From: Bosea sp. 685 | GTDB lineage: Bacteria; Pseudomonadota; Alphaproteobacteria; Rhizobiales; Beijerinckiaceae | Direction of reading: 5' to 3' | Length of the DNA: 64,000 nt | NCBI RefSeq assembly: GCF_031884435.1 | Contig: NZ_CP134779.1 | Span: 2,976,001-3,040,000, forward strand | Shown: piece after piece, positions 1-64,000 of the stretch | Numbering within the stretch: position 1 is the stretch's first letter | Layout: each line of letters starts with the position of its first letter | Notes under the pieces: model-generated | Seen by the model: only the letters and a program-made list of their open reading frames with translations | What the model was told of the DNA's origin: nothing | Databases searched by the model: none | Position numbers and translations under genes: made by a program

Positions 1-718
1 CCGGCAGCATGGCGTTGGGCAGCGCGTGCCGCAGCAGCACCAGCCGCTCGGGCACGCCCTTGGCGCGCGCGGCCAAGACGTAGCGGCTCTCAATCGCCTC
101 CAGCATCGATGAGCGCACCATGCGCGAGACATGCGCCGTCAGGCCCAGCGACAGGCAGATCACCGGCAGGATCAGATGCCGCAGCCATTGCAGCAGGCCG
201 GCATCAGCGAGCGGCGTATAGCCGGTCGCCGGAAGCCAGCCCAGCCAGACCGCGAAGACGATGATGGCGACGGTGCACCAGAAGAATTCGGGGATGGCGA
301 TCAGCGTGTACTGCATCATGGTCAGAACACGGTCGCTGAGCGAGCCACGATGGACGGCGGAATGAATGCCCAGCGCGATGCCCATGATCGCCACCAGCAG
401 CAGGCTCATGCCGCCGAGCGCAGCCGAACGTTCGAGCGCCCCGCCGATCAGCCTGGCGACCGGCTGATCGATCGAGAGCGCCTGGCCGAACTCGCCATGC
501 AGCACGCCCGAGAGCCAGCGCCAGTATTGCACCAGGATCGGGTCGCGCAGGCCGAGCTTCAGCTCCAGCGCCGCCACAGCGTCGGCCGTGGCGTATTCGC
601 CCAGCACCATATGCGCGACCGAGCCGGGCAGCAGATGGATCGCCGCGAAGACCACCGCCGACATGGCGAACAGGACGACGACCATGCCCAGGATGCGGCG
701 CGCGGCATAGACCAGCAT
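1..718 (-). CDS. Oligopeptide/dipeptide ABC transporter permease (DppB/OppB type), C-terminus cut by window edge
   Basis: Inner-membrane permease subunit of a peptide-type ABC importer. The reading frame stays open from the ATG at 718 to the window edge, about 239 codons. The N-terminus has the typical first membrane segment (MLVYAARRILGM...) followed by a long periplasmic loop and several hydrophobic segments. Near the edge is the EAA-loop signature (AARAKGVPERLVLLRHALPN), which contacts the ATPase. It starts one base after the stop of the upstream binding-protein gene, so the two are surely cotranscribed. The remaining subunits (second permease, ATPases) should lie beyond the window. The substrate is unknown; the family covers peptides, nickel and other small solutes. 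Confidence 0.9.
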   Translation of the reverse strand, partial: MLVYAARRILGMVVVLFAMSAVVFAAIHLLPGSVAHMVLGEYATADAVAALELKLGLRDPILVQYWRWLSGVLHGEFGQALSIDQPVARLIGGALERSAALGGMSLLLVAIMGIALGIHSAVHRGSLSDRVLTMMQYTLIAIPEFFWCTVAIIVFAVWLGWLPATGYTPLADAGLLQWLRHLILPVICLSLGLTAHVSRMVRSSMLEAIESRYVLAARAKGVPERLVLLRHALPNAMLP

Positions 719-719
719 G

Positions 720-2228
720 TCAGGCGAAGCTTGCGTTGCGCAGATCGAACCAGCGCATCGGATGGGCGGTGACGCCCTTCAGGGCGCTGCGATAGGCGCA
801 GCCGAAATTCACCGCATAGGCGAAGAAGCCCGGCGGATTGTCGTAGAGCAGGCGCTGCAGCTGGACATAGTGCTCGCGCTGCTGGACGGGGTCGATGGCC
901 CTTCGCGCCGCCTCCAGCGTCTTGTCGACCTCCGGATTGTTGTAGTGCCAGAGCAGATTGTTGAAGACGCCGGTCGAGTGGAGGAAGGAATAAGTCGCCG
1001 TATCGAGCGTCGGGCGCGCCAGATAGCCATCGACATAGAGCGGCGCCTTGCCGGACACCTCCGCCAGATAGCGCGCCGCCGGCACGCGCTGGATCTCGAT
1101 GTCGAAGCCGCCGGGACGGGCAAGCTGCTGCAGCGTGACGCCAAGCCGTTCGCGCGTGGCGCGGCCGACCGGAATGACCAGCGGAACCTTGACGCCGTTG
1201 GGATAACCGGCCTCGCGCAACAGCTTCCGCGCCGCCGCCGGATCGGACTTGGCGATCGGCAGATCCGTTGCAAAAGCCGCGCTCGATGGTGCTATCGGGC
1301 TGTGAACCGGCGCCCCTTCGCCGAAGAGCGTCAGATCGATCACATCGCGCTTGTCCACGGCCAGATGGAAAGCCTTGCGGACACGCACATCGTTGAACGG
1401 CGCGATGGTGTTGTTCATCACGGCCGTATCCCAGGATGCAGAGGTGACGCTTTCGACCCGCAGGCTCGGGTTCTCGCGCAGCACCTTGATATCCTCAGGG
1501 TTCAGCTCCCAGACGATATCGATGTCTCCCGCCTTGAGCGCATTCAGCCGCGAGCTCATCTCGGGCATCATGCGAAGCTCGACGCCGGCGAGCTTGGGCA
1601 GGCCCTTCTCGAAATAGTCGTCGTGACGCACGAGCACGATCCGGTCGCCGGGCGTATGGCTGCGGAAGCGGAACGGGCCGGTCCCGATGGGCTGGGTCGC
1701 CATGGTCTCGATGGCGTCAGCCGGGACGATCTTGGCCTGGCGGTCGCCGAGAATGTCGACGAAGCCGGCATAGGGATATTTCAGCGTGAAGGTGACGGTC
1801 AGAGGGTCGCTCGCCTCGATCGCCTCGATCATCTCGAAGGTATTGCGGGCGATCGCGCCAGTGGCCGGGTCGACGATGCGGCGGAAGGTGGCGACCACGT
1901 CGGCGGAGGTCATTTCGCGCCCGTTGTGGAATTTGACGCCCGGCTTCAGCTTGAAGGTGCAGGACTTCAAACTGCTGTCCCAGCTCCAGCTTTCCGCCAG
2001 ATCGGGGGCGATCGTCATGTCTTCCTTGATCCGGACCAGGCCGTTGAAGACGAGCACGTCATAGATGTACTCATCGGCGCTGCTGGTCATGGTGGGATCG
2101 AGCGTCCGGATCGAGCCAGCCATGGCGATACGGGCAATATTGGCCCCTTGAGCGCGGGTTGGCATGGGACCGAGCAAGGCGGCTGCGCCAGCACCCGCGA
2201 CAAGGTCGCGGCGGGAGAGGGTCGTCAC
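720..2228 (-). CDS. ABC transporter substrate-binding protein, family 5 (peptide/nickel type)
   Basis: Periplasmic solute receptor for the adjacent permease, 502 aa, the normal size for SBP family 5. The N-terminus carries a twin-arginine-like signal (SRRDLV at residues 5-10, then an Ala-rich hydrophobic stretch ending near TRAQG), suggesting export in folded form. The body has family hallmarks: LDPTMTSSADEYIYDVLVFNGLV near the N-terminus, KPGVKFHNGREMTSADVV, and TGPFRFRSHTPGDRIVLVRHDDY. Upstream is a DUF1028 gene in the same orientation, separated by a palindromic repeat; downstream the permease follows immediately. The ligand cannot be deduced. Confidence 0.93.
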   Translation of the reverse strand: MTTLSRRDLVAGAGAAALLGPMPTRAQGANIARIAMAGSIRTLDPTMTSSADEYIYDVLVFNGLVRIKEDMTIAPDLAESWSWDSSLKSCTFKLKPGVKFHNGREMTSADVVATFRRIVDPATGAIARNTFEMIEAIEASDPLTVTFTLKYPYAGFVDILGDRQAKIVPADAIETMATQPIGTGPFRFRSHTPGDRIVLVRHDDYFEKGLPKLAGVELRMMPEMSSRLNALKAGDIDIVWELNPEDIKVLRENPSLRVESVTSASWDTAVMNNTIAPFNDVRVRKAFHLAVDKRDVIDLTLFGEGAPVHSPIAPSSAAFATDLPIAKSDPAAARKLLREAGYPNGVKVPLVIPVGRATRERLGVTLQQLARPGGFDIEIQRVPAARYLAEVSGKAPLYVDGYLARPTLDTATYSFLHSTGVFNNLLWHYNNPEVDKTLEAARRAIDPVQQREHYVQLQRLLYDNPPGFFAYAVNFGCAYRSALKGVTAHPMRWFDLRNASFA

Positions 2229-2270
2229 GGCTGTTCTCCTTCACAAATGCGGCGTGGGATGATCGTTGCA

Positions 2271-2369
2271 GAGCAGCTTCCGATCCCATTGGATCATCAA
2301 ATTGCCCTATGTCTTTGTTTAAACGCGTTTTCTTCACGCGATCCAGTGTCCGCCTCGTTCGAAAACGCT
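2271..2369. repeat. Dispersed palindromic repeat element, copy 1
   Basis: About 99 bases sharing blocks with copies at 44131, 50391 and 57191: a GATCC(C/A)ATTGGATC palindrome, a central CGCGTTTTCTTCACGCG hairpin and a closing TTCGAAAACGCT. It fills the gap between the DUF1028 gene and the binding-protein gene and could form a folded RNA between two cotranscribed genes. This copy is slightly degenerate at both ends. Confidence 0.8.
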
Positions 2370-2394
2370 TTACCCGGAGCAAGGCGCAGCAGCC

Positions 2395-3057
2395 TCACTT
2401 GACCCAGTATTTCGAGGCTTCGGGATCGAGCGCGCGTTCGACATAGGAGGCCATGACAGGCGTGTAATTCTCCCAGAGGAAGCGCAGCTGGGAGATCGCG
2501 GCCCGGTCGTAGTCGACCCGCAGATCGACCAGCGGGAAGGCCTCCTTGTGGACCACGAGCAAGGCGGCGGACTTCTCCTGCTTGAGCTCCCCACCCGCCT
2601 CATATCCGGCCTCCAGCGCCGCCATCAGCCTTTCCCCGAGATGGGCGTCGGGAAGGTTCGCGAAGGTCTCGGTCATCGCGTCGACGACGGTCGGCGTGCG
2701 GATGATGTTCCCGATCGCGACACAACCGTCGGCCTGCGAGGCGTGATGGGTCGACAGGATGCGCTTGCCATGGAACCAGGCCGTGCCACCGTGCCTGTCG
2801 ATGATCGCGAGCTGCCGGTGCTCGATCTCGGGCCCGGCATCCGCGAGGGTGGCGATGACCTCCGCCGCCGTCTTGCCCTCCTCAAGCAGAGCTATGCCTC
2901 GCGGCCCCAGCCGGGGATCGGTGCAATGCTGGGTCAGAACGGCCCCGACGCCAGCTTTCGCGAAGGGGCAGCGGCTTCCCACGGCAATCGACGATGTCGT
3001 GACCGCAACACCGAACATGCCTGTTCGTCGGCACATGCCAGCAATCGAATACGTCAT
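2395..3057 (-). CDS. DUF1028 family protein (Ntn-hydrolase-like)
   Basis: 220 aa when begun at the ATG at 3057 (MTYSIAGM), which matches the usual family start; the frame is open 19 codons further upstream. It belongs to DUF1028 (COG3342), assigned to the Ntn-hydrolase superfamily: SIAG near the start, GVAVTTSSIAVGSRCPFAKAG, then ADGCVAIGN. No biochemical role is firmly established; family members often accompany peptide ABC transporters and amidohydrolase genes, as here with a family 5 binding protein downstream. An autoproteolytic amidase acting on the imported peptide is a reasonable but unproven guess. Confidence 0.85.
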   Translation of the reverse strand: MTYSIAGMCRRTGMFGVAVTTSSIAVGSRCPFAKAGVGAVLTQHCTDPRLGPRGIALLEEGKTAAEVIATLADAGPEIEHRQLAIIDRHGGTAWFHGKRILSTHHASQADGCVAIGNIIRTPTVVDAMTETFANLPDAHLGERLMAALEAGYEAGGELKQEKSAALLVVHKEAFPLVDLRVDYDRAAISQLRFLWENYTPVMASYVERALDPEASKYWVK

Positions 3058-3376
3058 CGCAGCCGGCTCATCGCTCGGCGAACAGGGCTGTGTCCAGCCA
3101 TTGGGGCGATCCACACAAAGCGCCGTTGATAGCTCGCTGTAGCGCCATTCTGCATTGCTTCTTCATCGAACCTTGACGACCCTCTCCGCAGCCCATTCTG
3201 CCGCCAGCAAGAACCGAGCCTCGGCCAGCGGCTTTCCGCTGAAGCAGAGTGTGACGAATGGGCAGGCGCAGCAATCGGTGCAGCTATGCTTTATGCGATG
3301 GTGCCATTTGGCCGGCGAATACCGATCTCGAACGCCCCGGCTCGCAAGCCGCTTCAAATTTTTCCAAAAGCGCGAG
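3058..3376. other. Intergenic region, no confident gene
   Basis: Gap between the stop of the LysR gene and the start of the DUF1028 gene, both on the minus strand, so it probably holds the promoter of the DUF1028/peptide transporter unit. Frames cross it on both strands, including a minus frame at 3163-3387 containing a Cys-rich stretch (CTDCCACPF), but none has a convincing start or family resemblance. Confidence 0.5.
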
Positions 3377-4285
3377 CTATGGCTCATTCAAGAAGTGCTG
3401 AAGCCGCGGGCTGACGAAATCGAGGAAGACTCGGACGCGCTGCGGCAACCGGGGACCGCCAAGATAGAGCGCATGGATCTCCTCCTCGTCGCCCTTGACC
3501 GCGTCTGACAGGACTTCGACCAACTGTCCGGCGGTGATATCGGCGCGGGCGTGATAGTCGCCGAGGCGTGCAAGGCCGACACCTGCGAGGGCCATGCGCC
3601 GCACCGTCTCGCCATTATTGGCGAGCAGCGTGCCATTCACCGTGCGATCGACGGTGCGGCCGCTTTCCCTAAGCGGCCAGACGGGAGCAGCGCGGCGGAA
3701 GTTGAAGCCAAGGCAGTTGTGCCGCGCGAGATCGTCGATCGTCCGGGGTGTCCCATGGCGGGCGAGATAATCCGGCGCCGCGACGATCTTGCGATGGGCG
3801 ACGCCGATCCGCCGCGCCATCATGGTCGAATCCTGCAACGCCCCGACGCGGAAGGCGACATCGGTGCGGTCCAGATAAAGATCCACGATCTCATCAGACA
3901 GCGACAGATCGACGATGATGTTGGGATGCGCCTGCCAGAATGCCGGAAGCAAGGGCTCCAGGCCGAGCACGCCGAAGGCGACGGAGGCATTGACGCGAAC
4001 GGTGCCGCCCGCATTCGCCCCACCCAGCGCCAAGTCACGCTCCATGTCCTCAAGCTCGGCCAGCAGCGCGAGGCTTCGTTCGTAGTAGATCTGGCCTTCT
4101 GTGGTCAGCGAGAGACGGCGTGTCGAACGCTCCAGCAGGCGCACGCCCAGGCGCGCCTCGATCCGGCCGATCAGTTTGCTGACCGTCGAGGGTGTCATGC
4201 GCAGCAGCCGCGCCGCCTCGGAAAAGCTCCCGGCTTCGACGACCCTGAGGAAGACCTGCATCTCGCCGGCGCGATTATCCATCAC
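3377..4285 (-). CDS. LysR family transcriptional regulator
   Basis: 302 aa, standard LTTR length. The N-terminal winged helix-turn-helix is clear (FSEAARLLRMTPSTVSKLIGRIEARLG, about residues 20-47), followed by the LERSTRRLSLTTEG wing and a periplasmic-binding-like effector domain. It is divergently arranged from the oxidoreductase operon beginning at 4372, and the 86-base gap contains a perfect palindrome (4295-4317) of the T-N11-A type these regulators bind. By the usual LTTR pattern it probably controls that operon and itself. The start could be the first or second Met (4285 or 4282). The effector is unknown. Confidence 0.93.
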   Translation of the reverse strand: MMDNRAGEMQVFLRVVEAGSFSEAARLLRMTPSTVSKLIGRIEARLGVRLLERSTRRLSLTTEGQIYYERSLALLAELEDMERDLALGGANAGGTVRVNASVAFGVLGLEPLLPAFWQAHPNIIVDLSLSDEIVDLYLDRTDVAFRVGALQDSTMMARRIGVAHRKIVAAPDYLARHGTPRTIDDLARHNCLGFNFRRAAPVWPLRESGRTVDRTVNGTLLANNGETVRRMALAGVGLARLGDYHARADITAGQLVEVLSDAVKGDEEEIHALYLGGPRLPQRVRVFLDFVSPRLQHFLNEP

Positions 4286-4294
4286 GGCCCTCCC

Positions 4295-4317
4295 ATCTGT
4301 GAACCTGCTTCACAGAT
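4295..4317. promoter_or_regulatory. Perfect palindrome, probable LysR operator
   Basis: ATCTGTGAA - CCTGC - TTCACAGAT: two perfect 9-base arms around a 5-base spacer, containing the T-N11-A core (TGAACCTGCTTCA). It starts 10 bases upstream of the LysR start codon and 55 bases before the ATG of the divergent operon, the expected position for an autoregulatory and activating LTTR site. Binding is inferred from position and symmetry. Confidence 0.7.
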
Positions 4318-4371
4318 AATGTGGAGGGTGAGCGGATTATCAAGCGCGTCCGCGAGGCCCATCTTCCCAAC

Positions 4372-5370
4372 ATGTCAAAAATCTCCGCACTCGACCTGAT
4401 CAGGACGACCGATCGGCTGACGCTCGGAATCGAGCTCCCGCTCGACAATGACTGGTCTCCAGACGGCGAGGCACGTCGCCTCGCGGACGGACGCCCGCGC
4501 GGCGTACCTGACCTCTCCGAGCAAAGCGACCTCGTCCGCAAGATCGACAGCCTGGGCTTCGCGGCGCTTTGGGTGCGCGACGTCCCCGTCTTCGATGCAG
4601 TGAACATGGGCGATGCGGGCTCCGTCTACGATGTTTTCGCCTTTCTGGGCTTTCTCGCGGGCATTACCCGCAACCTCGCGCTCGGCACCGCCGCCGTGGT
4701 CCTGCCCATCCGCCATCCGCTGATGACGGCAAAGGCCGCAGCCTCGATCGACGCCCTTTCCGGCGGGCGGTTGATCCTCGGCGTGGCGAGTGGCGACCGG
4801 CCGATCGAATATCCCTTGCTGGGAATCGACTTCGACAACCGCGGACAGGCTTTCCGCGATGCGGTCGGCTATCTCCGTGCCGCCTGGCAGGAAGGCGGCC
4901 TGCCGGTTGACGGGCAGCGCGTGGCGTCGCTCGATCTCCTGCCCCGACCGGTACAGGCGAGCATCCCGCTCATCGTCGCCGGCCGCGCCCAGCAGGACGA
5001 GGATTGGCTGCAGGCACATATGGATGGTCGCTTTGTCTATCCCGGCGATTTCGACCGGTTGACCGCGCAGGCGACCGACTGGGCGAGCAGAACGGGCGGG
5101 ACGCGCCCCTTCATCAGCGCCTTCCATCTCGACCTCATCGACGATCCCAACGCCCCGATGCAGCCGATCCGCTTTGGCGCGCGAACCGGGCGCAAGGCGC
5201 TGATCGCGCATTTCCGCGCGCTTGGGCGCGCAGGTCTTGGGCGCGCAGGGGTCGACCATATCGCGATCAATCTGCGGCAGTCGGCGCGACCGCTTGGCGA
5301 GGTGATCGAGGAACTGGCGTCGGAGGTCATTCCGGCGCTCGCCGACAACAAGGCGGCACTGGCCGCGTGA
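4372..5370 (+). CDS. LLM class (luciferase-like) flavin-dependent oxidoreductase
   Basis: 332 aa from the ATG at 4372 (MSKISALDL); the frame is open further upstream but those codons overlap the likely promoter and operator. It is a TIM-barrel luciferase-like monooxygenase/reductase that would use FMN or F420: GFAALWVRDVP, then LALGTAAVVLPIRHPLMTAKAAASIDALSGGR and LILGVASGDR, characteristic of the family. It resembles the subgroup annotated as TIGR03571-type LLM oxidoreductases. First gene of a six-gene operon with an aldo/keto reductase, an MFS pump and an SDR, pointing to reduction and export of a small toxic or signalling molecule. Substrate unknown. Confidence 0.9.
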   Translation: MSKISALDLIRTTDRLTLGIELPLDNDWSPDGEARRLADGRPRGVPDLSEQSDLVRKIDSLGFAALWVRDVPVFDAVNMGDAGSVYDVFAFLGFLAGITRNLALGTAAVVLPIRHPLMTAKAAASIDALSGGRLILGVASGDRPIEYPLLGIDFDNRGQAFRDAVGYLRAAWQEGGLPVDGQRVASLDLLPRPVQASIPLIVAGRAQQDEDWLQAHMDGRFVYPGDFDRLTAQATDWASRTGGTRPFISAFHLDLIDDPNAPMQPIRFGARTGRKALIAHFRALGRAGLGRAGVDHIAINLRQSARPLGEVIEELASEVIPALADNKAALAA

Positions 5371-5390
5371 CAACCACAGGAGAACGACCC

Positions 5391-6215
5391 ATGCAGATCG
5401 TAAAGGCGCACGGCGCCGAAATCCCCGCCCTCGGCTTCGGCGTGTTCCGGATGTCGGATGCTGAGGTGGAGCGCGTCGTTCCAGCTGCTCTGGAAGCCGG
5501 CTTCACCCATTTCGATACCGCCCAGATCTATGGCAACGAAGCGGCGCTCGGCCGGGCCTTGCAGACCGCCGGCGCGCGGCGGCGGGATCTCTTCCTGACC
5601 ACCAAGGTCTGGGTCGACAAGTACAGCAGCGACAAATTCGTGGCGTCGGTCGACGAAAGCCTCGACAAGCTCAGGGTCGATCAGGTCGACTTGCTCCTGC
5701 TGCATTGGCCAGCCGACAAGGTCGCGATCGCCGATCAGATCGAGATGCTCAATGCCGTGCAGGCGGCCGGCAAGACCCGCTTCATCGGCGTCAGCAACCA
5801 GAATGTCGCGCAGCTCAAGGAGTCGATCTCGTCGAGCAAGGCAGCGATCGTCACCAACCAGATCGAACTGCACCCGTATCTCCAGCAAAGCGCGATGATT
5901 GATGCTGCCCGGGCGGCTGGCGTCGCGATCACCGCCTATTACGGCATGGCGGATGGTGCGGTGCCGCGCGATCCAGTGCTCCAGCGCATCGGCAAGGCCT
6001 ATGGCAAGAGCGCCGCCCAGGTCGGGCTGCGCTGGTTGATCCAGCAGGGATTCATTGCGCTGTCCAAAACGGCCAAGCCCGAGCGTGTCGCCGAGAATTT
6101 CGCCGTCTTCGATTTTTCTCTCAGCGACGAGGACATGGCGGCGATCGGCAAGCTTGCTCGCCCCGATGGCCGGCTCGTCAGCCCTCCCGGCCTGGCACCA
6201 GCCTGGGACGCATGA
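5391..6215 (+). CDS. Aldo/keto reductase
   Basis: 274 aa, NADPH-dependent carbonyl reductase of the AKR superfamily. The start is the ATG at 5391, preceded by AGGAGAACGACCC, a strong ribosome binding site; the frame extends upstream only as an overlap with the previous gene. The catalytic tetrad is visible: Asp42 and Tyr47 (FDTAQIYGNE), Lys72 (LTTKVW) and His105 (LLLLHWP). The cofactor loop AKPERVAENFAVFDF lies near the C-terminus. The short form and sequence resemble the 2,5-diketo-D-gluconate reductase (DkgB-like) group. It lies 20 bases after the LLM gene and 10 bases before the MFS gene. Confidence 0.93.
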   Translation: MQIVKAHGAEIPALGFGVFRMSDAEVERVVPAALEAGFTHFDTAQIYGNEAALGRALQTAGARRRDLFLTTKVWVDKYSSDKFVASVDESLDKLRVDQVDLLLLHWPADKVAIADQIEMLNAVQAAGKTRFIGVSNQNVAQLKESISSSKAAIVTNQIELHPYLQQSAMIDAARAAGVAITAYYGMADGAVPRDPVLQRIGKAYGKSAAQVGLRWLIQQGFIALSKTAKPERVAENFAVFDFSLSDEDMAAIGKLARPDGRLVSPPGLAPAWDA

Positions 6216-6225
6216 GGAACAGGAC

Positions 6226-7434
6226 ATGACCACTGCAACGTCAAGCATCCAGCCCGAACAGGGGGATGCAGCCGGTATCAACTGGCCGCTTCTCGCCCTG
6301 GCTGTGGGCGCCTTCGGCATCGGTACGACCGAATTCGCGCCGATGGGGCTCCTCCCCGTCATCGCGGAGGGGGTGAATGTCTCGATCCCGACCGCCGGCC
6401 TGCTCGTCAGCGCTTACGCGATCGGGGTCATGATCGGCGCCCCGGTGATGACGCTGACCTTCAGTCGGTTCGGCAAACGCACCGCGCTGATGCTGCTCAT
6501 GGGCATCTTCACCATCGGCAATCTCCTCTCGGCGCTGTCACCCGACTACTGGACGCTGCTGGCCGCACGCCTCGTCACCAGCCTCAATCACGGCGCCTTC
6601 TTCGGGCTCGGCTCGATCGTCGCCGCGAGCGTGGTGCCGAAGGAGAAGCAGGCCAGCGCCGTCGCAACCATGTTCATGGGATTGACCATCGCCAATATCG
6701 GCGGGGTGCCGGCGGCGACCTGGATCGGCCAGCAAATCGGCTGGCGCATGGCCTTCGCGGGCACGGCGGGATTGGGCCTCGTCGCCATCGCGGCGCTGTG
6801 GCTGGCCTTGCCGAGGGGCGAAGCCGGCACGATGCCGGATGTCAGGCGCGAACTGCGCGTCCTCACGCGCCCGGCCGTGCTGCTCGCCATGGCGACGACG
6901 GTGATGGGAGCTGGCGCCATGTTCACGCTCTACACCTATGTCGCTCCGACCTTGACCGAACTGACCGGCGCCTCAGAGGGCTTCGTCACGCTCGCCCTCG
7001 TGCTGATCGGCGTCGGCTTCACCATCGGCAACGGCGTCGGCGGACGGCTCGCCGACTGGTCGCTGGACGGCGCGACCAGGATCTTCCTGGGTGCGCTCGC
7101 GCTCATCATGCTGGCGCTGCCCTTCGTGCTGTCCAGCCATGTCGGCGCCGCGATCGGGCTGGTCGTCTGGGGCGCAGCGGCCTTCGCCATCGTGCCGCCG
7201 GTCCAGATGCGAGTGATGCAGGCGGCATCGGAAGCGCCGGGCCTGGCCTCTTCGATCAATGTCGGCGCGTTCAACCTTGGCAATGCTCTCGGCGCGGCCG
7301 TCGGTGGTGCCGTGATCAGCCTTGGCCTCGGCTATGCGGCCGTGCCGGTCGCGGGCGGGCTGCTCGCGGCGGCAGGGCTGGGCCTGGTCTGGCTCGGACG
7401 CGCTCGCCCGAAGCTAAAGGCGTGCGAAGCGTGA
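6226..7434 (+). CDS. MFS transporter, DHA1 family (AraJ/NepI/YdhP-like)
   Basis: 402 aa inner-membrane exporter with about 12 hydrophobic segments. The ATG at 6226 is preceded by GAGGAACAGGAC. Features of DHA1 drug/sugar exporters: the WPLLALAVGAFGIGTTEF first helix with the GTTEF motif of the AraJ/PbuE/NepI branch, the motif-A region FSRFGKRTALML between helices 2 and 3, and the motif-C-like helix 5. Members of this branch export nucleosides, arabinose-like sugars or drugs by proton antiport. Embedded in the LLM-AKR operon, it probably expels the same compound that the reductases act on, or its product. Confidence 0.92.
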   Translation: MTTATSSIQPEQGDAAGINWPLLALAVGAFGIGTTEFAPMGLLPVIAEGVNVSIPTAGLLVSAYAIGVMIGAPVMTLTFSRFGKRTALMLLMGIFTIGNLLSALSPDYWTLLAARLVTSLNHGAFFGLGSIVAASVVPKEKQASAVATMFMGLTIANIGGVPAATWIGQQIGWRMAFAGTAGLGLVAIAALWLALPRGEAGTMPDVRRELRVLTRPAVLLAMATTVMGAGAMFTLYTYVAPTLTELTGASEGFVTLALVLIGVGFTIGNGVGGRLADWSLDGATRIFLGALALIMLALPFVLSSHVGAAIGLVVWGAAAFAIVPPVQMRVMQAASEAPGLASSINVGAFNLGNALGAAVGGAVISLGLGYAAVPVAGGLLAAAGLGLVWLGRARPKLKACEA

Positions 7435-7475
7435 CAGGCCGCGTTTCGAGATCGAACAGGCGAGATCGAACAGGG

Positions 7476-7811
7476 ATGAATGAGATGTCTTTTCCGCTGG
7501 CCGGACAACGCTTCGAAGTCGATTATGGCGATCTCGTCGCCACCAACGCCTATGCCCAAGCGGGCCTCTCGCTGACCTACGAAATCACGGGCGGAGCGCT
7601 CACCGGCAACAGCGCGACCGTCGCGTTTGAATGGCGCCATCTTTTCGGCGGTACCTATGCGATCTCCTGGCAGGAGGCCGACGGTTCGACCGTCGTTCAC
7701 ATCGACGATTTCGAAGCAGGCCGCTCATTGGCCTTCTTCACCACTCCCGACGCTCGGTTCTTCCGCCTGGAAGGCAGCCTGAAGCCGCTGGAACCCGTCC
7801 ACCAGAATTGA
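7476..7811 (+). CDS. MoaF-related domain protein
   Basis: 111 aa from the ATG at 7476 (MNEMSFPLAGQ), with AACAGGG upstream. The sequence (QRFEVDYG, LTYEITGG, VAFEWRHLFGGTYAISWQEADGSTVVHIDDF) resembles the MoaF/MoaF-related lipocalin-like small beta-barrel. MoaF itself was named from molybdenum-cofactor clusters, but no Moco genes are nearby, so a Moco role is not supported. In similar operons such proteins are thought to bind or isomerise small hydrophobic ligands; here that is inference. It lies between the MFS and SDR genes and is surely cotranscribed (12 bases to the next ATG). Confidence 0.75.
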   Translation: MNEMSFPLAGQRFEVDYGDLVATNAYAQAGLSLTYEITGGALTGNSATVAFEWRHLFGGTYAISWQEADGSTVVHIDDFEAGRSLAFFTTPDARFFRLEGSLKPLEPVHQN

Positions 7812-7823
7812 GGAGACGACCCC

Positions 7824-8603
7824 ATGGATCTGCAACTCACAGGCAAGACCGCCCTCGTCACCGGCGCGACCGCCGGCATCGGACTGGCGATCGCCCGCTC
7901 ACTTGCCGCGGAAGGCGCGAAGGTCGTCATTTGCGGCCGCTCACAGGTCAATCTCGATACTGCCGCCACCGCGATCGGCGGCAGCGTTCGCACCGTGCTC
8001 GCCGACCCGGCCAGCGCTGAAGGGGCAGCAGCGCTGACCGCCGCCGTGCCGGACATCGATATCCTCATCAACAATCTCGGCATCTACGAATCCAAGGCGT
8101 TCGGCGAGATCACCGACGAGGACTGGCGCCGCTTCTTCGAGATCAACGTCCTGAGTGGCGCCCGCCTCTCGCGGCATTATCTGCCGGGCATGCTTGCGCG
8201 TGATTGGGGGCGGATCATCTTCATCTCCAGCGAAAGCGCGGTCCTGGTTCCACCCAACATGATCCATTACGGCATGACCAAGACGGCGCAGCTCGCGATC
8301 TCGCGCGGGCTGGCGGCGACGACCAAGGGCACGCGTGTCACTGTCAATTCCGTGCTGCCCGGCACGACGCGCTCTGCGGGCATCGAGGATTTCCTGCGCA
8401 GTGTCGCCAGCGACCCGAACCTTCCCGCCGGCGAGATGGAGCAGGAGTACTTCGCCAAGGAGCGCCCGAGCTCGCTGATCCAGCGCATGATCGAGCCTGA
8501 GGAGGTCGCCAGCCTTGTCGCCTATCTGGCAAGCCCACTCTCGGCGGCGACGAACGGCGCCGCGCTGCGGGTCGATGGCGGCATCACGCCGACGATCATA
8601 TGA
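7824..8603 (+). CDS. Short-chain dehydrogenase/reductase (SDR)
   Basis: 259 aa classical SDR. The Rossmann motif TGATAGIG is at residues 13-20, NNLG at 83-86 (variant of NNAG), Ser near 135-136, and the catalytic Tyr149-x3-Lys153 in HYGMTK. CGRS after the second strand favours NADP(H). ATG at 7824 with GGAGACGACCCC upstream. Its stop overlaps the next gene by the 4-base ATGA junction, implying translational coupling. Together with the LLM and AKR enzymes it gives the operon three distinct carbonyl/enone-type redox activities. Substrate not predictable. Confidence 0.93.
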   Translation: MDLQLTGKTALVTGATAGIGLAIARSLAAEGAKVVICGRSQVNLDTAATAIGGSVRTVLADPASAEGAAALTAAVPDIDILINNLGIYESKAFGEITDEDWRRFFEINVLSGARLSRHYLPGMLARDWGRIIFISSESAVLVPPNMIHYGMTKTAQLAISRGLAATTKGTRVTVNSVLPGTTRSAGIEDFLRSVASDPNLPAGEMEQEYFAKERPSSLIQRMIEPEEVASLVAYLASPLSAATNGAALRVDGGITPTII

Positions 8604-9043
8604 GCCCCGCCATGCCCGAGCCCAGACGCCATATCGCGACACCGACCGGTTTCCTGATGGTCCTGCGTCAGAGCGACGATGTCTTCGCCCGGCTTGAAGC
8701 GTTGATGCGGGAGGAGGCAATTCCATCCGCCTTCATCAGCGGCCTGGGCTTTGCCGGCCAAGTGACCTTCGGCTTCTTCGATTACGAGAAGAAGGAATAC
8801 AAGCCGAAGACGATGCATGACCTGGAGCTGACGAACCTGTCCGGGACGCTCGCCTGGAAGGACGGCAAGCCATCCATCCATGCTCATGGCACAGCCGGAG
8901 ACGACAGCTTTCGCACCTTCGGCGGCCATCTGCTGGCGCTCGAAGTGGGGCGCGGTTCGCTGGAGATCAGCGTGACCGTGATCGCGACCCGCCTGGAGCG
9001 CGCGGTCGATCCCGGCATCGGTGCAAATGTGCTGCAGCTCTGA
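8600..9043 (+). CDS. PCC (DUF296) domain protein, AT-hook-associated fold
   Basis: 147 aa single-domain protein of the PPC/PCC (DUF296) fold, seen as FLMVLRQSDDVFARLEALMREEAIPSAF followed by FISGLGFAGQVTFGFFD and the central beta region around HAHGTAGDDSFRTFGGHL. In plants the domain follows AT-hooks; bacterial stand-alone forms are trimers of unclear function and carry no obvious DNA-binding segment, which is also the case here. Overlaps the SDR stop by 4 bases and is the last gene of the operon; the next gene is convergent. A role in ligand sensing or handling is possible but speculative. Confidence 0.85.
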   Translation: MSPAMPEPRRHIATPTGFLMVLRQSDDVFARLEALMREEAIPSAFISGLGFAGQVTFGFFDYEKKEYKPKTMHDLELTNLSGTLAWKDGKPSIHAHGTAGDDSFRTFGGHLLALEVGRGSLEISVTVIATRLERAVDPGIGANVLQL

Positions 9044-9061
9044 GCGATCGACCCAAGCGCT

Positions 9062-10345
9062 TCATGCAGGCGCGATCGGAAGATGCGCCACCTGCGCACC
9101 GACCTCGTAATAGGCCTCCTTCATGGCCCGGAAGGCTGGCATGGCGACCTCGGACACCGGCAGCGGCATGCCTTCGATATCGATCTCGCCGAGTATGAGG
9201 CGGGCGAGCTCGCGCCCGAAGACCGTACCCGGCGCGATGCCACGCCCGTTGTAGCCGTTGAAGCCGATCGCGTTCGGGCCAAAGCTGTGCAGCCTCGGCA
9301 GGTGATCCGGCGTCATGCCGATCTTGCCGTACCATTCCGTCTCGAGCTCGAATTCGCCGAGCTGCGGGAACAGCTTGCGGATATGCCGCTTGATCCAGGC
9401 GCGATGAATGCTGAGCCCGGTCCCGCGCAGTGCGCCGACGCTGCCGACGATCAGCCGCCCCTCCGCATCGAGCCTGAAGCCACTCAGGATGGTCTTGGTG
9501 TCCCAGCCCGCGCCGCCATTCGGCAGGATGGTCTTGCGCAGATTGTGGCTCAGCGGCGCGGTCGAGACATGGAAATAGGGCAGATGGACCTGCTCCTCGC
9601 GGATGGCGGAGGTTGATCCGGTCGAATACGCGTCCGTGGCCAGGATGAGCCAATCGGCGTTGACGCTGCCGCCGGCGGTCTTGACCTGCCAGGCGTCGCC
9701 AATACGGCCGAACGAGATCACCGCGCTGCCGGTGTGGATGGTGGCGCCCTCGCTCATCGCGGCGCTCGCCAGGCCGCGTGCATAGGCGAGCGGCTGGATC
9801 GTGCCGGCGCGGGGGTCGAACAGCGAGCCGGTATAGCCGGTGGCCCCGGTCCTGGACTGCGTGTCGCTGGCGCTCAGCAGTTCGACCTTGGCACCGAGCC
9901 GGCTCCACTGCGCCTGGCGCGCCTGAAGCTGCTTCAGGCCGCTGGCGCCGACTGCGCAGTGATAAGTCCCGCGATGGTCGGCCTGGCATTGCATGCCATA
10001 GCGTTCCGTCAGGGCGAAGACCTCTCGCGGTGCCTCGCCGAGCAGCCCGATCAAGCGGTTGCCATAGACCGGGCCGAGCGTCGCGATCAGGTCGTCGGGC
10101 ATGACCCAGAGGCCGGCATTGACGAAACCGGAATTGCGGCCGGACGCGCCGAAGCCGATCTCGACGGCTTCGAGCACGACGACCGACCTGCCGGCCCTGG
10201 CGAGATGCAGGGCAGCCGACAGCCCGGTATAGCCCGCGCCGACGACGACCACATCGGCCGAGACGGCGCCGGTCAGAGCGGCGGTCGGCGGCGGAGGTGG
10301 CGCGGACAGCTCCCACAGCCCATGCGACCGCTTGTCATCCAGCAT
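9062..10345 (-). CDS. FAD-dependent amine/amino-acid oxidoreductase (DAO family, PuuB-like)
   Basis: 427 aa flavoenzyme of the DadA/PuuB branch. The dinucleotide-binding motif VVVVGAGYTGLSAALHLARAG is near residue 35, preceded by an N-terminal arm with a Pro run; the C-terminal FAD-contact segment is NGYNGRGIAPGTVFGRELA. Closest in style to gamma-glutamylputrescine oxidase and related FAD-dependent oxidases that oxidise secondary or primary amines. It follows the uronate dehydrogenase-like gene on the same strand after a 118-base gap containing a short tandem repeat. A link with the hyuAB genes upstream (amino-acid or amide catabolism) is plausible from context only. Confidence 0.9.
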   Translation of the reverse strand: MLDDKRSHGLWELSAPPPPPTAALTGAVSADVVVVGAGYTGLSAALHLARAGRSVVVLEAVEIGFGASGRNSGFVNAGLWVMPDDLIATLGPVYGNRLIGLLGEAPREVFALTERYGMQCQADHRGTYHCAVGASGLKQLQARQAQWSRLGAKVELLSASDTQSRTGATGYTGSLFDPRAGTIQPLAYARGLASAAMSEGATIHTGSAVISFGRIGDAWQVKTAGGSVNADWLILATDAYSTGSTSAIREEQVHLPYFHVSTAPLSHNLRKTILPNGGAGWDTKTILSGFRLDAEGRLIVGSVGALRGTGLSIHRAWIKRHIRKLFPQLGEFELETEWYGKIGMTPDHLPRLHSFGPNAIGFNGYNGRGIAPGTVFGRELARLILGEIDIEGMPLPVSEVAMPAFRAMKEAYYEVGAQVAHLPIAPA

Positions 10346-10417
10346 GTGTCTGCTCCGTTCTCATCTGACCTGACTGGGATCGCGGATTGTCGCCGTCGCA
10401 TCGACCGCGATTATGCG

Positions 10418-10471
10418 TCTGCGAGGATCTTGGCCTCTGCGAAGATCTTGGCGCCTGCGAGGATCATGCCG
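10418..10471. repeat. Three-copy 18-base tandem repeat
   Basis: Units at 10418, 10436 and 10454: TCTGCGAGGATCTTGGCC, TCTGCGAAGATCTTGGCG, CCTGCGAGGATCATGCCG. The third unit contains the stop codon (10464-10466) of the uronate dehydrogenase-like gene, so the array lies at the 3' end of that gene and in the gap before the FAD oxidoreductase. Confidence 0.85.
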
Positions 10472-11279
10472 TCGCTTCGTCGTCGGGATGGCCCATCTCG
10501 CAGAATTTGCCGCCGAGATATCGACCGGCCGGAGATTTCGGATCGAGAGCCGGCGCGTTGGCCTCGACCTTGGCGCGGAACGGCTCCGAACTGTCCTGCG
10601 GGTGGTAGCCGAGATGGCCGGCACCGCTGTTGTCGACGGCCTTGACCTTGTTGTCCGAGGTGCCGAACGAGATCGTGTGCCCGACGAAGGGCGCCGTCAG
10701 CGCGGCTTCGACGAGGCGCACGCAATCGGCGAAGGACAGATAGGACCAGAGCATCCGGCGGTCGACGGGTTCGGGAAAGGACGAGAAGATGCGCAGGCAC
10801 GCCGTCTCGATGCCGAACTTGTCCCAATAGAGCCGGCTCAGGCTTTCGACGAAGGTCTTGCCGACGCCGTACAGGCAGTCGGGGCGAACCGGCGCATCGA
10901 CCGAAATCTGGGCCCCGACCTCGTGATAGCCGATCGCATGGACCGACGACGCGTAGACGACCCGTTTGACGCCGTGTTTCCGGGCGCCTTCATAGATGTG
11001 GTAGGAGCCGCGAATGCCGGCATCGAGAATGGTCTGCCACTCCCGCTCGGTCGGCGCGCCGCCGAAATGGACGATGGCATCGCAGCCTTCGGTCGCCGCC
11101 ATCGTCGCCTCCATATCCGCAAGGTCGAAGATCGCCTGCTCCTCATTGGCGGCAAGCGGGCCGAGCGGCTCGCGATCGGCGACGCGGATCGTCCTGGCCA
11201 GCGGCGCAAGGCCGGTGCGAAGCTGCGAGCCGAGACGGCCGGCCGCGCCGGTGATCAGAATTCGGTCGTAATGTGGCAT
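10464..11279 (-). CDS. NAD-dependent epimerase/dehydratase, uronate dehydrogenase-like
   Basis: 271 aa extended SDR. GAAGRLG at residues 11-17 binds NAD; the catalytic Tyr137-x3-Lys141 is in LYGVGK, with Ser111/112 in YASSVHAIGYHE. The overall pattern, including ADREPLGP after strand 2, CDAIVHFGGAPTE, YDKFG-like YWDKFGIETACLRI, and the late GHLGYHPQDSSEPFR, is very close to what is known of Agrobacterium uronate dehydrogenase (Udh), which oxidises galacturonate and glucuronate to aldarolactones. The rest of an aldarate pathway is not in the window, so a different uronate-like or aldose substrate remains possible. It follows hyuB on the same strand. Confidence 0.85.
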   Translation of the reverse strand: MPHYDRILITGAAGRLGSQLRTGLAPLARTIRVADREPLGPLAANEEQAIFDLADMEATMAATEGCDAIVHFGGAPTEREWQTILDAGIRGSYHIYEGARKHGVKRVVYASSVHAIGYHEVGAQISVDAPVRPDCLYGVGKTFVESLSRLYWDKFGIETACLRIFSSFPEPVDRRMLWSYLSFADCVRLVEAALTAPFVGHTISFGTSDNKVKAVDNSGAGHLGYHPQDSSEPFRAKVEANAPALDPKSPAGRYLGGKFCEMGHPDDEATA

Positions 11280-11353
11280 TCGGTCCTCGTGTCGTCACAG
11301 GCTGACCGCCACACCATGCCAGTGCGGCAGCGATAGAGATAATCGGCATCCTT

Positions 11354-11429
11354 CGATCACGTCGCATTCGGACGGTTCCGTCAGAATGCAGGAAACGTGA
11401 TCGATTCTAAAGTTTAGAGCATTGCTCTC
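11354..11429. repeat. Dispersed palindromic repeat element, second type
   Basis: Contains GATCACGTCGCATTCGGACGG...GTCAGAATGC...ACGTGATCGATTCTAAAGTTTAGAGCATTGCTCT. It shares both halves, in swapped order and orientation, with the element at 46601-46716. It fills the gap between hyuB (stop at 11446) and the udh-like gene (start at 11279). Confidence 0.75.
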
Positions 11430-11445
11430 ATGTCGTGGCGCATCG

Positions 11446-13191
11446 TTATCCAGCCGAGGGCAGTTCGCCGCGCTTCAGTCCGGCTTCAACCGCCGCGATC
11501 TCGGCGTCGCCAAGCCCGTAATCGATTTTGGCGGTCTTGGCCGAGATATAGCCGAGCGCGAGGTCGCGCAGCACCTCGGCGCGGCCGCGCTCAGTGGCCG
11601 GACCGTAGCCGGCGCCGCCAGGCAGCGACAGCATGACCTTGCGGCCCTCGGGAACGACTTGGCGCCCCTTGCCGGCCATGGCCGTGCCGTCGTCGAGCCG
11701 GATCTCGGTCGCGGCGCCGTCAGCGCCGCCCAGGCGTCCGCGCGGCGGATGCTTCACGCGATCGAACATCGCCGACATGTCGAAGACATGCCCTTCGACG
11801 GCCCCAACCTCCATGAATTGACCGAGGCCGCCGCGAAAGCGGCCGGCGCCGCCGGAATCAGGCCGCAGCTCCTTGCGCCAGATGATGATCGGGCCGGCAT
11901 GCTCCGTCGCTTCGATCGGCATGGTCATGACGCCGGATGGGAAGGCGGTCGTGTTCATGCCGTCGAGCGTCGGACGCGCGCCCGATCCCCCGCAGTTGAA
12001 CATCAAGACCTCGGCACGCCTCGCCCCGGCCAGGCGTGCCGCCTCTGAAGCCGGCCGCAGCGAAACCTGGAAGTTGCAGAGCGGCCCTGCCCCCTCGGCC
12101 GGAACCGTCTTCGGCAGAAGCTTGTCGAGCGCGTTGTAGACCGTATCCGGGATCAGATGGCCGATGACATGGCGCAACGCGACCGGCGCCGGATGCAGGG
12201 CGTTGACGATCGTGTTGTCCGGCGCGGTGATGCGGAATGGTTCCAGCGAGGCCGCATTGTTGGGGATCTCGGGCGCGATCGCACATTTCAGCGCATAGCA
12301 GGCATAGGCCTTGGAATAGACCATCGGGCAGTTGATGCCCTTGGGGTCGACGCCGGAAGAGCCGGCGAAATCGACACAAACCTCGTCTGTGCCGATCGTG
12401 ACCTTGACCCTGAGTTCGATCGGCGTGGCAAAGCCGTCGCTGAGCATGGCGCCCTCCGCCTCGCCGCGGGGCAGCGCCGCGATCCTCTCCAGCGTCGCCC
12501 GGCGCGAATTCTCGAGGATGAAATCCCCGACCTGCTCCAGCCCGTCGAGCGCGAATTCGTCGAGCATGCCGATCAGCCGGCGATGACCGACATCATTGCA
12601 GGTCGCGAGCGCGAAGATGTCGCCGACGACCTGATCGGGCTCGCGGATATTGCCGCGCACCAGCCTGACGAAGGGCTGGTCGAGCTTGCCCTGGTCGGCG
12701 AACTTCATGATCGGGATGTAGAGGCCTTCCTCATAGACGGAGTTGGCGTCCGCCCCGAAGCCGCGCCCGCCGATGTCGACGACATGAGCCGTGCAGGCGA
12801 AGAAGCCGACATGCCGACCCTGGTAGAAGGACGGCGTCACGACCGTGATGTCGTGAAGGTGCCCGGTTCCCATCCAAGGGTCGTTGGTGATGTAGATGTC
12901 GCCTTCGAGAATATTCGCAGGCCCGATCTCGCGGATGAAATGCGCGACGGCATCGGCCATGGCGTTGACATGGCCGGGCGTGCCGGTCACGGCCTGCGCC
13001 AGCATCAGCCCGGCCTGGTTGTAGACACCGGCCGAGAGATCGCCGGCTTCGCGCACCGAGGTCGAGAAGGCCGTGCGGATCAGGGCCTGGGCCTGTTCCT
13101 CGACGATCGAGATCAGGCGGTTCCACATCACCTGCAGCGAAACGGTGGATAGCTGTGTCATGGGTAGCTGTGTCTTGGATAGCTGCGTCAT
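11446..13191 (-). CDS. hyuB: Hydantoinase B/oxoprolinase family protein
   Basis: 581 aa, the size of stand-alone HyuB-type subunits, which with HyuA form ATP-dependent N-methylhydantoinase, 5-oxoprolinase-like or acetone-carboxylase-like enzymes. Hallmarks: an early VMWNRLISIVEEQAQALIRTAFS, then FIREIGPANILEGDIYITNDPWMGTGHLHD, and late GGSGARPTLDGMNTTAFPSGVMTMPIEATEHAGP. The very N-terminus is a three-fold 15-base direct repeat (MTQLS-KTQLP-MTQLS), so the ATG at 13161 is an alternative start. It begins 3 bases after the hyuA stop. The exact substrate (a cyclic amide) is not determinable from sequence. Confidence 0.93.
   Translation of the reverse strand: MTQLSKTQLPMTQLSTVSLQVMWNRLISIVEEQAQALIRTAFSTSVREAGDLSAGVYNQAGLMLAQAVTGTPGHVNAMADAVAHFIREIGPANILEGDIYITNDPWMGTGHLHDITVVTPSFYQGRHVGFFACTAHVVDIGGRGFGADANSVYEEGLYIPIMKFADQGKLDQPFVRLVRGNIREPDQVVGDIFALATCNDVGHRRLIGMLDEFALDGLEQVGDFILENSRRATLERIAALPRGEAEGAMLSDGFATPIELRVKVTIGTDEVCVDFAGSSGVDPKGINCPMVYSKAYACYALKCAIAPEIPNNAASLEPFRITAPDNTIVNALHPAPVALRHVIGHLIPDTVYNALDKLLPKTVPAEGAGPLCNFQVSLRPASEAARLAGARRAEVLMFNCGGSGARPTLDGMNTTAFPSGVMTMPIEATEHAGPIIIWRKELRPDSGGAGRFRGGLGQFMEVGAVEGHVFDMSAMFDRVKHPPRGRLGGADGAATEIRLDDGTAMAGKGRQVVPEGRKVMLSLPGGAGYGPATERGRAEVLRDLALGYISAKTAKIDYGLGDAEIAAVEAGLKRGELPSAG
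13147..13191. repeat. Three-copy 15-base direct repeat covering the hyuB start
   Basis: Perfectly phased units at 13147, 13162 and 13177 on the plus strand (GGATAGCTGTGTCAT, GGGTAGCTGTGTCTT, GGATAGCTGCGTCAT). The unit length of 15 keeps the reading frame, adding 5 residues per copy and supplying two in-frame ATG codons (13191 and 13161). Confidence 0.9.
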
Positions 13192-13194
13192 GGC

Positions 13195-15345
13195 TCAGGC
13201 CTCGACCATCTCGGCCAAGCGCGCTTTCGCAGGCTCGGATCCGTGTTTGAAGATCTCGATGCAGCCATCGCTGCGGCACGTCGCCGAACAGCCCGTCGGC
13301 ACGATGATGGTGGTTTCGTCCTCGACGATGACGCAGGGCCCCGCCGCGACCCGGCCGACCGCGATCTGCGATCGCTCGAACACGCCCGCCACCATCCGAG
13401 CCCCATGGGCGGGATCGAAGACCTCGCGTTGCGAGGTCGCCGTCAGCGGCACCAGATCTCCCAGAGCCTCGGCCCTTGCCGGCACCGCTTTCGCCGTGCT
13501 CGCATTGACCGCCCAGACGGTGATCTCGATATCCAGCCCCTGGACGGTCCGGGAGAACAGCTTGGCGTATTCGGCCTCGAACAGATCGCGATAGGCGTCG
13601 ATCGTCGGCGCGGCGTGGCTGACATCGATCGGGATTTCCCAGCCCTGGCCGACATAGCGCATATAGACCTTGGTCTCGACGCTGAGCGGCGCCTGCGCGT
13701 CGCAGGAGCGCACGAAGGTCGTGGCTTCGTTTTCGAGCTCCGACAGGAGACTGCGCACCGTCGACGCGTCGAATGCAGCCAGACGCATATAGACGCTGCG
13801 TGTCGCCTCGAAGCTGAAGGGCGCTCGCAGGAAGCCGATCGCCGAGCCCACGCCGGCGCCTGGCGGCACGAGCAGACGCTGGATGCCAAGCTTTTCGCAG
13901 AGCCGCCCGGCATGCAGCGGCGCTGCACCGCCAAAGGCGATCATCGTGTAGCCGGAAAGATCCTCGCCATTCTCGACCGCATGGACCCGGGCGGCATTGG
14001 CCATGTTTTCATCGACCACCTCGACGATGCCGAAGGCGGCGGTCTCGTCGCTCATCCCCAGCGGGTCGGCAATATGCGCCAGTACGGCCCGGCGCGATGC
14101 GGCGATGTCCAGCACCATGCTGCCGCCGGCAAAGGTGGCGGGGTCGATCTTGCCGAGCATCACATCGGCATCCGTCACCGCAGGCCTTGCTCCGCCGCGG
14201 CCATAGCAGGCCGGCCCCGGCTCCGACCCAGCGCTCTCCGGACCGACCCGGATCTGGCGCATCGAGTCGACCTGGGCGAGCGAGCCACCGCCGGCGCCGA
14301 TCTCGACCATGTCGATGACCGGGATCGAGATCGGCATGCCGGAGCCCTTCTTGAAGCGATAGCTCCGCGCGACCTCGAAGACCCGGCTCGTTTTCGGCGT
14401 CTGGTTCTTGATCAGGCAGATCTTGGCCGTCGTCCCGCCCATGTCGAAGGACAAAACGCGGTCGAAGCCGAAGCGCGCCGCGACATCGGCGGCATAAATC
14501 GCCCCGCCCGCCGGCCCGGATTCGACGAGGCGAACAGGAAACTCAGCCGCCCCTTCCAACGACATGATCCCGCCGCCCGAATGCATCAGGAAGATCGGGC
14601 AGTCGCAGCCCTCATCGGCCAGCTTCGCCGCGAGGCTGGCGAGATAGCGCTTCATCATCGGCTTGACGTAAGAGTTCGCCACCACGGTGTTGAAGCGCTC
14701 ATATTCGCGCATCTGAGGCGAAACCTCGGAGGAGATTGAGACCGCAAGTCCCGGAATGCGCTCCAGCAGAACATCGCGGACCAGCCGTTCATGCGCCGGG
14801 TCGAGATAGGAATGGATCAGCCCGACGGCGACGCTCTCATAGCCCGCTTGCGCGATCTCGTCGGCGAGGCGCACGACATCTTCGCGCAGCAGCGGGATGA
14901 GTGTCGCGCCATTGGCACCGACGCGCTCGCGCAGCGTATAGCGCCGGTTACGCGGCAGCAGGGGCTGGGGCAGCGTCAGGTTGAGGTCGTATTGCTCGAA
15001 CCGGCTCTCCGTGCGCATCTCGATCACGTCGCGGAAGCCCTCCGTCGTGATCAGCGCCGTTTTCGCGCCACGGCGTTCGATCAGTGCGTTGGTGGCGAGC
15101 GTCGTGCCGTGGATGATCCGGCCAATCGCGGCGGGTGTCACGCCTGCTTTCGCGCAGACGCGGTGCATGCCCTCAATGATGGCGCGCTCGGGCGCATCAT
15201 AGGTGGTCAGCACCTTGGCCGAGAAGGTCTCGCCACCGATCTCCAGCACGACGTCGGTGAAGGTGCCGCCGATATCGGCGCCGAGATTGCCAAGAGACGG
15301 TGTATCTCGGGACGATGTACTTTGGGTCGATGCAACACCGCTCAC
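13195..15345 (-). CDS. hyuA: Hydantoinase/oxoprolinase family protein, subunit A
   Basis: 716 aa from a GTG at 15345 that has AAAGGTGG six bases upstream; the frame is open to an ATG at 15435, but those extra 30 codons lack family resemblance and crowd the promoter. It is the ATP-binding subunit: GADIGGTFTDVVL phosphate loop close to the N-terminus, HGTTLATNALIERRGAKTALITTEGF, the SFDMGGTTAKICLI second phosphate motif, and IAFGGAAPLHAGRLCEKLG. It precedes hyuB with a 3-base gap and is divergent from a LysR gene. Likely cytoplasmic ATP-dependent hydrolysis of a hydantoin-, 5-oxoproline- or similar cyclic amide. Confidence 0.92.
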   Translation of the reverse strand: MSGVASTQSTSSRDTPSLGNLGADIGGTFTDVVLEIGGETFSAKVLTTYDAPERAIIEGMHRVCAKAGVTPAAIGRIIHGTTLATNALIERRGAKTALITTEGFRDVIEMRTESRFEQYDLNLTLPQPLLPRNRRYTLRERVGANGATLIPLLREDVVRLADEIAQAGYESVAVGLIHSYLDPAHERLVRDVLLERIPGLAVSISSEVSPQMREYERFNTVVANSYVKPMMKRYLASLAAKLADEGCDCPIFLMHSGGGIMSLEGAAEFPVRLVESGPAGGAIYAADVAARFGFDRVLSFDMGGTTAKICLIKNQTPKTSRVFEVARSYRFKKGSGMPISIPVIDMVEIGAGGGSLAQVDSMRQIRVGPESAGSEPGPACYGRGGARPAVTDADVMLGKIDPATFAGGSMVLDIAASRRAVLAHIADPLGMSDETAAFGIVEVVDENMANAARVHAVENGEDLSGYTMIAFGGAAPLHAGRLCEKLGIQRLLVPPGAGVGSAIGFLRAPFSFEATRSVYMRLAAFDASTVRSLLSELENEATTFVRSCDAQAPLSVETKVYMRYVGQGWEIPIDVSHAAPTIDAYRDLFEAEYAKLFSRTVQGLDIEITVWAVNASTAKAVPARAEALGDLVPLTATSQREVFDPAHGARMVAGVFERSQIAVGRVAAGPCVIVEDETTIIVPTGCSATCRSDGCIEIFKHGSEPAKARLAEMVEA

Positions 15346-15461
15346 GGAAAGCCACCTTTCAATGCCTATCAGGGAGCCGAGCGATGCTGCCGAGCCATCC
15401 CAATCGGCGAAAAGATGGCTGTGATCGACAATCACGTCTAATTATTTGATTGTCTTAGGAC

Positions 15462-15478
15462 GATAGAAAATATCTATC
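15462..15478. promoter_or_regulatory. Palindrome in the hyuA/LysR divergent gap, probable LysR operator
   Basis: GATAGA - AAATA - TCTATC, perfect 6-base arms, containing a T-N11-A core (TAGAAAATATCTA). It lies 41 bases upstream of the LysR start and about 117 bases upstream of the hyuA GTG, within a locally AT-rich stretch suited to promoters. Function inferred from symmetry and position. Confidence 0.6.
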
Positions 15479-15518
15479 CTGCGACGCATCGCAGAGGCGA
15501 CGCTGGCCGGGTGGGACC

Positions 15519-16418
15519 ATGCAGATCACGCTCAAACAGATCGAAACCTTCGTCCGGCTGGCCTCGCTCAGGAATTTCCGCCGTGTCGCCGAACAGATGA
15601 ACACGACCCAGCCCAATATTTCGGCGCGCATTTCGGCGCTTGAAAGGGTCCTGAACCAACGCCTGTTCGAACGCGACGCGGGTTCTGTCGTGCTCACCGA
15701 TCAGGGTCAGGCCTTGCTTCCCTTGGCAGCGAAGGCGCTCGAGGCGACCGAGGCGCTGCTCCAGGCCGGCGACACGACCAGCCGGCAATCTGTCATGCGG
15801 CTTGGGGTCGCTGAAACCGTGGCCCAGACCTGGCTGCATCGCTTCCTGCGCGAGATGGCCGTGCGCTTCCCCGACGTCGTCGTCGAACTGAGCGTGGACC
15901 TCACCTTCAACCTCCAGCGCAATCTCATCGACGGCTCGCTCGACATAGCCTTCCTCAACGGGCCGGTCTCGGACCTCTCGGTCGCCAATCTGCCGCTGGG
16001 AACGGTTGCGCTGCCATGGGTCGCCGCACCCCGCTTCGCGGCAGCCCTGCCCGATCTCGCGGGAGCCGATGATCTCGCTCGGTTTCCCATCCTCACGCAT
16101 GCCAGGAATACGCGGCCCTATGCGGAGGTCGTCGACTATTTCAAGCGCAACAGCAGCCGGCTCAGCCGCCCGGTCTCATCCAGCAATCTGGCGGCCTGTC
16201 TGAACATGACATTGGACGGCCTGGGCATCGCGACCTTGCCATCGCCGCTGGTGGAGCGCTTCCTCGAATCCGGCGAACTCGTCGCCCTCAACTGCGATTG
16301 GGTTCCCACGCCGATGAATTTCACCGCGTCCTATGTCACGATGCCGGCGCGGCCGATCATTGAGGCAGCGGCCAATCTCGCGACCGAGGTCGTCGACTGG
16401 AAGCCGAACGCAGCCTGA
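15519..16418 (+). CDS. LysR family transcriptional regulator, probable regulator of hyuAB
   Basis: 299 aa LTTR. The N-terminal HTH is MQITLKQIETFVRLASLRNF then RRVAEQMNTTQPNISARISALERVL, followed by LFERDAGSVVLTDQG and a substrate-binding domain (RLGVAETVAQTWLHRFLREMAVRFPDV). It is divergent from hyuA, the usual arrangement for a local activator, with a palindromic T-N11-A site between them. The inducer is probably the imported cyclic amide or a breakdown product, which is inference. Start ATG at 15519, with GGCCGGGTGGGACC just before. Confidence 0.92.
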   Translation: MQITLKQIETFVRLASLRNFRRVAEQMNTTQPNISARISALERVLNQRLFERDAGSVVLTDQGQALLPLAAKALEATEALLQAGDTTSRQSVMRLGVAETVAQTWLHRFLREMAVRFPDVVVELSVDLTFNLQRNLIDGSLDIAFLNGPVSDLSVANLPLGTVALPWVAAPRFAAALPDLAGADDLARFPILTHARNTRPYAEVVDYFKRNSSRLSRPVSSSNLAACLNMTLDGLGIATLPSPLVERFLESGELVALNCDWVPTPMNFTASYVTMPARPIIEAAANLATEVVDWKPNAA

Positions 16419-16486
16419 CGAGCCCGATCGAGATCGCTCGCAAGATCGCTCGGCAGACAAGCTGATCAACCCGAAAGGACGAGCCC

Positions 16487-16678
16487 ATGCCTGACGCCGC
16501 CGCCCTCGCCGAACTCGATGAACGCATCGCCATCGCCCGCGCCAACCTTGCAGAACTGATGGAGCAAGCGTCCGCCTTTTCAGGCGCTGCCGACGAAGAC
16601 CGCAACGCGGACCGCATCAACGAGCGGCAGGACATACTCGACGCCCTCCTCAAGCAACGCGCGGCATTCGGGCAGTAG
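16487..16678 (+). CDS. Small conserved-looking protein, charged and helical
   Basis: 63 aa, ATG at 16487 with GAAAGGACGAGCCC upstream, a good ribosome binding site. The sequence is a continuous amphipathic, charged helix (LAELDERIAIARANLAELM, then NADRINERQDILDALLKQR), consistent with a short coiled coil. No domain recognised. It follows the LysR gene by 68 bases on the same strand. Codon usage and the strong ribosome binding site support a real gene; the function is unknown. Confidence 0.65.
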   Translation: MPDAAALAELDERIAIARANLAELMEQASAFSGAADEDRNADRINERQDILDALLKQRAAFGQ

Positions 16679-17098
16679 GCGTTTGGACAGCATGCGGGCC
16701 GATGGCGCTGAAGCCGCGATCGATGGATGGACATCGGCCGACCGCTCGCGCGCCGGCCTCTCGGATCGAGCCGTTCTGATCGAAACCGACATGCTGGCGC
16801 CGGGGCATTTTGGTCATTCCGGAGAAGCCATACGGCAGGGTCCATCGCCCTGCCGCCCGAGCAATCAAGCTCGTGCCGCCTCCCCGCGGGACGCGCATGC
16901 TCGTCACCTTCATCGTCACGTCATTTGCGCCGACGAGATTGCCGCCATGGGAGATTGGAGGACATCAGTCCGCAGCGCGAGACGCAGCTTCCGAGCCTGC
17001 GTCTCGTCGCGGTCTTTGCGATCACGGCGCAGCAGCGTGCTTAGCCATCTCCGAAATCGCCGATCACCTTCTCGAAGTCGATTCAAAGGTCAGCATTC
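16679..17098. other. Intergenic region, no confident gene
   Basis: About 420 bases between the small helical protein and ppk2. Several short overlapping frames exist but none has a credible start together with family resemblance. It probably contains the ppk2 promoter; no palindrome or terminator hairpin stood out. Confidence 0.5.
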
Positions 17099-17998
17099 AT
17101 GACGAACGATCTGGAGCGCATTAAAGCCGAAATCGCAGACAGCTTCGACGAAGAGCTCGAGATGCAGCTCGAGGAGGACCGGCTCGACGAACTCGTCTCC
17201 GAGGGTTTGGCTCCGACGGGCGCAATGCTGGACCGCAAGGTTTATTTCCGCGAGCTGTTCCGGCTGCAGCATGAGCTCGTGCGGCTTCAGGACTGGATCC
17301 AGTATAAGAAGCTCAAGGTCGTCGTACTCTTCGAGGGACGTGACTCGGCTGGCAAGGGCGGCGTGATCAAGCGCGTCACCCAGCGGCTCAATCCGCGGAT
17401 CTGCCGCGTTGTCGCCCTCCCGGCGCCCAGCGAGCGCGAGCGCCATCAATGGTACTTTCAGCGCTATGTGCAGCATTTGCCCACGGCCGGCGAAATGGTG
17501 CTGTTCGACCGCAGCTGGTACAACCGAGCCGGCGTCGAGCGCGTCATGGGCTTCTGCACCCCCGATGAACTCGACGAGTTCTTCCGCTCGGTTCCAGATT
17601 TCGAGCATATGCTCGTGCGATCCGGCATCATCCTGATCAAATACTGGTTCTCGATCACCGATGAAGAGCAGGAATTCCGCTTCCGCATGCGGATCGAGGA
17701 TCCCCTGAAGCAATGGAAGCTCTCGCCCATGGATATGGAGAGCCGCGTCCACTGGGAAGACTACACCCGCGCCAAGGAGGACATGCTCGCCCGCACCCAT
17801 ACGGAGACGGCCCCGTGGTGGGTCGTTCAGGCCGTCGACAAGAAGCGGGCGCGGCTTAACTGCATCACCCATCTGCTCGGCCAGATCCCGTATGAGAGCG
17901 TGCCGAAATCGGACATCATCCTGCCCGAGCGCGTGCGCAATTCGGATTATTCCCGGCACCCCGTTCCGCCCGAACTTTACGTCCCGGAGCTGTACTGA
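17099..17998 (+). CDS. ppk2: Polyphosphate kinase 2, class I type
   Basis: 299 aa, the length of single-domain PPK2 enzymes, which use polyphosphate to phosphorylate nucleoside diphosphates (or the reverse). Walker A-like EGRDSAGKGG at residues 79-88, Walker B-like LFDRSWYNR at 135-143, and the lid region (EEQEFRFRMRIEDPLKQWKLSPMD) are all present. Class assignment rests on size and the SWYNRAGVERVMGFC sequence. An N-terminal acidic helical arm (residues 1-40) is usual. Monocistronic by layout. It would buffer GTP/ATP pools from stored polyphosphate, and a probable exopolyphosphatase gene lies at the right edge of the window. Confidence 0.95.
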   Translation: MTNDLERIKAEIADSFDEELEMQLEEDRLDELVSEGLAPTGAMLDRKVYFRELFRLQHELVRLQDWIQYKKLKVVVLFEGRDSAGKGGVIKRVTQRLNPRICRVVALPAPSERERHQWYFQRYVQHLPTAGEMVLFDRSWYNRAGVERVMGFCTPDELDEFFRSVPDFEHMLVRSGIILIKYWFSITDEEQEFRFRMRIEDPLKQWKLSPMDMESRVHWEDYTRAKEDMLARTHTETAPWWVVQAVDKKRARLNCITHLLGQIPYESVPKSDIILPERVRNSDYSRHPVPPELYVPELY

Positions 17999-18052
17999 AA
18001 CCGCGCGGCAGGAAGGCCCCTCCTCCGGTCTCGTAAGCACCAACCCCGGTGT

Positions 18053-18617
18053 TCACGAGGCCGGCGGAAGCCCATTCGTCGTAACCGGCACGGTGGCGCC
18101 GGCGCCAAGCGATCTCTGCACCATGACGCTGTCGGACCATTTGCCGTAGCGATAGGCAACGCCAGGCAGAAGGCCGACCCTGGCGAAGCCGAACCTCTCG
18201 TGAAGCGCCAGCGATGCGGTGTTCTCGGCATCGATATAGCCGATCATCTGACGAAACCCCGCAGCCGCGCGAGGAATCGATCAGCGCCTGAAGCAGCGAT
18301 CGCCCGATCCCCCGTCCGAGATGGTCGTGGTGGACATAGATCGAGTGCTTGACCGTGTAGCGATAGGCCGGGCGCTTGCGGAACAGCACGACATAGGCAT
18401 AGCCGACGACCTCGCCACCGCGCGTCGCGACCAGATGCGGCAGCCGGCGGTTGCGCAGGTTCTTGCGCCGGTCGCGCAGGTCGTCGGGCTGGGGCGTGCC
18501 GGTATCCTCGACGCCCGCCTCGACGCCGCGCCTGATATGGCGGCGATAGATCGCCAGCATGGGCTCGACATCGCTATCGCGCGACGGCCGGATGATGACG
18601 GGGGGTTCGTTTTCCAT
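18053..18617 (-). pseudogene. GNAT N-acetyltransferase interrupted by a one-base frameshift
   Basis: The frame from the ATG at 18617 encodes the first half of a GNAT protein: IIRPSRDSDVEPMLAIYRRH, then VVGYAYVVLFRKRPAYRYTVKHSIYVHHDHLGRGIG with the acetyl-CoA loop HLGRGIG. Near 18262-18272 the family pattern jumps to another frame and continues GFRQMIGYIDAENTASLALHERFGF...YGKWSDSVMVQRSLG to a stop at 18053. One extra base in the CGCGCGG stretch explains the shift; without it the product would be 187 aa, typical of the phosphinothricin acetyltransferase-like branch. Either a recent pseudogene or a base-calling error in a GC run. It sits next to the decarboxylase gene on the same strand. Confidence 0.8.
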
Positions 18618-18632
18618 CAGTTGCCGCAGCCT

Positions 18633-21002
18633 TTACCCATGGGCCTGTTCGCTGACGACATAGGTATGGAGCCGCACCCGTCCGGCTGCGTCGACCTCGC
18701 GATAGACGCCCTGGATCTCGACGTCGAAGCCGGGGAAGGCATTGAAGCTCGCCTCGAACATCTTGAGATAGTCGATCATGGGCTGGGCGCGTTCGGTCAG
18801 GCGCTCGCCGGGGACGATCGTCGCGATCCCGGGCGGGTAGACCACGAAGGGCGTCGTGGCGATGCGCCCGGCGATGGCATCGATGGGCAGGTAGTCGACA
18901 TCGTTGCGTACGAGGCAGCGCGCAGCATCATGGGGCGACATGGCGATCTCCGGCAGATGTTCGGCCGCGAATTGCCTGGCCTGCAAAGCGCTGACATCGG
19001 CCTCCCGGAAGAAGCGGTGCATCTGGCCGCAGAGATCGCGCAGGCGCACGCCGGCATAGCGTGAAGGCCGGCGCCGGTAGAATTCCGGAATAGCTTCTTC
19101 CAGCAACGCATTGTCGTCATGCAGCTTCTTGAAGGCGACGAGCCCGCTGATCAGCGTGCCGGCCTTGCTGGCTTCGACGCCGGGCGTCAGCAGGAAGAGC
19201 AGCGAGTTGAGGTCGTTCTTCTCTGCGACGATCCGGTTCTCGCGCAGGAACTGGGCGACGACCGGCGCCGGGATGCCATGTTCGGCATAGCCGCCCGTGG
19301 CGCGGTCGAAGCCCGGCGTCAGCAGCGTCAGCTTGTTGGGATCGGTCATGGCGAAGCCCGGCTCCAGGCCGGAGAAACCGTGCCAGGCGGCGCCCGGAGC
19401 GAGCTGCCAATAGGAGGGTTCGCTGGCAAGCTGGTCGGTGCCGACCGTCTCCCAGGCGACGTCATGGACCGCCCCCTCGCGCGCCGCATCGGGGATCGTC
19501 ACGCGGTCGGGCACGAAGGGCTCGAAGAACCAGCGCCGTTCCGGCAGGATCTCCTTCTCCTCGAATTCGCGCCGCACGGCGCGGATCTTCTTGCGCAACT
19601 CGATGCCAAGCCGGATCGTGTCGTCCCAGAGCACTTCACCGGAACGCCCCTTCATCATCTGCGCGCCGACGTCGAGCGAGGCGAAGAGCGGGTAGAAGGG
19701 CGAGGTCGAGGCATATTGCATGAAGCTCTCATTGAAGCGCCGATGCTCGACGCGGCGCTTCTGGCCGCGGATATGCCGGTCCTTCATGTGGATCTGCGAG
19801 GCCTGGGAGAAGCTCGCCAGCTGCTTATGCGTCGACTGCGTCGCGATGATGCCGGGTGAGTCCGGCCCCAGATCGGCAAGCCCCATGGCGAAGCGCCCGG
19901 CATAGAGCGGGTGGAACTTCATGAAGCCGGCCCAGGCTTCGTCGAACAGGATGTAGTCGCAGAGATGGCCAATGCGCTTCAGGATCATCTGGGCGTTGTG
20001 GATCGTGCCGTCATAGGTGCATTGCTCGACCACGGCGACGCGGAAGGGGCGCGGCTTTTGCCAGGCGTCGGGATCCTTGACCAGCGGATGCGACCGGATG
20101 CGTTCGCGCAGCGCCTCCTCATCGAAGGCGTCCCAGCGCATCGGGCCGATGAGCCCCCAGGCATTGCGGATCGTCGGCAGATAAACCGGGATGCCGCCGC
20201 CGATCATCAGCGCGCCATGATGGGCCGCTTTGTGGTTGTTGCGGTCGAACAGGACAAGATCGCCATCGGTCACCAGCGCCGCCAGCGCCACCTTGTTCGA
20301 GGTCGAGGTGCCGTTGAGGACAAAATAGGTCTTCTCCGCCCCGAAGATCTGGGCTGCCTCCTTCTGAGCCTTCAGAGCCGGGCCCTCATGGGTCAGGAGG
20401 TCGCCGAGATCGAGCACCGAATTGTCGAGGTCGTCGCGGAAGACCGCCTCGCCGAGATGCTCCATGAAGACCCGGCCGATAGGGCTGCGGCTGTAGAACA
20501 CGCCGCCATTATGCCCAGGGCAGGTCCAGAGATGATTGCCTTCCTCGGCATAATCGACCAGCGCGCCGAAGAAGGGCGTCTTCAGCGTCTCGGCATATTG
20601 CTTCAGACGGCTGATCAGACTCTTGGCGATGAAGGGCGGCGTCTCCTCGGACAGGAAGATATAGCCGTCGATGAAGTCGAGCACCTCGACGGGCAAATCC
20701 TCGAAGCGCTTGCGGCGGATCAGCAGGATGATCGGGAAGTCGAGCCCGCGGCGGCGCATCAGGTTGATTAGGGCCGCCGTCTTGCCTTCGAGGCCCTTCT
20801 TGCCCCAGTCGACGACCATGCAGCCGATGGCGGCATCGGTCTGTACCGCGATCTCGGCATCTTCGAGCTTGCGGGCTTTCACGACCTCGAAGCCGGACCG
20901 CTCGATCTCATCGACGATCTGGTTGAACCTTATGCCTTCCAGATCCTCTGCGTCGAAACTCGGAGTCGCGAACAGGAAGGTGAAGCGCCTGAAATAGTCC
21001 AT
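18633..21002 (-). CDS. Orn/Lys/Arg decarboxylase, PLP-dependent fold III-type (biodegradative class)
   Basis: 789 aa, in the size range of the large aspartate-aminotransferase-fold basic amino-acid decarboxylases (AdiA, LdcC, SpeF). An N-terminal wing/flavodoxin-like domain spans about residues 1-130; the PLP domain contains TCPGHNGGVFYSRSPIG, the aspartate motif FDEAWAG (353-359) and the Schiff-base lysine Lys393 in ATQSTHKQL; a C-terminal domain follows. The enzyme would decarboxylate arginine, lysine or ornithine to the polyamine precursor and consume a proton. Substrate choice cannot be made by eye. No antiporter gene is adjacent, so acid resistance is less favoured than polyamine supply. 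It ends 15 bases before the frameshifted GNAT gene. Confidence 0.93.
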   Translation of the reverse strand: MDYFRRFTFLFATPSFDAEDLEGIRFNQIVDEIERSGFEVVKARKLEDAEIAVQTDAAIGCMVVDWGKKGLEGKTAALINLMRRRGLDFPIILLIRRKRFEDLPVEVLDFIDGYIFLSEETPPFIAKSLISRLKQYAETLKTPFFGALVDYAEEGNHLWTCPGHNGGVFYSRSPIGRVFMEHLGEAVFRDDLDNSVLDLGDLLTHEGPALKAQKEAAQIFGAEKTYFVLNGTSTSNKVALAALVTDGDLVLFDRNNHKAAHHGALMIGGGIPVYLPTIRNAWGLIGPMRWDAFDEEALRERIRSHPLVKDPDAWQKPRPFRVAVVEQCTYDGTIHNAQMILKRIGHLCDYILFDEAWAGFMKFHPLYAGRFAMGLADLGPDSPGIIATQSTHKQLASFSQASQIHMKDRHIRGQKRRVEHRRFNESFMQYASTSPFYPLFASLDVGAQMMKGRSGEVLWDDTIRLGIELRKKIRAVRREFEEKEILPERRWFFEPFVPDRVTIPDAAREGAVHDVAWETVGTDQLASEPSYWQLAPGAAWHGFSGLEPGFAMTDPNKLTLLTPGFDRATGGYAEHGIPAPVVAQFLRENRIVAEKNDLNSLLFLLTPGVEASKAGTLISGLVAFKKLHDDNALLEEAIPEFYRRRPSRYAGVRLRDLCGQMHRFFREADVSALQARQFAAEHLPEIAMSPHDAARCLVRNDVDYLPIDAIAGRIATTPFVVYPPGIATIVPGERLTERAQPMIDYLKMFEASFNAFPGFDVEIQGVYREVDAAGRVRLHTYVVSEQAHG

Positions 21003-21190
21003 GTCTGCTCCGCTGGCTCAATCCGGAAGATGTCGGCGAGTTCCATGACAGTCCGGCGACTATCGTCTTCTCTTTGTGACGACGTTGATCGAGCAGATCG
21101 GGACTGCCTTGACGATCGGCGACATCGAAGGCCAGCTCCCCAAGCGAGCGCTCGAACTGAATTGTCGCGCGGCGAAATGCACGGTCTTCC

Positions 21191-22114
21191 TCAACCGCAG
21201 CGCGCCGGATTCGAGATGGAGCGTTCGGCGTGATGTGGCTCTTTCCGGCGCAGTCGCGCGGCATCCCTGGAGGGTGGCAGGCCGAACTGACGTGCATACT
21301 CGCGACTGAACTGATTGGGGCTTTCGTAACCGACCTCGAAAGCGATGGAGGTGACACGGCCCTCTCCGGCGATAAGAAGCGACCGCGCACGCAGCAGGCG
21401 CACATGTTTCTGATACTGTAAGGGGCTGAGCGCCGTGACCGCTTTGAAGTGACGGTGGAAGGCCGAGACGCTCAGAGCCGTCATTGCCGCCAAAGCCTCG
21501 ACGCGAAGCGGCTTCGCGAAGTTTTCCCTGATCCACTGGATGGCGATACGGATCCGCGAAAGAGCGGTGTGGGGTGTCGCGATATCACGAAGCATCCAGC
21601 CGAGCGGCCCCTGCAGCACACGGAACAGAATCTCGCGCTCATAGGCTGGTGCAAGGGCCGCGATCTCGTTCGGGCGCTCCATCAACCGCAGCATGCGAAC
21701 CCAGGCGTCGAGCAATTCGGGCGAGACCGGTGCCACGGAAAAGCCCGGGCTGAAGAGTTCGCCTCCGGCAGGTTTGGGCAGGTCGGCCAGCAGGTTTGCG
21801 ACGATCGCCGGCTCCAGCGTCAGGCTAATCGCCAGATAGGGCTCTCCGTCGTTAGAGGGGTGCACTGAGCCGACTGCCGGCAGATCGACCGACATCACGA
21901 AATAAGTCGCCGGATCATACCGAAACGTCCGGTCACCCACTGTCATGGTCTTCGACCCCGTCAGGATCAGGTTGATCATGGGATCATAGACGGCGGCAAG
22001 CTGATGCTCAGGAATCGCGCCCTGCACCATGGCGACGCGCGCAACGCCCGTCTCGGTACGGCGGTTTTCTGCACGGGATGCCAGTTTCCTGAGTTCCTGA
22101 AGTGACGCTTCCAT
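21191..22114 (-). CDS. AraC family transcriptional regulator with N-terminal AraC_N domain
   Basis: About 307 aa from the ATG at 22114 (MEASLQELRK), with GGAAGA nine bases upstream; the frame is open to a TTG at 22150. N-terminal sensing domain typical of the AraC_N family (GAIPEHQLAAVYDPMINLILTGSKTM, FRYDPATYFVMSVDLPAVG). The C-terminal double HTH begins with RIAIQWIRENFAKPLRVEALAAM, SAFHRHFKAVTALSPLQYQK and ends with VGYESPNQFSREYARQFG. Divergent from the SDR/VOC/NTF2-like cassette starting at 22247; regulators of this family commonly control an adjacent oxidoreductase gene. Inducer unknown. Confidence 0.93.
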   Translation of the reverse strand: MEASLQELRKLASRAENRRTETGVARVAMVQGAIPEHQLAAVYDPMINLILTGSKTMTVGDRTFRYDPATYFVMSVDLPAVGSVHPSNDGEPYLAISLTLEPAIVANLLADLPKPAGGELFSPGFSVAPVSPELLDAWVRMLRLMERPNEIAALAPAYEREILFRVLQGPLGWMLRDIATPHTALSRIRIAIQWIRENFAKPLRVEALAAMTALSVSAFHRHFKAVTALSPLQYQKHVRLLRARSLLIAGEGRVTSIAFEVGYESPNQFSREYARQFGLPPSRDAARLRRKEPHHAERSISNPARCG

Positions 22115-22246
22115 GGACGGCATTCTTCCACAGCGATGTGCCGCAATCAATCATGAAGCAGGAATAGGCAATATTTGAACAGAATCGTGAGAGCGGCACC
22201 AAGGCGCTGCAGCTATCCCTTGGTGATACCATCCAAGGAAAACGAC

Positions 22247-22990
22247 ATGAGCATCATGATCATCACCGGCGGCAGCCGCGGTCTCGGCGCGAGCGCAGCG
22301 GTCCAGTGCGCCAAGCGGGGCATGGGCATCATCCTGACTTACAATAGCAATCAGGATGCGGCCGCCAAGGTCGTCAGCACGATCGAAGCCGAAGGCGGCA
22401 AGGCCGTTGCGATGCAACTTGACGTCGGCAACAGTGCAACGTTCCCCTTGTTTCGAGAGGCGGTCCGCGAGACCCTCGACAAGACTTGGAACCGCGCGGA
22501 CTTCGATTTCCTGGTCAACAATGCAGGCTATGGTCTCTACAATCCGATCGCGACCGTGACCGAGGATGAATTCGACGGCCTGTTCAGGGTGCATCTCAAG
22601 GGGCCGTTCTTCCTGACCCAAATACTGCTGCCGCTGATGGCGGATGGGGGACAGATTATCAACGTGGCCAGTGCTACGAGCCGAGTCGCGACCGTCGGCA
22701 TCGCGCCTTATGCATCTTTCAAAGGCGGGCTCGAAGTGCTGACGCGCTACATGGCCAAGGAGTTCGGCGACCGCCGAATCCGCGCCAATTCCATCGCGCC
22801 CGGAGCCATCCGTACCGAGCTTGGTGGCGGGCTGAACGACGAATTCGAAACCATGCTCGCCGGCCAGACTGCACTCGGGCGCGTCGGTGAGCCCGACGAT
22901 ATCGGCTGCATGGTTGCCAGCCTGTTGTCCGACGACAATCGCTGGATCAACGCCCAGAACATTGAGGTAGCCGGGGGCTACGTCATTTGA
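22247..22990 (+). CDS. Short-chain dehydrogenase/reductase (SDR)
   Basis: 247 aa from the ATG at 22247, preceded by CAAGGAAAACGAC; the upstream extension of the frame overlaps the promoter region. TGGSRGLG at residues 7-14, NNAG at 91-94, Ser142, and the catalytic Tyr155-x3-Lys159 (PYASFKG) are all in place, followed by the RANSIAPGAIRTE segment. Classical FabG/glucose dehydrogenase-like SDR, probably NADP(H)-dependent. First gene of a three-gene cassette under the divergent AraC regulator. Substrate not predictable. Confidence 0.92.
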   Translation: MSIMIITGGSRGLGASAAVQCAKRGMGIILTYNSNQDAAAKVVSTIEAEGGKAVAMQLDVGNSATFPLFREAVRETLDKTWNRADFDFLVNNAGYGLYNPIATVTEDEFDGLFRVHLKGPFFLTQILLPLMADGGQIINVASATSRVATVGIAPYASFKGGLEVLTRYMAKEFGDRRIRANSIAPGAIRTELGGGLNDEFETMLAGQTALGRVGEPDDIGCMVASLLSDDNRWINAQNIEVAGGYVI

Positions 22991-23004
22991 AACGGGAGAG
23001 CCCC

Positions 23005-23406
23005 ATGCTCGATCACATCTTTCTGACGGTGAATGACACCGATCGTTCGATCACCTTTTACGAGAAGGTGCTTCCGATCCTCGGGATCATCAGCCGGCTC
23101 GACTATGACGGCAAGGATGGCCCGGCGGGTCATCCAGACCTCAAGGGCTTTGGCGTCAATGGGCGAATGTTCTTCTGGCTGAAGCAAGGGACAGCCGCGC
23201 CCGGCGCCGCGCATATCGGCTTCGTGGCCGATTCCGAAGAGATGGTAAACACCGCCCATGCCGCCGCATTGGCTGCCGGTGCGACCGAGATCCATCCACC
23301 CGGACCGCAGCTTCACTACGATCCGCGCTACTACGCTGCCCAGGTCAGGGATCGCGACGGTTACAGCCTCGAGTTCGTCTACAAGAGCTGGCAGCATGAG
23401 AGTTGA
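23005..23406 (+). CDS. VOC family (glyoxalase/bleomycin resistance fold) protein
   Basis: 133 aa from the ATG at 23005, with ACGGGAGAG upstream. A single vicinal-oxygen-chelate module: MLDHIFLTVNDTDRSITFYEKVLPILG at the start and a late DRDGYSLEFVYK strand with the usual metal-ligand Glu. The central AAHIGFVADSEEMVNTAHAAALAAGATE matches the family. It could be a lyase, isomerase or antibiotic-binding protein; nothing in the sequence decides. It is 14 bases after the SDR gene and overlaps or abuts the next start. Confidence 0.88.
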   Translation: MLDHIFLTVNDTDRSITFYEKVLPILGIISRLDYDGKDGPAGHPDLKGFGVNGRMFFWLKQGTAAPGAAHIGFVADSEEMVNTAHAAALAAGATEIHPPGPQLHYDPRYYAAQVRDRDGYSLEFVYKSWQHES

Positions 23407-23410
23407 TGAC

Positions 23411-23755
23411 ATGAACGCTCATGACACCGTGCGTGCGGCCGCAGACAGGTTGATCAAGGCGACCAACGCCTTCGACATCGAATGCGCGCTGGCCCTGTTC
23501 ACGTCGGATGCGATCATCGAGGACCCGTCAGTAGGCGAGAGCTTCATCGGACATGCAGGCATCCGTGATTACCTGGAGCGGTTTTTCGTCGGCTATCACA
23601 CCGTGACCCGTCTGCTGTCGGTCGAGGTCCTCGGTGAAGATCATGTGCGCATGCGCGTCGATTTCACCGGCGACTTCGGGCACGAGATCGGGTTGCTGGA
23701 GATGTCCGTCAATGCCGATGGGCTGATCGTCCGCATCAACGCTGATCTCGAATGA
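23411..23755 (+). CDS. Nuclear transport factor 2/SnoaL-like protein
   Basis: 114 aa from the ATG at 23411 (an in-frame ATG at 23396 overlaps the previous stop). The cone-shaped NTF2-like fold is suggested by AADRLIKATNAFDIECALALFTSDAIIEDPSVGESFIGHAGIRDYLERFF and the beta-rich rest (VRMRVDFTGDFGHEIGLLEMSVNADGLIVRI). Such proteins act as polyketide cyclases, ketosteroid isomerases or dehydratases, or simply bind ligands. Last gene of the AraC-linked cassette; the SDR + VOC + NTF2-like combination suggests transformation of a small ketone-bearing compound. Confidence 0.82.
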   Translation: MNAHDTVRAAADRLIKATNAFDIECALALFTSDAIIEDPSVGESFIGHAGIRDYLERFFVGYHTVTRLLSVEVLGEDHVRMRVDFTGDFGHEIGLLEMSVNADGLIVRINADLE

Positions 23756-23846
23756 GCCAGCCATGGGCGGGCTTGCGCCAATGTGTGATGTTGGAGAGCC
23801 CGGCCGTGCCGGATCTGCCACTCGCCGCGGATCGCCCGGCCCATCC

Positions 23847-24016
23847 CTAATGCCTCGATGGCTTCGGCCTTCCGGAGGGACGCGGCGAAGCGCTCGCCCT
23901 GTGAGGGCGCCGCACCGATGGCGCAGATCGCTTCCCTAACCGGCCGCCCCTGCGACAACAGAACGCCGACCTGCCTGAACGACGATCTCTCCGGGTTTGT
24001 GCTTCTTCTGCGGCAT
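23847..24016 (-). pseudogene. Degraded IS3-family transposase OrfA remnant
   Basis: The ATG at 24016 starts MPQKKHKPGEIV, the typical N-terminus of OrfA in the IS3 family (IS407-like group), but the frame stops after about 26 codons. The pattern resumes in another frame as LLSQGRPVREAICAIG (from about 23961), again characteristic of OrfA, then loses resemblance (GAAPSQGERFAASL...). No OrfB catalytic domain and no clear terminal inverted repeats were found. It is thus a short, frameshifted and truncated fossil, marking an old insertion beside the AT-richer gene at 24121-24666. Confidence 0.7.
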
Positions 24017-24120
24017 CCCTGAGGTCCTCCAAAGGCCCAAAAGGCCGACTGCGGGGAGGACCATTGTTCAGAGGGCCGGCCAGATCAGTTATCGCGGTCG
24101 TTTCGGCCCGTATGAGGCCT

Positions 24121-24666
24121 TCAGTTGAATTGAATGATCTTGTTCAGCGCGGGATTTGGATTCACCGCGGCACGGATTCGCGCGGCCACATTCGGCGCGA
24201 CTGTTTTTAAGTAATTTGGATCTCGCATATACGTCCTAATGGCTTCCGCCATCAGTTCCGCGCGTGAATCGGCACCGAAACATCCTCTCTGTTCAGGATC
24301 GAAGCCATGATATTCAGGATACTGATATGGATCGAGAACGGCTGGATCAAGATCTGCGCCGGATTGTCTGTCTTCGTTCAACCGAGGATTATTACAATCA
24401 TTGTAAACGAACCGCAGTTCATGCTGGATATTATCCTGACTTATCGCTGATATCATTTCACCCGATTCGTTGCGGCACGGCTGGCCTGCCCTGTGGTCTA
24501 TGATGTGACCGAGCATATGGCCCAGAATCATGTCGCCCGACGCGGCATCACACTCATGCAAATGAGAGAGCTCTCGCCGAAAAGGGCAGTTGGGGAAGAG
24601 GTTCTCGTTCCCGGGAGCTTCAAAGAACGCCCGGATGGCTTCCCCCCGCGCATCATCGTTCGCCAT
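24121..24666 (-). CDS. Zincin-like toxin-domain protein with altered HExxH motif
   Basis: 181 aa from the ATG at 24666 (MANDDARGEAIRAFF). No signal peptide. Residues 50-54 read HMLGH within GDMILGHMLGHIIDHRAG, in the position of the HELGHxxDH zinc motif of metallopeptidase toxins; the catalytic Glu is Met51. A possible third ligand is Glu137 or Glu141 in SRAELMAEAIRTYM, followed by DPNYLKTVAPNVAARIR and the C-terminal NPALNKIIQFN, a layout known from C-terminal domains of polymorphic toxins. Five Cys (27, 39, 64, 91, 129). The gene is visibly more AT-rich than its neighbours and sits beside an IS3 remnant, suggesting horizontal acquisition. No partner or immunity gene is evident. Function is inferred; a catalytically dead or atypical enzyme is possible. 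Confidence 0.6.
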   Translation of the reverse strand: MANDDARGEAIRAFFEAPGNENLFPNCPFRRELSHLHECDAASGDMILGHMLGHIIDHRAGQPCRNESGEMISAISQDNIQHELRFVYNDCNNPRLNEDRQSGADLDPAVLDPYQYPEYHGFDPEQRGCFGADSRAELMAEAIRTYMRDPNYLKTVAPNVAARIRAAVNPNPALNKIIQFN

Positions 24667-25115
24667 GCTTTTGCTCCGCGTTGAGCACCCCTGGCGCCTG
24701 ATGACTTCGTCGTTCGATCTGACGACCACATCGCTGGCCGCTCAGGAATATCGCCGGCCCTGGTGTTGACCGCAAGCGCCCGCTGGTGGGCTCCATCAAC
24801 TCGTGGCTCGGTTTGGTCCATCCAGATCGGCAGCCGCCACCGCTATCATCGCCGTGTTCTTAACAGAGTACGCCCATGCCCGACATCGTTGACGCTCGTG
24901 TCGAACGGAGGCTCCGCCCAGCACGAGCCATGCCCTTGCCTCGCGAATGCGGATTAGGACGCGTCCTGGCCGCATTTTGCGGCATACGCCAAAATGATAT
25001 TGCCCGACTCCGCTTTTAAACGTGAGCATGGAGAGAATTAACTTTTGTCGCCTCGGCGCGCATTCTAGAAGAATCGCATGACGCATCGCGCCTGGCGCTC
25101 GTTGCCTGTTCTGGC
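24667..25115. other. Intergenic region, no confident gene
   Basis: About 450 bases between the toxin-like gene and the efflux operon, locally AT-richer than the backbone. Contains a small inverted repeat (CATTTTG at 24973 and CAAAATG at 24990, 10-base loop) which could be an operator or terminator. Short frames exist on both strands without family resemblance. It presumably carries the promoters of both flanking, divergent units. Confidence 0.5.
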
Positions 25116-26612
25116 TTGGGAGGGTGGATTTTGCCGGGTGGTGTGTTTGGCTTTGCCGGGCCCGGCAGCAGGACGGCAACTCTTCGCCTTTCGCTCGTTG
25201 CATCGACGGTGCTGGCCCTTAGTGCCTGTTTGCCGGCCGACAAGCGGCCAGATCTGGCGATTGCGATCACGCCGCGCTATGCGGCTGCCAACGGCGGAGC
25301 CGCTTCACCCGTCAGGGCTGATTGGCCGCGCCTGTTCCGCTCGGCCGAGCTGAACCGGCTGGTTGATCGCGCGGCAGGCGATAATTTCGACATTGCCGTC
25401 GCGCTTGCCCGAATCACTCAGGCCGAAGCGCAGGCACGCATCGCGGCGGCCGCGCTCTATCCGACGCTGGATGGTTCTATAGATGGCTCGCGCAGTCTGC
25501 GGCCCGGTACATTGAGCAGCAAGCGAAGCTCGCTCAGCGAGTCGGTCGGCAACACGTTCGGCCTCGGCCTTTCAGCCAGCTACGAGATCGACTTCTGGGG
25601 CAAGAACCGCGCGACGGCCGACGCCGGCCGACTCGCCTTCGAGGCCAGCCGCTTCGATCGCGATGTCGTCGCGCTGACCACAATGTCCAGCGTCGCCGGC
25701 TCTTATTTCCAGGTTCTCGCCGCGCAGGATCGTTTGCGCATCGCCCGCGAAAATATCGCGCTCGCCGAGCGGACGCTGAACGTCATCCGTGCGCGGCTTT
25801 CCGTCGGCACGGCGACGCAACTCGACATCGCCCAGCAGGAAAGTGTTGTCGCGCAGCAGAAGGCCTCGATTCCCCCGCTCGACCGGCAATTGCGCCAGGC
25901 GCGCGTCACGCTGGCGGTGCTGGTCGGGGCATCGCCAGCCAGCGTGTCTATCAATGGAGGCAGCCTGAACGCGATCGCTGCTCCAAACGTCCGACCGGGC
26001 CTGCCAGCACAATTGCTGCTGCGCCGGCCCGATATCGCCGAGGCGGAAGCCCGTCTTGCCTCGGAAGAAGCCAAGGTCTTTGCGGCACGAGCGGCGCTGT
26101 TTCCAAATATTAGCCTGACTGGACAGGGTGGCCTGGAGAGCGCGGTGCTGAAGAACCTGCTGCGACCCGAAGCGGTTTTTGCTTCCGCCGCGGCGAGCCT
26201 TGCGCAGCCGATCCTCGACGGCGGCACTCTCAGGGCGCAGGTCGACCTACAAAAGGGCGCGGCGGACGAGTTGATCGCGTCATATCGCAAGGCGATCGTC
26301 AGCGCGTTTTCCGATGTAGAGAACGCTCTGATCGGCGTACAGGAGAATACGCGCCACGAGCGCCTCCAGGCGGAAATGGTGGTCGCCGCCAGGCGAGCCT
26401 ACAGCATCATTGAACAGCGGCTGCGCGAGGGAACCATCGACATCGTGACGCTTTTGACCACCCAACAGACGCTGTTCCAGGCGCAGGATCAGCTCTCGCA
26501 GGTCAGGCTTCAGCGCATGCTCTCCTATGTCGACTTGTTCAAGGCGCTAGGCGGCGGCTGGGGCGAAGCCACCCGATCGACCATTCCGGCAATGACGGGC
26601 GACAGCCCATGA
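25116..26612 (+). CDS. Outer-membrane efflux protein, NodT/OprM type (lipoprotein)
   Basis: Up to 498 aa. The start is uncertain: the frame opens at a TTG (25116), and a TTG at 25131 has GGGAGGG well spaced upstream. The signal peptide ends in a lipobox (LALSAC), so the mature protein is a lipidated TolC-family channel. Two repeated outer-membrane efflux domains are visible: NRLVDRAAGDNFDIAVALARITQAEAQARIAAAALYPTL, and LLLRRPDIAEAEARLASEEAKVFAARAALFPNISLTG in the second half. It forms the exit duct of the tripartite pump encoded by the next three genes; its stop overlaps the adaptor start by the 4-base ATGA junction. Confidence 0.92.
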   Translation: MGGWILPGGVFGFAGPGSRTATLRLSLVASTVLALSACLPADKRPDLAIAITPRYAAANGGAASPVRADWPRLFRSAELNRLVDRAAGDNFDIAVALARITQAEAQARIAAAALYPTLDGSIDGSRSLRPGTLSSKRSSLSESVGNTFGLGLSASYEIDFWGKNRATADAGRLAFEASRFDRDVVALTTMSSVAGSYFQVLAAQDRLRIARENIALAERTLNVIRARLSVGTATQLDIAQQESVVAQQKASIPPLDRQLRQARVTLAVLVGASPASVSINGGSLNAIAAPNVRPGLPAQLLLRRPDIAEAEARLASEEAKVFAARAALFPNISLTGQGGLESAVLKNLLRPEAVFASAAASLAQPILDGGTLRAQVDLQKGAADELIASYRKAIVSAFSDVENALIGVQENTRHERLQAEMVVAARRAYSIIEQRLREGTIDIVTLLTTQQTLFQAQDQLSQVRLQRMLSYVDLFKALGGGWGEATRSTIPAMTGDSP

Positions 26613-28000
26613 AGCGCCTCGTCGTCCTGTTATTGCTTATCGCTGCAGCTGGCGGCGGTTGGTATTATTATAATGCTGGCTGGATGCCAGGCGCCGGCGA
26701 AGGCGTGTCGACCTCGCAGCCGGGCGGAGGCGGACGCGGCAATCGTGGCGGTCGCGGCGGGCGGGCGGGCGGCAATGACGGCCCGACGCCGGTGATCGCG
26801 ACGCCAGCCCGCTACGACGACGTGCCCGTCACGACAGACGCCGTCGGCACCATCCAGGCGCTGAACACCGTGACCGTACGCACACAGGTCGATGGTCGGC
26901 TGATGGAAATCCTATTCAAGGACGGGCAGGACGTCAGGAAGGGCGATGTTCTCGCCAAGATCGACGCATCCACCTATCAGGCGCAATATGATCAGGTCGT
27001 CGCCAAGAAAGCTCAAGACGAGGCCCAGCTCGCCAATGCACGGGCCGATCTCGAGCGCTACGCCAAGCTCGCCTTGACCGATTACGGCTCACGCCAGCAG
27101 GCCGATACCCAGCGCGCCCAGGTGGCGCAGTTAGAAGCACAGGTCAGAGCTGACCAAGGCGCGATCGACAACGCCAAGGCCTACCTCGATTATACCACCA
27201 TCAGGGCCCCGATGGACGGCCGGCTCGGCATCCGGCAGGTCGATCAGGGCAACATCGTCCGCGCCTCGGACAGCAACGGGCTCGTCGTCATCACGCAGCT
27301 CAAGCCGATCGCCATGGTCTTCAACCTGCCCCAGCAGCAGCTGCGCGCTGTCAGCGCCGCCTTGGCACGCGGCACGGTAGAGGTAGAGGCGCTCGATGCC
27401 GACGGCACGACGATGATCGACAAGGGCGTGATCGAGGTCATCGACAATGTCGTCGACCAGACAACCGGCACGATCCGGGTCAAGGCCCGTTTCCCTAACG
27501 ACAAGCTCCAGCTCTGGCCGGGCCAGTTCGTCAACGTCAAAGTGTTTGTCGACGTGCTCAAGCATGTCGTCGTCGCTCCGACCGCCGCCATCCAGCGTGG
27601 CCCCAACGGCGCCTATGTCTTCGTCGTGAACGAAGACGAGACGGTCAGCCTCACCAATGTCACGGTCGGCCAGCAGGACGAGACGACGGCCGTGATCACT
27701 AAGGGCGTCGAACCGCCGGCCAGGCTGGTGACGACAGGGTTCGCGCGCTTGACCGACAAGGCGCGCGTGCGCGTGACCACGCCGGAGGCGGCCGCCCAGC
27801 CGGTTACCATGACGGCGCCGGGGCGTCGCGGCACGCGCGAGCCTGGTCAGCGCCGCCGGAGCGATCAGCCGGGCGGCGAGACGCAGGAGACATCGGGAGC
27901 ACGACCGCCAAGGCAAGAGACGCCTGGGCAAGAGACGCCTGGGAGAGAACGACCGAGACGACAGACGCCTGATGCGCCAAGGCCCGCGCAGCCGCAATGA
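26609..28000 (+). CDS. RND efflux periplasmic adaptor subunit (MdtA-like)
   Basis: 463 aa membrane-fusion protein. An N-terminal membrane anchor (LLLLIAAAGGGWYYY) is followed by a Gly/Arg-rich linker (about residues 38-55), then the lipoyl domain (VTVRTQVDGRLMEILFKDGQDVRKGDVLAKID), an alpha-hairpin with VAKKAQDEAQLANARADLERY, and a beta-barrel (TIRAPMDGRLGIRQVDQGNIV; QTTGTIRVKARFPN). The C-terminus carries an unusual 60-residue Arg/Pro/Gln/Glu-rich tail with a duplicated 15-base unit. It couples the inner-membrane pumps to the outer-membrane channel. Overlaps the upstream gene by 4 bases and precedes the first pump by 13 bases. Confidence 0.93.
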   Translation: MKRLVVLLLLIAAAGGGWYYYNAGWMPGAGEGVSTSQPGGGGRGNRGGRGGRAGGNDGPTPVIATPARYDDVPVTTDAVGTIQALNTVTVRTQVDGRLMEILFKDGQDVRKGDVLAKIDASTYQAQYDQVVAKKAQDEAQLANARADLERYAKLALTDYGSRQQADTQRAQVAQLEAQVRADQGAIDNAKAYLDYTTIRAPMDGRLGIRQVDQGNIVRASDSNGLVVITQLKPIAMVFNLPQQQLRAVSAALARGTVEVEALDADGTTMIDKGVIEVIDNVVDQTTGTIRVKARFPNDKLQLWPGQFVNVKVFVDVLKHVVVAPTAAIQRGPNGAYVFVVNEDETVSLTNVTVGQQDETTAVITKGVEPPARLVTTGFARLTDKARVRVTTPEAAAQPVTMTAPGRRGTREPGQRRRSDQPGGETQETSGARPPRQETPGQETPGRERPRRQTPDAPRPAQPQ

Positions 28001-28013
28001 TGAGACAGCTCGA

Positions 28014-31000
28014 ATGAGCGTTTCCGCTCCCTTCATCAGCCGGCCGATCGCGACCTCGCTGCTGGGCGTCGCGGTACTACTTTGCGGTATCCTGGGCTAT
28101 CTGCGCCTGCCGGTCTCGGCGCTGCCACAGGTCGATTTCCCGACGATCCAGATCACGACGCAACTGCCGGGCGCCAATCCGGAAACCATCGCCTCCATCG
28201 TTACCGCGCCGCTGGAGCGACAGTTCGGACAGATCCCCTCGCTCTCATCGATGTCGTCGCAGAGTTCCTTCGGCCTCAGCCAGATCACGCTGCAGTTCGA
28301 ACTCGACCGCGACATCGATTCCGCCGCGCAGGACGTACAATCCGCCATCAATGCGGCCGGGTCGACGCTGCCCAGGACGCTGCCCTATCCGCCGACCTAT
28401 TCGAAGATCAACCCGGCGGATGCGCCAATCCTGGTGCTGGCGCTGACCTCCGACACCGTCACCTTGCGCCAGCTCAGCGATCTTGCCGATACGCTGCTCT
28501 CGCCACGCCTCAGCGAGGTGGCCGGCGTGGGGCATGTCTCGATCGAGGGCGGCGTTCGCCCCGCCATCCGCATTCAGGCCGATCTCGCACGGCTCGCCGC
28601 CTACAGCCTGGGTATGGAGGACCTGCGCACGGCGATCGTCAGCGCCAATGTCGCTGGCGCGAAAGGCGCGCTCGACGGCAACCATCAGGCCTACACGATC
28701 AGCGCCAACGACCAGATTGGCAGCGCCTCGGCCTATCGCGACATCGTCATCGCCTATCGCGGCAGCGCCCCGGTCTTCCTGCGCGATGTTGCGACGGTGC
28801 TGGAGGATCTGGAGAATACCCGTGTCGGCGGCTGGTTCCGCGGCAAGACGGCGGTGGTGCTCGACGTCATGCGCCAGCCCGGCGCCAATATCGTCACGAC
28901 GGTCGACCGGGTGAAGCAGGAGATTCCGCGCTTGAAATCATCGATGCCGGCAGGCGTCGACCTCCAGGTCGTCAACGACCGCACCGAAACCATCCGCGCC
29001 TCCATCGCCGATGTGCAGTTCACGCTAGCGCTGGCGACAGCACTCGTAGTGCTCGTGGTGCTGCTCTTCCTGCGCACCGTCCGCGCCACGATCATCGCCG
29101 GAGTAGCGCTGCCGCTCTCGCTGATCGCGACCTTCGCGGTGATGTGGCTCTGCGGTTTCAGCCTCGACAATCTCTCGCTGATGGCACTGACCATCGGCAC
29201 CGGCTTCGTCGTCGACGACGCCATCGTCATGATCGAGAACATCGTCCGCAACATGGAGCAGGGCAAGAAGCCGCTCCAGGCGGCCTATGACGGTGCGCGC
29301 GAGATCGGCTTCACCGTGATCTCGCTGACGGTCTCCCTGGTCGCGGTCTTCATCCCGCTGCTGTTCATGACCGGGCTGGTCGGCCGCATGTTCCGCGAAT
29401 TCGCGCTGACGCTCACCATCGCGGTGGTGGTCTCGGCCGTGATCTCGCTGACGCTGACTCCGATGATGTGCGCCAAGCTGCTGCGCCACACTTCGCATGA
29501 TCGCGAGAACTGGCTGATGCGGATGGCGGAGTGGCCGGTCAGCGCCATGGCGAGGGCCTATCAGGTGACGCTGGGCTGGGCGCTGAAGGTTCAGGGGCTG
29601 GTGCTGCTGATCACCTTCAGCACCTTCCTGTTGACGATCTGGATGTATGTCGAGATCCCGAAGGGCTTCCTGCCGAGCCAGGATACCGGCCTGCTCAACG
29701 TCGTGCTCGAAGCTTCACCCGACGTCTCTTTCGCCGAGATGAAGCGGTTGCAGGAGAAGACGACCAAGGCCTTCGAGCAGGATAGCGACGTGACCGGCGT
29801 CGTCTCCGTGCTCGGCATCGGCCAGGCCAACGCCACCGCCAACACCGCCCGGCTGACGGTAACGCTGCGGCCCAAGGATGATCGGCGCGACGACGCCAAG
29901 GTCATAGCCGAACGGCTGCGCGCGCTGGCGGCGGCCATTCCCGGCGTCACAGCCTATGTCCAGCCGGTGCAGGACATCCAGATCACGACCCGGCCCAGCC
30001 GCTCGCAATACCAGTACACGCTCACCGGCGCCGACCAGGACGAGGTGGCGCTGTGGGCTCGCAAGCTCGCCGACGGCTTGCGCACTGTGGGGGTCATGCG
30101 CAACGTCGCCAACGAAACGCAGGATGGCGGCTTGCGCGCCCATGTCGAGATCGACCGGGCCAAGGCCGGCCGGCTCGGCATCTCGATCCAGACGGTGGAC
30201 GATACGCTGAACGACGCCTTCGGCCAGCGCCAGATCGCCACCCTCTATGAGCAGTCCAATCAGTATCGCATCATCCTGGAGGCCGCACCGCAATATCTGC
30301 GCGATCCCTCCTCGCTGTCGAAGCTCTACGTCACCGGCAACACCAACACGACCGGCCAGACCAATGCGGCGGGAAACTCCACCACCACGAACAACAGCGT
30401 CCAGGTACCGCTCAGCGCCTTCACGCGGCTGATCCGCGAGACGGCGCCGCTGTCGATCGCGCATCAGGAGCAGTTCCCGGCAGCGACCATCAGCTTCGAT
30501 CTCGCGCCCTATGCCGCGCTCGGCGATGCCGTCGCGACGATCGCCGAGGTCGAGAAAACGATCGGCATGCCGAGTTCTGTATCGGGCAATTTCAGCGCCG
30601 ATGCGGCCGAATTCAACAAGTCACTGGCGAGCCAGCCCTGGCTGATCCTGGCCGCAATTGTCGTGATCTATCTGGTGCTGGGCGTGCTCTATGAGAGTTA
30701 TGTCCATCCCTTCACCATTCTGACGACGCTGCCTTCCGCAGGCGTGGGAGCGCTCCTGGCGCTAATCATGACGCGACAAGAGCTCTCGATCGTGGCGCTG
30801 ATCGGCATCGTGCTCCTGATGGGCATCGTCAAGAAGAACGCGATCATGATGATCGACTTCGCGCTGGACGCCGAACGCAACGAGGGGCTCTCGCCCGAGG
30901 AATCGATCGTCAAAGCCTGCCATCTGCGCTTTCGGCCGATCATGATGACGACGCTTGCGGCCCTGCTCGGCGCGCTGCCGCTGGCGTTGGCGACCGGCGC

Positions 31001-31178
31001 CGGCAGCGAATTGCGCCAGCCGCTCGGCATCACGATCATCGGCGGCCTGATCCTCAGCCAGTTGCTCACGCTCTACACGACGCCGGTGATCTATCTGACG
31101 CTGGAGCGGCTGCGCCGGCGGTTGGGCGGCGGGCGTGACGGGGTGGTGCCCTATCCCAAGCCGGGAGCGGCGGAATGA
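28014..31178 (+). CDS. RND efflux inner-membrane permease (MdtB-like)
   Basis: 1054 aa from the ATG at 28014 (MSVSAPFISRPIATSLL), the normal family start. A proton-driven HAE1-type pump: 12 membrane segments in two halves, with the first periplasmic loop beginning LPQVDFPTIQITTQLPGANPETIA. The proton-relay Asp pair is in GFVVDDAIVMIENI, and LMGIVKKNAIMMIDFA marks the second half. It pairs with a second, different pump gene (overlap 31175-31178), as MdtB and MdtC do in a heteromultimer. Substrates of such pumps include bile salts, novobiocin-type drugs and plant phenolics; here unknown. Confidence 0.94.
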   Translation: MSVSAPFISRPIATSLLGVAVLLCGILGYLRLPVSALPQVDFPTIQITTQLPGANPETIASIVTAPLERQFGQIPSLSSMSSQSSFGLSQITLQFELDRDIDSAAQDVQSAINAAGSTLPRTLPYPPTYSKINPADAPILVLALTSDTVTLRQLSDLADTLLSPRLSEVAGVGHVSIEGGVRPAIRIQADLARLAAYSLGMEDLRTAIVSANVAGAKGALDGNHQAYTISANDQIGSASAYRDIVIAYRGSAPVFLRDVATVLEDLENTRVGGWFRGKTAVVLDVMRQPGANIVTTVDRVKQEIPRLKSSMPAGVDLQVVNDRTETIRASIADVQFTLALATALVVLVVLLFLRTVRATIIAGVALPLSLIATFAVMWLCGFSLDNLSLMALTIGTGFVVDDAIVMIENIVRNMEQGKKPLQAAYDGAREIGFTVISLTVSLVAVFIPLLFMTGLVGRMFREFALTLTIAVVVSAVISLTLTPMMCAKLLRHTSHDRENWLMRMAEWPVSAMARAYQVTLGWALKVQGLVLLITFSTFLLTIWMYVEIPKGFLPSQDTGLLNVVLEASPDVSFAEMKRLQEKTTKAFEQDSDVTGVVSVLGIGQANATANTARLTVTLRPKDDRRDDAKVIAERLRALAAAIPGVTAYVQPVQDIQITTRPSRSQYQYTLTGADQDEVALWARKLADGLRTVGVMRNVANETQDGGLRAHVEIDRAKAGRLGISIQTVDDTLNDAFGQRQIATLYEQSNQYRIILEAAPQYLRDPSSLSKLYVTGNTNTTGQTNAAGNSTTTNNSVQVPLSAFTRLIRETAPLSIAHQEQFPAATISFDLAPYAALGDAVATIAEVEKTIGMPSSVSGNFSADAAEFNKSLASQPWLILAAIVVIYLVLGVLYESYVHPFTILTTLPSAGVGALLALIMTRQELSIVALIGIVLLMGIVKKNAIMMIDFALDAERNEGLSPEESIVKACHLRFRPIMMTTLAALLGALPLALATGAGSELRQPLGITIIGGLILSQLLTLYTTPVIYLTLERLRRRLGGGRDGVVPYPKPGAAE

Positions 31179-34100
31179 AGGGGCTTTCGGACACGTTCAT
31201 CCTGCGGCCTGTCGGCACCATGCTGATGGCGATCGGCCTGTTTCTGATCGGCGCCGTCGCCTACGTGTTCCTGCCCGTGGCGAGCCTGCCGAGCGTCGAT
31301 TTCCCGACGATCCGGGTGTTCGCGAACAGGCCCGGCGCCGATCCGGCCACCATGGCCGGCAGCGTCGCAGCGCCGCTGGAGCGAAGGCTCGGCTCGATTG
31401 CCGGCGTGACCGAGATCACCTCCACCAGTTCGCTCGGCTCGAGCGTGATCGTGCTGCAGTTCGACCTGACCCGGAACACCGACAGCGCTGCCCGGGACGT
31501 GCAGGCTGCTCTGAATGCCGCAGCCACCGATCTTCCCGGCGATCTGCCGACGCTGCCGCAATTCCGCAAGGCCAACCCGAATGCAGCGCCGATCCTGATT
31601 CTCGCGCTGACATCGGACATCATGTCGCCGAGCGATATGTATGACGCTGCCGACACGGTCATCGCCCAGCGCATTTCGCAGGTCGAGGGCATCGGCGAGG
31701 TCACAGTCAACGGCGCGGAGCAACCGGCGATCCGGGTGCGGCTCGATCCGGCGCAACTTGCCGCCATGGGCCTAAGCCTCGATACGATCCGCACAGCCAT
31801 CGTCAACGCCAATACGGTTTCGGCGGTCGGCTCCTTCGATGGTGAACGCCAGAGCGAGACGCTCTCGGCCAACAACCAGATCAAAGCTCCGGAGGACTAC
31901 GGCAACATCGTCGTGCGCTCGGCCAAGGGCACGGTGGTGCGGCTTGCCGATGTCGCAATCGTCGAACGCGGGGTGCGCAACAGCCGGGCCGCCGGCTGGT
32001 ACAATGGCAAGCCGGCGATCCTGCTGACCATGACCAAGCAGCCCGATGCCAATGTGATCGACACGGTAGACCGGGTGAAGGCGCTGCTGCCGGAGATCAA
32101 GCGCTGGGTGCCGGCAGGCATCGATTTCTCGATCATGTCCGATCGCACGGTGACGATCCGCGCCTCGATCGCCGATATCCAGCGCACGCTGCTGATCTCG
32201 ATCGCGCTGGTGATGCTGGTGGTGTTCCTGTTCCTGCGCCGCACCACCTTGACGATGGCGGCGGGCATCACCGTGCCATTGTCGATCGCGGGCACCTTTG
32301 CTGCGATGTGGCTCGCCGGCTTCACGCTCGACAATTTGTCGCTGATGGCGGTTACGATCTCGGTCGGCTTCGTGGTCGACGACGCCATCGTCATGATCGA
32401 GAACATCGAACGCAATGTCGCCAAGGGGATGACGCCCCTGCGCGCGGCCCTGCTCGGCGCGGGGCAGATCGGCTTCACCGTGGTCTCGATCAGCCTGTCC
32501 CTGATCGCGGCCTTCATCCCCCTCTTCTTCATGGATGGCGTCGCCGGCCGCTTCTTCCGCGAATTCACGCTGACCCTGACCTTCGCCATCCTGGTCTCGA
32601 CGGCGGTGTCGCTGAGCGTGACGCCGATGATCTGCGCGCATTTTCTCAAAGCCGAGCCTGAGGGGAGCGGCAGCCGATTCGATCGGCTCGTCGAAGGCGT
32701 ATTGGCGTCGATGACGCGTTTCTATGGCCGGACATTGCAGGTGGTGCTGCGCCACAGCTGGCTGATGCTGATTGTCATGGTCGCGACGGTGGCCCTGACC
32801 GTGCAGATGTTCAGGAGTACTCCAAAAGGCTATTTCCCACAGGACGATACCGGCCTGATCGCAGGCTTCACCCAAGCTTCGACCGATGTCTCTTTTCCGG
32901 CCATGACGCAACTGCAGCAGCAGGGCGCCGCGATCGTCTCAGCCGATCCTGCCGTACTCGGCGTCGCCTCCTTCATCGGCAGTGGTGGAGCGGTCAATCA
33001 GGGGCGCTTCTTCATCAGCCTGAAGCCCGAGGGCGAGCGCAAGCTCAGCTCGGCGCAGGTGATCAACCGGATGCGCGGCCAGTTCGCCTCGCTTCCCGGT
33101 ATCCGCATCTTCCTCACACCAGTGCAGGATGTCCGTGCCGGCGGCCGGCAGGGGCGTTCGCAATACCAGTTCACGCTCTGGGATCCGAACCTACCCGAGC
33201 TGGAGGAATGGGTACCCAAGGTGTTGGAGCGCCTGCGCACCCTGCCGGAGCTGGTCGATGTCGCGACGGACCGCGAGCAGGGTGGCCTGCAGGCTAATGT
33301 GGTGATCGACCGCAACAAGGCCTCGCAGCTCGGCGTCTCGATCCAAGCTATCGACAATGTTCTGTCGAACGCCTTCAGCCAGCGCCAGATCTCGACCATC
33401 TATGGCGCCCGCAACCAGTATCGCGTCGTGCTGGAGGTCTCGCCGGCGCGCAGCCGCGACCCCGGCGACATGATGGGGCTCTACGTGCCCGGCCGTAATG
33501 GCGTCCAGGTGCCGCTCGGCAGCGTGGTCCGGGTCGAGCGCGGCACCGCGCCGCTCGTTATCAACCATCAGGGGCAGTTCCCCGCGGTCACGATCACCTA
33601 TGATGTGGCACTCGGCGTCGGCCTGCAGGAGGCCACGGACGCCTTGACCAATGCGGTCGCGGGACTCCACCTGCCGGCTTCGCTGCACGCCGAGTTCGCT
33701 GGCGACGCCAAGGCCTTCGCGCAGGGTGCCGGCAGCCAGGGCGTGATGATCATCATCGCGATCCTGGCGGTCTACATCATCCTGGGCGTGCTCTATGAGA
33801 GCTTGATCCACCCGATCACGATCATCTCGACGCTGCCGTCGGCGGGGCTGGGCGCGCTGATCGCGCTCAGGATCGCCGGTGCGGATCTGACGATCATCGC
33901 CTTCATCGGCATCATCCTGCTGATCGGCATCGTCAAGAAGAACGGCATCATGCTGGTCGACTTCGCGATCACCGCCGAGCGCATGCGTGGCCTGCCACCG
34001 CAGGTGTCGATCTTCGAGGCCTGCCTGGAGCGTTTCCGGCCGATCCTGATGACGACGCTGTCAGCCCTCCTCGGCGCTGTGCCGCTGGCGATCGCGACAG

Positions 34101-34264
34101 GGCCAGGCGCCGAGTTGCGCCGCCCGCTCGGCATCACCATCGTCGGCGGGCTGATCCTTAGCCAGGTGCTGACGCTCTACACCACGCCGATCATCTATCT
34201 CTGGATGAGCAAGCTGAAACGCAAACCGCGTGAACCGGCGGCGGTGGCAACGCCCGCAGAATGA
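31175..34264 (+). CDS. RND efflux inner-membrane permease (MdtC-like)
   Basis: 1029 aa, the partner pump. FILRPVGTMLMAIGLFLIGAVAY at the N-terminus, LPSVDFPTIRVFANRPGADPATMA opening the porter domain, the relay motif GFVVDDAIVMIENIERN, and GIVKKNGIMLVDFAITAERMRG in the second half. It overlaps the MdtB-like gene by the ATGA junction, so the two are translated at a coupled ratio. Last gene of the operon; a hairpin and T-rich tract follow at 34277. No regulatory gene (TetR, two-component) adjoins the operon, so its control lies elsewhere. Confidence 0.94.
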   Translation: MKGLSDTFILRPVGTMLMAIGLFLIGAVAYVFLPVASLPSVDFPTIRVFANRPGADPATMAGSVAAPLERRLGSIAGVTEITSTSSLGSSVIVLQFDLTRNTDSAARDVQAALNAAATDLPGDLPTLPQFRKANPNAAPILILALTSDIMSPSDMYDAADTVIAQRISQVEGIGEVTVNGAEQPAIRVRLDPAQLAAMGLSLDTIRTAIVNANTVSAVGSFDGERQSETLSANNQIKAPEDYGNIVVRSAKGTVVRLADVAIVERGVRNSRAAGWYNGKPAILLTMTKQPDANVIDTVDRVKALLPEIKRWVPAGIDFSIMSDRTVTIRASIADIQRTLLISIALVMLVVFLFLRRTTLTMAAGITVPLSIAGTFAAMWLAGFTLDNLSLMAVTISVGFVVDDAIVMIENIERNVAKGMTPLRAALLGAGQIGFTVVSISLSLIAAFIPLFFMDGVAGRFFREFTLTLTFAILVSTAVSLSVTPMICAHFLKAEPEGSGSRFDRLVEGVLASMTRFYGRTLQVVLRHSWLMLIVMVATVALTVQMFRSTPKGYFPQDDTGLIAGFTQASTDVSFPAMTQLQQQGAAIVSADPAVLGVASFIGSGGAVNQGRFFISLKPEGERKLSSAQVINRMRGQFASLPGIRIFLTPVQDVRAGGRQGRSQYQFTLWDPNLPELEEWVPKVLERLRTLPELVDVATDREQGGLQANVVIDRNKASQLGVSIQAIDNVLSNAFSQRQISTIYGARNQYRVVLEVSPARSRDPGDMMGLYVPGRNGVQVPLGSVVRVERGTAPLVINHQGQFPAVTITYDVALGVGLQEATDALTNAVAGLHLPASLHAEFAGDAKAFAQGAGSQGVMIIIAILAVYIILGVLYESLIHPITIISTLPSAGLGALIALRIAGADLTIIAFIGIILLIGIVKKNGIMLVDFAITAERMRGLPPQVSIFEACLERFRPILMTTLSALLGAVPLAIATGPGAELRRPLGITIVGGLILSQVLTLYTTPIIYLWMSKLKRKPREPAAVATPAE

Positions 34265-34276
34265 CACCCCAGAGCA

Positions 34277-34320
34277 TTTCCGCGTTTCTCCGAATCGCGG
34301 AAATTTTATTTATTATTTTA
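34277..34320. terminator. Bidirectional-looking terminator built from a repeat-type half-palindrome
   Basis: ATTTCCGCG at 34277-34285 and CGCGGAAAT at 34296-34304 form a 9-base stem, followed on the plus strand by TTTATTTATTATTTTA. The AGAGCATTTCCGCGTTTCTCCGAATCGCGGAAAT block is identical to the start of the repeat at 50391. It lies between the convergent RND operon and guaA and could stop transcription from the pump operon. Confidence 0.7.
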
Positions 34321-34325
34321 ACTCT

Positions 34326-35891
34326 CTACTCCCACTCGATCGTGCCGGGCGGCTTGCTGGTCACGTCGTAGACGACGCGGTTGATGCCCTTGACCTCGTT
34401 GATGATGCGGGTCGCGGTGCGGCCGAGGAAGGCCATGTCGTAGGGGTAGAAATCGGCCGTCATGCCGTCGACCGAGGTCACGGCGCGCAGTGCCAGCACG
34501 TGGTCATAGGTGCGGTAGTCGCCCATCACGCCGACGGTGCGCACTGGCAGCAGCACGGCGAAAGCCTGCCAGATCACGTCGTAGAGCCCGGCCTTGCGGA
34601 TCTCGTCGAGATAGATCGCATCGGCCTTGCGCAGGATGTCGAGCTTCTCCCTGGTGATCTCGCCGGGGCAGCGGATGGCCAGGCCCGGTCCCGGGAAGGG
34701 ATGGCGGCCGACGAAGGCCTCGGGCAGGCCAAGCTCGCGGCCGAGCACGCGGACCTCGTCCTTGAAGAGCTCGCGCAAGGGCTCGACGAGCTTCATCTTC
34801 ATGCGCTCGGGCAGGCCGCCGACATTATGGTGCGACTTGATCGTCACCGACGGGCCGCCTGAGAACGAGACGCTCTCGATCACGTCGGGATAAAGCGTGC
34901 CTTGGGCCAGGAAATCGGCACCACCCAGCTTCTTCGCCTCCTCATCGAAGACCTCGATGAAGAGCCGGCCGATGGTCTTGCGCTTGGCTTCCGGATCGGC
35001 GCCGCATTTGGCGAGCTCGGAGAGGAAAAGCGCTTCGGCTTCGACATGAACGAGCGGGATGTTGTAGCTGTCGCGGAACAAGCGCACGACCTCTTCGGCC
35101 TCGTTCATCCGCATCAAGCCGTGGTCGACGAAGACGCAGGTGAGCTGATCGCCGATCGCCTCATGGATCAGCACCGCAGCAACCGCCGAGTCGACGCCGC
35201 CGGAGAGGCCGCAGATGACGCGGCCCTTGCCAACCTGCGCCTTGATCTTGGCGATGGTCTCGGCGCGATAGGCCGCCATGCTCCAATCCGGCACGCAGCC
35301 GCAGATGGTCACGACGAAATTGCGCAGCAACTTGCCGCCGTCGGGCGTATGCACCACCTCGGGATGGAACATGGTCGAATAGAAGCGCCGCTCCTCGTCG
35401 CTCGCCACCGCATAGGGCGCGTTCTCCGAGGTCGCCTTGACCGAGAAGCCCACTGGGAGCTGCGTGACGCGGTCGCCATGGCTCATCCAGACAGGGTAGC
35501 GACCGCCCTCCTCCCAGATACCTTCGAACAGCGCCGAGGGTGTAACGACCTTGACGTCGGCACGGCCGAATTCGGCGGCGTGGCCGCTCTCGACCTTGCC
35601 GCCGAGCTGATGCGCCATGGTCTGCTGGCCGTAGCAGATGCCGAGCACCGGCAGTCCGGTCGAGAACACCTCCTGCGGCGCGCGAGGCGAGCCCTCATCC
35701 GGCACGGAGGCCGGGCCGCCCGAGAAGATCACGCCCTTGGGCTTGAGGCGCTGGAAGGCCTCGGATGCCGACTGGAACGGCGCAATCTCGCAGTAGACGC
35801 CGATCTCGCGTACGCGACGCGCGATCAGCTGCGTCACCTGGCTGCCGAAGTCGATGATGAGAATGGAGTCGTGGATTTTTTCGCTCGTCAT
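34326..35891 (-). CDS. guaA: GMP synthase (glutamine-hydrolysing)
   Basis: 521 aa, full length. Converts XMP, glutamine and ATP to GMP. Class I glutamine amidotransferase domain first: Cys86 in GICYGQQ, His176 and Glu178 in MFHPEVVHT. The ATP-pyrophosphatase domain follows with the P-loop SGGVDSAV (residues 230-237), then the C-terminal dimerisation domain containing [22 protein letters not shown] and ending GTIEWE, the canonical terminus. It is downstream of rsmB on the minus strand (49-base gap), possibly cotranscribed. Confidence 0.98.
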
Positions 35892-35940
35892 CGCGTTCGG
35901 TTAATGGATCGCGCGCGCGCGTGCAACGTCCTGTTGGCCT

Positions 35941-37239
35941 TCAAGCGATGCGTTGCGTGCAAGCCAGGTAAAATCCGTCCGTCCCGGTACGGCGCGGCGA
36001 GAGCTGCAGACCGAATTCCGTGGCGAAACGGGCGAGCAAACCAAAGTCACCCTCGGTCGAGGCCAGCACGTCGGCAAGCGGCACCGCCGCGAAACCGGCA
36101 TGACGCGCAAGGAAAGCCCGGATAGCCCAGTCATTCTCGTCCGGCAGCATCGAACAGGTGATATAGGCGATGCGCCCGCCCGGCTTCACCAGCCGCGCCG
36201 CGCGCGCCAGAACCTCGGCCTGATCCTTGACGCGCTCGGCCAAAGCGCCCGGCCGCACGCGCCATTTCGCATCGGGATTGCGCCGCCAGGTGCCCGAGCC
36301 CGTGCAGGGCGCATCGACCAAGGCGAGATCGACCTCGCCCGCAAGATCGATCAGCGGCTCGTGACCGCGGCTGCGCGGAATGCGGATCTCGACATTGGTC
36401 GCGCCCGAGCGCGCCAGTCGCTCATGCAGCGGCGCAAGCCTGCGGCTGTCGAGGTCGGTTGCGAACAGACGCCCCTGGTTCGCCATAAGCGCGGCCAGCG
36501 CCAGCGTCTTGCCGCCAGCCCCGGCGCAGAGATCGATCACTGTCTGGCCCGGCTGCGCGCCAGCCAGCAAGGTGACGAGCTGCGAGCCCTCATCCTGGAT
36601 CTCAAAGCCGCCGGCGAAGAAGGACGGCTCCGCCTGCAGTGACGGCCCACGCCCGTCATGGCCGGGCTGGAAGCGCAGCGCATCGGGCGACCAGGCGCCG
36701 GGTTCGGGCGAGGCATGCGCCAAATCCGCCATCAGCGCGTCGCGCGTCGACTTCAGGCGGTTGCTGCGGATGTCGATCGGCGCGCGCCCCGCCAGCGCCT
36801 GGCCTTCGCCCACCGCATCAGTACCGAAGCCCGCAACGAAAGCCGGCCACAGCCATTCCGGAACGTCGGCGCGGATCCAGTCGGGGGCGCCATCGAGCGA
36901 GAAGGTGGCGAGCCTTGCCTGCTCCTCGACATCGAGCGGCACAGGTGCATGATTCTCGCCCGAGCAGAGCAGCGCGATCTCCTCGGCGCTGAGACCGCGC
37001 AGGCCGGTAAGCATGCCGAGCACCAGCGCGCGCGGCGTCTCCGCCGCCATGGCGAAGGCCGAGGACGCCCTGCGGCGCAGCGCGTCATAAACGAGCGAGG
37101 CGATCGCGGCACGGTCCTTGGAGCCAGCGAAACGCCGCGAAAGGCCCCAATCCTTCAGCGCATCGGAGGCTGGGCGGCGGCGCTGGATGAGGTCGTCCAG
37201 CACCTCGATGGCGGCGCTGATGCGGGCGGCGGGCGTCAT
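35941..37239 (-). CDS. rsmB: 16S rRNA (cytosine-C5) methyltransferase, RsmB/NOP family
   Basis: 432 aa from the ATG at 37239 (MTPAARISAAIEVLDDL); the frame extends 19 codons further without resemblance. An N-terminal NusB-like region is followed by the SAM-binding motif DLCAGAGGKTLALAALM, the DAPCTGSGTWRRNPDAKWR motif with one catalytic Cys, and ITCSMLPDENDW with the second Cys, the two-cysteine signature of RNA m5C methyltransferases. The exact target (C967-type in 16S rRNA) is by family; other RsmB-like enzymes methylate different positions. Precedes guaA on the same strand. Confidence 0.93.
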   Translation of the reverse strand: MTPAARISAAIEVLDDLIQRRRPASDALKDWGLSRRFAGSKDRAAIASLVYDALRRRASSAFAMAAETPRALVLGMLTGLRGLSAEEIALLCSGENHAPVPLDVEEQARLATFSLDGAPDWIRADVPEWLWPAFVAGFGTDAVGEGQALAGRAPIDIRSNRLKSTRDALMADLAHASPEPGAWSPDALRFQPGHDGRGPSLQAEPSFFAGGFEIQDEGSQLVTLLAGAQPGQTVIDLCAGAGGKTLALAALMANQGRLFATDLDSRRLAPLHERLARSGATNVEIRIPRSRGHEPLIDLAGEVDLALVDAPCTGSGTWRRNPDAKWRVRPGALAERVKDQAEVLARAARLVKPGGRIAYITCSMLPDENDWAIRAFLARHAGFAAVPLADVLASTEGDFGLLARFATEFGLQLSPRRTGTDGFYLACTQRIA

Positions 37240-37349
37240 ATTTCGGATCCGTGTCGTGCCGGCATGCGCGACACAAAATTGACGCGGTGATGGCACAATT
37301 AGTCGGCGGGGGCGAGACCGGCAATGCCGGTATTTCGTGAGGTAAGATC

Positions 37350-37559
37350 ATGGTCCGCATAATCCCTATCACAATCCTGACTGCTTTGGCCCTGTCCCTG
37401 GCAGGCTGTATCGAGAACGACATTGCCCACACCAGCATGGGCTCGAATCCATCATTCACGAGCACGTCGAAAACCCAAGGCCAGGCGCTGGCGACACCGC
37501 TGAAGCCTTCGGCGAGCTCGCCGGATTCGACTACCCGGATGGAGAACCGGACCTTCTAG
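37350..37559 (+). CDS. Small lipoprotein of unknown function
   Basis: 69 aa, ATG at 37350, with GAGGTAAGATC upstream. A classical lipoprotein signal ends at LSLAGC, giving a mature peptide of about 50 residues rich in Ser, Thr and Pro without a recognisable domain (SKTQGQALATPLKPSASSPD). Divergent from rsmB. Its size and composition resemble the many short outer-membrane lipoproteins of this order; no function can be proposed. Confidence 0.7.
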   Translation: MVRIIPITILTALALSLAGCIENDIAHTSMGSNPSFTSTSKTQGQALATPLKPSASSPDSTTRMENRTF

Positions 37560-37730
37560 CCATCCCGGCGCGCGCAACCGGACGGAGCGCCTGCCGCCGA
37601 TATGGAAACGACGGCAGGCGCTCTCCCCAAGTGCGTTTATGTTTGGTCCAAGCGTAAAACAGCTTGCTTGACGAGGCGTCAGCATCGGCGGAAAGAAGAA
37701 GCGATCCGCTCACACCGAATGGAACCGCCG

Positions 37731-37871
37731 ATGATCCGCCTCAGCCGCCTCACCCTTGCCGCGCTCATGACGCTGGCGCTCGCCGCCTGCGCCACCACGC
37801 CGCCGCCGGATTTGACGCCGCCGGCCAAGAAGCGCCTCGACGCCAAGACGACGCTCGAGAACCGCTACTGA
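37731..37871 (+). CDS. Very small lipoprotein
   Basis: 46 aa from the ATG at 37731 (MIRLSRLTLAALMTLALAAC). The lipobox LAAC gives a mature lipidated peptide of about 27 residues (CATTPPPDLTPPAKKRL...). The frame is open upstream but that part has no signal. The TTPPPDLTPP stretch is a Pro-rich spacer of the kind found in entericidin-like or surface-anchored micro-lipoproteins. Convergent with the Lrp gene, 22 bases apart. Function unknown. Confidence 0.6.
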   Translation: MIRLSRLTLAALMTLALAACATTPPPDLTPPAKKRLDAKTTLENRY

Positions 37872-37893
37872 CAAATACCGACCGAAGTGCCGC

Positions 37894-38373
37894 TCAGGCG
37901 TAGCCGAGCGGCACTTCGGTCGTGTCCTTGATTTCCTCCATGACGAAGCTTGCCGCGACATCGACCATGTCGATGCGGGCGATGAGGCGCTGATAGAGCC
38001 TGTCATAGGCCGCGACGTCCGGCACGCGCGCCCGCAGAATGTAGTCGACCTCGCCCGAGGTGCGATAGGCGCCGACGATCTCCGGTAGGGCCCTGACCGT
38101 ATCCCGGAACGCTTCCGCCCATTTGGCGCTGTGTTGGCTCGTCCTGATCCGGATCAACACCGTCAGCCCGGCATTGACCTTCGACGCCTCGACCAGCGCG
38201 ACCCGGGCGCGGATGACGCCGGCCTCCTCCAGCAGCTTGATCCTGCGCCAGCAGGCATTGCGCGAGAGATTCACCAGCGCGGCGAGATCCTCGATGCTGC
38301 GGGTCGAATCGCGCTGCAACTCACGCAGGATGGCGAGATCGAACGGATCGAGGTTCTGGCTTTGGGACGCCAT
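37894..38373 (-). CDS. Lrp/AsnC family transcriptional regulator
   Basis: 159 aa from the ATG at 38373 (MASQSQNLDPFDLAILREL), the usual Lrp length; the upstream extension overlaps a repeat element. An N-terminal HTH (STRSIEDLAALVNLSRNACWRRIKLLEEAGVI) precedes the RAM ligand-binding domain (GLTVLIRIRTSQHSAKWAEAF; VGAYRTSGEVDYILRARVPDVAAYDRLYQRLI). Such regulators sense amino acids. The nearest divergent gene is the DUF6356 gene at 38556; a role in its control or in distant amino-acid genes is possible. Confidence 0.93.
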   Translation of the reverse strand: MASQSQNLDPFDLAILRELQRDSTRSIEDLAALVNLSRNACWRRIKLLEEAGVIRARVALVEASKVNAGLTVLIRIRTSQHSAKWAEAFRDTVRALPEIVGAYRTSGEVDYILRARVPDVAAYDRLYQRLIARIDMVDVAASFVMEEIKDTTEVPLGYA

Positions 38374-38476
38374 CCTGAGTTTTCTCTCATAGTGGGGAGA
38401 TGATCCCGATATCCTGGATTTCTTTCTGATAATTGGGAAGCACTCTTCCTGCCGTATGGGCACTCTTTGCGCAGAT

Positions 38477-38527
38477 AGAGCAGGATGCGAAAAAGGGGGA
38501 ACCGGTTTTTCGCACTGATCCTGCTCT
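38477..38527. repeat. Dispersed palindromic element
   Basis: AGAGCAGGAT at 38477-38486 and ATCCTGCTCT at 38518-38527 are perfect 10-base arms; the interior GCGAAAAA...ACCGGTTTTTCGC forms a second pairing, as in the element at 46601 (same GCGAAAAA and ACCGGTTTTTCGC core). Lies between the Lrp start and the DUF6356 gene. Confidence 0.8.
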
Positions 38528-38555
38528 CACTCTGAGATGAGAGCCGGAGAACGCG

Positions 38556-38810
38556 ATGCCACAACCCAGCCTGGTCAAACTCTTCACGCAGCATCCCGAG
38601 ACGGTCGGCGAGACCTATGGCGAGCATTTCGGCGTCGCCATGCGCTATTCCGGACGCATGTTCGCCGCTTCGTTCTGTGCCTTCGCCCATGCCTTCCTGC
38701 CCTTCTGCTTCGAGAAGACCGCCAGCACCATGGCGCGCCGGATGGTCGCCGACATGGATCGTCGTAGCGCCCATCCTGCAGTTCCAGTGCAGGCTGCCCC
38801 GGCCGAATAG
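38556..38810 (+). CDS. DUF6356 family protein
   Basis: 84 aa, ATG at 38556 within GAGAACGCG. The pattern MPQPSLVKLFTQHPETVGETYGEHFGVAMRYSGRMFAASFCAFAHAFLPFCFEKTAS matches what I recall of DUF6356: a short membrane-associated protein with one hydrophobic helix rich in Phe and Ala, preceded by a conserved HPxxVGETYxEH segment. Function unknown across the family. Divergent from the Lrp gene and 81 bases upstream of the phosphodiesterase gene. Confidence 0.75.
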   Translation: MPQPSLVKLFTQHPETVGETYGEHFGVAMRYSGRMFAASFCAFAHAFLPFCFEKTASTMARRMVADMDRRSAHPAVPVQAAPAE

Positions 38811-38891
38811 GCCCGGCACTGCGACTTCACCGGCCTGTCACATCGCCTGATCATGGTCGCGCCAACGATAGCGCGACCAGGGACCGGACCG

Positions 38892-40064
38892 ATGCTGAAA
38901 ACGACCTTGCTCCGTGCCACGATGCTGGCCGGCCTCGCCTGCGGCGCGTTGAGCGCGCCTGACACCATGGCCCAGACAGCCACTCCGACCTTGTCGGGCC
39001 AGAAGCCGCTGATCGTCGGCCACCGTGGCGCCAGCGGCCACCGGCCCGAGCATACGCTCGAATCCTACAAGCTCGCGATCGAGATGGGCGCCGACTTCAT
39101 CGAGCCCGATCTCGTGGCGACGAAGGACGGCGTACTGGTCGCCCGGCACGAGCCGATCATGAGCGGCACGACTGACGTCTCGACCAGGCCGGAATTCGCG
39201 GATCGCAAGACCACGCGCAAGATCGACGGCGTCGACACCACCGACTGGTTCGCCAGCGACTTCACGCTCGCCGAGATCAAGACCCTGCGGGCCAAGCAGG
39301 CCTTTGCCGATCGTGACCAGTCCCATAACGGCAAATACGAGATTCCGACGCTGCAGGAGATCATCGACCTCGCCAAGACCGAGAGCACACGGCTTGGGCG
39401 CGTCATCGGTATCTATCCTGAGACAAAGCATTCGATCTTCCACGCCGCGATCGGCCTGCCGCTCGAGGACCGCCTGCTCGACGCGCTCAAGGCCGCCGGC
39501 TGGACCGAGAAATCCTCACCCGTGATCATCCAGAGCTTCGAGACCGCGAATTTGAAATATCTCCGCGGCAAGACGCAGCTGCGCCTCATCCAGCTCGTCG
39601 ATGCCGACGATGTCGACAAGGATGGCGGCATCGTTCTGGCCGCCCCCTCCGACAAGCCCTATGATTTCGTCGTCACCGGCGACAAGCGCAGCTTCAAGGA
39701 TCTCGTGACAGCTGAAGGGCTGAAGGAGATCAAGACCTATGCCGACGGTGTCGCCCCCTGGAAGCCCTACATCCTGCCAACCAGGCAGGTCCTGGGCGAT
39801 GACGGCAAGCCTCAGGATCTGAACAAGGACGGCGTGATCGACGAGCGCGACCGCGTGCTGCTGCCAGCGACCGATGTCGTCAGGAATGCCCACGCTGCCG
39901 GGCTCTTCGTCCATAGCTGGACCTTCCGCAGCGAGCCCAAGCGCCTGGCCTCGAACTACAAGGGCGATCCGGCCGCCGAGTACAAGGCATTCTTCGACCT
40001 CGGCATCGATGGGTTGTTCTCGGATTTCCCGGACGCGGCCGTGAAAGCGCGCGACGGGAAATAG
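38892..40064 (+). CDS. glpQ: Glycerophosphodiester phosphodiesterase, periplasmic (GlpQ-like)
   Basis: 390 aa from the ATG at 38892 ([16 protein letters not shown]), with a Sec signal peptide ending near TMAQTA. Hydrolyses glycerophosphodiesters to glycerol-3-phosphate. The catalytic motif is [12 protein letters not shown] from residue 44, with metal ligands Glu71 and Asp73 ([12 protein letters not shown]) and His86. Near the C-terminus is an EF-hand-like loop, [13 protein letters not shown], that would bind calcium, consistent with the Ca-dependent GlpQ class. Upstream possible starts lack signal character. Followed by a clear terminator hairpin. It provides phosphorus or carbon from membrane phospholipid head groups. 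Confidence 0.93.
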
Positions 40065-40084
40065 GCTGCCAAACCGCGCATAAA

Positions 40085-40116
40085 AAAGGCCGCCCCGCAT
40101 AAGCGGGACGGCCTTT
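40085..40116 (+). terminator. Intrinsic terminator after the GlpQ-like gene
   Basis: AAAGGCCGCCCCGC (40085-40098), loop ATAA, GCGGGACGGCCTTT (40103-40116): a nearly perfect 14-base stem with A and T flanks giving a short U tract. The A-rich opposite side could also serve the convergent gene at 40149. Confidence 0.88.
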
Positions 40117-40148
40117 CGATTCGGGTTGCGCCGAAGCTGAACTGTCGA

Positions 40149-40451
40149 TCAGCTGCAGACGCGCTGCCTCGTCTTGATCACGCCGCGCCGCGTCTCCTCG
40201 CGCGTGACGACCGTGCGGCAGCGCTCGCGGTCGCGGAATTCGACGCGACGACGATCGTCGCGTCGATAACCGCGGTCCGAGCGGCGATCGTAACCGTCGC
40301 GGTCATCACGGCGGACTTCGCGCTCGATGACGCGCTCGCGTGGGCCGCGCGTATCGACACCGACGCCGCCGGGACCGATATTGATCGACTGGGCATAGGC
40401 GCTGCCTGTCATCACGAGAGCGGCGACAAGAGCGGGAATAAAACGGTTCAT
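40149..40451 (-). CDS. Secreted Arg/Asp-rich small protein
   Basis: 100 aa from the ATG at 40451 (MNRFIPALVAALVMTGSAYAQ), with GGAGGAAACACC upstream, a strong ribosome binding site. After the signal peptide the mature part is extremely rich in alternating Arg and Asp/Glu (RERVIEREVRRDDRDGYDRRSDRGYRRDD is one such stretch by composition), ending with a two-Cys segment (RERCRTVVTREE...KTRQRVCS). No domain is recognised. Polyampholytic periplasmic proteins of this style are common in the order; nothing indicates a function. Confidence 0.75.
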   Translation of the reverse strand: MNRFIPALVAALVMTGSAYAQSINIGPGGVGVDTRGPRERVIEREVRRDDRDGYDRRSDRGYRRDDRRRVEFRDRERCRTVVTREETRRGVIKTRQRVCS

Positions 40452-40577
40452 GGTGTTTCCTCCGATTGGCTGAAGAACCAACCGGGCTCTGTTTTGTTCC
40501 CAATAGCCGCCATTTGCGCACCACCCTGCCCCAAGGGCGACAATAAAATCACCAATCGAAGATCGTTCAATCGCAAC

Positions 40578-40610
40578 AAAAAATGGCGCGCCGAAAGAAT
40601 CGGCGCGCCA
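40578..40610 (-). terminator. Intrinsic terminator of the aap operon
   Basis: On the minus strand TGGCGCGCCG (40110-side arm 40601-40610), loop ATTCTTT, CGGCGCGCCA (40584-40593), followed by TTTTTT (40583-40578). A perfect 10-base GC-rich stem with a U tract, 31 bases after the aapP stop. Confidence 0.92.
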
Positions 40611-40641
40611 GCTAAGAGGTCTTGATCTGACGATGTGAAAC

Positions 40642-41439
40642 TCAGTGCAGAATCTGGCTCAAGAAGAGCTTCGTGCGCTCATGCTGCGGGTTCTTGAAGA
40701 AGGCGTTGGGTTCGTTCATTTCGACGATCTGCCCGGCATCCATGAAAATGACCCGGTCGGCGACCTGGCGGGCGAAGCCCATTTCGTGGGTGACGCAGAG
40801 CATGGTCATGCCCTCATCGGCGAGCGAGACCATGGTGTCGAGCACCTCCTTGACCATCTCGGGATCGAGCGCCGAGGTCGGCTCGTCGAACAGCATGATC
40901 TTGGGGCTCATGCAGAGCGAGCGCGCGATGGCGACGCGCTGCTGCTGGCCGCCCGAAAGCTGGCCGGGATATTTCGCGGCCTGCTCGGGAATCTTGACGC
41001 GCTTGAGATAGTGCATCCCGATCTCCTCCGCGTCCTTCTTGGGCATCTTGCGGACCCAGATCGGCGCCAGCGTCAGATTCTCGAGGATCGTCAGATGCGG
41101 GAACAGGTTGAAGTGCTGGAACACCATGCCGACGTCGCGGCGGATCTCGTCGATCTTCTTCAGATCGTTGGTGAGCTCGGTGCCGTCGACGATGATCGAG
41201 CCCTTCTGGTGCTCTTCCAGGCGGTTGATGCAGCGGATCATCGTCGACTTGCCGGAACCCGACGGTCCGCAGATCACCAGCTTCTCGCCGCGCTCGACCT
41301 TCAGGTTGATGTCGCGCAGCACGTGGAACTCGCCGTACCACTTGTTGACGCCGACCATCTCGACCGCGGTCGGTGTGTTCAGCGAGGTCTGCTTCAGCGC
41401 CGCGGGGCGGCTCGCGGTATTCGTGTCTGCCATGGTCAT
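40642..41439 (-). CDS. aapP: General L-amino-acid ABC transporter ATPase AapP
   Basis: 265 aa from the ATG at 41439, with AAGGGACAAACCAAC upstream; the longer open frame overlaps aapM and lacks ribosome binding. Walker [11 protein letters not shown]-loop [13 protein letters not shown], signature [15 protein letters not shown], Walker [15 protein letters not shown] and the H-loop [15 protein letters not shown] are all present. Energises import through AapQ and AapM. Last gene of the minus-strand aap operon, 14 bases after aapM, followed by an intrinsic terminator. In Rhizobium the Aap system takes up a wide range of L-amino acids and also allows efflux. Confidence 0.96.
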
Positions 41440-41453
41440 GTTGGTTTGTCCCT

Positions 41454-42833
41454 TCAGCGCTTCTGACCGGCGGCCATCCGCTTCTCGACCGAGATCGAGT
41501 AGCGCGACATGCCCCAGCAACACAGGAAATAGAACATCGCGGCGAAGGCATAGCCTGTCGCGCGTGTGGTCGGCGTCGCCCAGGTCGGATCGACCAGGGT
41601 GGCTTCGATGGTGCGCAGGAAGTCGAAGATGCCGACGATGGTGACCAGCGTCGTATCCTTGAACAGCCCGATGAACGTATTGACGATGCCCGGAATGACG
41701 ATGCGCAGCGCCTGGGGCAGAATGATCAGCCGCATCATCTGCCAATAACCCAGACCGAGCGACATCGCTCCTTCATACTGGCCCTTCGGCATCGCCTGCA
41801 GGCCGCCTCGGATGACCTCCGCCATATAGGCGGCGGCGAAGAGTGCAACGCCAACCAGCGGCCGCAGCAGTCGGTCCGGCGAATATTCCTGCGGCACGAA
41901 CAGCGGCAGCATGGTGTTAGCCATGAACAGCACCGTGATCAGCGGCACGCCACGGACAAACTCGATGAAGATCACCGAGAGCAGCTGGATGATCGGCAGC
42001 TTCGAGCGGCGTCCCAGAGCCAGGATGACACCGAGCGGCAGCGAGAAGACGATGCCAACCGCCGCGATCAGGAAGGTCACCGTCATACCGCCCCAGAGCC
42101 CGGTATCGACACGCGGCAAGCCGATCGTATCGGCCAAGATCGCGATCAGGCCGAAGACGACCAGCGACAACAGGACCAGGCGCTTGGGCCGGTAGAAGCG
42201 CTTCCAGGGTGGCAGCGCCTCCTCGACGGCCAGGAAGGCGGGACCGATCCAGAAACGCGCCAGGGCCGGCACGAAGGACAGCACCAGGTAGACCACCATC
42301 AGCACAAGCGTCAGGCCGATGAGCCAGCGCAGGAAGCCTTCGGCATTGGGGCCGCCGAGCAGCAGCACATAGGCGCCGATCGGCAGCATGACGAAGAAGA
42401 AGAAGAAGCCGACCTTCTTCAGTGGCGCCCTTTCCCAGAGCAGCCAGACCACGCCGAGCGCGAACATGGCGAAGACGATGTTGACGCGCCAGCGCTGCGG
42501 CACCGGATAGGAGCCGTAGATGAAGTACTGGAAGCGGTCGCCGATATAGGCCCAGCACGCTCCGACCGGCCGGCCGATCTTGTCGGCGAGGCAAGCGTCG
42601 CGATTGGTGCCGCTCCAGACGGCATCGATGAAGTAGAACCGCACCATCTCCGGCACGCTGGTCACGACGATGTAGGCGCATAGCAGCGTCAGGATCGAAT
42701 TGACCGGACCGGAGAACAGGTTGGCGCGGACCCAGGCGACAGGCCCCGCCACCGAAAGCGGCGCGGTTTCCTGAGGCAGCGTCTCCTTGCGGACGAAGGC
42801 GTAGGGTGAGTTTTCGAGCGTTGCGTCGGTCAT
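41454..42833 (-). CDS. aapM: General L-amino-acid ABC transporter permease AapM
   Basis: 459 aa inner-membrane permease, larger than simple His/Glu-type permeases as is usual for AapM. Hydrophobic N-terminal segments ([18 protein letters not shown]) are followed by an insertion with several further helices ([47 protein letters not shown]), then the conserved permease core with [31 protein letters not shown], the EAA-type cytoplasmic loop, and [16 protein letters not shown]. It starts 10 bases after aapQ. With AapQ it forms the membrane channel served by the four AapJ paralogues. Confidence 0.95.
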
Positions 42834-42843
42834 CGTGGCGCCC

Positions 42844-44037
42844 TCACCGTTCCACCAGCGCCATGCGCTTGTTGTAGATATTCATGAAAAACGAGGTGAC
42901 GAGCGAGATCGTGAGATAGACCGCCATGGTGATAGCGACCACCTCGACCGCCTGCCCGGTCTGGTTCAGCACCGTGCCGGTGAAGACCTGGACAAGATCG
43001 GGATAGCCGATCGCGACCGCCAGCGAGGAGTTCTTGGTCAGGTTGAGGTAGTTCGAGGTCAGGGGCGGGATGATCACCCGCATGGCCTGCGGGATGACGA
43101 CGAGCTTCAAGGTCGGCCCGGCGCGCAGACCCAGCGCATTGGCAGCCTCGGTCTGCCCCTTCGAGACGGCGAGAATGCCGGCGCGCACGACCTCGGCGAT
43201 GAAGCCCGCGGTGTAGGTCGTAAGACCCAGCAACAGCGCAACGAATTCCGGGAAGATCTGGATGCCGCCGCGCAGGTTGAAGCCGGCGATCTCAGGATAG
43301 ACGAACGAGACCGGGCGGCCCGTGACGAGATAGACGAAGAACGGTAGCACCACGATCAAGCCGAGCGCGATCCAGCCGACGGGATACTGCTTGCCCGTTG
43401 CCTCCTGCTGCTTGCGGGCCCAGGCGCGGAAGATGATCGTGGCGACGATGCCGATCAGGAACGTCCAGACGATGAGAGAGCCGCCGGGACCGAGCTGAGG
43501 GTCAGGAAGATAGAGGCCGCGATTGTTGAGCAACGCTCCCGCCGGCAATTCGATCGACTGGCGCGGATTGGGCAGCGGCTTCAGCACCGCATTGTACCAG
43601 AAGAACAATTGCAGCAGCAGCGGCAGGTTGCGGATGACCTCGACATAGATCATCGCGAGCTTCGACAGCACCCAGTTGCTGGAGAGCCGCGCCACGCCGA
43701 CGAAGAAACCGAGGAAGGTCGAGAGTACGATGCCGATCGAAGCGACCAGCAGCGTATTCAGAAGGCCGACATAGAAAGCCTGGCCATAGGTCGAGCCCGA
43801 GGCGCTGAATGGGATCAGCTTCTGGTTGACGTCGAAACCTGCGGCATTGTGCCAAAAGCCGAAGCCGGACGCGATCTTCTGCGCGCGCAGGTTGGTGATG
43901 GCGTTCGACGCAGCCGAATAGAGCAGGAAGCCGACAACGGCGAGCAGAGCCAGCTGGTAGACATAGCCCCTTATCTTGGGATCGTAGAGCAGCGAGGCCT
44001 TGCCCGGCTGAACCGTCTCGGTCGGAATGGTCGACAC
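42844..44037 (-). CDS. aapQ: General L-amino-acid ABC transporter permease AapQ
   Basis: 397 aa, in the size range of AapQ. The N-terminal helix is LALLAVVGFLLYSAASNAITNL; the first periplasmic region SGFGFWHNAAGFDVNQKLIPFSASGSTYGQAF is a typical AapQ/BztB feature. The permease core contains SKGQTEAANALGLRAGPTLKLVVIPQAMRVIIPPLTSNYLNLTKNSSLAVAIGYPD, with the EAA loop and the NxTKNSSLA segment characteristic of polar amino-acid permeases. About 205 bases, mostly a palindromic repeat, separate it from aapJ1 upstream; this repeat may reduce read-through so that binding proteins outnumber permeases. Confidence 0.95.
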   Translation of the reverse strand: MSTIPTETVQPGKASLLYDPKIRGYVYQLALLAVVGFLLYSAASNAITNLRAQKIASGFGFWHNAAGFDVNQKLIPFSASGSTYGQAFYVGLLNTLLVASIGIVLSTFLGFFVGVARLSSNWVLSKLAMIYVEVIRNLPLLLQLFFWYNAVLKPLPNPRQSIELPAGALLNNRGLYLPDPQLGPGGSLIVWTFLIGIVATIIFRAWARKQQEATGKQYPVGWIALGLIVVLPFFVYLVTGRPVSFVYPEIAGFNLRGGIQIFPEFVALLLGLTTYTAGFIAEVVRAGILAVSKGQTEAANALGLRAGPTLKLVVIPQAMRVIIPPLTSNYLNLTKNSSLAVAIGYPDLVQVFTGTVLNQTGQAVEVVAITMAVYLTISLVTSFFMNIYNKRMALVER

Positions 44038-44130
44038 GTGTTACGCCCTTTTTTGTTTTGATTGCGGCAGGTGAACCGGCAGCGGACAGTACCGCCGCCG
44101 GATGTTTCCTTCTGATCTCAGACCGTTGCG

Positions 44131-44236
44131 CTAGAGCGATTTCCGATCCAATTGGATCGTTCAGTGGCTCTAGCCCTTTGTCTTGTCGCGTTTTCTTCAC
44201 GCGAACCGGTGTCCACTTCGCTTGAAAACGCTCTAG
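44131..44236. repeat. Dispersed palindromic repeat element between aapJ1 and aapQ
   Basis: Bounded by CTAGAGCG (44131) and CGCTCTAG (44229-44236). Contains GATCCAATTGGATC, then CGCGTTTTCTTCACGCG and CTTGAAAACG. The same blocks occur, in the same order or complementary, at 2271 and 57191, and in part at 50391. Within the aap transcript it would fold into a strong hairpin between the binding-protein and permease genes. Confidence 0.88.
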
Positions 44237-44242
44237 AGCGCC

Positions 44243-45265
44243 TCAACGGATCGGCGGCGCGTATTGCAACCCCCCTTTGGTCCAGAGCGCGTTCTGACCA
44301 CGTGCGATCTTCAGCGGCGAGCCCGCTCCGACATTCTTCTCGAAAACCTCGCCATAGTTCCCGACAAGCTTGACGATGCGATAAGCCCAATCATTGCTCA
44401 AGCCCATCGGCTCGCCGAATTTGCCCTCGGTGCCGACGAAGCGCTTGATCTCAGGGTTCTCCGATTTCAGCATCTCGTCGATATTGGCCTTGGTGATGCC
44501 GAGCTCCTCGGCGTTCAACATCGCGTTATGCGTCCATTTGACGATGTCGAGCCAGTTGTCGTCACCATGGCGAACGACGGGCCCAAGCGGCTCCTTCGAG
44601 ATGATCTCGGGCAGCACGATATGGTCCGCCGGAACCTGAAGCTTCAGGCGCTCGGCGTAAAGACCCGAGGAGTCCGTGGTGAAGGCGTCACAACGGCCGG
44701 ATTCATAGGCCTTGATCGTCTCGTCGCCGCCGCTGAAGGCCACGACCTCGTACTTCATCTTGTTGGCGCGGAAGAAGTCGGCGAGGTTCAGCTCGGTGGT
44801 CGTGCCTTGCGCGACGCAGACCGAGGCGCCGGCGAGCTTGAGCGCGGAATCGATGCCGAGCTTCTTGTGGACCATGAAGCCCTGGCCGTCGAAATAATTG
44901 ATCCCAGCGAAATTGAGGCCAAGCGAGGTGTCGCGCGACAAGGTCCAGGTCGTGGTGCGCGAGAGCAGATCGACCTCGCCGGCCTGCAGCGCCGTGAAGC
45001 GATCCTTCGACGAGAGCGGCACGAACTTGACCTTCTGCGGGTCGTTGAAGATCGCGGCCGCCAAGGCGCGGCAAAGGTCGACGTCGATACCGGTATAATT
45101 GCCCTGCGCATCGGGCATCGCGAAACCGGCGAGCCCTGGGCTCGTGCCGCATGTGACGACGCCCCTCGCCTTGATCTGCGGAAGCAACCCTGTCTGGGCC
45201 TGGGCAAAACCCGCACCGAGAGCGAGCGATGCGAGCACCAGTGTGGTTGTGACGGTTTTTTTCAT
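44243..45265 (-). CDS. aapJ: General L-amino-acid ABC transporter substrate-binding protein AapJ, copy 1
   Basis: 340 aa from the ATG at 45265 (MKKTVTTTLVLASLALGAGF), preceded by AGGGGAACGCA; Sec signal ends near AQAQ. Family 3 (AapJ/BztA) periplasmic receptor: ARGVVTCGTSPGLAGFAMPDAQGN, IDVDLCRALAAAIFND, SSKDRFTALQAGEVDLLSRTTTW, and the conserved C-terminus GGLQYAPPIR. It is by eye nearly 90% identical to copy 2 and clearly more distant from copies 3 and 4. Nearest to the permease genes. A -24/-12-type promoter (45315) and a perfect hairpin (45277-45310) lie directly upstream, so it may be expressed independently of the other copies. Confidence 0.95.
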   Translation of the reverse strand: MKKTVTTTLVLASLALGAGFAQAQTGLLPQIKARGVVTCGTSPGLAGFAMPDAQGNYTGIDVDLCRALAAAIFNDPQKVKFVPLSSKDRFTALQAGEVDLLSRTTTWTLSRDTSLGLNFAGINYFDGQGFMVHKKLGIDSALKLAGASVCVAQGTTTELNLADFFRANKMKYEVVAFSGGDETIKAYESGRCDAFTTDSSGLYAERLKLQVPADHIVLPEIISKEPLGPVVRHGDDNWLDIVKWTHNAMLNAEELGITKANIDEMLKSENPEIKRFVGTEGKFGEPMGLSNDWAYRIVKLVGNYGEVFEKNVGAGSPLKIARGQNALWTKGGLQYAPPIR

Positions 45266-45276
45266 TGCGTTCCCCT

Positions 45277-45310
45277 GTTTTAGGTGCGGGCTTACGCCCG
45301 CACCTAAAAC
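45277..45310 (-). promoter_or_regulatory. Perfect 15-base inverted repeat in the aapJ1 leader
   Basis: GTTTTAGGTGCGGGC (45277-45291), loop TTAC, GCCCGCACCTAAAAC (45296-45310). It ends 11 bases before the aapJ1 start codon, just ahead of the ribosome binding site AGGGG. If transcription starts about 12 bases after the -12 element of the upstream site, the RNA would begin at about 45304 inside the arm and fold with its 5' end nearly flush. Could stabilise the mRNA, or be an operator. Confidence 0.75.
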
Positions 45311-45314
45311 GCTT

Positions 45315-45330
45315 AGCAAGTCCCGGACCA
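45315..45330 (-). promoter_or_regulatory. Candidate sigma-54 (RpoN) promoter of aapJ1
   Basis: Minus strand TGGTCCGGGACTTGCT against the consensus TGGCACG-N4-TTGC(A/T): the GG and GC dinucleotides are at exact spacing, with two mismatches (TC for CA at positions 4-5). The identical 16 bases occur upstream of aapJ2. Known rhizobial aap operons respond to nitrogen status, which fits. Confidence 0.7.
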
Positions 45331-45414
45331 TGCGCTTTCGATGCGTAACGGACGGCGCGGGGCCGGGATCGATACGGCGCCGGCACGGAGCCGACGCCGA
45401 TCGCTCGCGATGCT

Positions 45415-46437
45415 TCAGCGGATCGGCGGAGCGTATTGCAGCCCACCCTTGGTCCAGAGCGCGTTCTGGCCGCGCGCGATCTTCAGGAGCGAGCCGCCGC
45501 CGACGTTCCGCTCGAAGGATTCGCCGTAATTGCCGACCAGCTTGATGATCCGGTAGGCCCAGTCATTCGTCAGGCCCATCGGCTCACCGAACTTGCCCTC
45601 GGTGCCGACGAAGCGCTTGATCTCCGGATTGTCGGATTTCAGCATCTCATCGACATTGGCCTGGGTGATGCCGAGTTCCTCGGCGTTCAGCATGGCGTTA
45701 TGCGTCCATTTGACGATATCGAGCCAGTTGTCGTCGCCATGGCGCACCGCCGGTCCAAGCGGCTCCTTCGAGATGATCTCGGGCAGCACGATATGGTCGG
45801 CCGGAACCGAGAGCTTCAGACGCTCGGCATAGAGGCCCGAGGCATCGGTGGTGAAGGCATCGCAGCGGCCGGATTCATAAGCCTTGATCGTCTCATCCGC
45901 GGACGCGAAGGCGACGACCTCGTACTTCATCTTGTTGGCGCGGAAGAAGTCGGCGAGGTTCAGCTCCGTCGTGGTGCCCTGTTGCGTGCAGACCGAGGCG
46001 CCAGCCAGCTTCAGCGCGGAATCGACGCCGAGCTTCTTGCGGACCATGAAGCCCTGGCCGTCATAATAGTTGATGCCCGCGAAGTTGAGGCCCAGCGAGG
46101 TGTCGCGCGACAGCGTCCAGGTGGTGTTGCGCGAGAGCAGATCGACCTCGCCCGACTGCAGCGCCGTGAAACGATCCTTCGACGAGAGCGGAATGTATTT
46201 GACTTTGCTGGTGTCGTTGAAAATGGCCGCAGCGAGGCCTTTGCAGAGATCGACGTCGAGGCCGCTCCAGACGCCCTGCGCGTCGGGGATGCCGAAGCCG
46301 GCAAGGCCGGGACCGACGCCGCAGGTGACGACACCTTTGCTCTTGATCTGACCGAGTGTGCCGGTCTGCGCTTGCGCTCCGCCGATGCAAGCCGTGGTTG
46401 CTGCCGCGACGATCGCGGCGGCGAAAAATTTATTCAT
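45415..46437 (-). CDS. aapJ: General L-amino-acid ABC transporter substrate-binding protein AapJ, copy 2
   Basis: 340 aa from the ATG at 46437 (MNKFFAAAIVAAATTACIGG), preceded by AGGGGAAACAACC; signal ends near AQAQ. Same architecture as copy 1: KGVVTCGVGPGLAGFGIPDAQG, LDVDLCKGLAAAIFND, ALQSGEVDLLSRNTTWTLSRDTSLG, ending GGLQYAPPIR. Differences from copy 1 are scattered and conservative; the binding-site region around DNWLDIVKWTHNAMLNAEELG is shared, so their ligand ranges are probably similar. Upstream are an identical -24/-12-type site and a 19-base hairpin. The open frame extends far upstream through a repeat but without resemblance. Confidence 0.95.
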   Translation of the reverse strand: MNKFFAAAIVAAATTACIGGAQAQTGTLGQIKSKGVVTCGVGPGLAGFGIPDAQGVWSGLDVDLCKGLAAAIFNDTSKVKYIPLSSKDRFTALQSGEVDLLSRNTTWTLSRDTSLGLNFAGINYYDGQGFMVRKKLGVDSALKLAGASVCTQQGTTTELNLADFFRANKMKYEVVAFASADETIKAYESGRCDAFTTDASGLYAERLKLSVPADHIVLPEIISKEPLGPAVRHGDDNWLDIVKWTHNAMLNAEELGITQANVDEMLKSDNPEIKRFVGTEGKFGEPMGLTNDWAYRIIKLVGNYGESFERNVGGGSLLKIARGQNALWTKGGLQYAPPIR

Positions 46438-46457
46438 GGTTGTTTCCCCTGTTGGCG

Positions 46458-46476
46458 GAACGGGTTCTTCCCGTTC
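46458..46476 (-). promoter_or_regulatory. Hairpin in the aapJ2 leader
   Basis: GAACGGG - TTCTT - CCCGTTC, perfect 7-base arms, between the -24/-12-type site (46487-46502) and the AGGGGAAAC ribosome binding site. The start site predicted from the promoter is about 46476, exactly the hairpin edge, so the mRNA would begin with this stem-loop. Confidence 0.7.
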
Positions 46477-46486
46477 TCGAAATGCT

Positions 46487-46502
46487 AGCAAGTCCCGGAC
46501 CA
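46487..46502 (-). promoter_or_regulatory. Candidate sigma-54 (RpoN) promoter of aapJ2
   Basis: Minus strand TGGTCCGGGACTTGCT, identical over 16 bases to the site before aapJ1 while the surrounding sequence has diverged. Exact GG/GC spacing of the -24/-12 class. Upstream activator (NtrC-type) sites were not identified. Confidence 0.7.
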
Positions 46503-46600
46503 AGCGATCCTCGCCCGGTATCCTCCCCTCCTTCCCCCACAAAATAAAGCCGTCGCGACCAAACCGCGAACGGAGCGCCGGCAGAACCGACGCTCCGCTT

Positions 46601-46716
46601 AGAGCATTGCGCGAAAAAGTGGGCACCGGTTTTTCGCAAGAGCAATGCTCTAAACTTTTAGAATCGATCACGTTTTTCGCATTCGGACGGAATCGTCCGA
46701 ATGCGACGTGATCTAG
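46601..46716. repeat. Composite palindromic repeat after aapJ3
   Basis: First half AGAGCATTGC...GCGAAAAA...ACCGGTTTTTCGC...GCAATGCTCT, second half GATCACGTTTTTCGCATTCGGACGG...CCGTCCGAATGCGACGTGATC-like pairing; both are strong hairpins. Shares halves with 11354-11429 and the core with 38477-38527. It ends 4 bases from the aapJ3 stop codon, between copies 3 and 2. Confidence 0.85.
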
Positions 46717-46720
46717 ACGA

Positions 46721-47743
46721 TCAACGGACCGGAGGAGCGTATTGCAATCCCCCGTTGGTCCACAGCGCATTCTTTCCACGGGCAATTTTGAGCACGGAAC
46801 CGGCGCCGACATTGCGCTCGAACGCCTCGCCGTAATTGCCGACCAGCTTGATGGCCCGGTAGGCCCAGTCATTGCTCAGGCCGACGCCTTCGCCGAACTT
46901 GCCCTCGACACCGAGCAGGCGCCGGATCTCGGGGTTGGTCGATTTGAGCATCTCGTCGACATTGCCCTTGGTGACGCCGAACTCCTCCGCGTTCAGCATC
47001 GCGAAATGCGTCCATTTCACCAGATTGATCCACTGCATGTCGCTGCTGCGGACGACCGGACCGAGCGGCTCCTTGGAGATGATTTCGGGGAGGACGACGG
47101 CATCCTCAGGCGCGGTCAGCTTCAAGCGCAGAGCGTAGAGCGCGGAGGAATCGTCGGTCAGCGCATCACAGCGCCCGGATTCGAAGGCCTTGATCGCCTC
47201 GTCACCCTTGTCGAAGGCAACGACCTCGTACTTGATCTTGTTGGCACGGAAGAAGTCCGCGACGTTCAACTCGGTCGTTGTGCCCTGCTGCAGGCAGATC
47301 GACGCGCCATCGAGCTTCAGGGCGGATTGGACGGCGAGCTTCTTCTGAACCAGGAAGGCCTGGCCGTCATAATAGTTCACGGTCGAGAAGCTCAAGCCGA
47401 GCGCCGTGTCGCGCCCCATCGTCCAGGTGCTCGTCCGCGACAGCAGATCGACCTCGCCTGACTGAAGCGCGGTGAAGCGGTCCTTCGACGACAGCGGAAC
47501 GAACTTGACCTTGCTGGCATCGTTGAAGATCTCGGCCGCGACGGCACGGCACAGATCGACATCGAGGCCAACCCAGTTTCCTTGCGCATCCGGGATGCCG
47601 AAGCCGGCCAGGCCCGGGCTGACGCCGCAAATGAGTTCGCCGCGGTTCTTGACCGTTGCGAGCGTGGAGGTCTGGGCCTGGGCGTGTTCCACGCCAGGAA
47701 GGAATGCGGCAAGCGCGAGCGCCGCGACGAGCAATCGTTTCAT
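46721..47743 (-). CDS. aapJ: General L-amino-acid ABC transporter substrate-binding protein AapJ, copy 3
   Basis: 340 aa, ATG at 47743 (MKRLLVAALALAAFLPGVEHAQAQ), with TAGGGGACTACC upstream. Same fold and termini (SPGLAGFGIPDAQGN; GGLQYAPPVR) but the most divergent copy in the ligand-facing parts: LSFSTVNYYDGQAFLVQKKL for the LNFAG...GFMV pattern of copies 1-2, EVVAFDKGDEAIKAFESGRCDALTDDSSALYALRLKL, and SSDMQWINLVKWTHFAMLNAEEFG. This suggests altered substrate preference. It has the leader hairpin but no clear -24/-12 site. A palindromic repeat directly follows its stop. Confidence 0.95.
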   Translation of the reverse strand: MKRLLVAALALAAFLPGVEHAQAQTSTLATVKNRGELICGVSPGLAGFGIPDAQGNWVGLDVDLCRAVAAEIFNDASKVKFVPLSSKDRFTALQSGEVDLLSRTSTWTMGRDTALGLSFSTVNYYDGQAFLVQKKLAVQSALKLDGASICLQQGTTTELNVADFFRANKIKYEVVAFDKGDEAIKAFESGRCDALTDDSSALYALRLKLTAPEDAVVLPEIISKEPLGPVVRSSDMQWINLVKWTHFAMLNAEEFGVTKGNVDEMLKSTNPEIRRLLGVEGKFGEGVGLSNDWAYRAIKLVGNYGEAFERNVGAGSVLKIARGKNALWTNGGLQYAPPVR

Positions 47744-47759
47744 GGTAGTCCCCTATCCG

Positions 47760-47776
47760 GAGCGGTTCATCCGCTC
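47760..47776 (-). promoter_or_regulatory. Hairpin in the aapJ3 leader
   Basis: GAGCGG - TTCAT - CCGCTC, perfect 6-base arms, placed just before the GGGG ribosome binding site as in copies 1 and 2 although the sequence differs. No matching sigma-54-type site at the equivalent upstream position. Confidence 0.6.
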
Positions 47777-47849
47777 TCGCGTATTCTGAGCGCCCAGAGC
47801 CGCATATTCTGCGGTTTATGAGGACCTATTCGGCATGGGCGTAAGCAGC

Positions 47850-47877
47850 CCGGGCGCCGAACAATGTCGGCGCCCGG
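47850..47877 (-). terminator. Hairpin between aapJ4 and aapJ3, terminator-like without U tract
   Basis: CCGGGCGCCGA (47850-47860), loop ACAATG, TCGGCGCCCGG (47867-47877), perfect 11-base arms, starting 13 bases after the aapJ4 stop. The minus strand lacks a following T run, so mRNA 3'-end stabilisation or partial attenuation is likelier than strict termination. Confidence 0.65.
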
Positions 47878-47890
47878 ATTTGGTTTGATC

Positions 47891-48916
47891 TTAGCGAACC
47901 GGCGGGGCGTATTGCAGGCCGCCCTTGGTCCAGAGTCCATTCTGGCCGCGCGCGATCTTCAGCAGCGAGCCCTGGCCGACGTTTTTCTCGAAGGATTCGC
48001 CGTAATTGCCGACCAGCTTGACGATGCGGTAGGCCCAATCGGCGGTGAGGCCGATGCCTTCGCCGAACTTGCCCTCGACGCCGAGCAGACGCTTGATCTC
48101 GGGATTGGGCGACTTCAGCATCTCGTCGACATTGGCCTTGGTCACGCCGAGTTCCTCGGCGTTCAGCATGGCGTAGTGCACCCACTTCACCAGGTTGAAC
48201 CACTGCGCGTCGGTGTTGCGGACGGACGGGCCGAGCGGCTCCTTGGAGATGATCTCGGGCAGGACCATGTGATCGTCCGGCGCCGTCAGCTTCAGGCGCT
48301 CGGCATAGAGGCCCGAGGCGTCGGTGGTGAAGGCATCGCAGCGGCCGGCGTCATAGGCCTTGACCGTCTCGTCGGAGGAGGCGAAGGCGACGACTTCGTA
48401 TTTCAGGTTGTTGGCGCGGAAGAAGTCGGCCAGATTCAGCTCGGTCGTGGTGCCCTGCTGAGTGCAGACCGAGGCGCCCGAAAGCTGCAGCGCCGAGGTG
48501 ACGCCGAGCTTCTTGCGGACCATGAAGCCCTGGCCGTCATAGTAGTTCACGCCGGTGAAGAGCAGGCCGAGCGCGCTGTCACGCGACATCGTCCAGGTCG
48601 AGTTGCGGACGAGCAGATCGACCTCGCCCGACTGCAGCGCGGTGAAGCGATCCTTCGCCGAAAGCGGGATGAACTTCACCTTGGCCGGGTCATTGAAGAT
48701 CGCCGCGGCGACGGCACGGCAGTAATCGACATCGAGGCCGACCCAGTTGCCCTGGGCATCCGGCACACCGAAGCCGGCGAGACCGGTGTTGGAGCCGCAG
48801 TTGAGGATGTTACGCGACTTGACCTGGGCCAAGGTCGCAGGCGCCTGCGCCGAAACCGCTGTCGCGGTGACCGCGAGCCCAAGCCCTGCGATCGCGGCTG
48901 CCAAAAATTTCTTCAT
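47891..48916 (-). CDS. aapJ: General L-amino-acid ABC transporter substrate-binding protein AapJ, copy 4
   Basis: 341 aa from the ATG at 48916 (MKKFLAAAIAGLGLAVTATAVSAQ); an in-frame ATG five codons upstream is possible, but GGGAGAGAG within it is the probable ribosome binding site for 48916. Family core intact: NCGSNTGLAGFGVPDAQGN, LDVDYCRAVAAAIFNDPAKVKF, LQSGEVDLLVRNSTWTMSRDSALG, ending GGLQYAPPVR. Ligand-region changes (LLVRNSTW for LLSRTTTW; NTDAQWFNLVKWVHYAMLNAEELG) set it apart from copies 1-2. First gene of the locus, divergent from metC, so the principal promoter of the run probably lies upstream. Confidence 0.95.
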   Translation of the reverse strand: MKKFLAAAIAGLGLAVTATAVSAQAPATLAQVKSRNILNCGSNTGLAGFGVPDAQGNWVGLDVDYCRAVAAAIFNDPAKVKFIPLSAKDRFTALQSGEVDLLVRNSTWTMSRDSALGLLFTGVNYYDGQGFMVRKKLGVTSALQLSGASVCTQQGTTTELNLADFFRANNLKYEVVAFASSDETVKAYDAGRCDAFTTDASGLYAERLKLTAPDDHMVLPEIISKEPLGPSVRNTDAQWFNLVKWVHYAMLNAEELGVTKANVDEMLKSPNPEIKRLLGVEGKFGEGIGLTADWAYRIVKLVGNYGESFEKNVGQGSLLKIARGQNGLWTKGGLQYAPPVR

Positions 48917-48981
48917 TACACTCTCTCCCATTGAGGTCTCCTGTCCGGCCGGGCCGGCAGGCCGTCATCGGCTTCGCCGCT

Positions 48982-48997
48982 TGCAGGCGTTTTGCCC
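48982..48997 (-). promoter_or_regulatory. Weak sigma-54-type site upstream of aapJ4
   Basis: Minus strand GGGCAAAACGCCTGCA; GG and GC are at the exact -24/-12 spacing, with four mismatches to the consensus. It lies 66 bases before the aapJ4 start. Weaker than the copy 1 and copy 2 sites and could be coincidental. Confidence 0.35.
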
Positions 48998-49173
48998 GCT
49001 CTGATTGCACAGGAATTAAGCGGCGTCCCCAAAGTCGATTGCCAGAGACGCTCATGAGCGTCAAGCAACGGCCCATATCCGGCACGCCTCTTTCCCGCCC
49101 TCGCATCACATGCAAGTTTCCGGGGGTGGTCAAGCCTGACCCGGAACCAGAGAACGGCCTTGCGATTCCATCC

Positions 49174-50364
49174 ATGAAAAAGCTGTCCCCGCCTGACTTC
49201 GCGCGCCTGCGCGAGAAGACCCGCCTCGTCCTTGCAGGCCGCGATCCGGCCGATAGCTATGGTTTCGTCAATCCCGCGATCGTGCGCGGCTCGACGGTAA
49301 TCTATCCCAATATGGAGGATTTCCTCGCCCGGAAGTCGCGCTACACCTACGGCACGCAGGGCAATCCGACGATCGATGCGCTGATCGCGGCGCTGAACAC
49401 CATGGAAGGCGGCGCGGGCGTCGTCGTCTGCCCCTCAGGCCTGCTCGCCTGCACCTTACCGATGCTGGCGGTGCTCTCGGCCGGCGATCACCTTCTGGTG
49501 ACGGACAGCGTCTACCGGCCGACGCGCAACTTCTGCGACAAGATGCTGCCGCGCCTGGGCATCGAGGTCAGCTATTACGATCCGGCCGTCGGCGGCGATA
49601 TCGCAAAGCTGTTCAAGCCGAACACCAAGGCTGTCTGGACCGAGGCGCCGGGCTCGCAGACCTTCGAGATGCAGGACATTCCGGCCATCGTGGAAGCCGC
49701 GCATGCCCGCGACGTGCTGGTGCTGATGGACAACACCTGGGCGACGCCGCTGTTCTTCGACAGCCACAAATTCGGCGTCGACATCTCGGTACAGGCCGGC
49801 ACGAAATATTATGCCGGACACTCCGACGTGCTGATCGGCACCGTCTCGGCGCGCACGCCCGAGCTCTACAAGCTGGTCCGGGACTGCTGGGAGACGCTCG
49901 GCGTCATCATCGCGCCCGAGGACGCCTTCCTGACGTTGCGCGGCATCCGCACCATGCATATTCGCTTGAAGGAGCAGATGCCGGCCGGCCTCGACATGGC
50001 GCAGTGGCTGAGCGAGCGCCCGGAAGTGGCGCGGGTGCTGCACCCAGCGCTGCCGAGCGATCCCGGCCACGCGCTCTGGAAGCGCGACTTCACCGGCGCC
50101 TCCTCGCTGTTCGCGATCGAGCTGAAGCCCGTGGCGATGAAGGCTGTCGGCGCCATGCTGGACGGCCTGACCCTGTTCGGCATGGGCGCGTCCTGGGGCG
50201 GCTATGAGAGCCTCGCCCTGCCCTTCGACTGCAAGCCCTATCGCACGGCGACGACGCCAAACTTCGCGGGGCCGACGATCCGCCTGCATATCGGGCTCGA
50301 AGACATCGAGGATCTGAAGGCCGATCTCGACGCCGGCTTTGCCCGGCTGCGCGCGGCGAGCTGA
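49174..50364 (+). CDS. metC: Cystathionine beta-lyase
   Basis: 396 aa from the ATG at 49174 (MKKLSPPDFARLREKTRLVL). PLP-dependent Cys/Met metabolism enzyme; the pattern VNPAIVRGSTVIYPNMEDF, RYTYGTQGNPTIDALIAALNTMEGGAGVVVCPSGLLA, WATPLFFDSHKFGVDISVQAGTKYYAGHSDVLIG (the PLP lysine is in GTKYYAGHSD) and GASWGGYESLALPFD are family hallmarks. Cleaves cystathionine to homocysteine in methionine synthesis; members often also cleave cystine. The open frame upstream overlaps the divergent aapJ4 promoter. A palindromic repeat follows the stop. Confidence 0.93.
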   Translation: MKKLSPPDFARLREKTRLVLAGRDPADSYGFVNPAIVRGSTVIYPNMEDFLARKSRYTYGTQGNPTIDALIAALNTMEGGAGVVVCPSGLLACTLPMLAVLSAGDHLLVTDSVYRPTRNFCDKMLPRLGIEVSYYDPAVGGDIAKLFKPNTKAVWTEAPGSQTFEMQDIPAIVEAAHARDVLVLMDNTWATPLFFDSHKFGVDISVQAGTKYYAGHSDVLIGTVSARTPELYKLVRDCWETLGVIIAPEDAFLTLRGIRTMHIRLKEQMPAGLDMAQWLSERPEVARVLHPALPSDPGHALWKRDFTGASSLFAIELKPVAMKAVGAMLDGLTLFGMGASWGGYESLALPFDCKPYRTATTPNFAGPTIRLHIGLEDIEDLKADLDAGFARLRAAS

Positions 50365-50390
50365 GGGCCTGGCTCCGAGACCGTCGCTCT

Positions 50391-50492
50391 AGAGCATTTC
50401 CGCGTTTCTCCGAATCGCGGAAATGCTCTATCTCCTTGTATTATTGCATTTTCTTCACGAGAACCGGCGTCCGCTTCGCTCGAAAATGCTCT
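50391..50492. repeat. Dispersed palindromic repeat after metC
   Basis: AGAGCATTTCCGCGTTTCTCCGAATCGCGGAAATGCTCT forms a perfect long stem-loop, followed by TTGCATTTTCTTCACGAGAACCGGCGTCCGCTTCGCTCGAAAATGCTCT, similar to the right half of the copies at 44131 and 2271. The first part recurs at 34271. Lies between the convergent metC and LAB_N genes and could act as a terminator. Confidence 0.85.
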
Positions 50493-50506
50493 GGGTATCT
50501 GTCTCG

Positions 50507-50845
50507 TCAGCCCTTGGCGGCAGCCTTGCGCGCGGCGCGGTTGCGGAAGATCAGCATGAGATTGCGCACATAGATCACCACCGCCAGCGCCTGGCCCATG
50601 ATGATGATGGGTTCGCGTTTGACGATGCCGTAAACCAGCGTCATCGCGCCGCCGGCCATCGAAAAATACCAGAAGGAGAGCGGCATCACGGAGTTGCCCT
50701 CGCGCTCGCTGGCGAGCCATTGCACCAGGAAACGCGCCGTGAAGAGCAATTGCGCGATGATGCCGAAAGCGAGCCAGAAGTCGAACTTCAGCACGAAGAC
50801 GTCGTAGATATAGTCGGATACGGCATGGCCGATCGAGATGATCAT
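50507..50845 (-). CDS. Lipid A biosynthesis N-terminal (LAB_N) domain membrane protein
   Basis: 112 aa from the ATG at 50845, whose four bases overlap the preceding glycosyltransferase stop. Hydrophobic, three or four membrane helices: FDFWLAFGIIAQLLFTARFLVQWLASEREGNSVMPLSFWYFSMAGGAMTLVYGIVKREPIIIMGQALAVVIYVRNLMLIF, the LAB_N pattern (QWxxSExxxxSVxPxxFWxxS). Such stand-alone domains usually accompany DPM-type and ArnT-type genes, exactly as here. Role is probably as a small flippase/anchor for polyprenyl-linked sugars, which is inference. Last gene of a three-gene minus-strand unit. Confidence 0.88.
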   Translation of the reverse strand: MIISIGHAVSDYIYDVFVLKFDFWLAFGIIAQLLFTARFLVQWLASEREGNSVMPLSFWYFSMAGGAMTLVYGIVKREPIIIMGQALAVVIYVRNLMLIFRNRAARKAAAKG

Positions 50846-51624
50846 GATTGCGTGTCCGGCACGATCTGAGGAATGCGCTTGCGCCGGCGGATCAACCACC
50901 AGACGCCGGTGAGGTCGAGGATGCCGACCCAAAGCCGGTCGAAGAAACCGTAATTCGAGACGCCGGTGAGCCGGGGCCGGTCGCGGACCTCGACATGCAC
51001 GATGCCATAGCCCTCACGCGCCATCAGAGCCGGCATGAAGCGGTGCAGCGCGTCGAAATAGGGCAAGGCGAGATAGGCCTCGCGGCGGAAGCATTTCAGG
51101 CCGCAGCCGGTGTCGCGCGTGCCGTCCTTGAGGATGCGCCCGCGCACGCCGTTGGCGATGCGTGATTGCAGCTTCTTGAAACCAGTGTCCTTGCGCCCGA
51201 CGCGCTGCCCCTGCACGAGCCCGGCCTGTAGACCTGCCTGCTGCAGCGCCTCCAGCATGCGCGGCAGGAAAGCCGGGTCGTTCTGGCCATCGCCATCGAG
51301 CGTCGCCACAATGGCCGAGCGGGCATGGCGTACGCCGCTGCGCACGGCCGCGCTCTGACCGCAGGACTGGGCGTGAGTGACGACGCGCAGCCAGGGCCGG
51401 CTCACTATCAGCTCCGCCAGCGCCTGCGCGGTGCCATCGCTCGAGCCGTCATTGACGAAGATCACCTCGAAACCACCGATCGTGGCGCAGGCTGTCTCGA
51501 TGTCGGCCAGCAAGGGGCCGACATTGCCGACCTCGTTGCGAACGGGGACGACGACGCTGAGAATCGGCGGTGGAACTGCGGGGCTGTCGGTCAACGGAAC
51601 ATCATCCGGGAAAACGGCGCGCAA
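50842..51624 (-). CDS. Family 2 glycosyltransferase, polyprenyl-phosphate sugar synthase type
   Basis: About 260 aa (start a TTG at 51624; a TTG at 51594 is an alternative). GT-A fold with LSVVVPVRNEVGNVGPLLADIE, FVNDGSSDGTAQAL (the DGS motif), LDGDGQNDPAFLPRMLEAL with the metal-binding DxD-like DGD, and TRDTGCGLKCFRRE; near the C-terminus HVEVRDRPRLTGVSNYGFFDR. This is the dolichyl/undecaprenyl-phosphate mannosyl- or 4-amino-arabinosyl-transferase (ArnC/DPM1) layout, lacking the two C-terminal membrane helices of ArnC. Provides a lipid-linked sugar donor, probably for the ArnT-like protein upstream. Confidence 0.9.
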   Translation of the reverse strand: MRAVFPDDVPLTDSPAVPPPILSVVVPVRNEVGNVGPLLADIETACATIGGFEVIFVNDGSSDGTAQALAELIVSRPWLRVVTHAQSCGQSAAVRSGVRHARSAIVATLDGDGQNDPAFLPRMLEALQQAGLQAGLVQGQRVGRKDTGFKKLQSRIANGVRGRILKDGTRDTGCGLKCFRREAYLALPYFDALHRFMPALMAREGYGIVHVEVRDRPRLTGVSNYGFFDRLWVGILDLTGVWWLIRRRKRIPQIVPDTQS

Positions 51625-51667
51625 CCTGCGTCAAGCGAGGCTGCGGGGCAAGGAACATTCATCTGGC

Positions 51668-53356
51668 TCACGGGCGCACGAACACCGCGATCTCGAGCCT
51701 GCGGCCGCCATTGAGATTGAAACCGTTCAGCGTGGTCAGCAGCCGCGGCGCTAGGCCGGCCTGGGAGATCGCCGTCTGGAACTCAGGCGCGAAGCGCTTC
51801 TCGACGAAGGCGATGCGGCAGCCGGGCTGGCTCAGGAAGGAGGCCGCCGCCGCGCCATCGGGCGCCATGGCGAGATCGGTTCCGGTCAGGAAGACCAGGC
51901 TCGGCTCGCGGTAGCCCGCCGTGATGACTTTGGGATCGGTGCAGCCGGCCGTGGCGACGGCCTCGGCCAGGCGCGGCGACAATTTCAGCGAACGCAGGCT
52001 CTCGACCGCGAAACCATAGACGCCGGCGCCGAGCAGCAGGCTCGCCAGCACGCAGCGCCAAAGTGCGCCTTCGAGATCACCGCGCCGGAAAGCCGCGACC
52101 ACGCGCCAGGCGACGAGCAGCATCAAGGCAAGCAGCGGCAGCGCCAGATAGGGCAAGGTCTGGTCGAGCGTCCAGTTGCCGTAGAGGATCACCCCGACCA
52201 GCGCGAGCGGGACCAGGAAGACCAGCGCGGCGGTCGCCACAGCACCGCGCCGGAAGCGGTCGATGCCGCCATTGACGAGCGCCAGCAGCAGCAGAGCTGT
52301 GATGGCCGGATAGAGCGGCAGGACATAATGCGGCAGCTTGGTCGGCACCGCCTCGAAGACGATCCAGGACGGGATGATCCAGGCCAGCAGGAACAAGATC
52401 TGCGGTTCGCGCCGGCGCACCCAGGCGAAGGGGATCGCCATCGCCGCGAATGCCGCCGCCGGCCAATAGGTGCCGAAGAAGATCAGCAGGTAGAGCCCAG
52501 GCGGCCCCCAATGCTTCTCCTGGCCCTCGGAGACCTTGCCGAGCATGTCCTGGCCGACGCTCTCAGCGAAGAAGGAGCCGCCCGTCTTCATCATAATGGC
52601 AATGAACCAGGGCAGCACGACAATGAGGCAGAGCAGCAGGCCCGGCCCGAAGCGCAGCGGCTTCAGCCAGCGAACGCCGCGTTCGCTCACACAAAGCACG
52701 ATCATGGCGAGGCCCCAGACCATCGGCACGATCGGCCCCTTGATCAGCAAGGCGATCGCGGTGGCGCCCCAGAAGATGAGCCAGTTCCAGCGACTTGGCA
52801 CGAAGGCGAGCGAGCGTGTCCAGTCGAGCCAGGTTCGCGCCAGCGCCCCCATGGTCGCGACCGCGCAGGCGGCCAGCACGGCATCGGTCTTGGCGATGCG
52901 CGCCTCGACGCCCAGCAGCACGCAAGCAGCCATCAAAGCGCCGCCGAGCAGCGCCAATGGCGGGCTGACGAAGGCGAGCAGTGCCCAATAGGTCAGGAGC
53001 ACCGCCGCCACGGCGCCGACCAGCGAGGGCACGCGATAAAGCCAGATCTGGGTCCGAGCCTGGGGCACGCCCAGCGCCTCTCCGGCCGAGACCGCTGCGC
53101 TCTGCAGCCAGTAGATGCCGACGGGCTTCTTGTGGCGCGCCTCGGCCTGGAAGCGGATGTCGACGAAATCGCCGCTCTCCAGCATCTGCTTGGAGGCTTG
53201 TGCGAAGCGCGGTTCGTCGCGGTCGAGCGGCTGGAGCGTGCTGAAGCCCGGCAGGAAGGCGGCGAGTGCCAGCAGGAACAGCAGGGCACAGGCGCGCAGA
53301 TGGCTCGCTGAAGCAAAGCTCGTGATGCGATCGATCGCAGGGGTCAGCGAAACCAT
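51668..53356 (-). CDS. Family 39 glycosyltransferase, ArnT-like
   Basis: 562 aa from the ATG at 53356 (MVSLTPAIDRITSF); the longer open frame lacks resemblance. Multi-spanning inner-membrane enzyme with the catalytic first periplasmic loop LDRDEPRFAQASKQMLESGDFVD and RHKKPVGIYWL, the DE motif and KxP sequence of ArnT and protein mannosyltransferases; then about ten further hydrophobic segments. Transfers a sugar from polyprenyl phosphate onto lipid A or another surface acceptor, as in cationic peptide resistance, although the acceptor here is not known. Next to the GT2 and LAB_N genes on the same strand. Confidence 0.9.
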   Translation of the reverse strand: MVSLTPAIDRITSFASASHLRACALLFLLALAAFLPGFSTLQPLDRDEPRFAQASKQMLESGDFVDIRFQAEARHKKPVGIYWLQSAAVSAGEALGVPQARTQIWLYRVPSLVGAVAAVLLTYWALLAFVSPPLALLGGALMAACVLLGVEARIAKTDAVLAACAVATMGALARTWLDWTRSLAFVPSRWNWLIFWGATAIALLIKGPIVPMVWGLAMIVLCVSERGVRWLKPLRFGPGLLLCLIVVLPWFIAIMMKTGGSFFAESVGQDMLGKVSEGQEKHWGPPGLYLLIFFGTYWPAAAFAAMAIPFAWVRRREPQILFLLAWIIPSWIVFEAVPTKLPHYVLPLYPAITALLLLALVNGGIDRFRRGAVATAALVFLVPLALVGVILYGNWTLDQTLPYLALPLLALMLLVAWRVVAAFRRGDLEGALWRCVLASLLLGAGVYGFAVESLRSLKLSPRLAEAVATAGCTDPKVITAGYREPSLVFLTGTDLAMAPDGAAAASFLSQPGCRIAFVEKRFAPEFQTAISQAGLAPRLLTTLNGFNLNGGRRLEIAVFVRP

Positions 53357-53562
53357 GGTGATCCTTGCGACCGAGGTCGCGCTCGTGACGTGCCGGTGTG
53401 CCAGCCCCTCATTCCGAGCGAAAGCCCGTAGCGGAGCCGTGCCGGGATGGCGAGCCTTTCGGGCGCGATCAAGGCGGAGCCATGCCCCGAAAGCCATGAC
53501 CGGCGCGGTTTACGCCGCCTGTCGCGGCGCTGCAAGCGTTGGCCACGGACACAAGGCCCGGC

Positions 53563-53778
53563 TCAGGCGCGCTTCAGGAACTCGGTCTTGAGCACGAGGC
53601 CCTTCACCTTCTCGGCATTGCACTCGATCTCGCCCGGATCATCCGTCAGGCGGATGTTCTTGACCAGCGTGCCGCGCTTCAGCGTGACGGAGGTTCCCTT
53701 GACCTTGAGATCCTTGATCAAGGTGACGGAATCGCCATCCTTCAGCACCGTGCCGTTGCTGTCCTTGACGTCGCTCAT
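53563..53778 (-). CDS. PhnA-domain protein (YjdM C-terminal domain only)
   Basis: 71 aa, ATG at 53778. The pattern VKDSNGTVLKDGDSVTLIKDLKVKGTSVTLKRGTLVKNIRLTDDPGEIECN matches the C-terminal PhnA domain of E. coli YjdM (PhnA), but the N-terminal zinc ribbon of that protein is absent. Despite its name, the family has no proven role in phosphonate use. Cytoplasmic beta-barrel, function unknown. Next to a tRNA gene on the same strand, with no obvious operon partner. Confidence 0.85.
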   Translation of the reverse strand: MSDVKDSNGTVLKDGDSVTLIKDLKVKGTSVTLKRGTLVKNIRLTDDPGEIECNAEKVKGLVLKTEFLKRA

Positions 53779-53845
53779 GGAATGTCCCGAAACCTGACAC
53801 CTTGGCGCACTGAAGGCGCAGCGCTCTCGCGCAAGACGGATGAAG

Positions 53846-53922
53846 TGGCGAGCCCGGCTGGATTCGAACCAGCGACCAGCAGCTTAGAAGGCTGCTGCTC
53901 TATCCATCTGAGCTACGGGCCC
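53846..53922 (-). tRNA. tRNA-Arg (anticodon TCT)
   Basis: 77 bases on the minus strand, starting GGGCCCGTAGCTCAG and ending GGGCTCGCCA with encoded CCA. Anticodon loop CTTCTAA gives TCT. The T arm GGTTCGAATCC and the D arm AGCTCAG...AGAGC are standard. Acceptor stem GGGCCCG pairs with CGGGCTC. Sits between the PhnA-domain gene and the complex I subunit gene. Confidence 0.97.
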
Positions 53923-53995
53923 GTGGGCTTAGGCGCAAGCGCCCTCGCCTATCTGGAAAGCTCGCGCGCCACGTTAAAGACGCGGCGCGTGTTGA

Positions 53996-54301
53996 TTAGT
54001 GCGTCCACTGCCCGACGCGGCTGAACTTGAAATTATCGGCATAGGCCATCGAGCGGCGCTTGGCCTCATGGGGCTGCTCGACCCGGTAGGCGATGCCGTT
54101 GCGCGTGGCGTAGGCGACGGCTTCCGCCTCGGTATCGAACCAGAGCTTGAGCTGGCTCTTCATGTCGCCCGACGAGGTCCAGCCCATCAGCGGCTCGATT
54201 TCGCGCGGACGCTCCGGCTCATATTCCAGCAGCCAGCGATCGGTCTTGGCGGTGCCGGACTGCATCGCAGTGCGGGCGGGGCGGTAAATGCGTGCGGTCA
54301 T
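53996..54301 (-). CDS. NADH-ubiquinone oxidoreductase accessory subunit, NDUFS4-like (ETC complex I, 18 kDa)
   Basis: 101 aa, ATG at 54301. MTARIYRPARTAMQSGTAKTDRWLLEYEPERPREIEPLMGWTSSGDMKSQLKLWFDTEAEAVAYATRNGIAYRVEQP is the signature of the complex I 18 kDa (NDUFS4) family: ARIYxPxxxAMQSG at the start and the GWTSSxD...F segment in the middle. Bound peripherally to the N-module of complex I and needed for assembly or stability. Alphaproteobacteria share this accessory subunit with mitochondria. It lies between the two tRNA genes on the same strand. Confidence 0.95.
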   Translation of the reverse strand: MTARIYRPARTAMQSGTAKTDRWLLEYEPERPREIEPLMGWTSSGDMKSQLKLWFDTEAEAVAYATRNGIAYRVEQPHEAKRRSMAYADNFKFSRVGQWTH

Positions 54302-54369
54302 GGTCTCGCTCGGCCGTCACCAGAATTGCCCAGGCCCGCCTGTGGCGAACCGTTTCGAAACGAGGAGGC

Positions 54370-54446
54370 TGGTCGGGGCACCAGGATTCGAACCTGGGAC
54401 CCTCTGCTCCCAAAGCAGATGCGCTACCGGGCTGCGCTATACCCCG
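54370..54446 (-). tRNA. tRNA-Pro (anticodon TGG)
   Basis: 77 bases on the minus strand, CGGGGTATAGCGCAGCC at the 5' end and TGCCCCGACCA at the 3' end with encoded CCA. Anticodon loop CTTTGGGA gives TGG. T arm GGTTCGAATCC present. The 7-base acceptor stem CGGGGTA/TGCCCCG closes with one T-G pair. Confidence 0.97.
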
Positions 54447-54504
54447 ACTGAGCCATTCCTCGCGTCGCGGTTGGCTATCACGGCGCGGGCTTGCGCCGCA
54501 AGCG

Positions 54505-54575
54505 AAAGCCAAGAGTCAAAAACCAAGAATCGAAGGCCAAGAATCGAAAACCCAGAATCGAAAGCCTCGAATCAA
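54505..54575. repeat. Degenerate 14-15-base tandem repeat
   Basis: About five imperfect units of the form (C)CCAAGAATCGAAxxC: AAGCCAAGAGTCAAAAA, CCAAGAATCGAAGG, CCAAGAATCGAAAA, CCCAGAATCGAAAG, CCTCGAATC. It fills the space between tRNA-Pro and the DUF192 gene. Confidence 0.75.
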
Positions 54576-54603
54576 GCGATGATCACATCAGCGCGCAAAC
54601 CGC

Positions 54604-55080
54604 TCAGCGCTTGAACAAGACGTGCTCGACTTTGTCGCCGGGCTTGATGCCGAGCTTCTCGGCGACGCCGCCATTGATCTCCAGCACCGAGAGCACCGGC
54701 TCGCCCGAGGGAATCGTGCGGGTCGAGAGCGGCTCGGTGCGCTCCGCGATGCGCGAGATCGTGCCGTTGGCGCGGATGAAGAGCATGTCGAGCGGGATAT
54801 AGGTGTTCTGCATCCACATCGCGACCGGCTCGGTGCGGGCGAAATCGAACAGCATGCCGCGATCCTCGGGCATATAGTTGCGATACATCAACCCCTTGGC
54901 GCGCTGGTCGGGCGTGCGCATGACCTCGACCTGGAAGACATGGCGGGTGCCGCCGCTGACGATGACGAGCTGCTCGAGCCCGGCGGCTGGGGCCGCGGCC
55001 TGCGCCAGAGCGGGAGACGGCCCGAACGCCAGGGCGCCCCAGGCAAGGCAAACGGTAATGAAAGACAAGGCGGCCCGCAT
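54604..55080 (-). CDS. DUF192 family exported protein
   Basis: 158 aa, ATG at 55080; a Sec signal (LSFITVCLAWGALAFGPSPALAQ) precedes one DUF192 domain: FQVEVMRTPDQRAKGLMYRNYMPEDRGMLFDF, MWMQNTYIPLDMLFI and VLEINGGVAEKLGIKPGD. The MWMKNTxIPLDxxFI-type core is the family hallmark. The function of DUF192 is not established; it is widespread in proteobacteria and often sits near the complex I 18 kDa gene and the tRNA genes, as here. Possibly a periplasmic binding or folding factor. Confidence 0.92.
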   Translation of the reverse strand: MRAALSFITVCLAWGALAFGPSPALAQAAAPAAGLEQLVIVSGGTRHVFQVEVMRTPDQRAKGLMYRNYMPEDRGMLFDFARTEPVAMWMQNTYIPLDMLFIRANGTISRIAERTEPLSTRTIPSGEPVLSVLEINGGVAEKLGIKPGDKVEHVLFKR

Positions 55081-55261
55081 GGCTTAGTGCTCCCCGGCTG
55101 CGGCAAACGACGCCCTCTCTCGACCCAGGAGATGGCGAATTTCCGACAGATACCGGCGATCGCCCGGAATTGGTCAAGTATTTCGTCACGCACAGCCTGT
55201 CGCCCCGCTTCCCTTCGTCGCGGCGTTGCGGCAGGGTCGCGCACCCAAACGGGAGAGTTCC

Positions 55262-57187
55262 ATGATCGCTTTGCCCCTCCAACGGCTGACGAGCTACCGC
55301 CGTGCGGCTCTCGCCGCCGTCCTCATCGCGCTCGCGCAGCAGCCGGCCTGGGCCGCCGATTTCCAGATCGACGGGCTGAAGCTCGATTTCGGCGCCGTGG
55401 TGATCGCGGTGCCCAAGATCGACGTGAAGGGCTCGGCGCTGGAGCGCGAGGCCTTCGTCTCCCTGTTCAATGGCAGTACCGGCGAAAGCGCCGTCTCCCG
55501 GATGAGCAAGCTCAACGCCGCCGAAATCAGCGCGCCGGAGCTGACCATCGAGCAGTCCATCGGCCCGCAAAAGCAGGTCACGCGCTATCGCGATGTCCGC
55601 TTTTCCGATGTGAAGGACGGCAAGATCGCTCGCGGCACCGCAGCGAGCGGCACGATTACGGCGACGCTTCCCACCAGCGGACGCCCCGCGACGCCGCCGT
55701 CCGCTGGCGGCGCGCTCGGCGACGCGGCCAAGGCCATAGCCGGCGGCGCAAGCGCCGGCCCGACGTCCATCAGCGGCCAGTTGCTTCGCACCAGCTTCGA
55801 GGCGCTCGACCTGAAGCACATGGCGCGCGTGCTGACCGAGAAGGCGCAACCGGGCGTCACTGAAGCGATGCTGCCGGTATTCGGCCGCTTCGAGCAGGAC
55901 GGCTACACGCTCGACATGGGCGCTGCCGGCAAGATGTCGCTCGGCAAGACGACGGGGCGCGGTTTTGCCGCCAGGGTCGGTGACGAGCCGCTCGGCGAGG
56001 TAATCACGCGGCTCATGGCCATGTCGGAGGCTCAGGCAAAAGCCGCCAAGGAACCCGGAGCCAAGCCGCCCTCGCTGAAGAGCGAGGAAGACCGGCGCAT
56101 GGGCTTGTCGCTGCTCTCGCTCTACGACAATTTCTCCTATGGCAGCGGCGAGGCGCGCGACATGGCGATGACCATCGTCACGCCGGCGACGCCCAGCGCC
56201 AAATCCGAAACCGTCGATATGAAAATCGCGCGGATCGCCTTCGGCGAGGACGCGCCGGCCAAATCGGGTTTTGCCGTCGAGGGCCTGCAATTCGCCGCCG
56301 GCGGCGCCAAGGGCCAGATCGATTCGCTGAGCCATTCCGGCTTCGCGATCGGCTCCGTCCTCAGCGAATTGAAGGCGCTGCTCGCCAAGCCCGATGCCGA
56401 GTTCGACACGATCGATTTCCGCAAGTTCATCCCGACGATCGGGACGCTGCGCCTGGACGGGCTTTCGGTCGATGTGCCGCAACCGGGCAAGCCCGGGCAG
56501 CCCGCCTCGGCGCCCTTGAAGGTCGGGTTGAAGACCTTCGAGCTGAAGGCCGGCGAACAGCTCAACGGCGTTCCCACCAGCCTGGGCCTGACGATCGACA
56601 ACCTGCTGGCCCCGGTCACGGAAGCCAGCGGCAATCCGGCCGCGCGCGACCTGATCGCCATGGGCTACCGCATGCTCGACGTCTCGGCCAAGATCGACCT
56701 CGCTTGGGAGGCGGCGCGCAACGAGCTCGCCATCCGCGCGATCTCGCTCGGCGGCGCCGGCATGGGCAAGCTCGAGGCCAAGGGCACGTTGGGCAATGTC
56801 ACCAAGGATCTGTTCTCGAGCGATCTCGCCTTGGCTCAGGTCGCGGCGCTGGGCGCGACCGCGCGCCTGGTCGAGGCGAAGCTGCAGAATCAAGGCCTGT
56901 TCGAGAAGCTGCTCGACAATGAGGCGCGCAAGGCCAAGCGCAAGCCCGAGGATCTGCGCCGCGAATACGCCATGATGGCGAGCCTCGGCCTTGCCGCCAT
57001 CCTGGGCCCGTCCGACGCCGCCAAGACGCTGACGGCGGCGGTCTCGCGCTTCGTCGCCAAGCCCGGGACGCTTACCGTCCAGGCCAGCGCGAAGTCCGGC
57101 AGCGGGCTCGGCCTCGCCGATGTGATCACGCTCACGGATCCGACCGAGATCTTCGACAAGATCGATCTCAAAGCCAATGCCGAGTGA
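55262..57187 (+). CDS. Large exported protein of unknown function
   Basis: 641 aa, ATG at 55262 with CGGGAGAGTTCC upstream. A signal peptide (RRAALAAVLIALAQQPAWAAD) precedes a long region of repeating beta-type motifs (FQIDGLKLDFGAVVIAVPKIDVKGSALE; VDMKIARIAFGED; GTLRLDGLSVDV; EARNELAIRAISLGGAGMGKLEAKGTLG). This evokes periplasmic lipid-transfer or AsmA/DUF945-like scaffolds, but no named family is secure. No cysteines beyond the signal were noticed. Monocistronic, or leading into the O-acetyltransferase whose ATG overlaps its last codons. Highly expressed-type codons and length argue that it is real. Confidence 0.8.
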   Translation: MIALPLQRLTSYRRAALAAVLIALAQQPAWAADFQIDGLKLDFGAVVIAVPKIDVKGSALEREAFVSLFNGSTGESAVSRMSKLNAAEISAPELTIEQSIGPQKQVTRYRDVRFSDVKDGKIARGTAASGTITATLPTSGRPATPPSAGGALGDAAKAIAGGASAGPTSISGQLLRTSFEALDLKHMARVLTEKAQPGVTEAMLPVFGRFEQDGYTLDMGAAGKMSLGKTTGRGFAARVGDEPLGEVITRLMAMSEAQAKAAKEPGAKPPSLKSEEDRRMGLSLLSLYDNFSYGSGEARDMAMTIVTPATPSAKSETVDMKIARIAFGEDAPAKSGFAVEGLQFAAGGAKGQIDSLSHSGFAIGSVLSELKALLAKPDAEFDTIDFRKFIPTIGTLRLDGLSVDVPQPGKPGQPASAPLKVGLKTFELKAGEQLNGVPTSLGLTIDNLLAPVTEASGNPAARDLIAMGYRMLDVSAKIDLAWEAARNELAIRAISLGGAGMGKLEAKGTLGNVTKDLFSSDLALAQVAALGATARLVEAKLQNQGLFEKLLDNEARKAKRKPEDLRREYAMMASLGLAAILGPSDAAKTLTAAVSRFVAKPGTLTVQASAKSGSGLGLADVITLTDPTEIFDKIDLKANAE

Positions 57188-57989
57188 ACAAGAGCGTTTT
57201 CAAGCGAAGCGGACACCGATTCGCGTGAAGACAACGCGTTCAAACAAGGACCTGGAGCAATTGAACGATCCAATTGGATCGAAAACCGCTCCAGGCGGCA
57301 TTCTGCCGCCGGAAGACGAGGATTGGCGGCCAGGCCCGCTCGCGGCCTGGTGGGCGGGGCTGGCCCCGGCGCTGCGCGGCGCCCTACGACGCTACGTCAA
57401 CCCCGACAACCAGACGCGGCAGCATCTGGCGCGGCTGATCGCCCGGCGGCCCAGCCAGATCGCCGTCGGAGCCTATACCTATGGCCGGCCGAAGCTGCGC
57501 TTTCCCGAGAGCGGCGTTCGCCTGCGCATCGGCCGCTACGGCTCGATTGCCGATGGCGTCGAAATCATGCTCGGCGGCAATCACCGGCTCGATTGGGCGA
57601 CGACCTACCCTTTCCCGGCCCTGCCACGGCTCTGGCCGGAAGCAGCCGGAATCACCGGCAGCGACACCTCGCGCGGCGACGTTATCATCGGGCACGATGT
57701 CTGGCTCGGCTCGCAATGCATGGTGATGTCGGGCGTCACGATCGGCCATGGCGCGGTGGTGGCGGCGCGCGCCGTGGTGACGCGCGACGTGCCGGCCTAT
57801 GCCATCGTCGCCGGCAATCCGGCGCGGGTGGTCAGGATGCGCTTCGAGGCTGAGCAGATCGCGGCGCTCTTGGCGACGCGCTGGTGGGAGCTGCCCCGCG
57901 ACCAGGTCGCCGACCTGCTACCGCTCCTGATGTCAGGGCAGGTCGAAGACCTCGTGGCCGAGATCAACCGCAGAGCAGGCGGCGCTTGA
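57177..57989 (+). CDS. CatB-type hexapeptide O-acetyltransferase
   Basis: Up to 270 aa. The ATG at 57177 overlaps the previous gene by 11 bases, and residues about 6-40 are encoded by a palindromic repeat; the family domain begins only around residue 48 (WRPGPLAAWWAG). Left-handed beta-helix repeats follow (GVRLRIGRYGSIADGVEIMLGGNH, DVIIGHDVWLGSQCMVMSGVTIGHGAVVAARAVVTRDVPAYAIVAGNPARVV), with the active-site His in GGNH. Xenobiotic/polysaccharide acetyltransferase family; surface-glycan modification is most likely given the neighbours. True start uncertain: a non-ATG start after the repeat is possible. Its end overlaps the convergent acyltransferase by 26 bases. Confidence 0.85.
   Translation: MPSEQERFQAKRTPIRVKTTRSNKDLEQLNDPIGSKTAPGGILPPEDEDWRPGPLAAWWAGLAPALRGALRRYVNPDNQTRQHLARLIARRPSQIAVGAYTYGRPKLRFPESGVRLRIGRYGSIADGVEIMLGGNHRLDWATTYPFPALPRLWPEAAGITGSDTSRGDVIIGHDVWLGSQCMVMSGVTIGHGAVVAARAVVTRDVPAYAIVAGNPARVVRMRFEAEQIAALLATRWWELPRDQVADLLPLLMSGQVEDLVAEINRRAGGA
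57191..57293. repeat. Dispersed palindromic repeat lying within an open coding frame
   Basis: AGAGCGTTTTCAAGCGAAGCGGACACCG, TTCGCGTGAAGACAACGCG, GATCCAATTGGATCGAAAACCGCTCC: the complement of the copy at 44131. It starts 3 bases after the stop of the previous gene and stays open in the frame that continues into the O-acetyltransferase. Confidence 0.88.
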
Positions 57990-59016
57990 GCCCGAGCGCC
58001 GGGCTCTCGACGAAGTACCAGCTCGCCGCAGCCAGGAGCAGGGTCAGCAACAAAGAAGGCGCGAGCAAAGTCAGCGCGCCGGCCGCGGGAAACAGCGCAT
58101 AGAAGACCTGCTGCACGGGCCAGCCATAGAGATAGACACCATAGGAGAAATCGGCCTCGGGAGTGCTGCGCCAAGCTGTCAGGGCCGGTGCCAGAGCCAG
58201 CACAATCACGCCCCAGGCCGTGACCGAGAACAGTGCGGCCTTGTAGAGCGGCGTCCTCGCCAGCAGCGCGACGAGGATGGCAAGACCGCAAAGCCCCCAC
58301 ACGGATAGCGGCACGCGCTCGCGCCAGAGATAGATCACGCCCCCGGTCACGAAGATCAGCGGCAAGCGCAGCCCGGTCTCCACACCCTTGGCGCCATTGG
58401 GGGCGATGATCTCGCGCAGGATGACGGCCGCCAGCAGCAGGGCCCAGAGGCAAAGCACCCATCTGCGCCGACACAACAATCCCACCAAGCCCGCGACAAG
58501 GACGCCGAGATAGCAGAGGCATTCATATTTCAGGGTCCAGACCGTCCCCATCGGAAAGGACAGCGGGTTCTGGTCGAAGACGCCTGGTAGCGCTGCCACG
58601 CTCTTGAAGGTGGTCAGCGTGCCCCAGATGAAACGCCAGAGCCGTCCATCCGCGAAATAGGACGCCCAATCGAGGCGGGTCATCATGCTTCCGATGACGA
58701 GTGAAACGAACAGGGTGGTCGCGACCAGGCCCGGCACGATCCTGAGCAGGCGAGCCAGCCCATAATCGCGCCAGCCGCGCTGCTCATAGCTCATCGTCAC
58801 CAGGAAGCCCGAAATGGCGAAGAAGCCGTTGACCGCATGCTCGCCGAGCGTGAAGCCGGTGGCGTGCATGAGCGGCTCGTTATTGAGATCGCCCGTCACC
58901 ACGCTGAAAGCGTGCGAGACCACCACTGCGAGCGCCAGGACGAGGCGCAGAATCCCGAAATTATTCGAGCCGCATGCCATCCCGTCGCCAACGCAACGAA
59001 AACGCGCGGACATCAT
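57964..59016 (-). CDS. Acyltransferase family 3 membrane protein
   Basis: 350 aa, about ten membrane helices. NFGILRLVLALAVVVSHAF, with the catalytic His of the RxxxxxVxxxH pattern, ALxxFFxISGFL-type HAVNGFFAISGFLVTMSYEQRG, and TVWTLKYECLCYLGVLVAGL, a family hallmark near the middle. Transfers acetyl or other acyl groups to surface polysaccharides (OafA/NodX style). Start ATG at 59016 with a second Met at once. Overlaps the upstream glycosyltransferase by 4 bases, implying a shared mRNA with it. Confidence 0.93.
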   Translation of the reverse strand: MMSARFRCVGDGMACGSNNFGILRLVLALAVVVSHAFSVVTGDLNNEPLMHATGFTLGEHAVNGFFAISGFLVTMSYEQRGWRDYGLARLLRIVPGLVATTLFVSLVIGSMMTRLDWASYFADGRLWRFIWGTLTTFKSVAALPGVFDQNPLSFPMGTVWTLKYECLCYLGVLVAGLVGLLCRRRWVLCLWALLLAAVILREIIAPNGAKGVETGLRLPLIFVTGGVIYLWRERVPLSVWGLCGLAILVALLARTPLYKAALFSVTAWGVIVLALAPALTAWRSTPEADFSYGVYLYGWPVQQVFYALFPAAGALTLLAPSLLLTLLLAAASWYFVESPALGLKRRLLCG

Positions 59017-59903
59017 GGCCTTGCCTCCAACCCTTGCCGCACGAGCGCGCTCGCTCCGCGTAGCCAGGCCAGCGCGCCAGCGACGGAACCGGCATGGGCG
59101 AACATCTTGTCTCGATTCAAGATCACCCCGTAGCCAATTGTTTTAAAGCCGTTTTCGATGATCTTGAGCAACCCTGGAACCTGCAGGCCGTATTTGCTGG
59201 CGACATAGCGTTCCGACCAGGCGAGGTGCCAGCGGGCCGTGAGGCGGCGCTGCGGCGAGGGTGCGCTGGAGCGGCCCCGACCATGCCGGGCTTCCGCCGC
59301 ATCGACATGGACAAGGCTATGGCCAGCATCGCGCATCCGCCTGCAGAGGTCGTCATCCTCATAGAACAGGAAGATCGCCGGATCGAAGCCACCCAACGCC
59401 AGGAAGGCGTCACGGCGAATCAGGAGACAGGCGCCCGAAAGGAAGGGCAGACAGGCATCCCCCTCCGGGATCACGGCCTCACCTGGATGGTTGAAGTGCG
59501 GCGGCGACAGCAGCGAGCGGGGCTGTAGGAAGACCCGGCCGGAGGGTTCGACGATGCGCGGCGCGAGCATGCCGGCATCGGGATAGCGCTCCGCTGCCGC
59601 CAGTAGCGCCGCCACCGCGCCGCGCTGCAGTTCGAGATCGGGATTGACGATCAGCACATAAGGCGTCTCGGCCGCGTTCACACCGCGATTATTGGCGCGG
59701 CCATAGCCTTCGTTCAAGGCGTTGGCGAGCACCCGGGCGCCTTGCGCTTCCGCGATGGCGCGTGTCTCGTCCTGGCTGGCATTGTCGACCACGATCGCCG
59801 GCACGCCCTCGCTCGCCAGCGCCGTCAGGCAGGCAGGCAAAACATGGGCGCTGTCATAGGCGACCACGATGGCTGTGACGGCGTCTGCGAAAGCCTGCAA
59901 CAT
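59013..59903 (-). CDS. Family 2 glycosyltransferase, rhamnosyltransferase-like (WcaA/COG1216 type)
   Basis: 296 aa from the ATG at 59903 (MLQAFADAVTAIVVAYDS). GT-A fold: VDNASQDETRAIAEAQGARVL, NEGYGRANNRGVNAAETPYVLIVNPDLEL with the NPD(L) metal motif, LSGACLLIRRDAFLALGGFDPAIFLFYEDDDLCRRMRDAGH. This pattern is that of dTDP-rhamnosyltransferases and similar enzymes of O-antigen or exopolysaccharide synthesis. It overlaps the acyltransferase start, and the two together with the O-acetyltransferase suggest assembly and acylation of a cell-surface glycan. The longer open frame overlaps the lipoprotein gene upstream and is probably not translated. Confidence 0.92.
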   Translation of the reverse strand: MLQAFADAVTAIVVAYDSAHVLPACLTALASEGVPAIVVDNASQDETRAIAEAQGARVLANALNEGYGRANNRGVNAAETPYVLIVNPDLELQRGAVAALLAAAERYPDAGMLAPRIVEPSGRVFLQPRSLLSPPHFNHPGEAVIPEGDACLPFLSGACLLIRRDAFLALGGFDPAIFLFYEDDDLCRRMRDAGHSLVHVDAAEARHGRGRSSAPSPQRRLTARWHLAWSERYVASKYGLQVPGLLKIIENGFKTIGYGVILNRDKMFAHAGSVAGALAWLRGASALVRQGLEARP

Positions 59904-59946
59904 GATGGCTGTTTGGCCGCAAGGCACGGCCGCAGGCAAGCGAAAA

Positions 59947-60264
59947 TCAGCGCCGGGCCAGGAGCGCCAGCTCGCGCTGCACAGCAAGACGCTCCATCGC
60001 CTCGCAGCGGCGCGGTGCCTTGTAGGATTTCACCGCAAGGCTCGCCGAGGTCGAGAGGAAGCGCTGACGGTCTTCGCGCGCGACGCGCGCCAGCACGCCC
60101 TGGCGGTCCACCTTGAGCCCGCAATCATAGCCGCGCGAGACCTGGGCCGCCGCGTATTCGGGCGTTCCGGGCAAGGCAGCGATGGTGCTGGTGCAGGCGG
60201 TCAGAGCGAGCAGGGACAGCCCAGCAAGGCAGGGCTTGGCGCGGCATAACTTGGCGAAAGACAT
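59947..60264 (-). CDS. Lipoprotein of unknown function
   Basis: 105 aa, ATG at 60264. Signal with lipobox LTAC (LLALTAC); the mature part (SRGYDCGLKVDRQGVLARVAREDRQRFLSTSASLAVKSYKAPRRCEAMERLAVQREL) is charged and helical with two Cys, unknown. It shares length and style with the neighbour upstream (60279-60650), both facing the same way after aspS. Together they may form a small outer-membrane pair, but no name is recognised. Confidence 0.75.
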   Translation of the reverse strand: MSFAKLCRAKPCLAGLSLLALTACTSTIAALPGTPEYAAAQVSRGYDCGLKVDRQGVLARVAREDRQRFLSTSASLAVKSYKAPRRCEAMERLAVQRELALLARR

Positions 60265-60278
60265 CGGGCAGCCGTCGA

Positions 60279-60650
60279 TCAGAGCGCGTCGAAGCGCCCG
60301 GCCCGGATCCGCGCCATCCGCTCCTTGAGCGCGGCGCGTTCCTCGGGCGTGCAGGCCTGCGGACGGATGTCCTGGTTGATCGTCTCCGCCTCGGAGACGG
60401 TGACATAGGCCGAGCGCGCACTGGCAATCTGGTCTGGCGTCGCGCCGCGCTCACGCTCGGAGGCGATGAAACGCTCCAGCGTGCTGGCGCGCGGGCTTCC
60501 CGCCCGGCAGGCGATCGAGCGCGAGACGAGGCTGGCCAATTCCGCACCCCTCCCCGCGCCCGGATTGGCCGAACCCTGGACGCAAGCCCCCAGCGGCAGC
60601 GCAAGCAGACAGGCGAGCGCCAGCGGGCGCGCGACGACAGAGGCGGGCAT
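60279..60650 (-). CDS. Lipoprotein of unknown function
   Basis: 123 aa, ATG at 60650. Lipobox LGAC after a hydrophobic leader (PLALACLLALPLGAC). Mature part helical with two Cys (SIACRAGSPRASTLERFIASERERGATPDQIASARSAYVTVSEAETINQD; QACTPEERAALKERM). No known domain. Starts 6 bases after the aspS stop and ends 14 bases before the next lipoprotein start, so probably cotranscribed with aspS and that gene. Confidence 0.75.
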   Translation of the reverse strand: MPASVVARPLALACLLALPLGACVQGSANPGAGRGAELASLVSRSIACRAGSPRASTLERFIASERERGATPDQIASARSAYVTVSEAETINQDIRPQACTPEERAALKERMARIRAGRFDAL

Positions 60651-60656
60651 CGTGGA

Positions 60657-62437
60657 TCAACCGTTCTTTTCGGTGAGGTTCACGCGCAGATGCGCCTCGC
60701 GCAGCTGCTTGGGCGAGGCCTCGGACGGTGCACCCATCAGCAGATCGACAGCCTGCTGGTTCATCGGGAACAGCGCGACCTCGCGCAGATTCGTCGCGCC
60801 GGCCAAAAGCATGATGATGCGGTCGATGCCCGCCGCCATGCCGCCATGGGGCGGCGCGCCGTATTGGAAGGCGCGGTACATGCCGCCAAAACGCTCGATC
60901 ACCGTCTCCTCGCCATAACCCGCGATCTCGAAGGCCTTCACCATCGCCTCGGGGCGATGGTTGCGGATGCCGCCCGAGGCCAGCTCATAGCCGTTGCAGG
61001 CGATGTCGTACTGGAAGGCCTTGATCGCCAGTGGATCGTCGTTCTCTAGGGATTCCAGCCCCCCTGGGGCATCGAGAACGGGTTGTGCGAGAAATCGACC
61101 TTCTTGTCGTCCTCGTTGTACTCGTACATCGGGAAATCGACGATCCAGGCGAAGGCAAACGCGTTCTCGTCGATCAGGCCGAGTTCGGATCCGACCTTGT
61201 TGCGGGCATTGCCTGCGAATTTGTAGAACTTGTCGGGGTTGCCGGCGGCGAAGAAGGCCGCGTCGCCATCCTTCAGGCCGAGCGCGACGCGGATCGCCTC
61301 GACCCGCTCGGGGCCGATGTTGTTGGCGATCGGGCCCGCGCCCGCGCCTTCACGCCACATGATATAGCCGAGGCCCGGCTGCCCTTCCCCTTGCGCCCAG
61401 GAGTTCATCCGGTCGCAGAAGGCCCTGGAGCCACCCGCGGGAGCGGGAATCGCCCAGACCTGGTTCTTCTCATCCTCGAGGATGCGCGCGAAGACCTTGA
61501 AGGCCGAGCCGCGGAAATGCGCGGAGACATCCTGCATCACGAGCGGGTTGCGCAAATCCGGCTTGTCGGAGCCATATTTGCTGATCGCTTCGGCGTAAGG
61601 AATGCGCGGCCAGTTCTTCGTCACCGACTTGCCGCCGCCGAACTCCTCGAAGACGCCGGCGATCACCGGCTCCATCGTGGCGAAGACGTCGTCCTGCTCG
61701 ACGAAGCTCATCTCGACATCGAGCTGGTAGAACTCGCCCGGCAGACGGTCGGCGCGCGGGTCCTCGTCGCGGAAGCAGGGCGCGATCTGGAAATAACGGT
61801 CGAAGCCCGCCATCATCAGGAGCTGCTTGTACTGCTGCGGCGCCTGCGGCAGCGCGTAGAATTTACCGGGGTGCAGCCGGCTCGGCACCAGGAAGTCGCG
61901 CGCGCCCTCGGGCGAGGACGCCGTCAGGATCGGCGTCTGGAACTCGGAGAAGCCGGAGGTCTTCATCCGGTTGCGCAGCGAGTCGATCACCTTCGTCCGC
62001 AACATGATGTTGTTGTGGAGCTTTTCGCGGCGCAGATCGAGGAAGCGGTACTTCAGCCGGGTATCCTCGGGATATTCGAGATCGCCGAAGACCGGCAACG
62101 GCAATTCGCCGGAAGCGCCGAGAACCTCGATGCCTGTCGCGAAGACCTCGACGGCGCCGGTTGCAAGATTGGCGTTCTCGGTGCCCGTGAAGCGCGCCTT
62201 GACCTTGCCGTCGATGCGGACGACCCATTCCGAGCGCACCGCAGCAGCGTCGGCGAAGGCCGGCGAATCCGGATCGATGACCACCTGGGTCATGCCGTAA
62301 TGGTCACGCAGATCGATGAACAGCACGCCGCCATGGTCGCGGATGCGGTGGCACCAGCCGGAGAGGCGGACCTGAGCTCCGATGTCGCTCTCGCGAAGGG
62401 CGCCGCAGGTGTGGGAACGGTAACGATGCAAGGTCAC
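60657..62437 (-). CDS. aspS: Aspartyl-tRNA synthetase, interrupted by a one-base deletion
   Basis: Start GTG at 62437 ([17 protein letters not shown]), an OB-fold anticodon domain ([32 protein letters not shown]), then the class II catalytic core with [20 protein letters not shown] and motif 2 [25 protein letters not shown]. The frame ends at a stop after MPQGGWNP (61046), because the run of six G (minus strand, 61059-61064) must be seven to continue as [22 protein letters not shown]. The rest, including motif 3 ([14 protein letters not shown]), runs in another frame to 60657. Repaired length 593 aa, normal for AspS. It is essential and no second copy is in the window, so a sequencing error is the leading explanation. 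Confidence 0.92.
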
Positions 62438-62572
62438 GGTACTGGTCTCTTCGGAGGTCAAGGCCGTCCGCCACAGGCGCGCGCACGGTTTCGGGGGTAA
62501 GCACACGCCGCGACGCGGATTGTCAAGAACGCCCGCGACATGGCGATACTCTGTCTGCTATGAGCCGACCTC

Positions 62573-63712
62573 ATGAGCCTCATCACAACCACCCAGGATC
62601 TGGCCGACGCCTGCGCGCGCCTGGCTACGCATCCCTTCGTCACGGTCGACACCGAGTTCCTGCGGGAGACGACCTATTACCCCAAGCTCTGCCTGGTCCA
62701 GCTCGCCTCGCCAGACGAGGCCGTGCTGGTCGACCCACTCGCGCCCGGCATCGATCTCGCGCCCTTCCTGGCGCTGATGACTGACGAGGCCGTGGTCAAG
62801 GTCTTCCATGCGGCGCGGCAGGATCTCGAGATCGTCTGGATCATCGGCAAGCTGATCCCCAAGCCGCTCTTCGACACGCAGGTCGCCGCCATGGTCTGCG
62901 GCTATGGCGACTCGGTCGGCTACGAGCAGCTCGCCAATGACCTCGCCAAGGCGCGGATCGACAAATCCTCGCGCTTCACCGACTGGTCGCGCCGCCCGCT
63001 CAGCGACGCGCAACTGGTCTATGCGGAATCCGACGTCACCCATCTGCGCGACATCTATCTCGCGCTCGACGCCGACATCAAAGCCAGCGGCCGCGAGAGT
63101 TGGGTCGCCGAGGAAATGGCGGTGCTGAATTCGCCCGGCACTTACGAGGTCAAGCCGGAGAACGCCTGGCAGCGCCTGAAGGGCCGAATCCGCAAACCCA
63201 AGGAGCTGGCGCTGCTGATGGAGCTCGCCGCCTGGCGCGAGCGCGAGGCGCAGAGCCGCGACGTGCCGCGCCAGCGCGTGCTCAAGGACGATGCGCTGAT
63301 GGACATCGTGCAGCGCGCGCCCGTCTCGGTCGAGGCGCTGGCGGAGCTGCGCTCGGTGCCCAACGGCTTCGAGCGCTCGCGCGCCGGTGGCGAGGTGCTG
63401 GCGGCGGTCGCGCGCGGACTTGCGCTCGATCCCAAGACCTTGCCCCGGCTGGAGCGGGAGCGTGGCCGCGCCACGAACGGCGCCGTGCTCGATCTGCTCA
63501 AGGTACTGCTCAAGGCGGTCGCGGATGCCGAGCGCGTGGCGCCGAAGATCATCGCCTCCTCCGACGATCTGGAAGCCATCTCCTTCGACGATGAGGCCGA
63601 CGTGCCGGCGCTGAAGGGCTGGCGGCGCGAGGTCTTCGGCGAGAAGGCAATCGCGCTCAAGAACGGCAATCTGGGCCTCAGGATCGTGCGCGGCCGGGTT
63701 TCCGTCGCTTAG
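62573..63712 (+). CDS. rnd: Ribonuclease D
   Basis: 379 aa, ATG at 62573. DEDD-type 3'-5' exonuclease that trims tRNA precursors. Catalytic residues visible: Asp26 and Glu28 ([19 protein letters not shown]), Asp84 ([11 protein letters not shown]), and Tyr150/Asp154 ([11 protein letters not shown]). The HRDC domain follows (about residues 200-285: [37 protein letters not shown]). Divergent from aspS with a 135-base gap, and next to a probable exopolyphosphatase gene, an order I recall from other Hyphomicrobiales. ATG chosen for the family start [14 protein letters not shown]. Confidence 0.96.
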
Positions 63713-63727
63713 TGACCCATTTACTCC

Positions 63728-63843
63728 AGCCCTCATCCTGAGGAGCCGCGAAGCGGCGTCTCGAAGGATGCTCCAGATGGTTCGGGAGCCTCCTGGAGCA
63801 TCCTTCGAAACGCGGGCTACGCCCGCTCCTCAGGATGAGGGCT
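63728..63843. repeat. Long imperfect palindrome, dispersed Hyphomicrobiales-type repeat
   Basis: Outer 18-base perfect arms AGCCCTCATCCTGAGGAG (63728-63745) and CTCCTCAGGATGAGGGCT (63826-63843); inner 15-base perfect arms TCGAAGGATGCTCCA (63761-63775) and TGGAGCATCCTTCGA (63794-63808). The sequence family is recognisable as a multicopy repeat in this order. It follows the rnd stop by 15 bases and would end transcripts with a very long stem. Confidence 0.92.
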
Positions 63844-63900
63844 CGGAAGGGTGTCCAAACAGCCTCTTGGATCCCTGTGATCCGAACCTGGAACACCGCG

Positions 63901-64000
63901 TCAGCCGAGGCTGATCTCGTATTCGCGGCCGAGCAGCTTGGCGAGTTGCTTCAATCGGCCCGTCACGCGCTCGCTCGACAAGGCATGGAGTTCGCCGGAG
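63901..64000 (-). CDS. C-terminal end of a probable exopolyphosphatase (Ppx/GppA), window edge
   Basis: The minus frame ends at a TGA at 63901-63903 and its last 32 or so codons read SGELHALSSERVTGRLKQLAKLLGREYEISLG. The ERVxGRLKQLAKLLGR pattern fits the C-terminal helical region of Ppx/GppA phosphatases, and the ppx-rnd-aspS order is known in relatives. Too short for certainty; the rest lies beyond the window. If correct, polyphosphate breakdown and PPK2 chemistry both occur in this region of the chromosome. Confidence 0.45.
   Translation of the reverse strand, partial: SGELHALSSERVTGRLKQLAKLLGREYEISLG

Follow-up and report, generated by a model that had tools for sequence, protein, structure and literature searches.

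Tandem AapJ-type receptor genes, two with predicted sigma54-type promoters, before a single AapQMP permease set in Bosea

HisJ and LAO (ArgT) are two receptors of different specificity that share a common permease, HisQMP, and by NCBIfam and PDB matches they belong to the same family as the AapJ-type receptors. That one importer can work with several receptors is also already known from Pseudomonas aeruginosa, where, as described in excerpts of two papers, the paralogous receptors DppA1-A5 act with one ABC importer, DppBCDF, and have distinct ligand profiles (PMC4206461, PMC12728205). AapJQMP of Rhizobium shares with the locus studied here its J-Q-M-P order and the families of its receptor, permease and ATPase, and an excerpt of one study places the S. 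meliloti aapJQMP genes in a PII/NtrC-linked cluster that rises under nitrogen limitation (PMC3596328). A literature search for aapJ in Bosea brought up none among the titles listed, which says little about print at large.

We analysed a window of 64,000 nucleotides from Bosea sp. 685 (genome 6.8 Mb), in which, as the initial annotation had proposed, four full-length aapJ paralogues lie head to tail before aapQMP. On the minus strand and in order of transcription these are J1 (47891..48916, 341 aa), J2 (46721..47743, 340 aa), J3 (45415..46437, 340 aa) and J4 (44243..45265, 340 aa), numbered copies 4, 3, 2 and 1 in that annotation, all of them intact open reading frames for AapJ-type solute-binding proteins. 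They are followed at 44037-40642, on the same strand, by the permease genes aapQ (42844..44037) and aapM (41454..42833) and the ATPase gene aapP (40642..41439, start estimated from the translation), and J1, the first copy of the array, lies on the side of a divergent metC-like cystathionine beta-lyase gene on the plus strand (49174..50364, start estimated) that marks the locus. The J genes are separated by gaps of 147-283 bp, and a Shine-Dalgarno-like stretch is present for each of them. All four proteins match SBP_bac_3 above cut-off in a profile search and have the domain and fold of AapJ-type receptors; each has an N-terminal leader that is hydrophobic as judged by eye and the shared end GGLQYAPP(V/I)R, both as first described. 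The nearest solved structure by sequence (J1 and J2, profile search) is 4z9n, which is also nearest by fold to the predicted J1 model. Several receptor genes adjacent to one aapQ, aapM and aapP set constitute the layout of a multi-receptor ABC importer, and nine more AapJ-like genes, with 46-64% identity to J4, are found elsewhere in the genome. An interspersed repeat of about 118 bp lies between J2 and J3 (46599..46716, no strand assigned); it is not part of the alignment with the sister loci, where the J2-J3 gap measures 172 bp between aligned ends.

This architecture was followed through 67 Bosea genomes, the window's own included, in 64 of which the locus could be counted (G002, G026 and G031 were left out of the copy counts). 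The synteny metC-J(n)-Q-M-P is conserved over the 64 loci with a graded copy number: one aapJ copy in 13, two in 30, three in 17 and four in 4 genomes, G065, where the contig ends and Q is missing, being entered as at least two and G011 as two with its J1 broken by a frame break. A J1-type copy is present in 63 of the 64 loci, and the gene orders are J1 alone (13), J1-J3 (18), J1-Jx-J3 (13), J1-Jold (10), J1-J2-J3 (3), J1-J3-J4 (1) and J1-J2-J3-J4 (4), with odd ones in G040 and G043; Jx and Jold denote two other paralogue clades, neither of which has a member in this window. These architecture names use residue 43 among others and are therefore no independent evidence on residues, and the clades for the residue comparison were grouped by locus order and tree instead. 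Since the order J1-J2-J3-J4 recurs in three other Bosea genomes (G001, G008 and G020), an assembly artefact is unlikely. Among the best 80 of 553 relatives, a single copy is usual in related genera such as Microvirga and Methylobacterium, although L056 and L057 have two and L089 has three, and the named related loci at 79-97% identity are Bosea. The initial annotation's view of one aapJ as the normal state needs qualifying for Bosea, where multi-copy loci are the rule (51 of 64).

The copies are old, as paralogue pairs within the array have dS values of 0.59-0.99. J3 and J4, which had been taken for a recent duplication, are indeed the closest pair (84% amino acid identity), but their dS of 0.78 in the window lies inside the range of the other pairs and is 0.75 in G001, which rules out a recent origin. 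C-terminal gene conversion among the copies of one genome was also considered, has weak support and is not built on here: J1 and J3 are 0.849 alike within one genome and 0.836 alike across genomes, with a p of 0.002 that is the smallest in 28 comparisons, three others giving 0.02-0.04. For all of J1-J4 in the window and in G001, G008 and G020, dN/dS is 0.03-0.16, which speaks against the silent extra copies that would have emptied the initial interpretation. It might be argued that copy number drifts without adaptive meaning and that the extra copies are being lost, as a range of one to four within one genus and the broken J1 of G011 could suggest; given the low dN/dS of all four copies and the retention of the four-copy order in four related genomes, we regard this as very improbable.

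Contact positions were assigned by sequence alignment and spacing against solved relatives, with the roles of amino-acid contacts drawn from excerpts of PMC6069109 and PMC7815116. T107, R112 and D199, responsible for binding the alpha-amino and alpha-carboxylate groups, are kept in all four window copies, as is R90, and the Jx paralogue of other genomes departs from this pattern with N112. At positions aligned to side-chain contacts the copies differ, in the order J1/J2/J3/J4: N/S/G/S at 43, A/S/S/S at 87, N/T/N/T at 105 and S/G/A/G at 181; J2 also carries D198 (J1 numbering). The aligned pockets are thus not identical, and the differences at contact positions are largely clade-fixed over many species. 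Column 43, which aligns with Asp11 of LAO, a ligand side-chain contact according to the excerpts, is the sole column of 298 with four fixed states (each at least 90% conserved) among six paralogue clades, and the pattern was upheld in six genomes added afterwards. The first copy of G040 has G at this position; the J1 residue set comprised 51 members, with L179-L184 left out and L200-L206 added only later, G040 being one of these loci. In 18 single genes from outside Bosea, residue 43 is N in 14, S in 3 and T in 1. The segments that had been named as likely ligand contacts (LLVRNSTW in copy 4, LSFSTVNYYDGQAFLV in copy 3, LLSRTTTW and LNFAG in copy 1) occur where they were placed, and the expected contact differences exist, though these loops are less telling than column 43. 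As far as alignment can tell, the receptors differ in their side-chain pockets, and so perhaps in their ligand profiles.

These data also bear on a rival explanation, namely that all copies bind the same broad range of L-amino acids and that those driven by sigma54 only add receptor amount when nitrogen is short. Such a dosage effect would agree with the conserved backbone-binding residues and with the 11 literature-defined pocket columns, which as a set show no enrichment among the columns that differ between clades (mean rank 168 of 298), a result to which several invariant columns and the position of column 43 within a variable stretch contribute; the extra promoters described below are equally compatible with it. 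It fits poorly with the four states of column 43, with the old divergence of the copies and with the two linked residue sets of J3, in which positions 42/44/87/105 read VPSN in 18 of 39 J3 genes of the genus and STAT in another 18, with three others. On balance, we consider dosage alone unlikely, although it keeps more weight than any other rival.

Typical of sigma54 promoters is a TGG-N9-TTGC frame, which sets GG and GC 10 bases apart. Predicted -24/-12 sites of this type lie upstream of J3 (TTGGTCCGGGACTTGCT, 46487..46503) and J4 (TGGTCCGGGACTTGCT, 45315..45330), both on the minus strand. Within the 64 kb the pattern TGGNNCNNNNNTTGCW is matched twice, at 46487-46502 and 45315-45330, and each match stops some 50 bases short of a start codon, that of J3 and that of J4, respectively. 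Such a count is not rare (0.95 expected, with as many in 24 of 100 shuffles), and a looser pattern occurs 29 times against 31.8 expected; pattern number being uninformative, the case is carried by position and conservation. Across the genus, a sigma54-like site 20-160 bases upstream was found for J3 in 38 of 39, J4 in 5 of 5 and Jx in 5 of 13 genes, and none of 63 J1, 6 J2 and 10 Jold genes has one; the second copy of G045, being without a start, did not enter this count. With a strict pattern the figures are 28/39, 4/5 and 0/13, and again 0/63, 0/6 and 0/10, respectively; the wide pattern has a background of 0.12 per kb and strand, these sites included. The J3 site sits at about -62 to -83, and conservation in the alignment covers the site and the stretch downstream and does not extend further upstream. 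Frame, fixed place and conservation at J3 and J4 are those of sigma54 promoters, and the genome has one RpoN match. Among 75 long open reading frames in the window, only J4 has the strict pattern upstream; J3 is absent from this count, as the longest frame open for it begins at a point farther upstream. A sigma54 site was also sought before J1 and found in none of 63 genes; J1 has a conserved upstream block that is not of the sigma54 type. Outside Bosea, 8 of 66 aapJ-type genes examined have a sigma54-like site, all in loci with Methylobacterium titles (L064-L069, L082 and L091).

Both genes also have 5' leader hairpins on the minus strand. That of J4 (45277..45310) has a 15 bp stem with a GUAA loop and a z score of -5.7; that of J3 (46458..46476) has 7 bp, lies directly before the Shine-Dalgarno stretch and, with a z score of -1.78 and 13 of 200 shuffles equally good, is by itself not striking. 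Over 45 aligned J3, J4 and Jx leaders (44 distinct, out of 53 distinct known), however, 99.4% of stem cells are paired and 13 cells are changed on both sides, a covariation score that 0 of 500 shuffles reach, the shuffles ignoring relatedness, and that slid structures miss by far. Moreover, G063 has J1 alone at its aap locus, yet its genome contains a J3 gene at another place; this gene has the same promoter and a leader like the others, an argument for a unit that functions by itself. J3 and J4 therefore look like units with their own transcription start, as judged from these conserved signals.

Alternatively, the array could be one operon read from a single promoter before J1, with the sigma54-like sites and leader hairpins as inactive relics of the duplicated genes. 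The uniform direction, the gaps of 147-283 bp and a pattern count not above chance would suit this explanation, which we nevertheless find improbable, as the J3 site is kept in 38 of 39 genes at its place without conservation upstream, the hairpin pairs change together and the J3 outside the aap locus of G063 retains its site. A sigma70 scan of 42800-49200 gave no hits, and the 7 terminator-like structures in the same interval are close to chance (5.2, sd 2.2). A strong hairpin lies 3' of J1 on the minus strand (47850..47877, z -3.15 for 65 bases folded); as no T run follows it on the gene strand, it is likelier to be a stabiliser than a terminator. Hairpins resembling it are visible by eye 3' of J1 in Jx or Jold loci.

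J3 differs from its counterparts in the sister species in its ligand-binding core. In 200-base bins over 40600-50400, the window is 88-100% identical to G001, G008 and G020 except in J3, where the bins between 45800 and 46400 fall to 74-87%. The inferred recombination tract covers residues ~37-237, or about 600 bp (45727..46327, minus strand, ends approximate), and for most of its length the window resembles other Bosea J3 alleles, with G038 and G010 as the closer ones. To each sister J3 has a dS of 0.53-0.58, as compared with 0.08-0.26 for the other seven genes. The J3 promoter and leader are 98-100% like those of the sisters, the gene start 88-93%, and the C-terminal part 90-98%, apart from the bin 45546-45487, which drops to 82-83%. 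In this C-terminal part the sisters are hardly closer than other Bosea J3 genes. The bin 46386-46327 is far from all genomes compared, and no J3 of the genus exceeds 89% identity, so the donor of the core is not among the genomes searched. Neither the sigma54-type promoters nor this discordant core appear in the initial annotation.

The window J3 is of the VPSN type, and G001, G008 and G020 are of the STAT type. The two sets were defined by residues 87 and 105; they have no residue in common at nine other columns either, including 42, 44 and 182, and the difference is almost gone in residues 251-341. On a quick tree of Q, M and MetC, in which 14 of 33 inner branches are well supported and from which G028, G065 and G066 were left out for a missing flanking gene, the distribution of the sets over 33 rows requires 7 or more changes (mean 11.4 and minimum 7 in 200 shuffles), so that they partly follow the tree and cross it several times. 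Distances across 34 genomes (G005 and G011 left out) correlate with those of the flanking genes at r 0.50 for J3 and 0.71 for J1, and J3 residues 25-130 track the flanking genes least (r 0.35). It can tentatively be speculated that the sigma54-driven extra receptors of Bosea are self-contained cassettes of promoter, 5' hairpin and receptor placed before one permease, that their ligand-binding core is swapped between species while the promoter and C-terminal part are retained, and that, of the two linked pocket types of J3 scattered over the genus, the window J3 has gone over to the one that its three nearest relatives do not have; we see this as a possibility to be entertained and would not yet bet on it. 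If true, the importer would be re-programmed through swaps of receptor cores, and an exchange that leaves out promoter and C-terminus would show substrate gain with the permease unchanged.

For the array as a whole, we favour, as probable if far from assured, differently regulated receptors with diversified pockets that serve one permease, in the manner of DppA1-5 of Pseudomonas. This lineage-specific AapJ-type array very probably serves the single AapQMP permease, on which all four receptors would dock. J1 may be the resident general L-amino-acid receptor supplying AapQMP under its own conserved upstream region, and J2 an older extra receptor with a changed side-chain pocket. J3 and J4 would be extra receptors, also with changed pockets, each read from its own predicted sigma54 promoter into an mRNA that begins near the hairpin; given such promoters, both should rise under nitrogen limitation through NtrC and RpoN. 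They could then offer AapQMP different amino acids, or compounds related to them, and so widen its import range. The initial interpretation, that one transporter would gain several specificities, is on the whole partly supported. Close relatives with 1, 2, 3 and 4 receptors per permease, marked positions at 43/87/105/181 and differing promoters form a natural series in which receptor number, pocket and regulation can be tied to the range of one ABC importer. As at least two of the receptors appear to have a nitrogen-type switch of their own, the receptors that equip the importer may change with conditions.

In comparison with the described systems, the Rhizobium aapJQMP operon has one J gene in the excerpts consulted, whereas the Bosea window has four, two of them with sigma54-type promoters of their own. 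Brucella also has two copies, AapJ1 and AapJ2 (structure 4z9n), but the second is unlinked, in contrast to the four in tandem and nine AapJ-like genes elsewhere in Bosea sp. 685. HisJ and LAO are likewise two copies, shorter and without the AapJ C-terminal extension. DppA1-A5 are peptide receptors, whereas the Bosea array is of the AapJ type, and the excerpts of PMC4206461 and PMC12728205 describe for them neither a graded series within a genus nor sigma54 leaders. What is new in Bosea is thus a receptor array graded within one genus, sigma54 units inside that array and an apparent exchange of a receptor core.

Beyond the four receptor types of the window array (J1 to J4, in transcription order ahead of aapQ, aapM and aapP), further AapJ paralogue clades were found at the aap loci of other Bosea genomes. 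One of them, Jx, is the middle J gene at loci L129, L132, L137, L139, L144, L147, L152, L154, L155, L158 and L160, and also at L200 and L201. By J1 numbering, residue 112 is asparagine in all 11 Jx proteins of the first set and in both from later genomes, and it is accompanied by the changes A47I, K88N (10 of 11) and Q154R. The alpha-carboxylate arginine, otherwise conserved, is missing from this clade. Judged from these sequences, the ligand of Jx may not be a plain amino acid. A second clade, Jold, supplies the second J gene at L161, L162, L164, L166, L169, L170, L171, L175, L177 and L186; nearly constant positions are changed in it, including D127G, Q129E and T197A among others, and none of these 10 genes has a sigma54-like site upstream.

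A lone J3 gene lies near 6655-7671 of L203 (G063:C1:592000-606000), with no aap permease match within the 14 kb fetched, and it carries the same sigma54-type promoter as the array J3 together with a similar leader. At L160 (genome G005) the third J gene, which occupies the J3 slot, is a different one that clusters with an unlinked AapJ-like gene of the window genome (the one at L119); a sigma54-like site and leader nonetheless precede it.

Between J2 and J3 the window holds a partly palindromic repeat of about 118 bp (46599-46716), which has at least 40 further matches in the genome, each with an E value of 8.2e-23 or better, among the 40 of 197 candidates that were scored. The three sister loci, from the other four-copy genomes, have a shorter J2-J3 gap. 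In one of these, G020 (L141), a single open frame of aapQ covers just 232 aligned residues and the J4-aapQ gap, measured between aligned ends, is 945 bases; the short alignment may reflect a frame break or a sequencing error. In the small, distant genome G040 (L182), the first J gene has glycine at residue 43, in contrast to the other first copies.

Outside Bosea, a sigma54-like site likewise lies roughly 90 bases upstream of single aapJ genes of Methylobacterium (L064-L069, L082 and L091); it reads TTGGAATGCCTCTTGCT or a close variant of this, a sequence different from that of the Bosea site.
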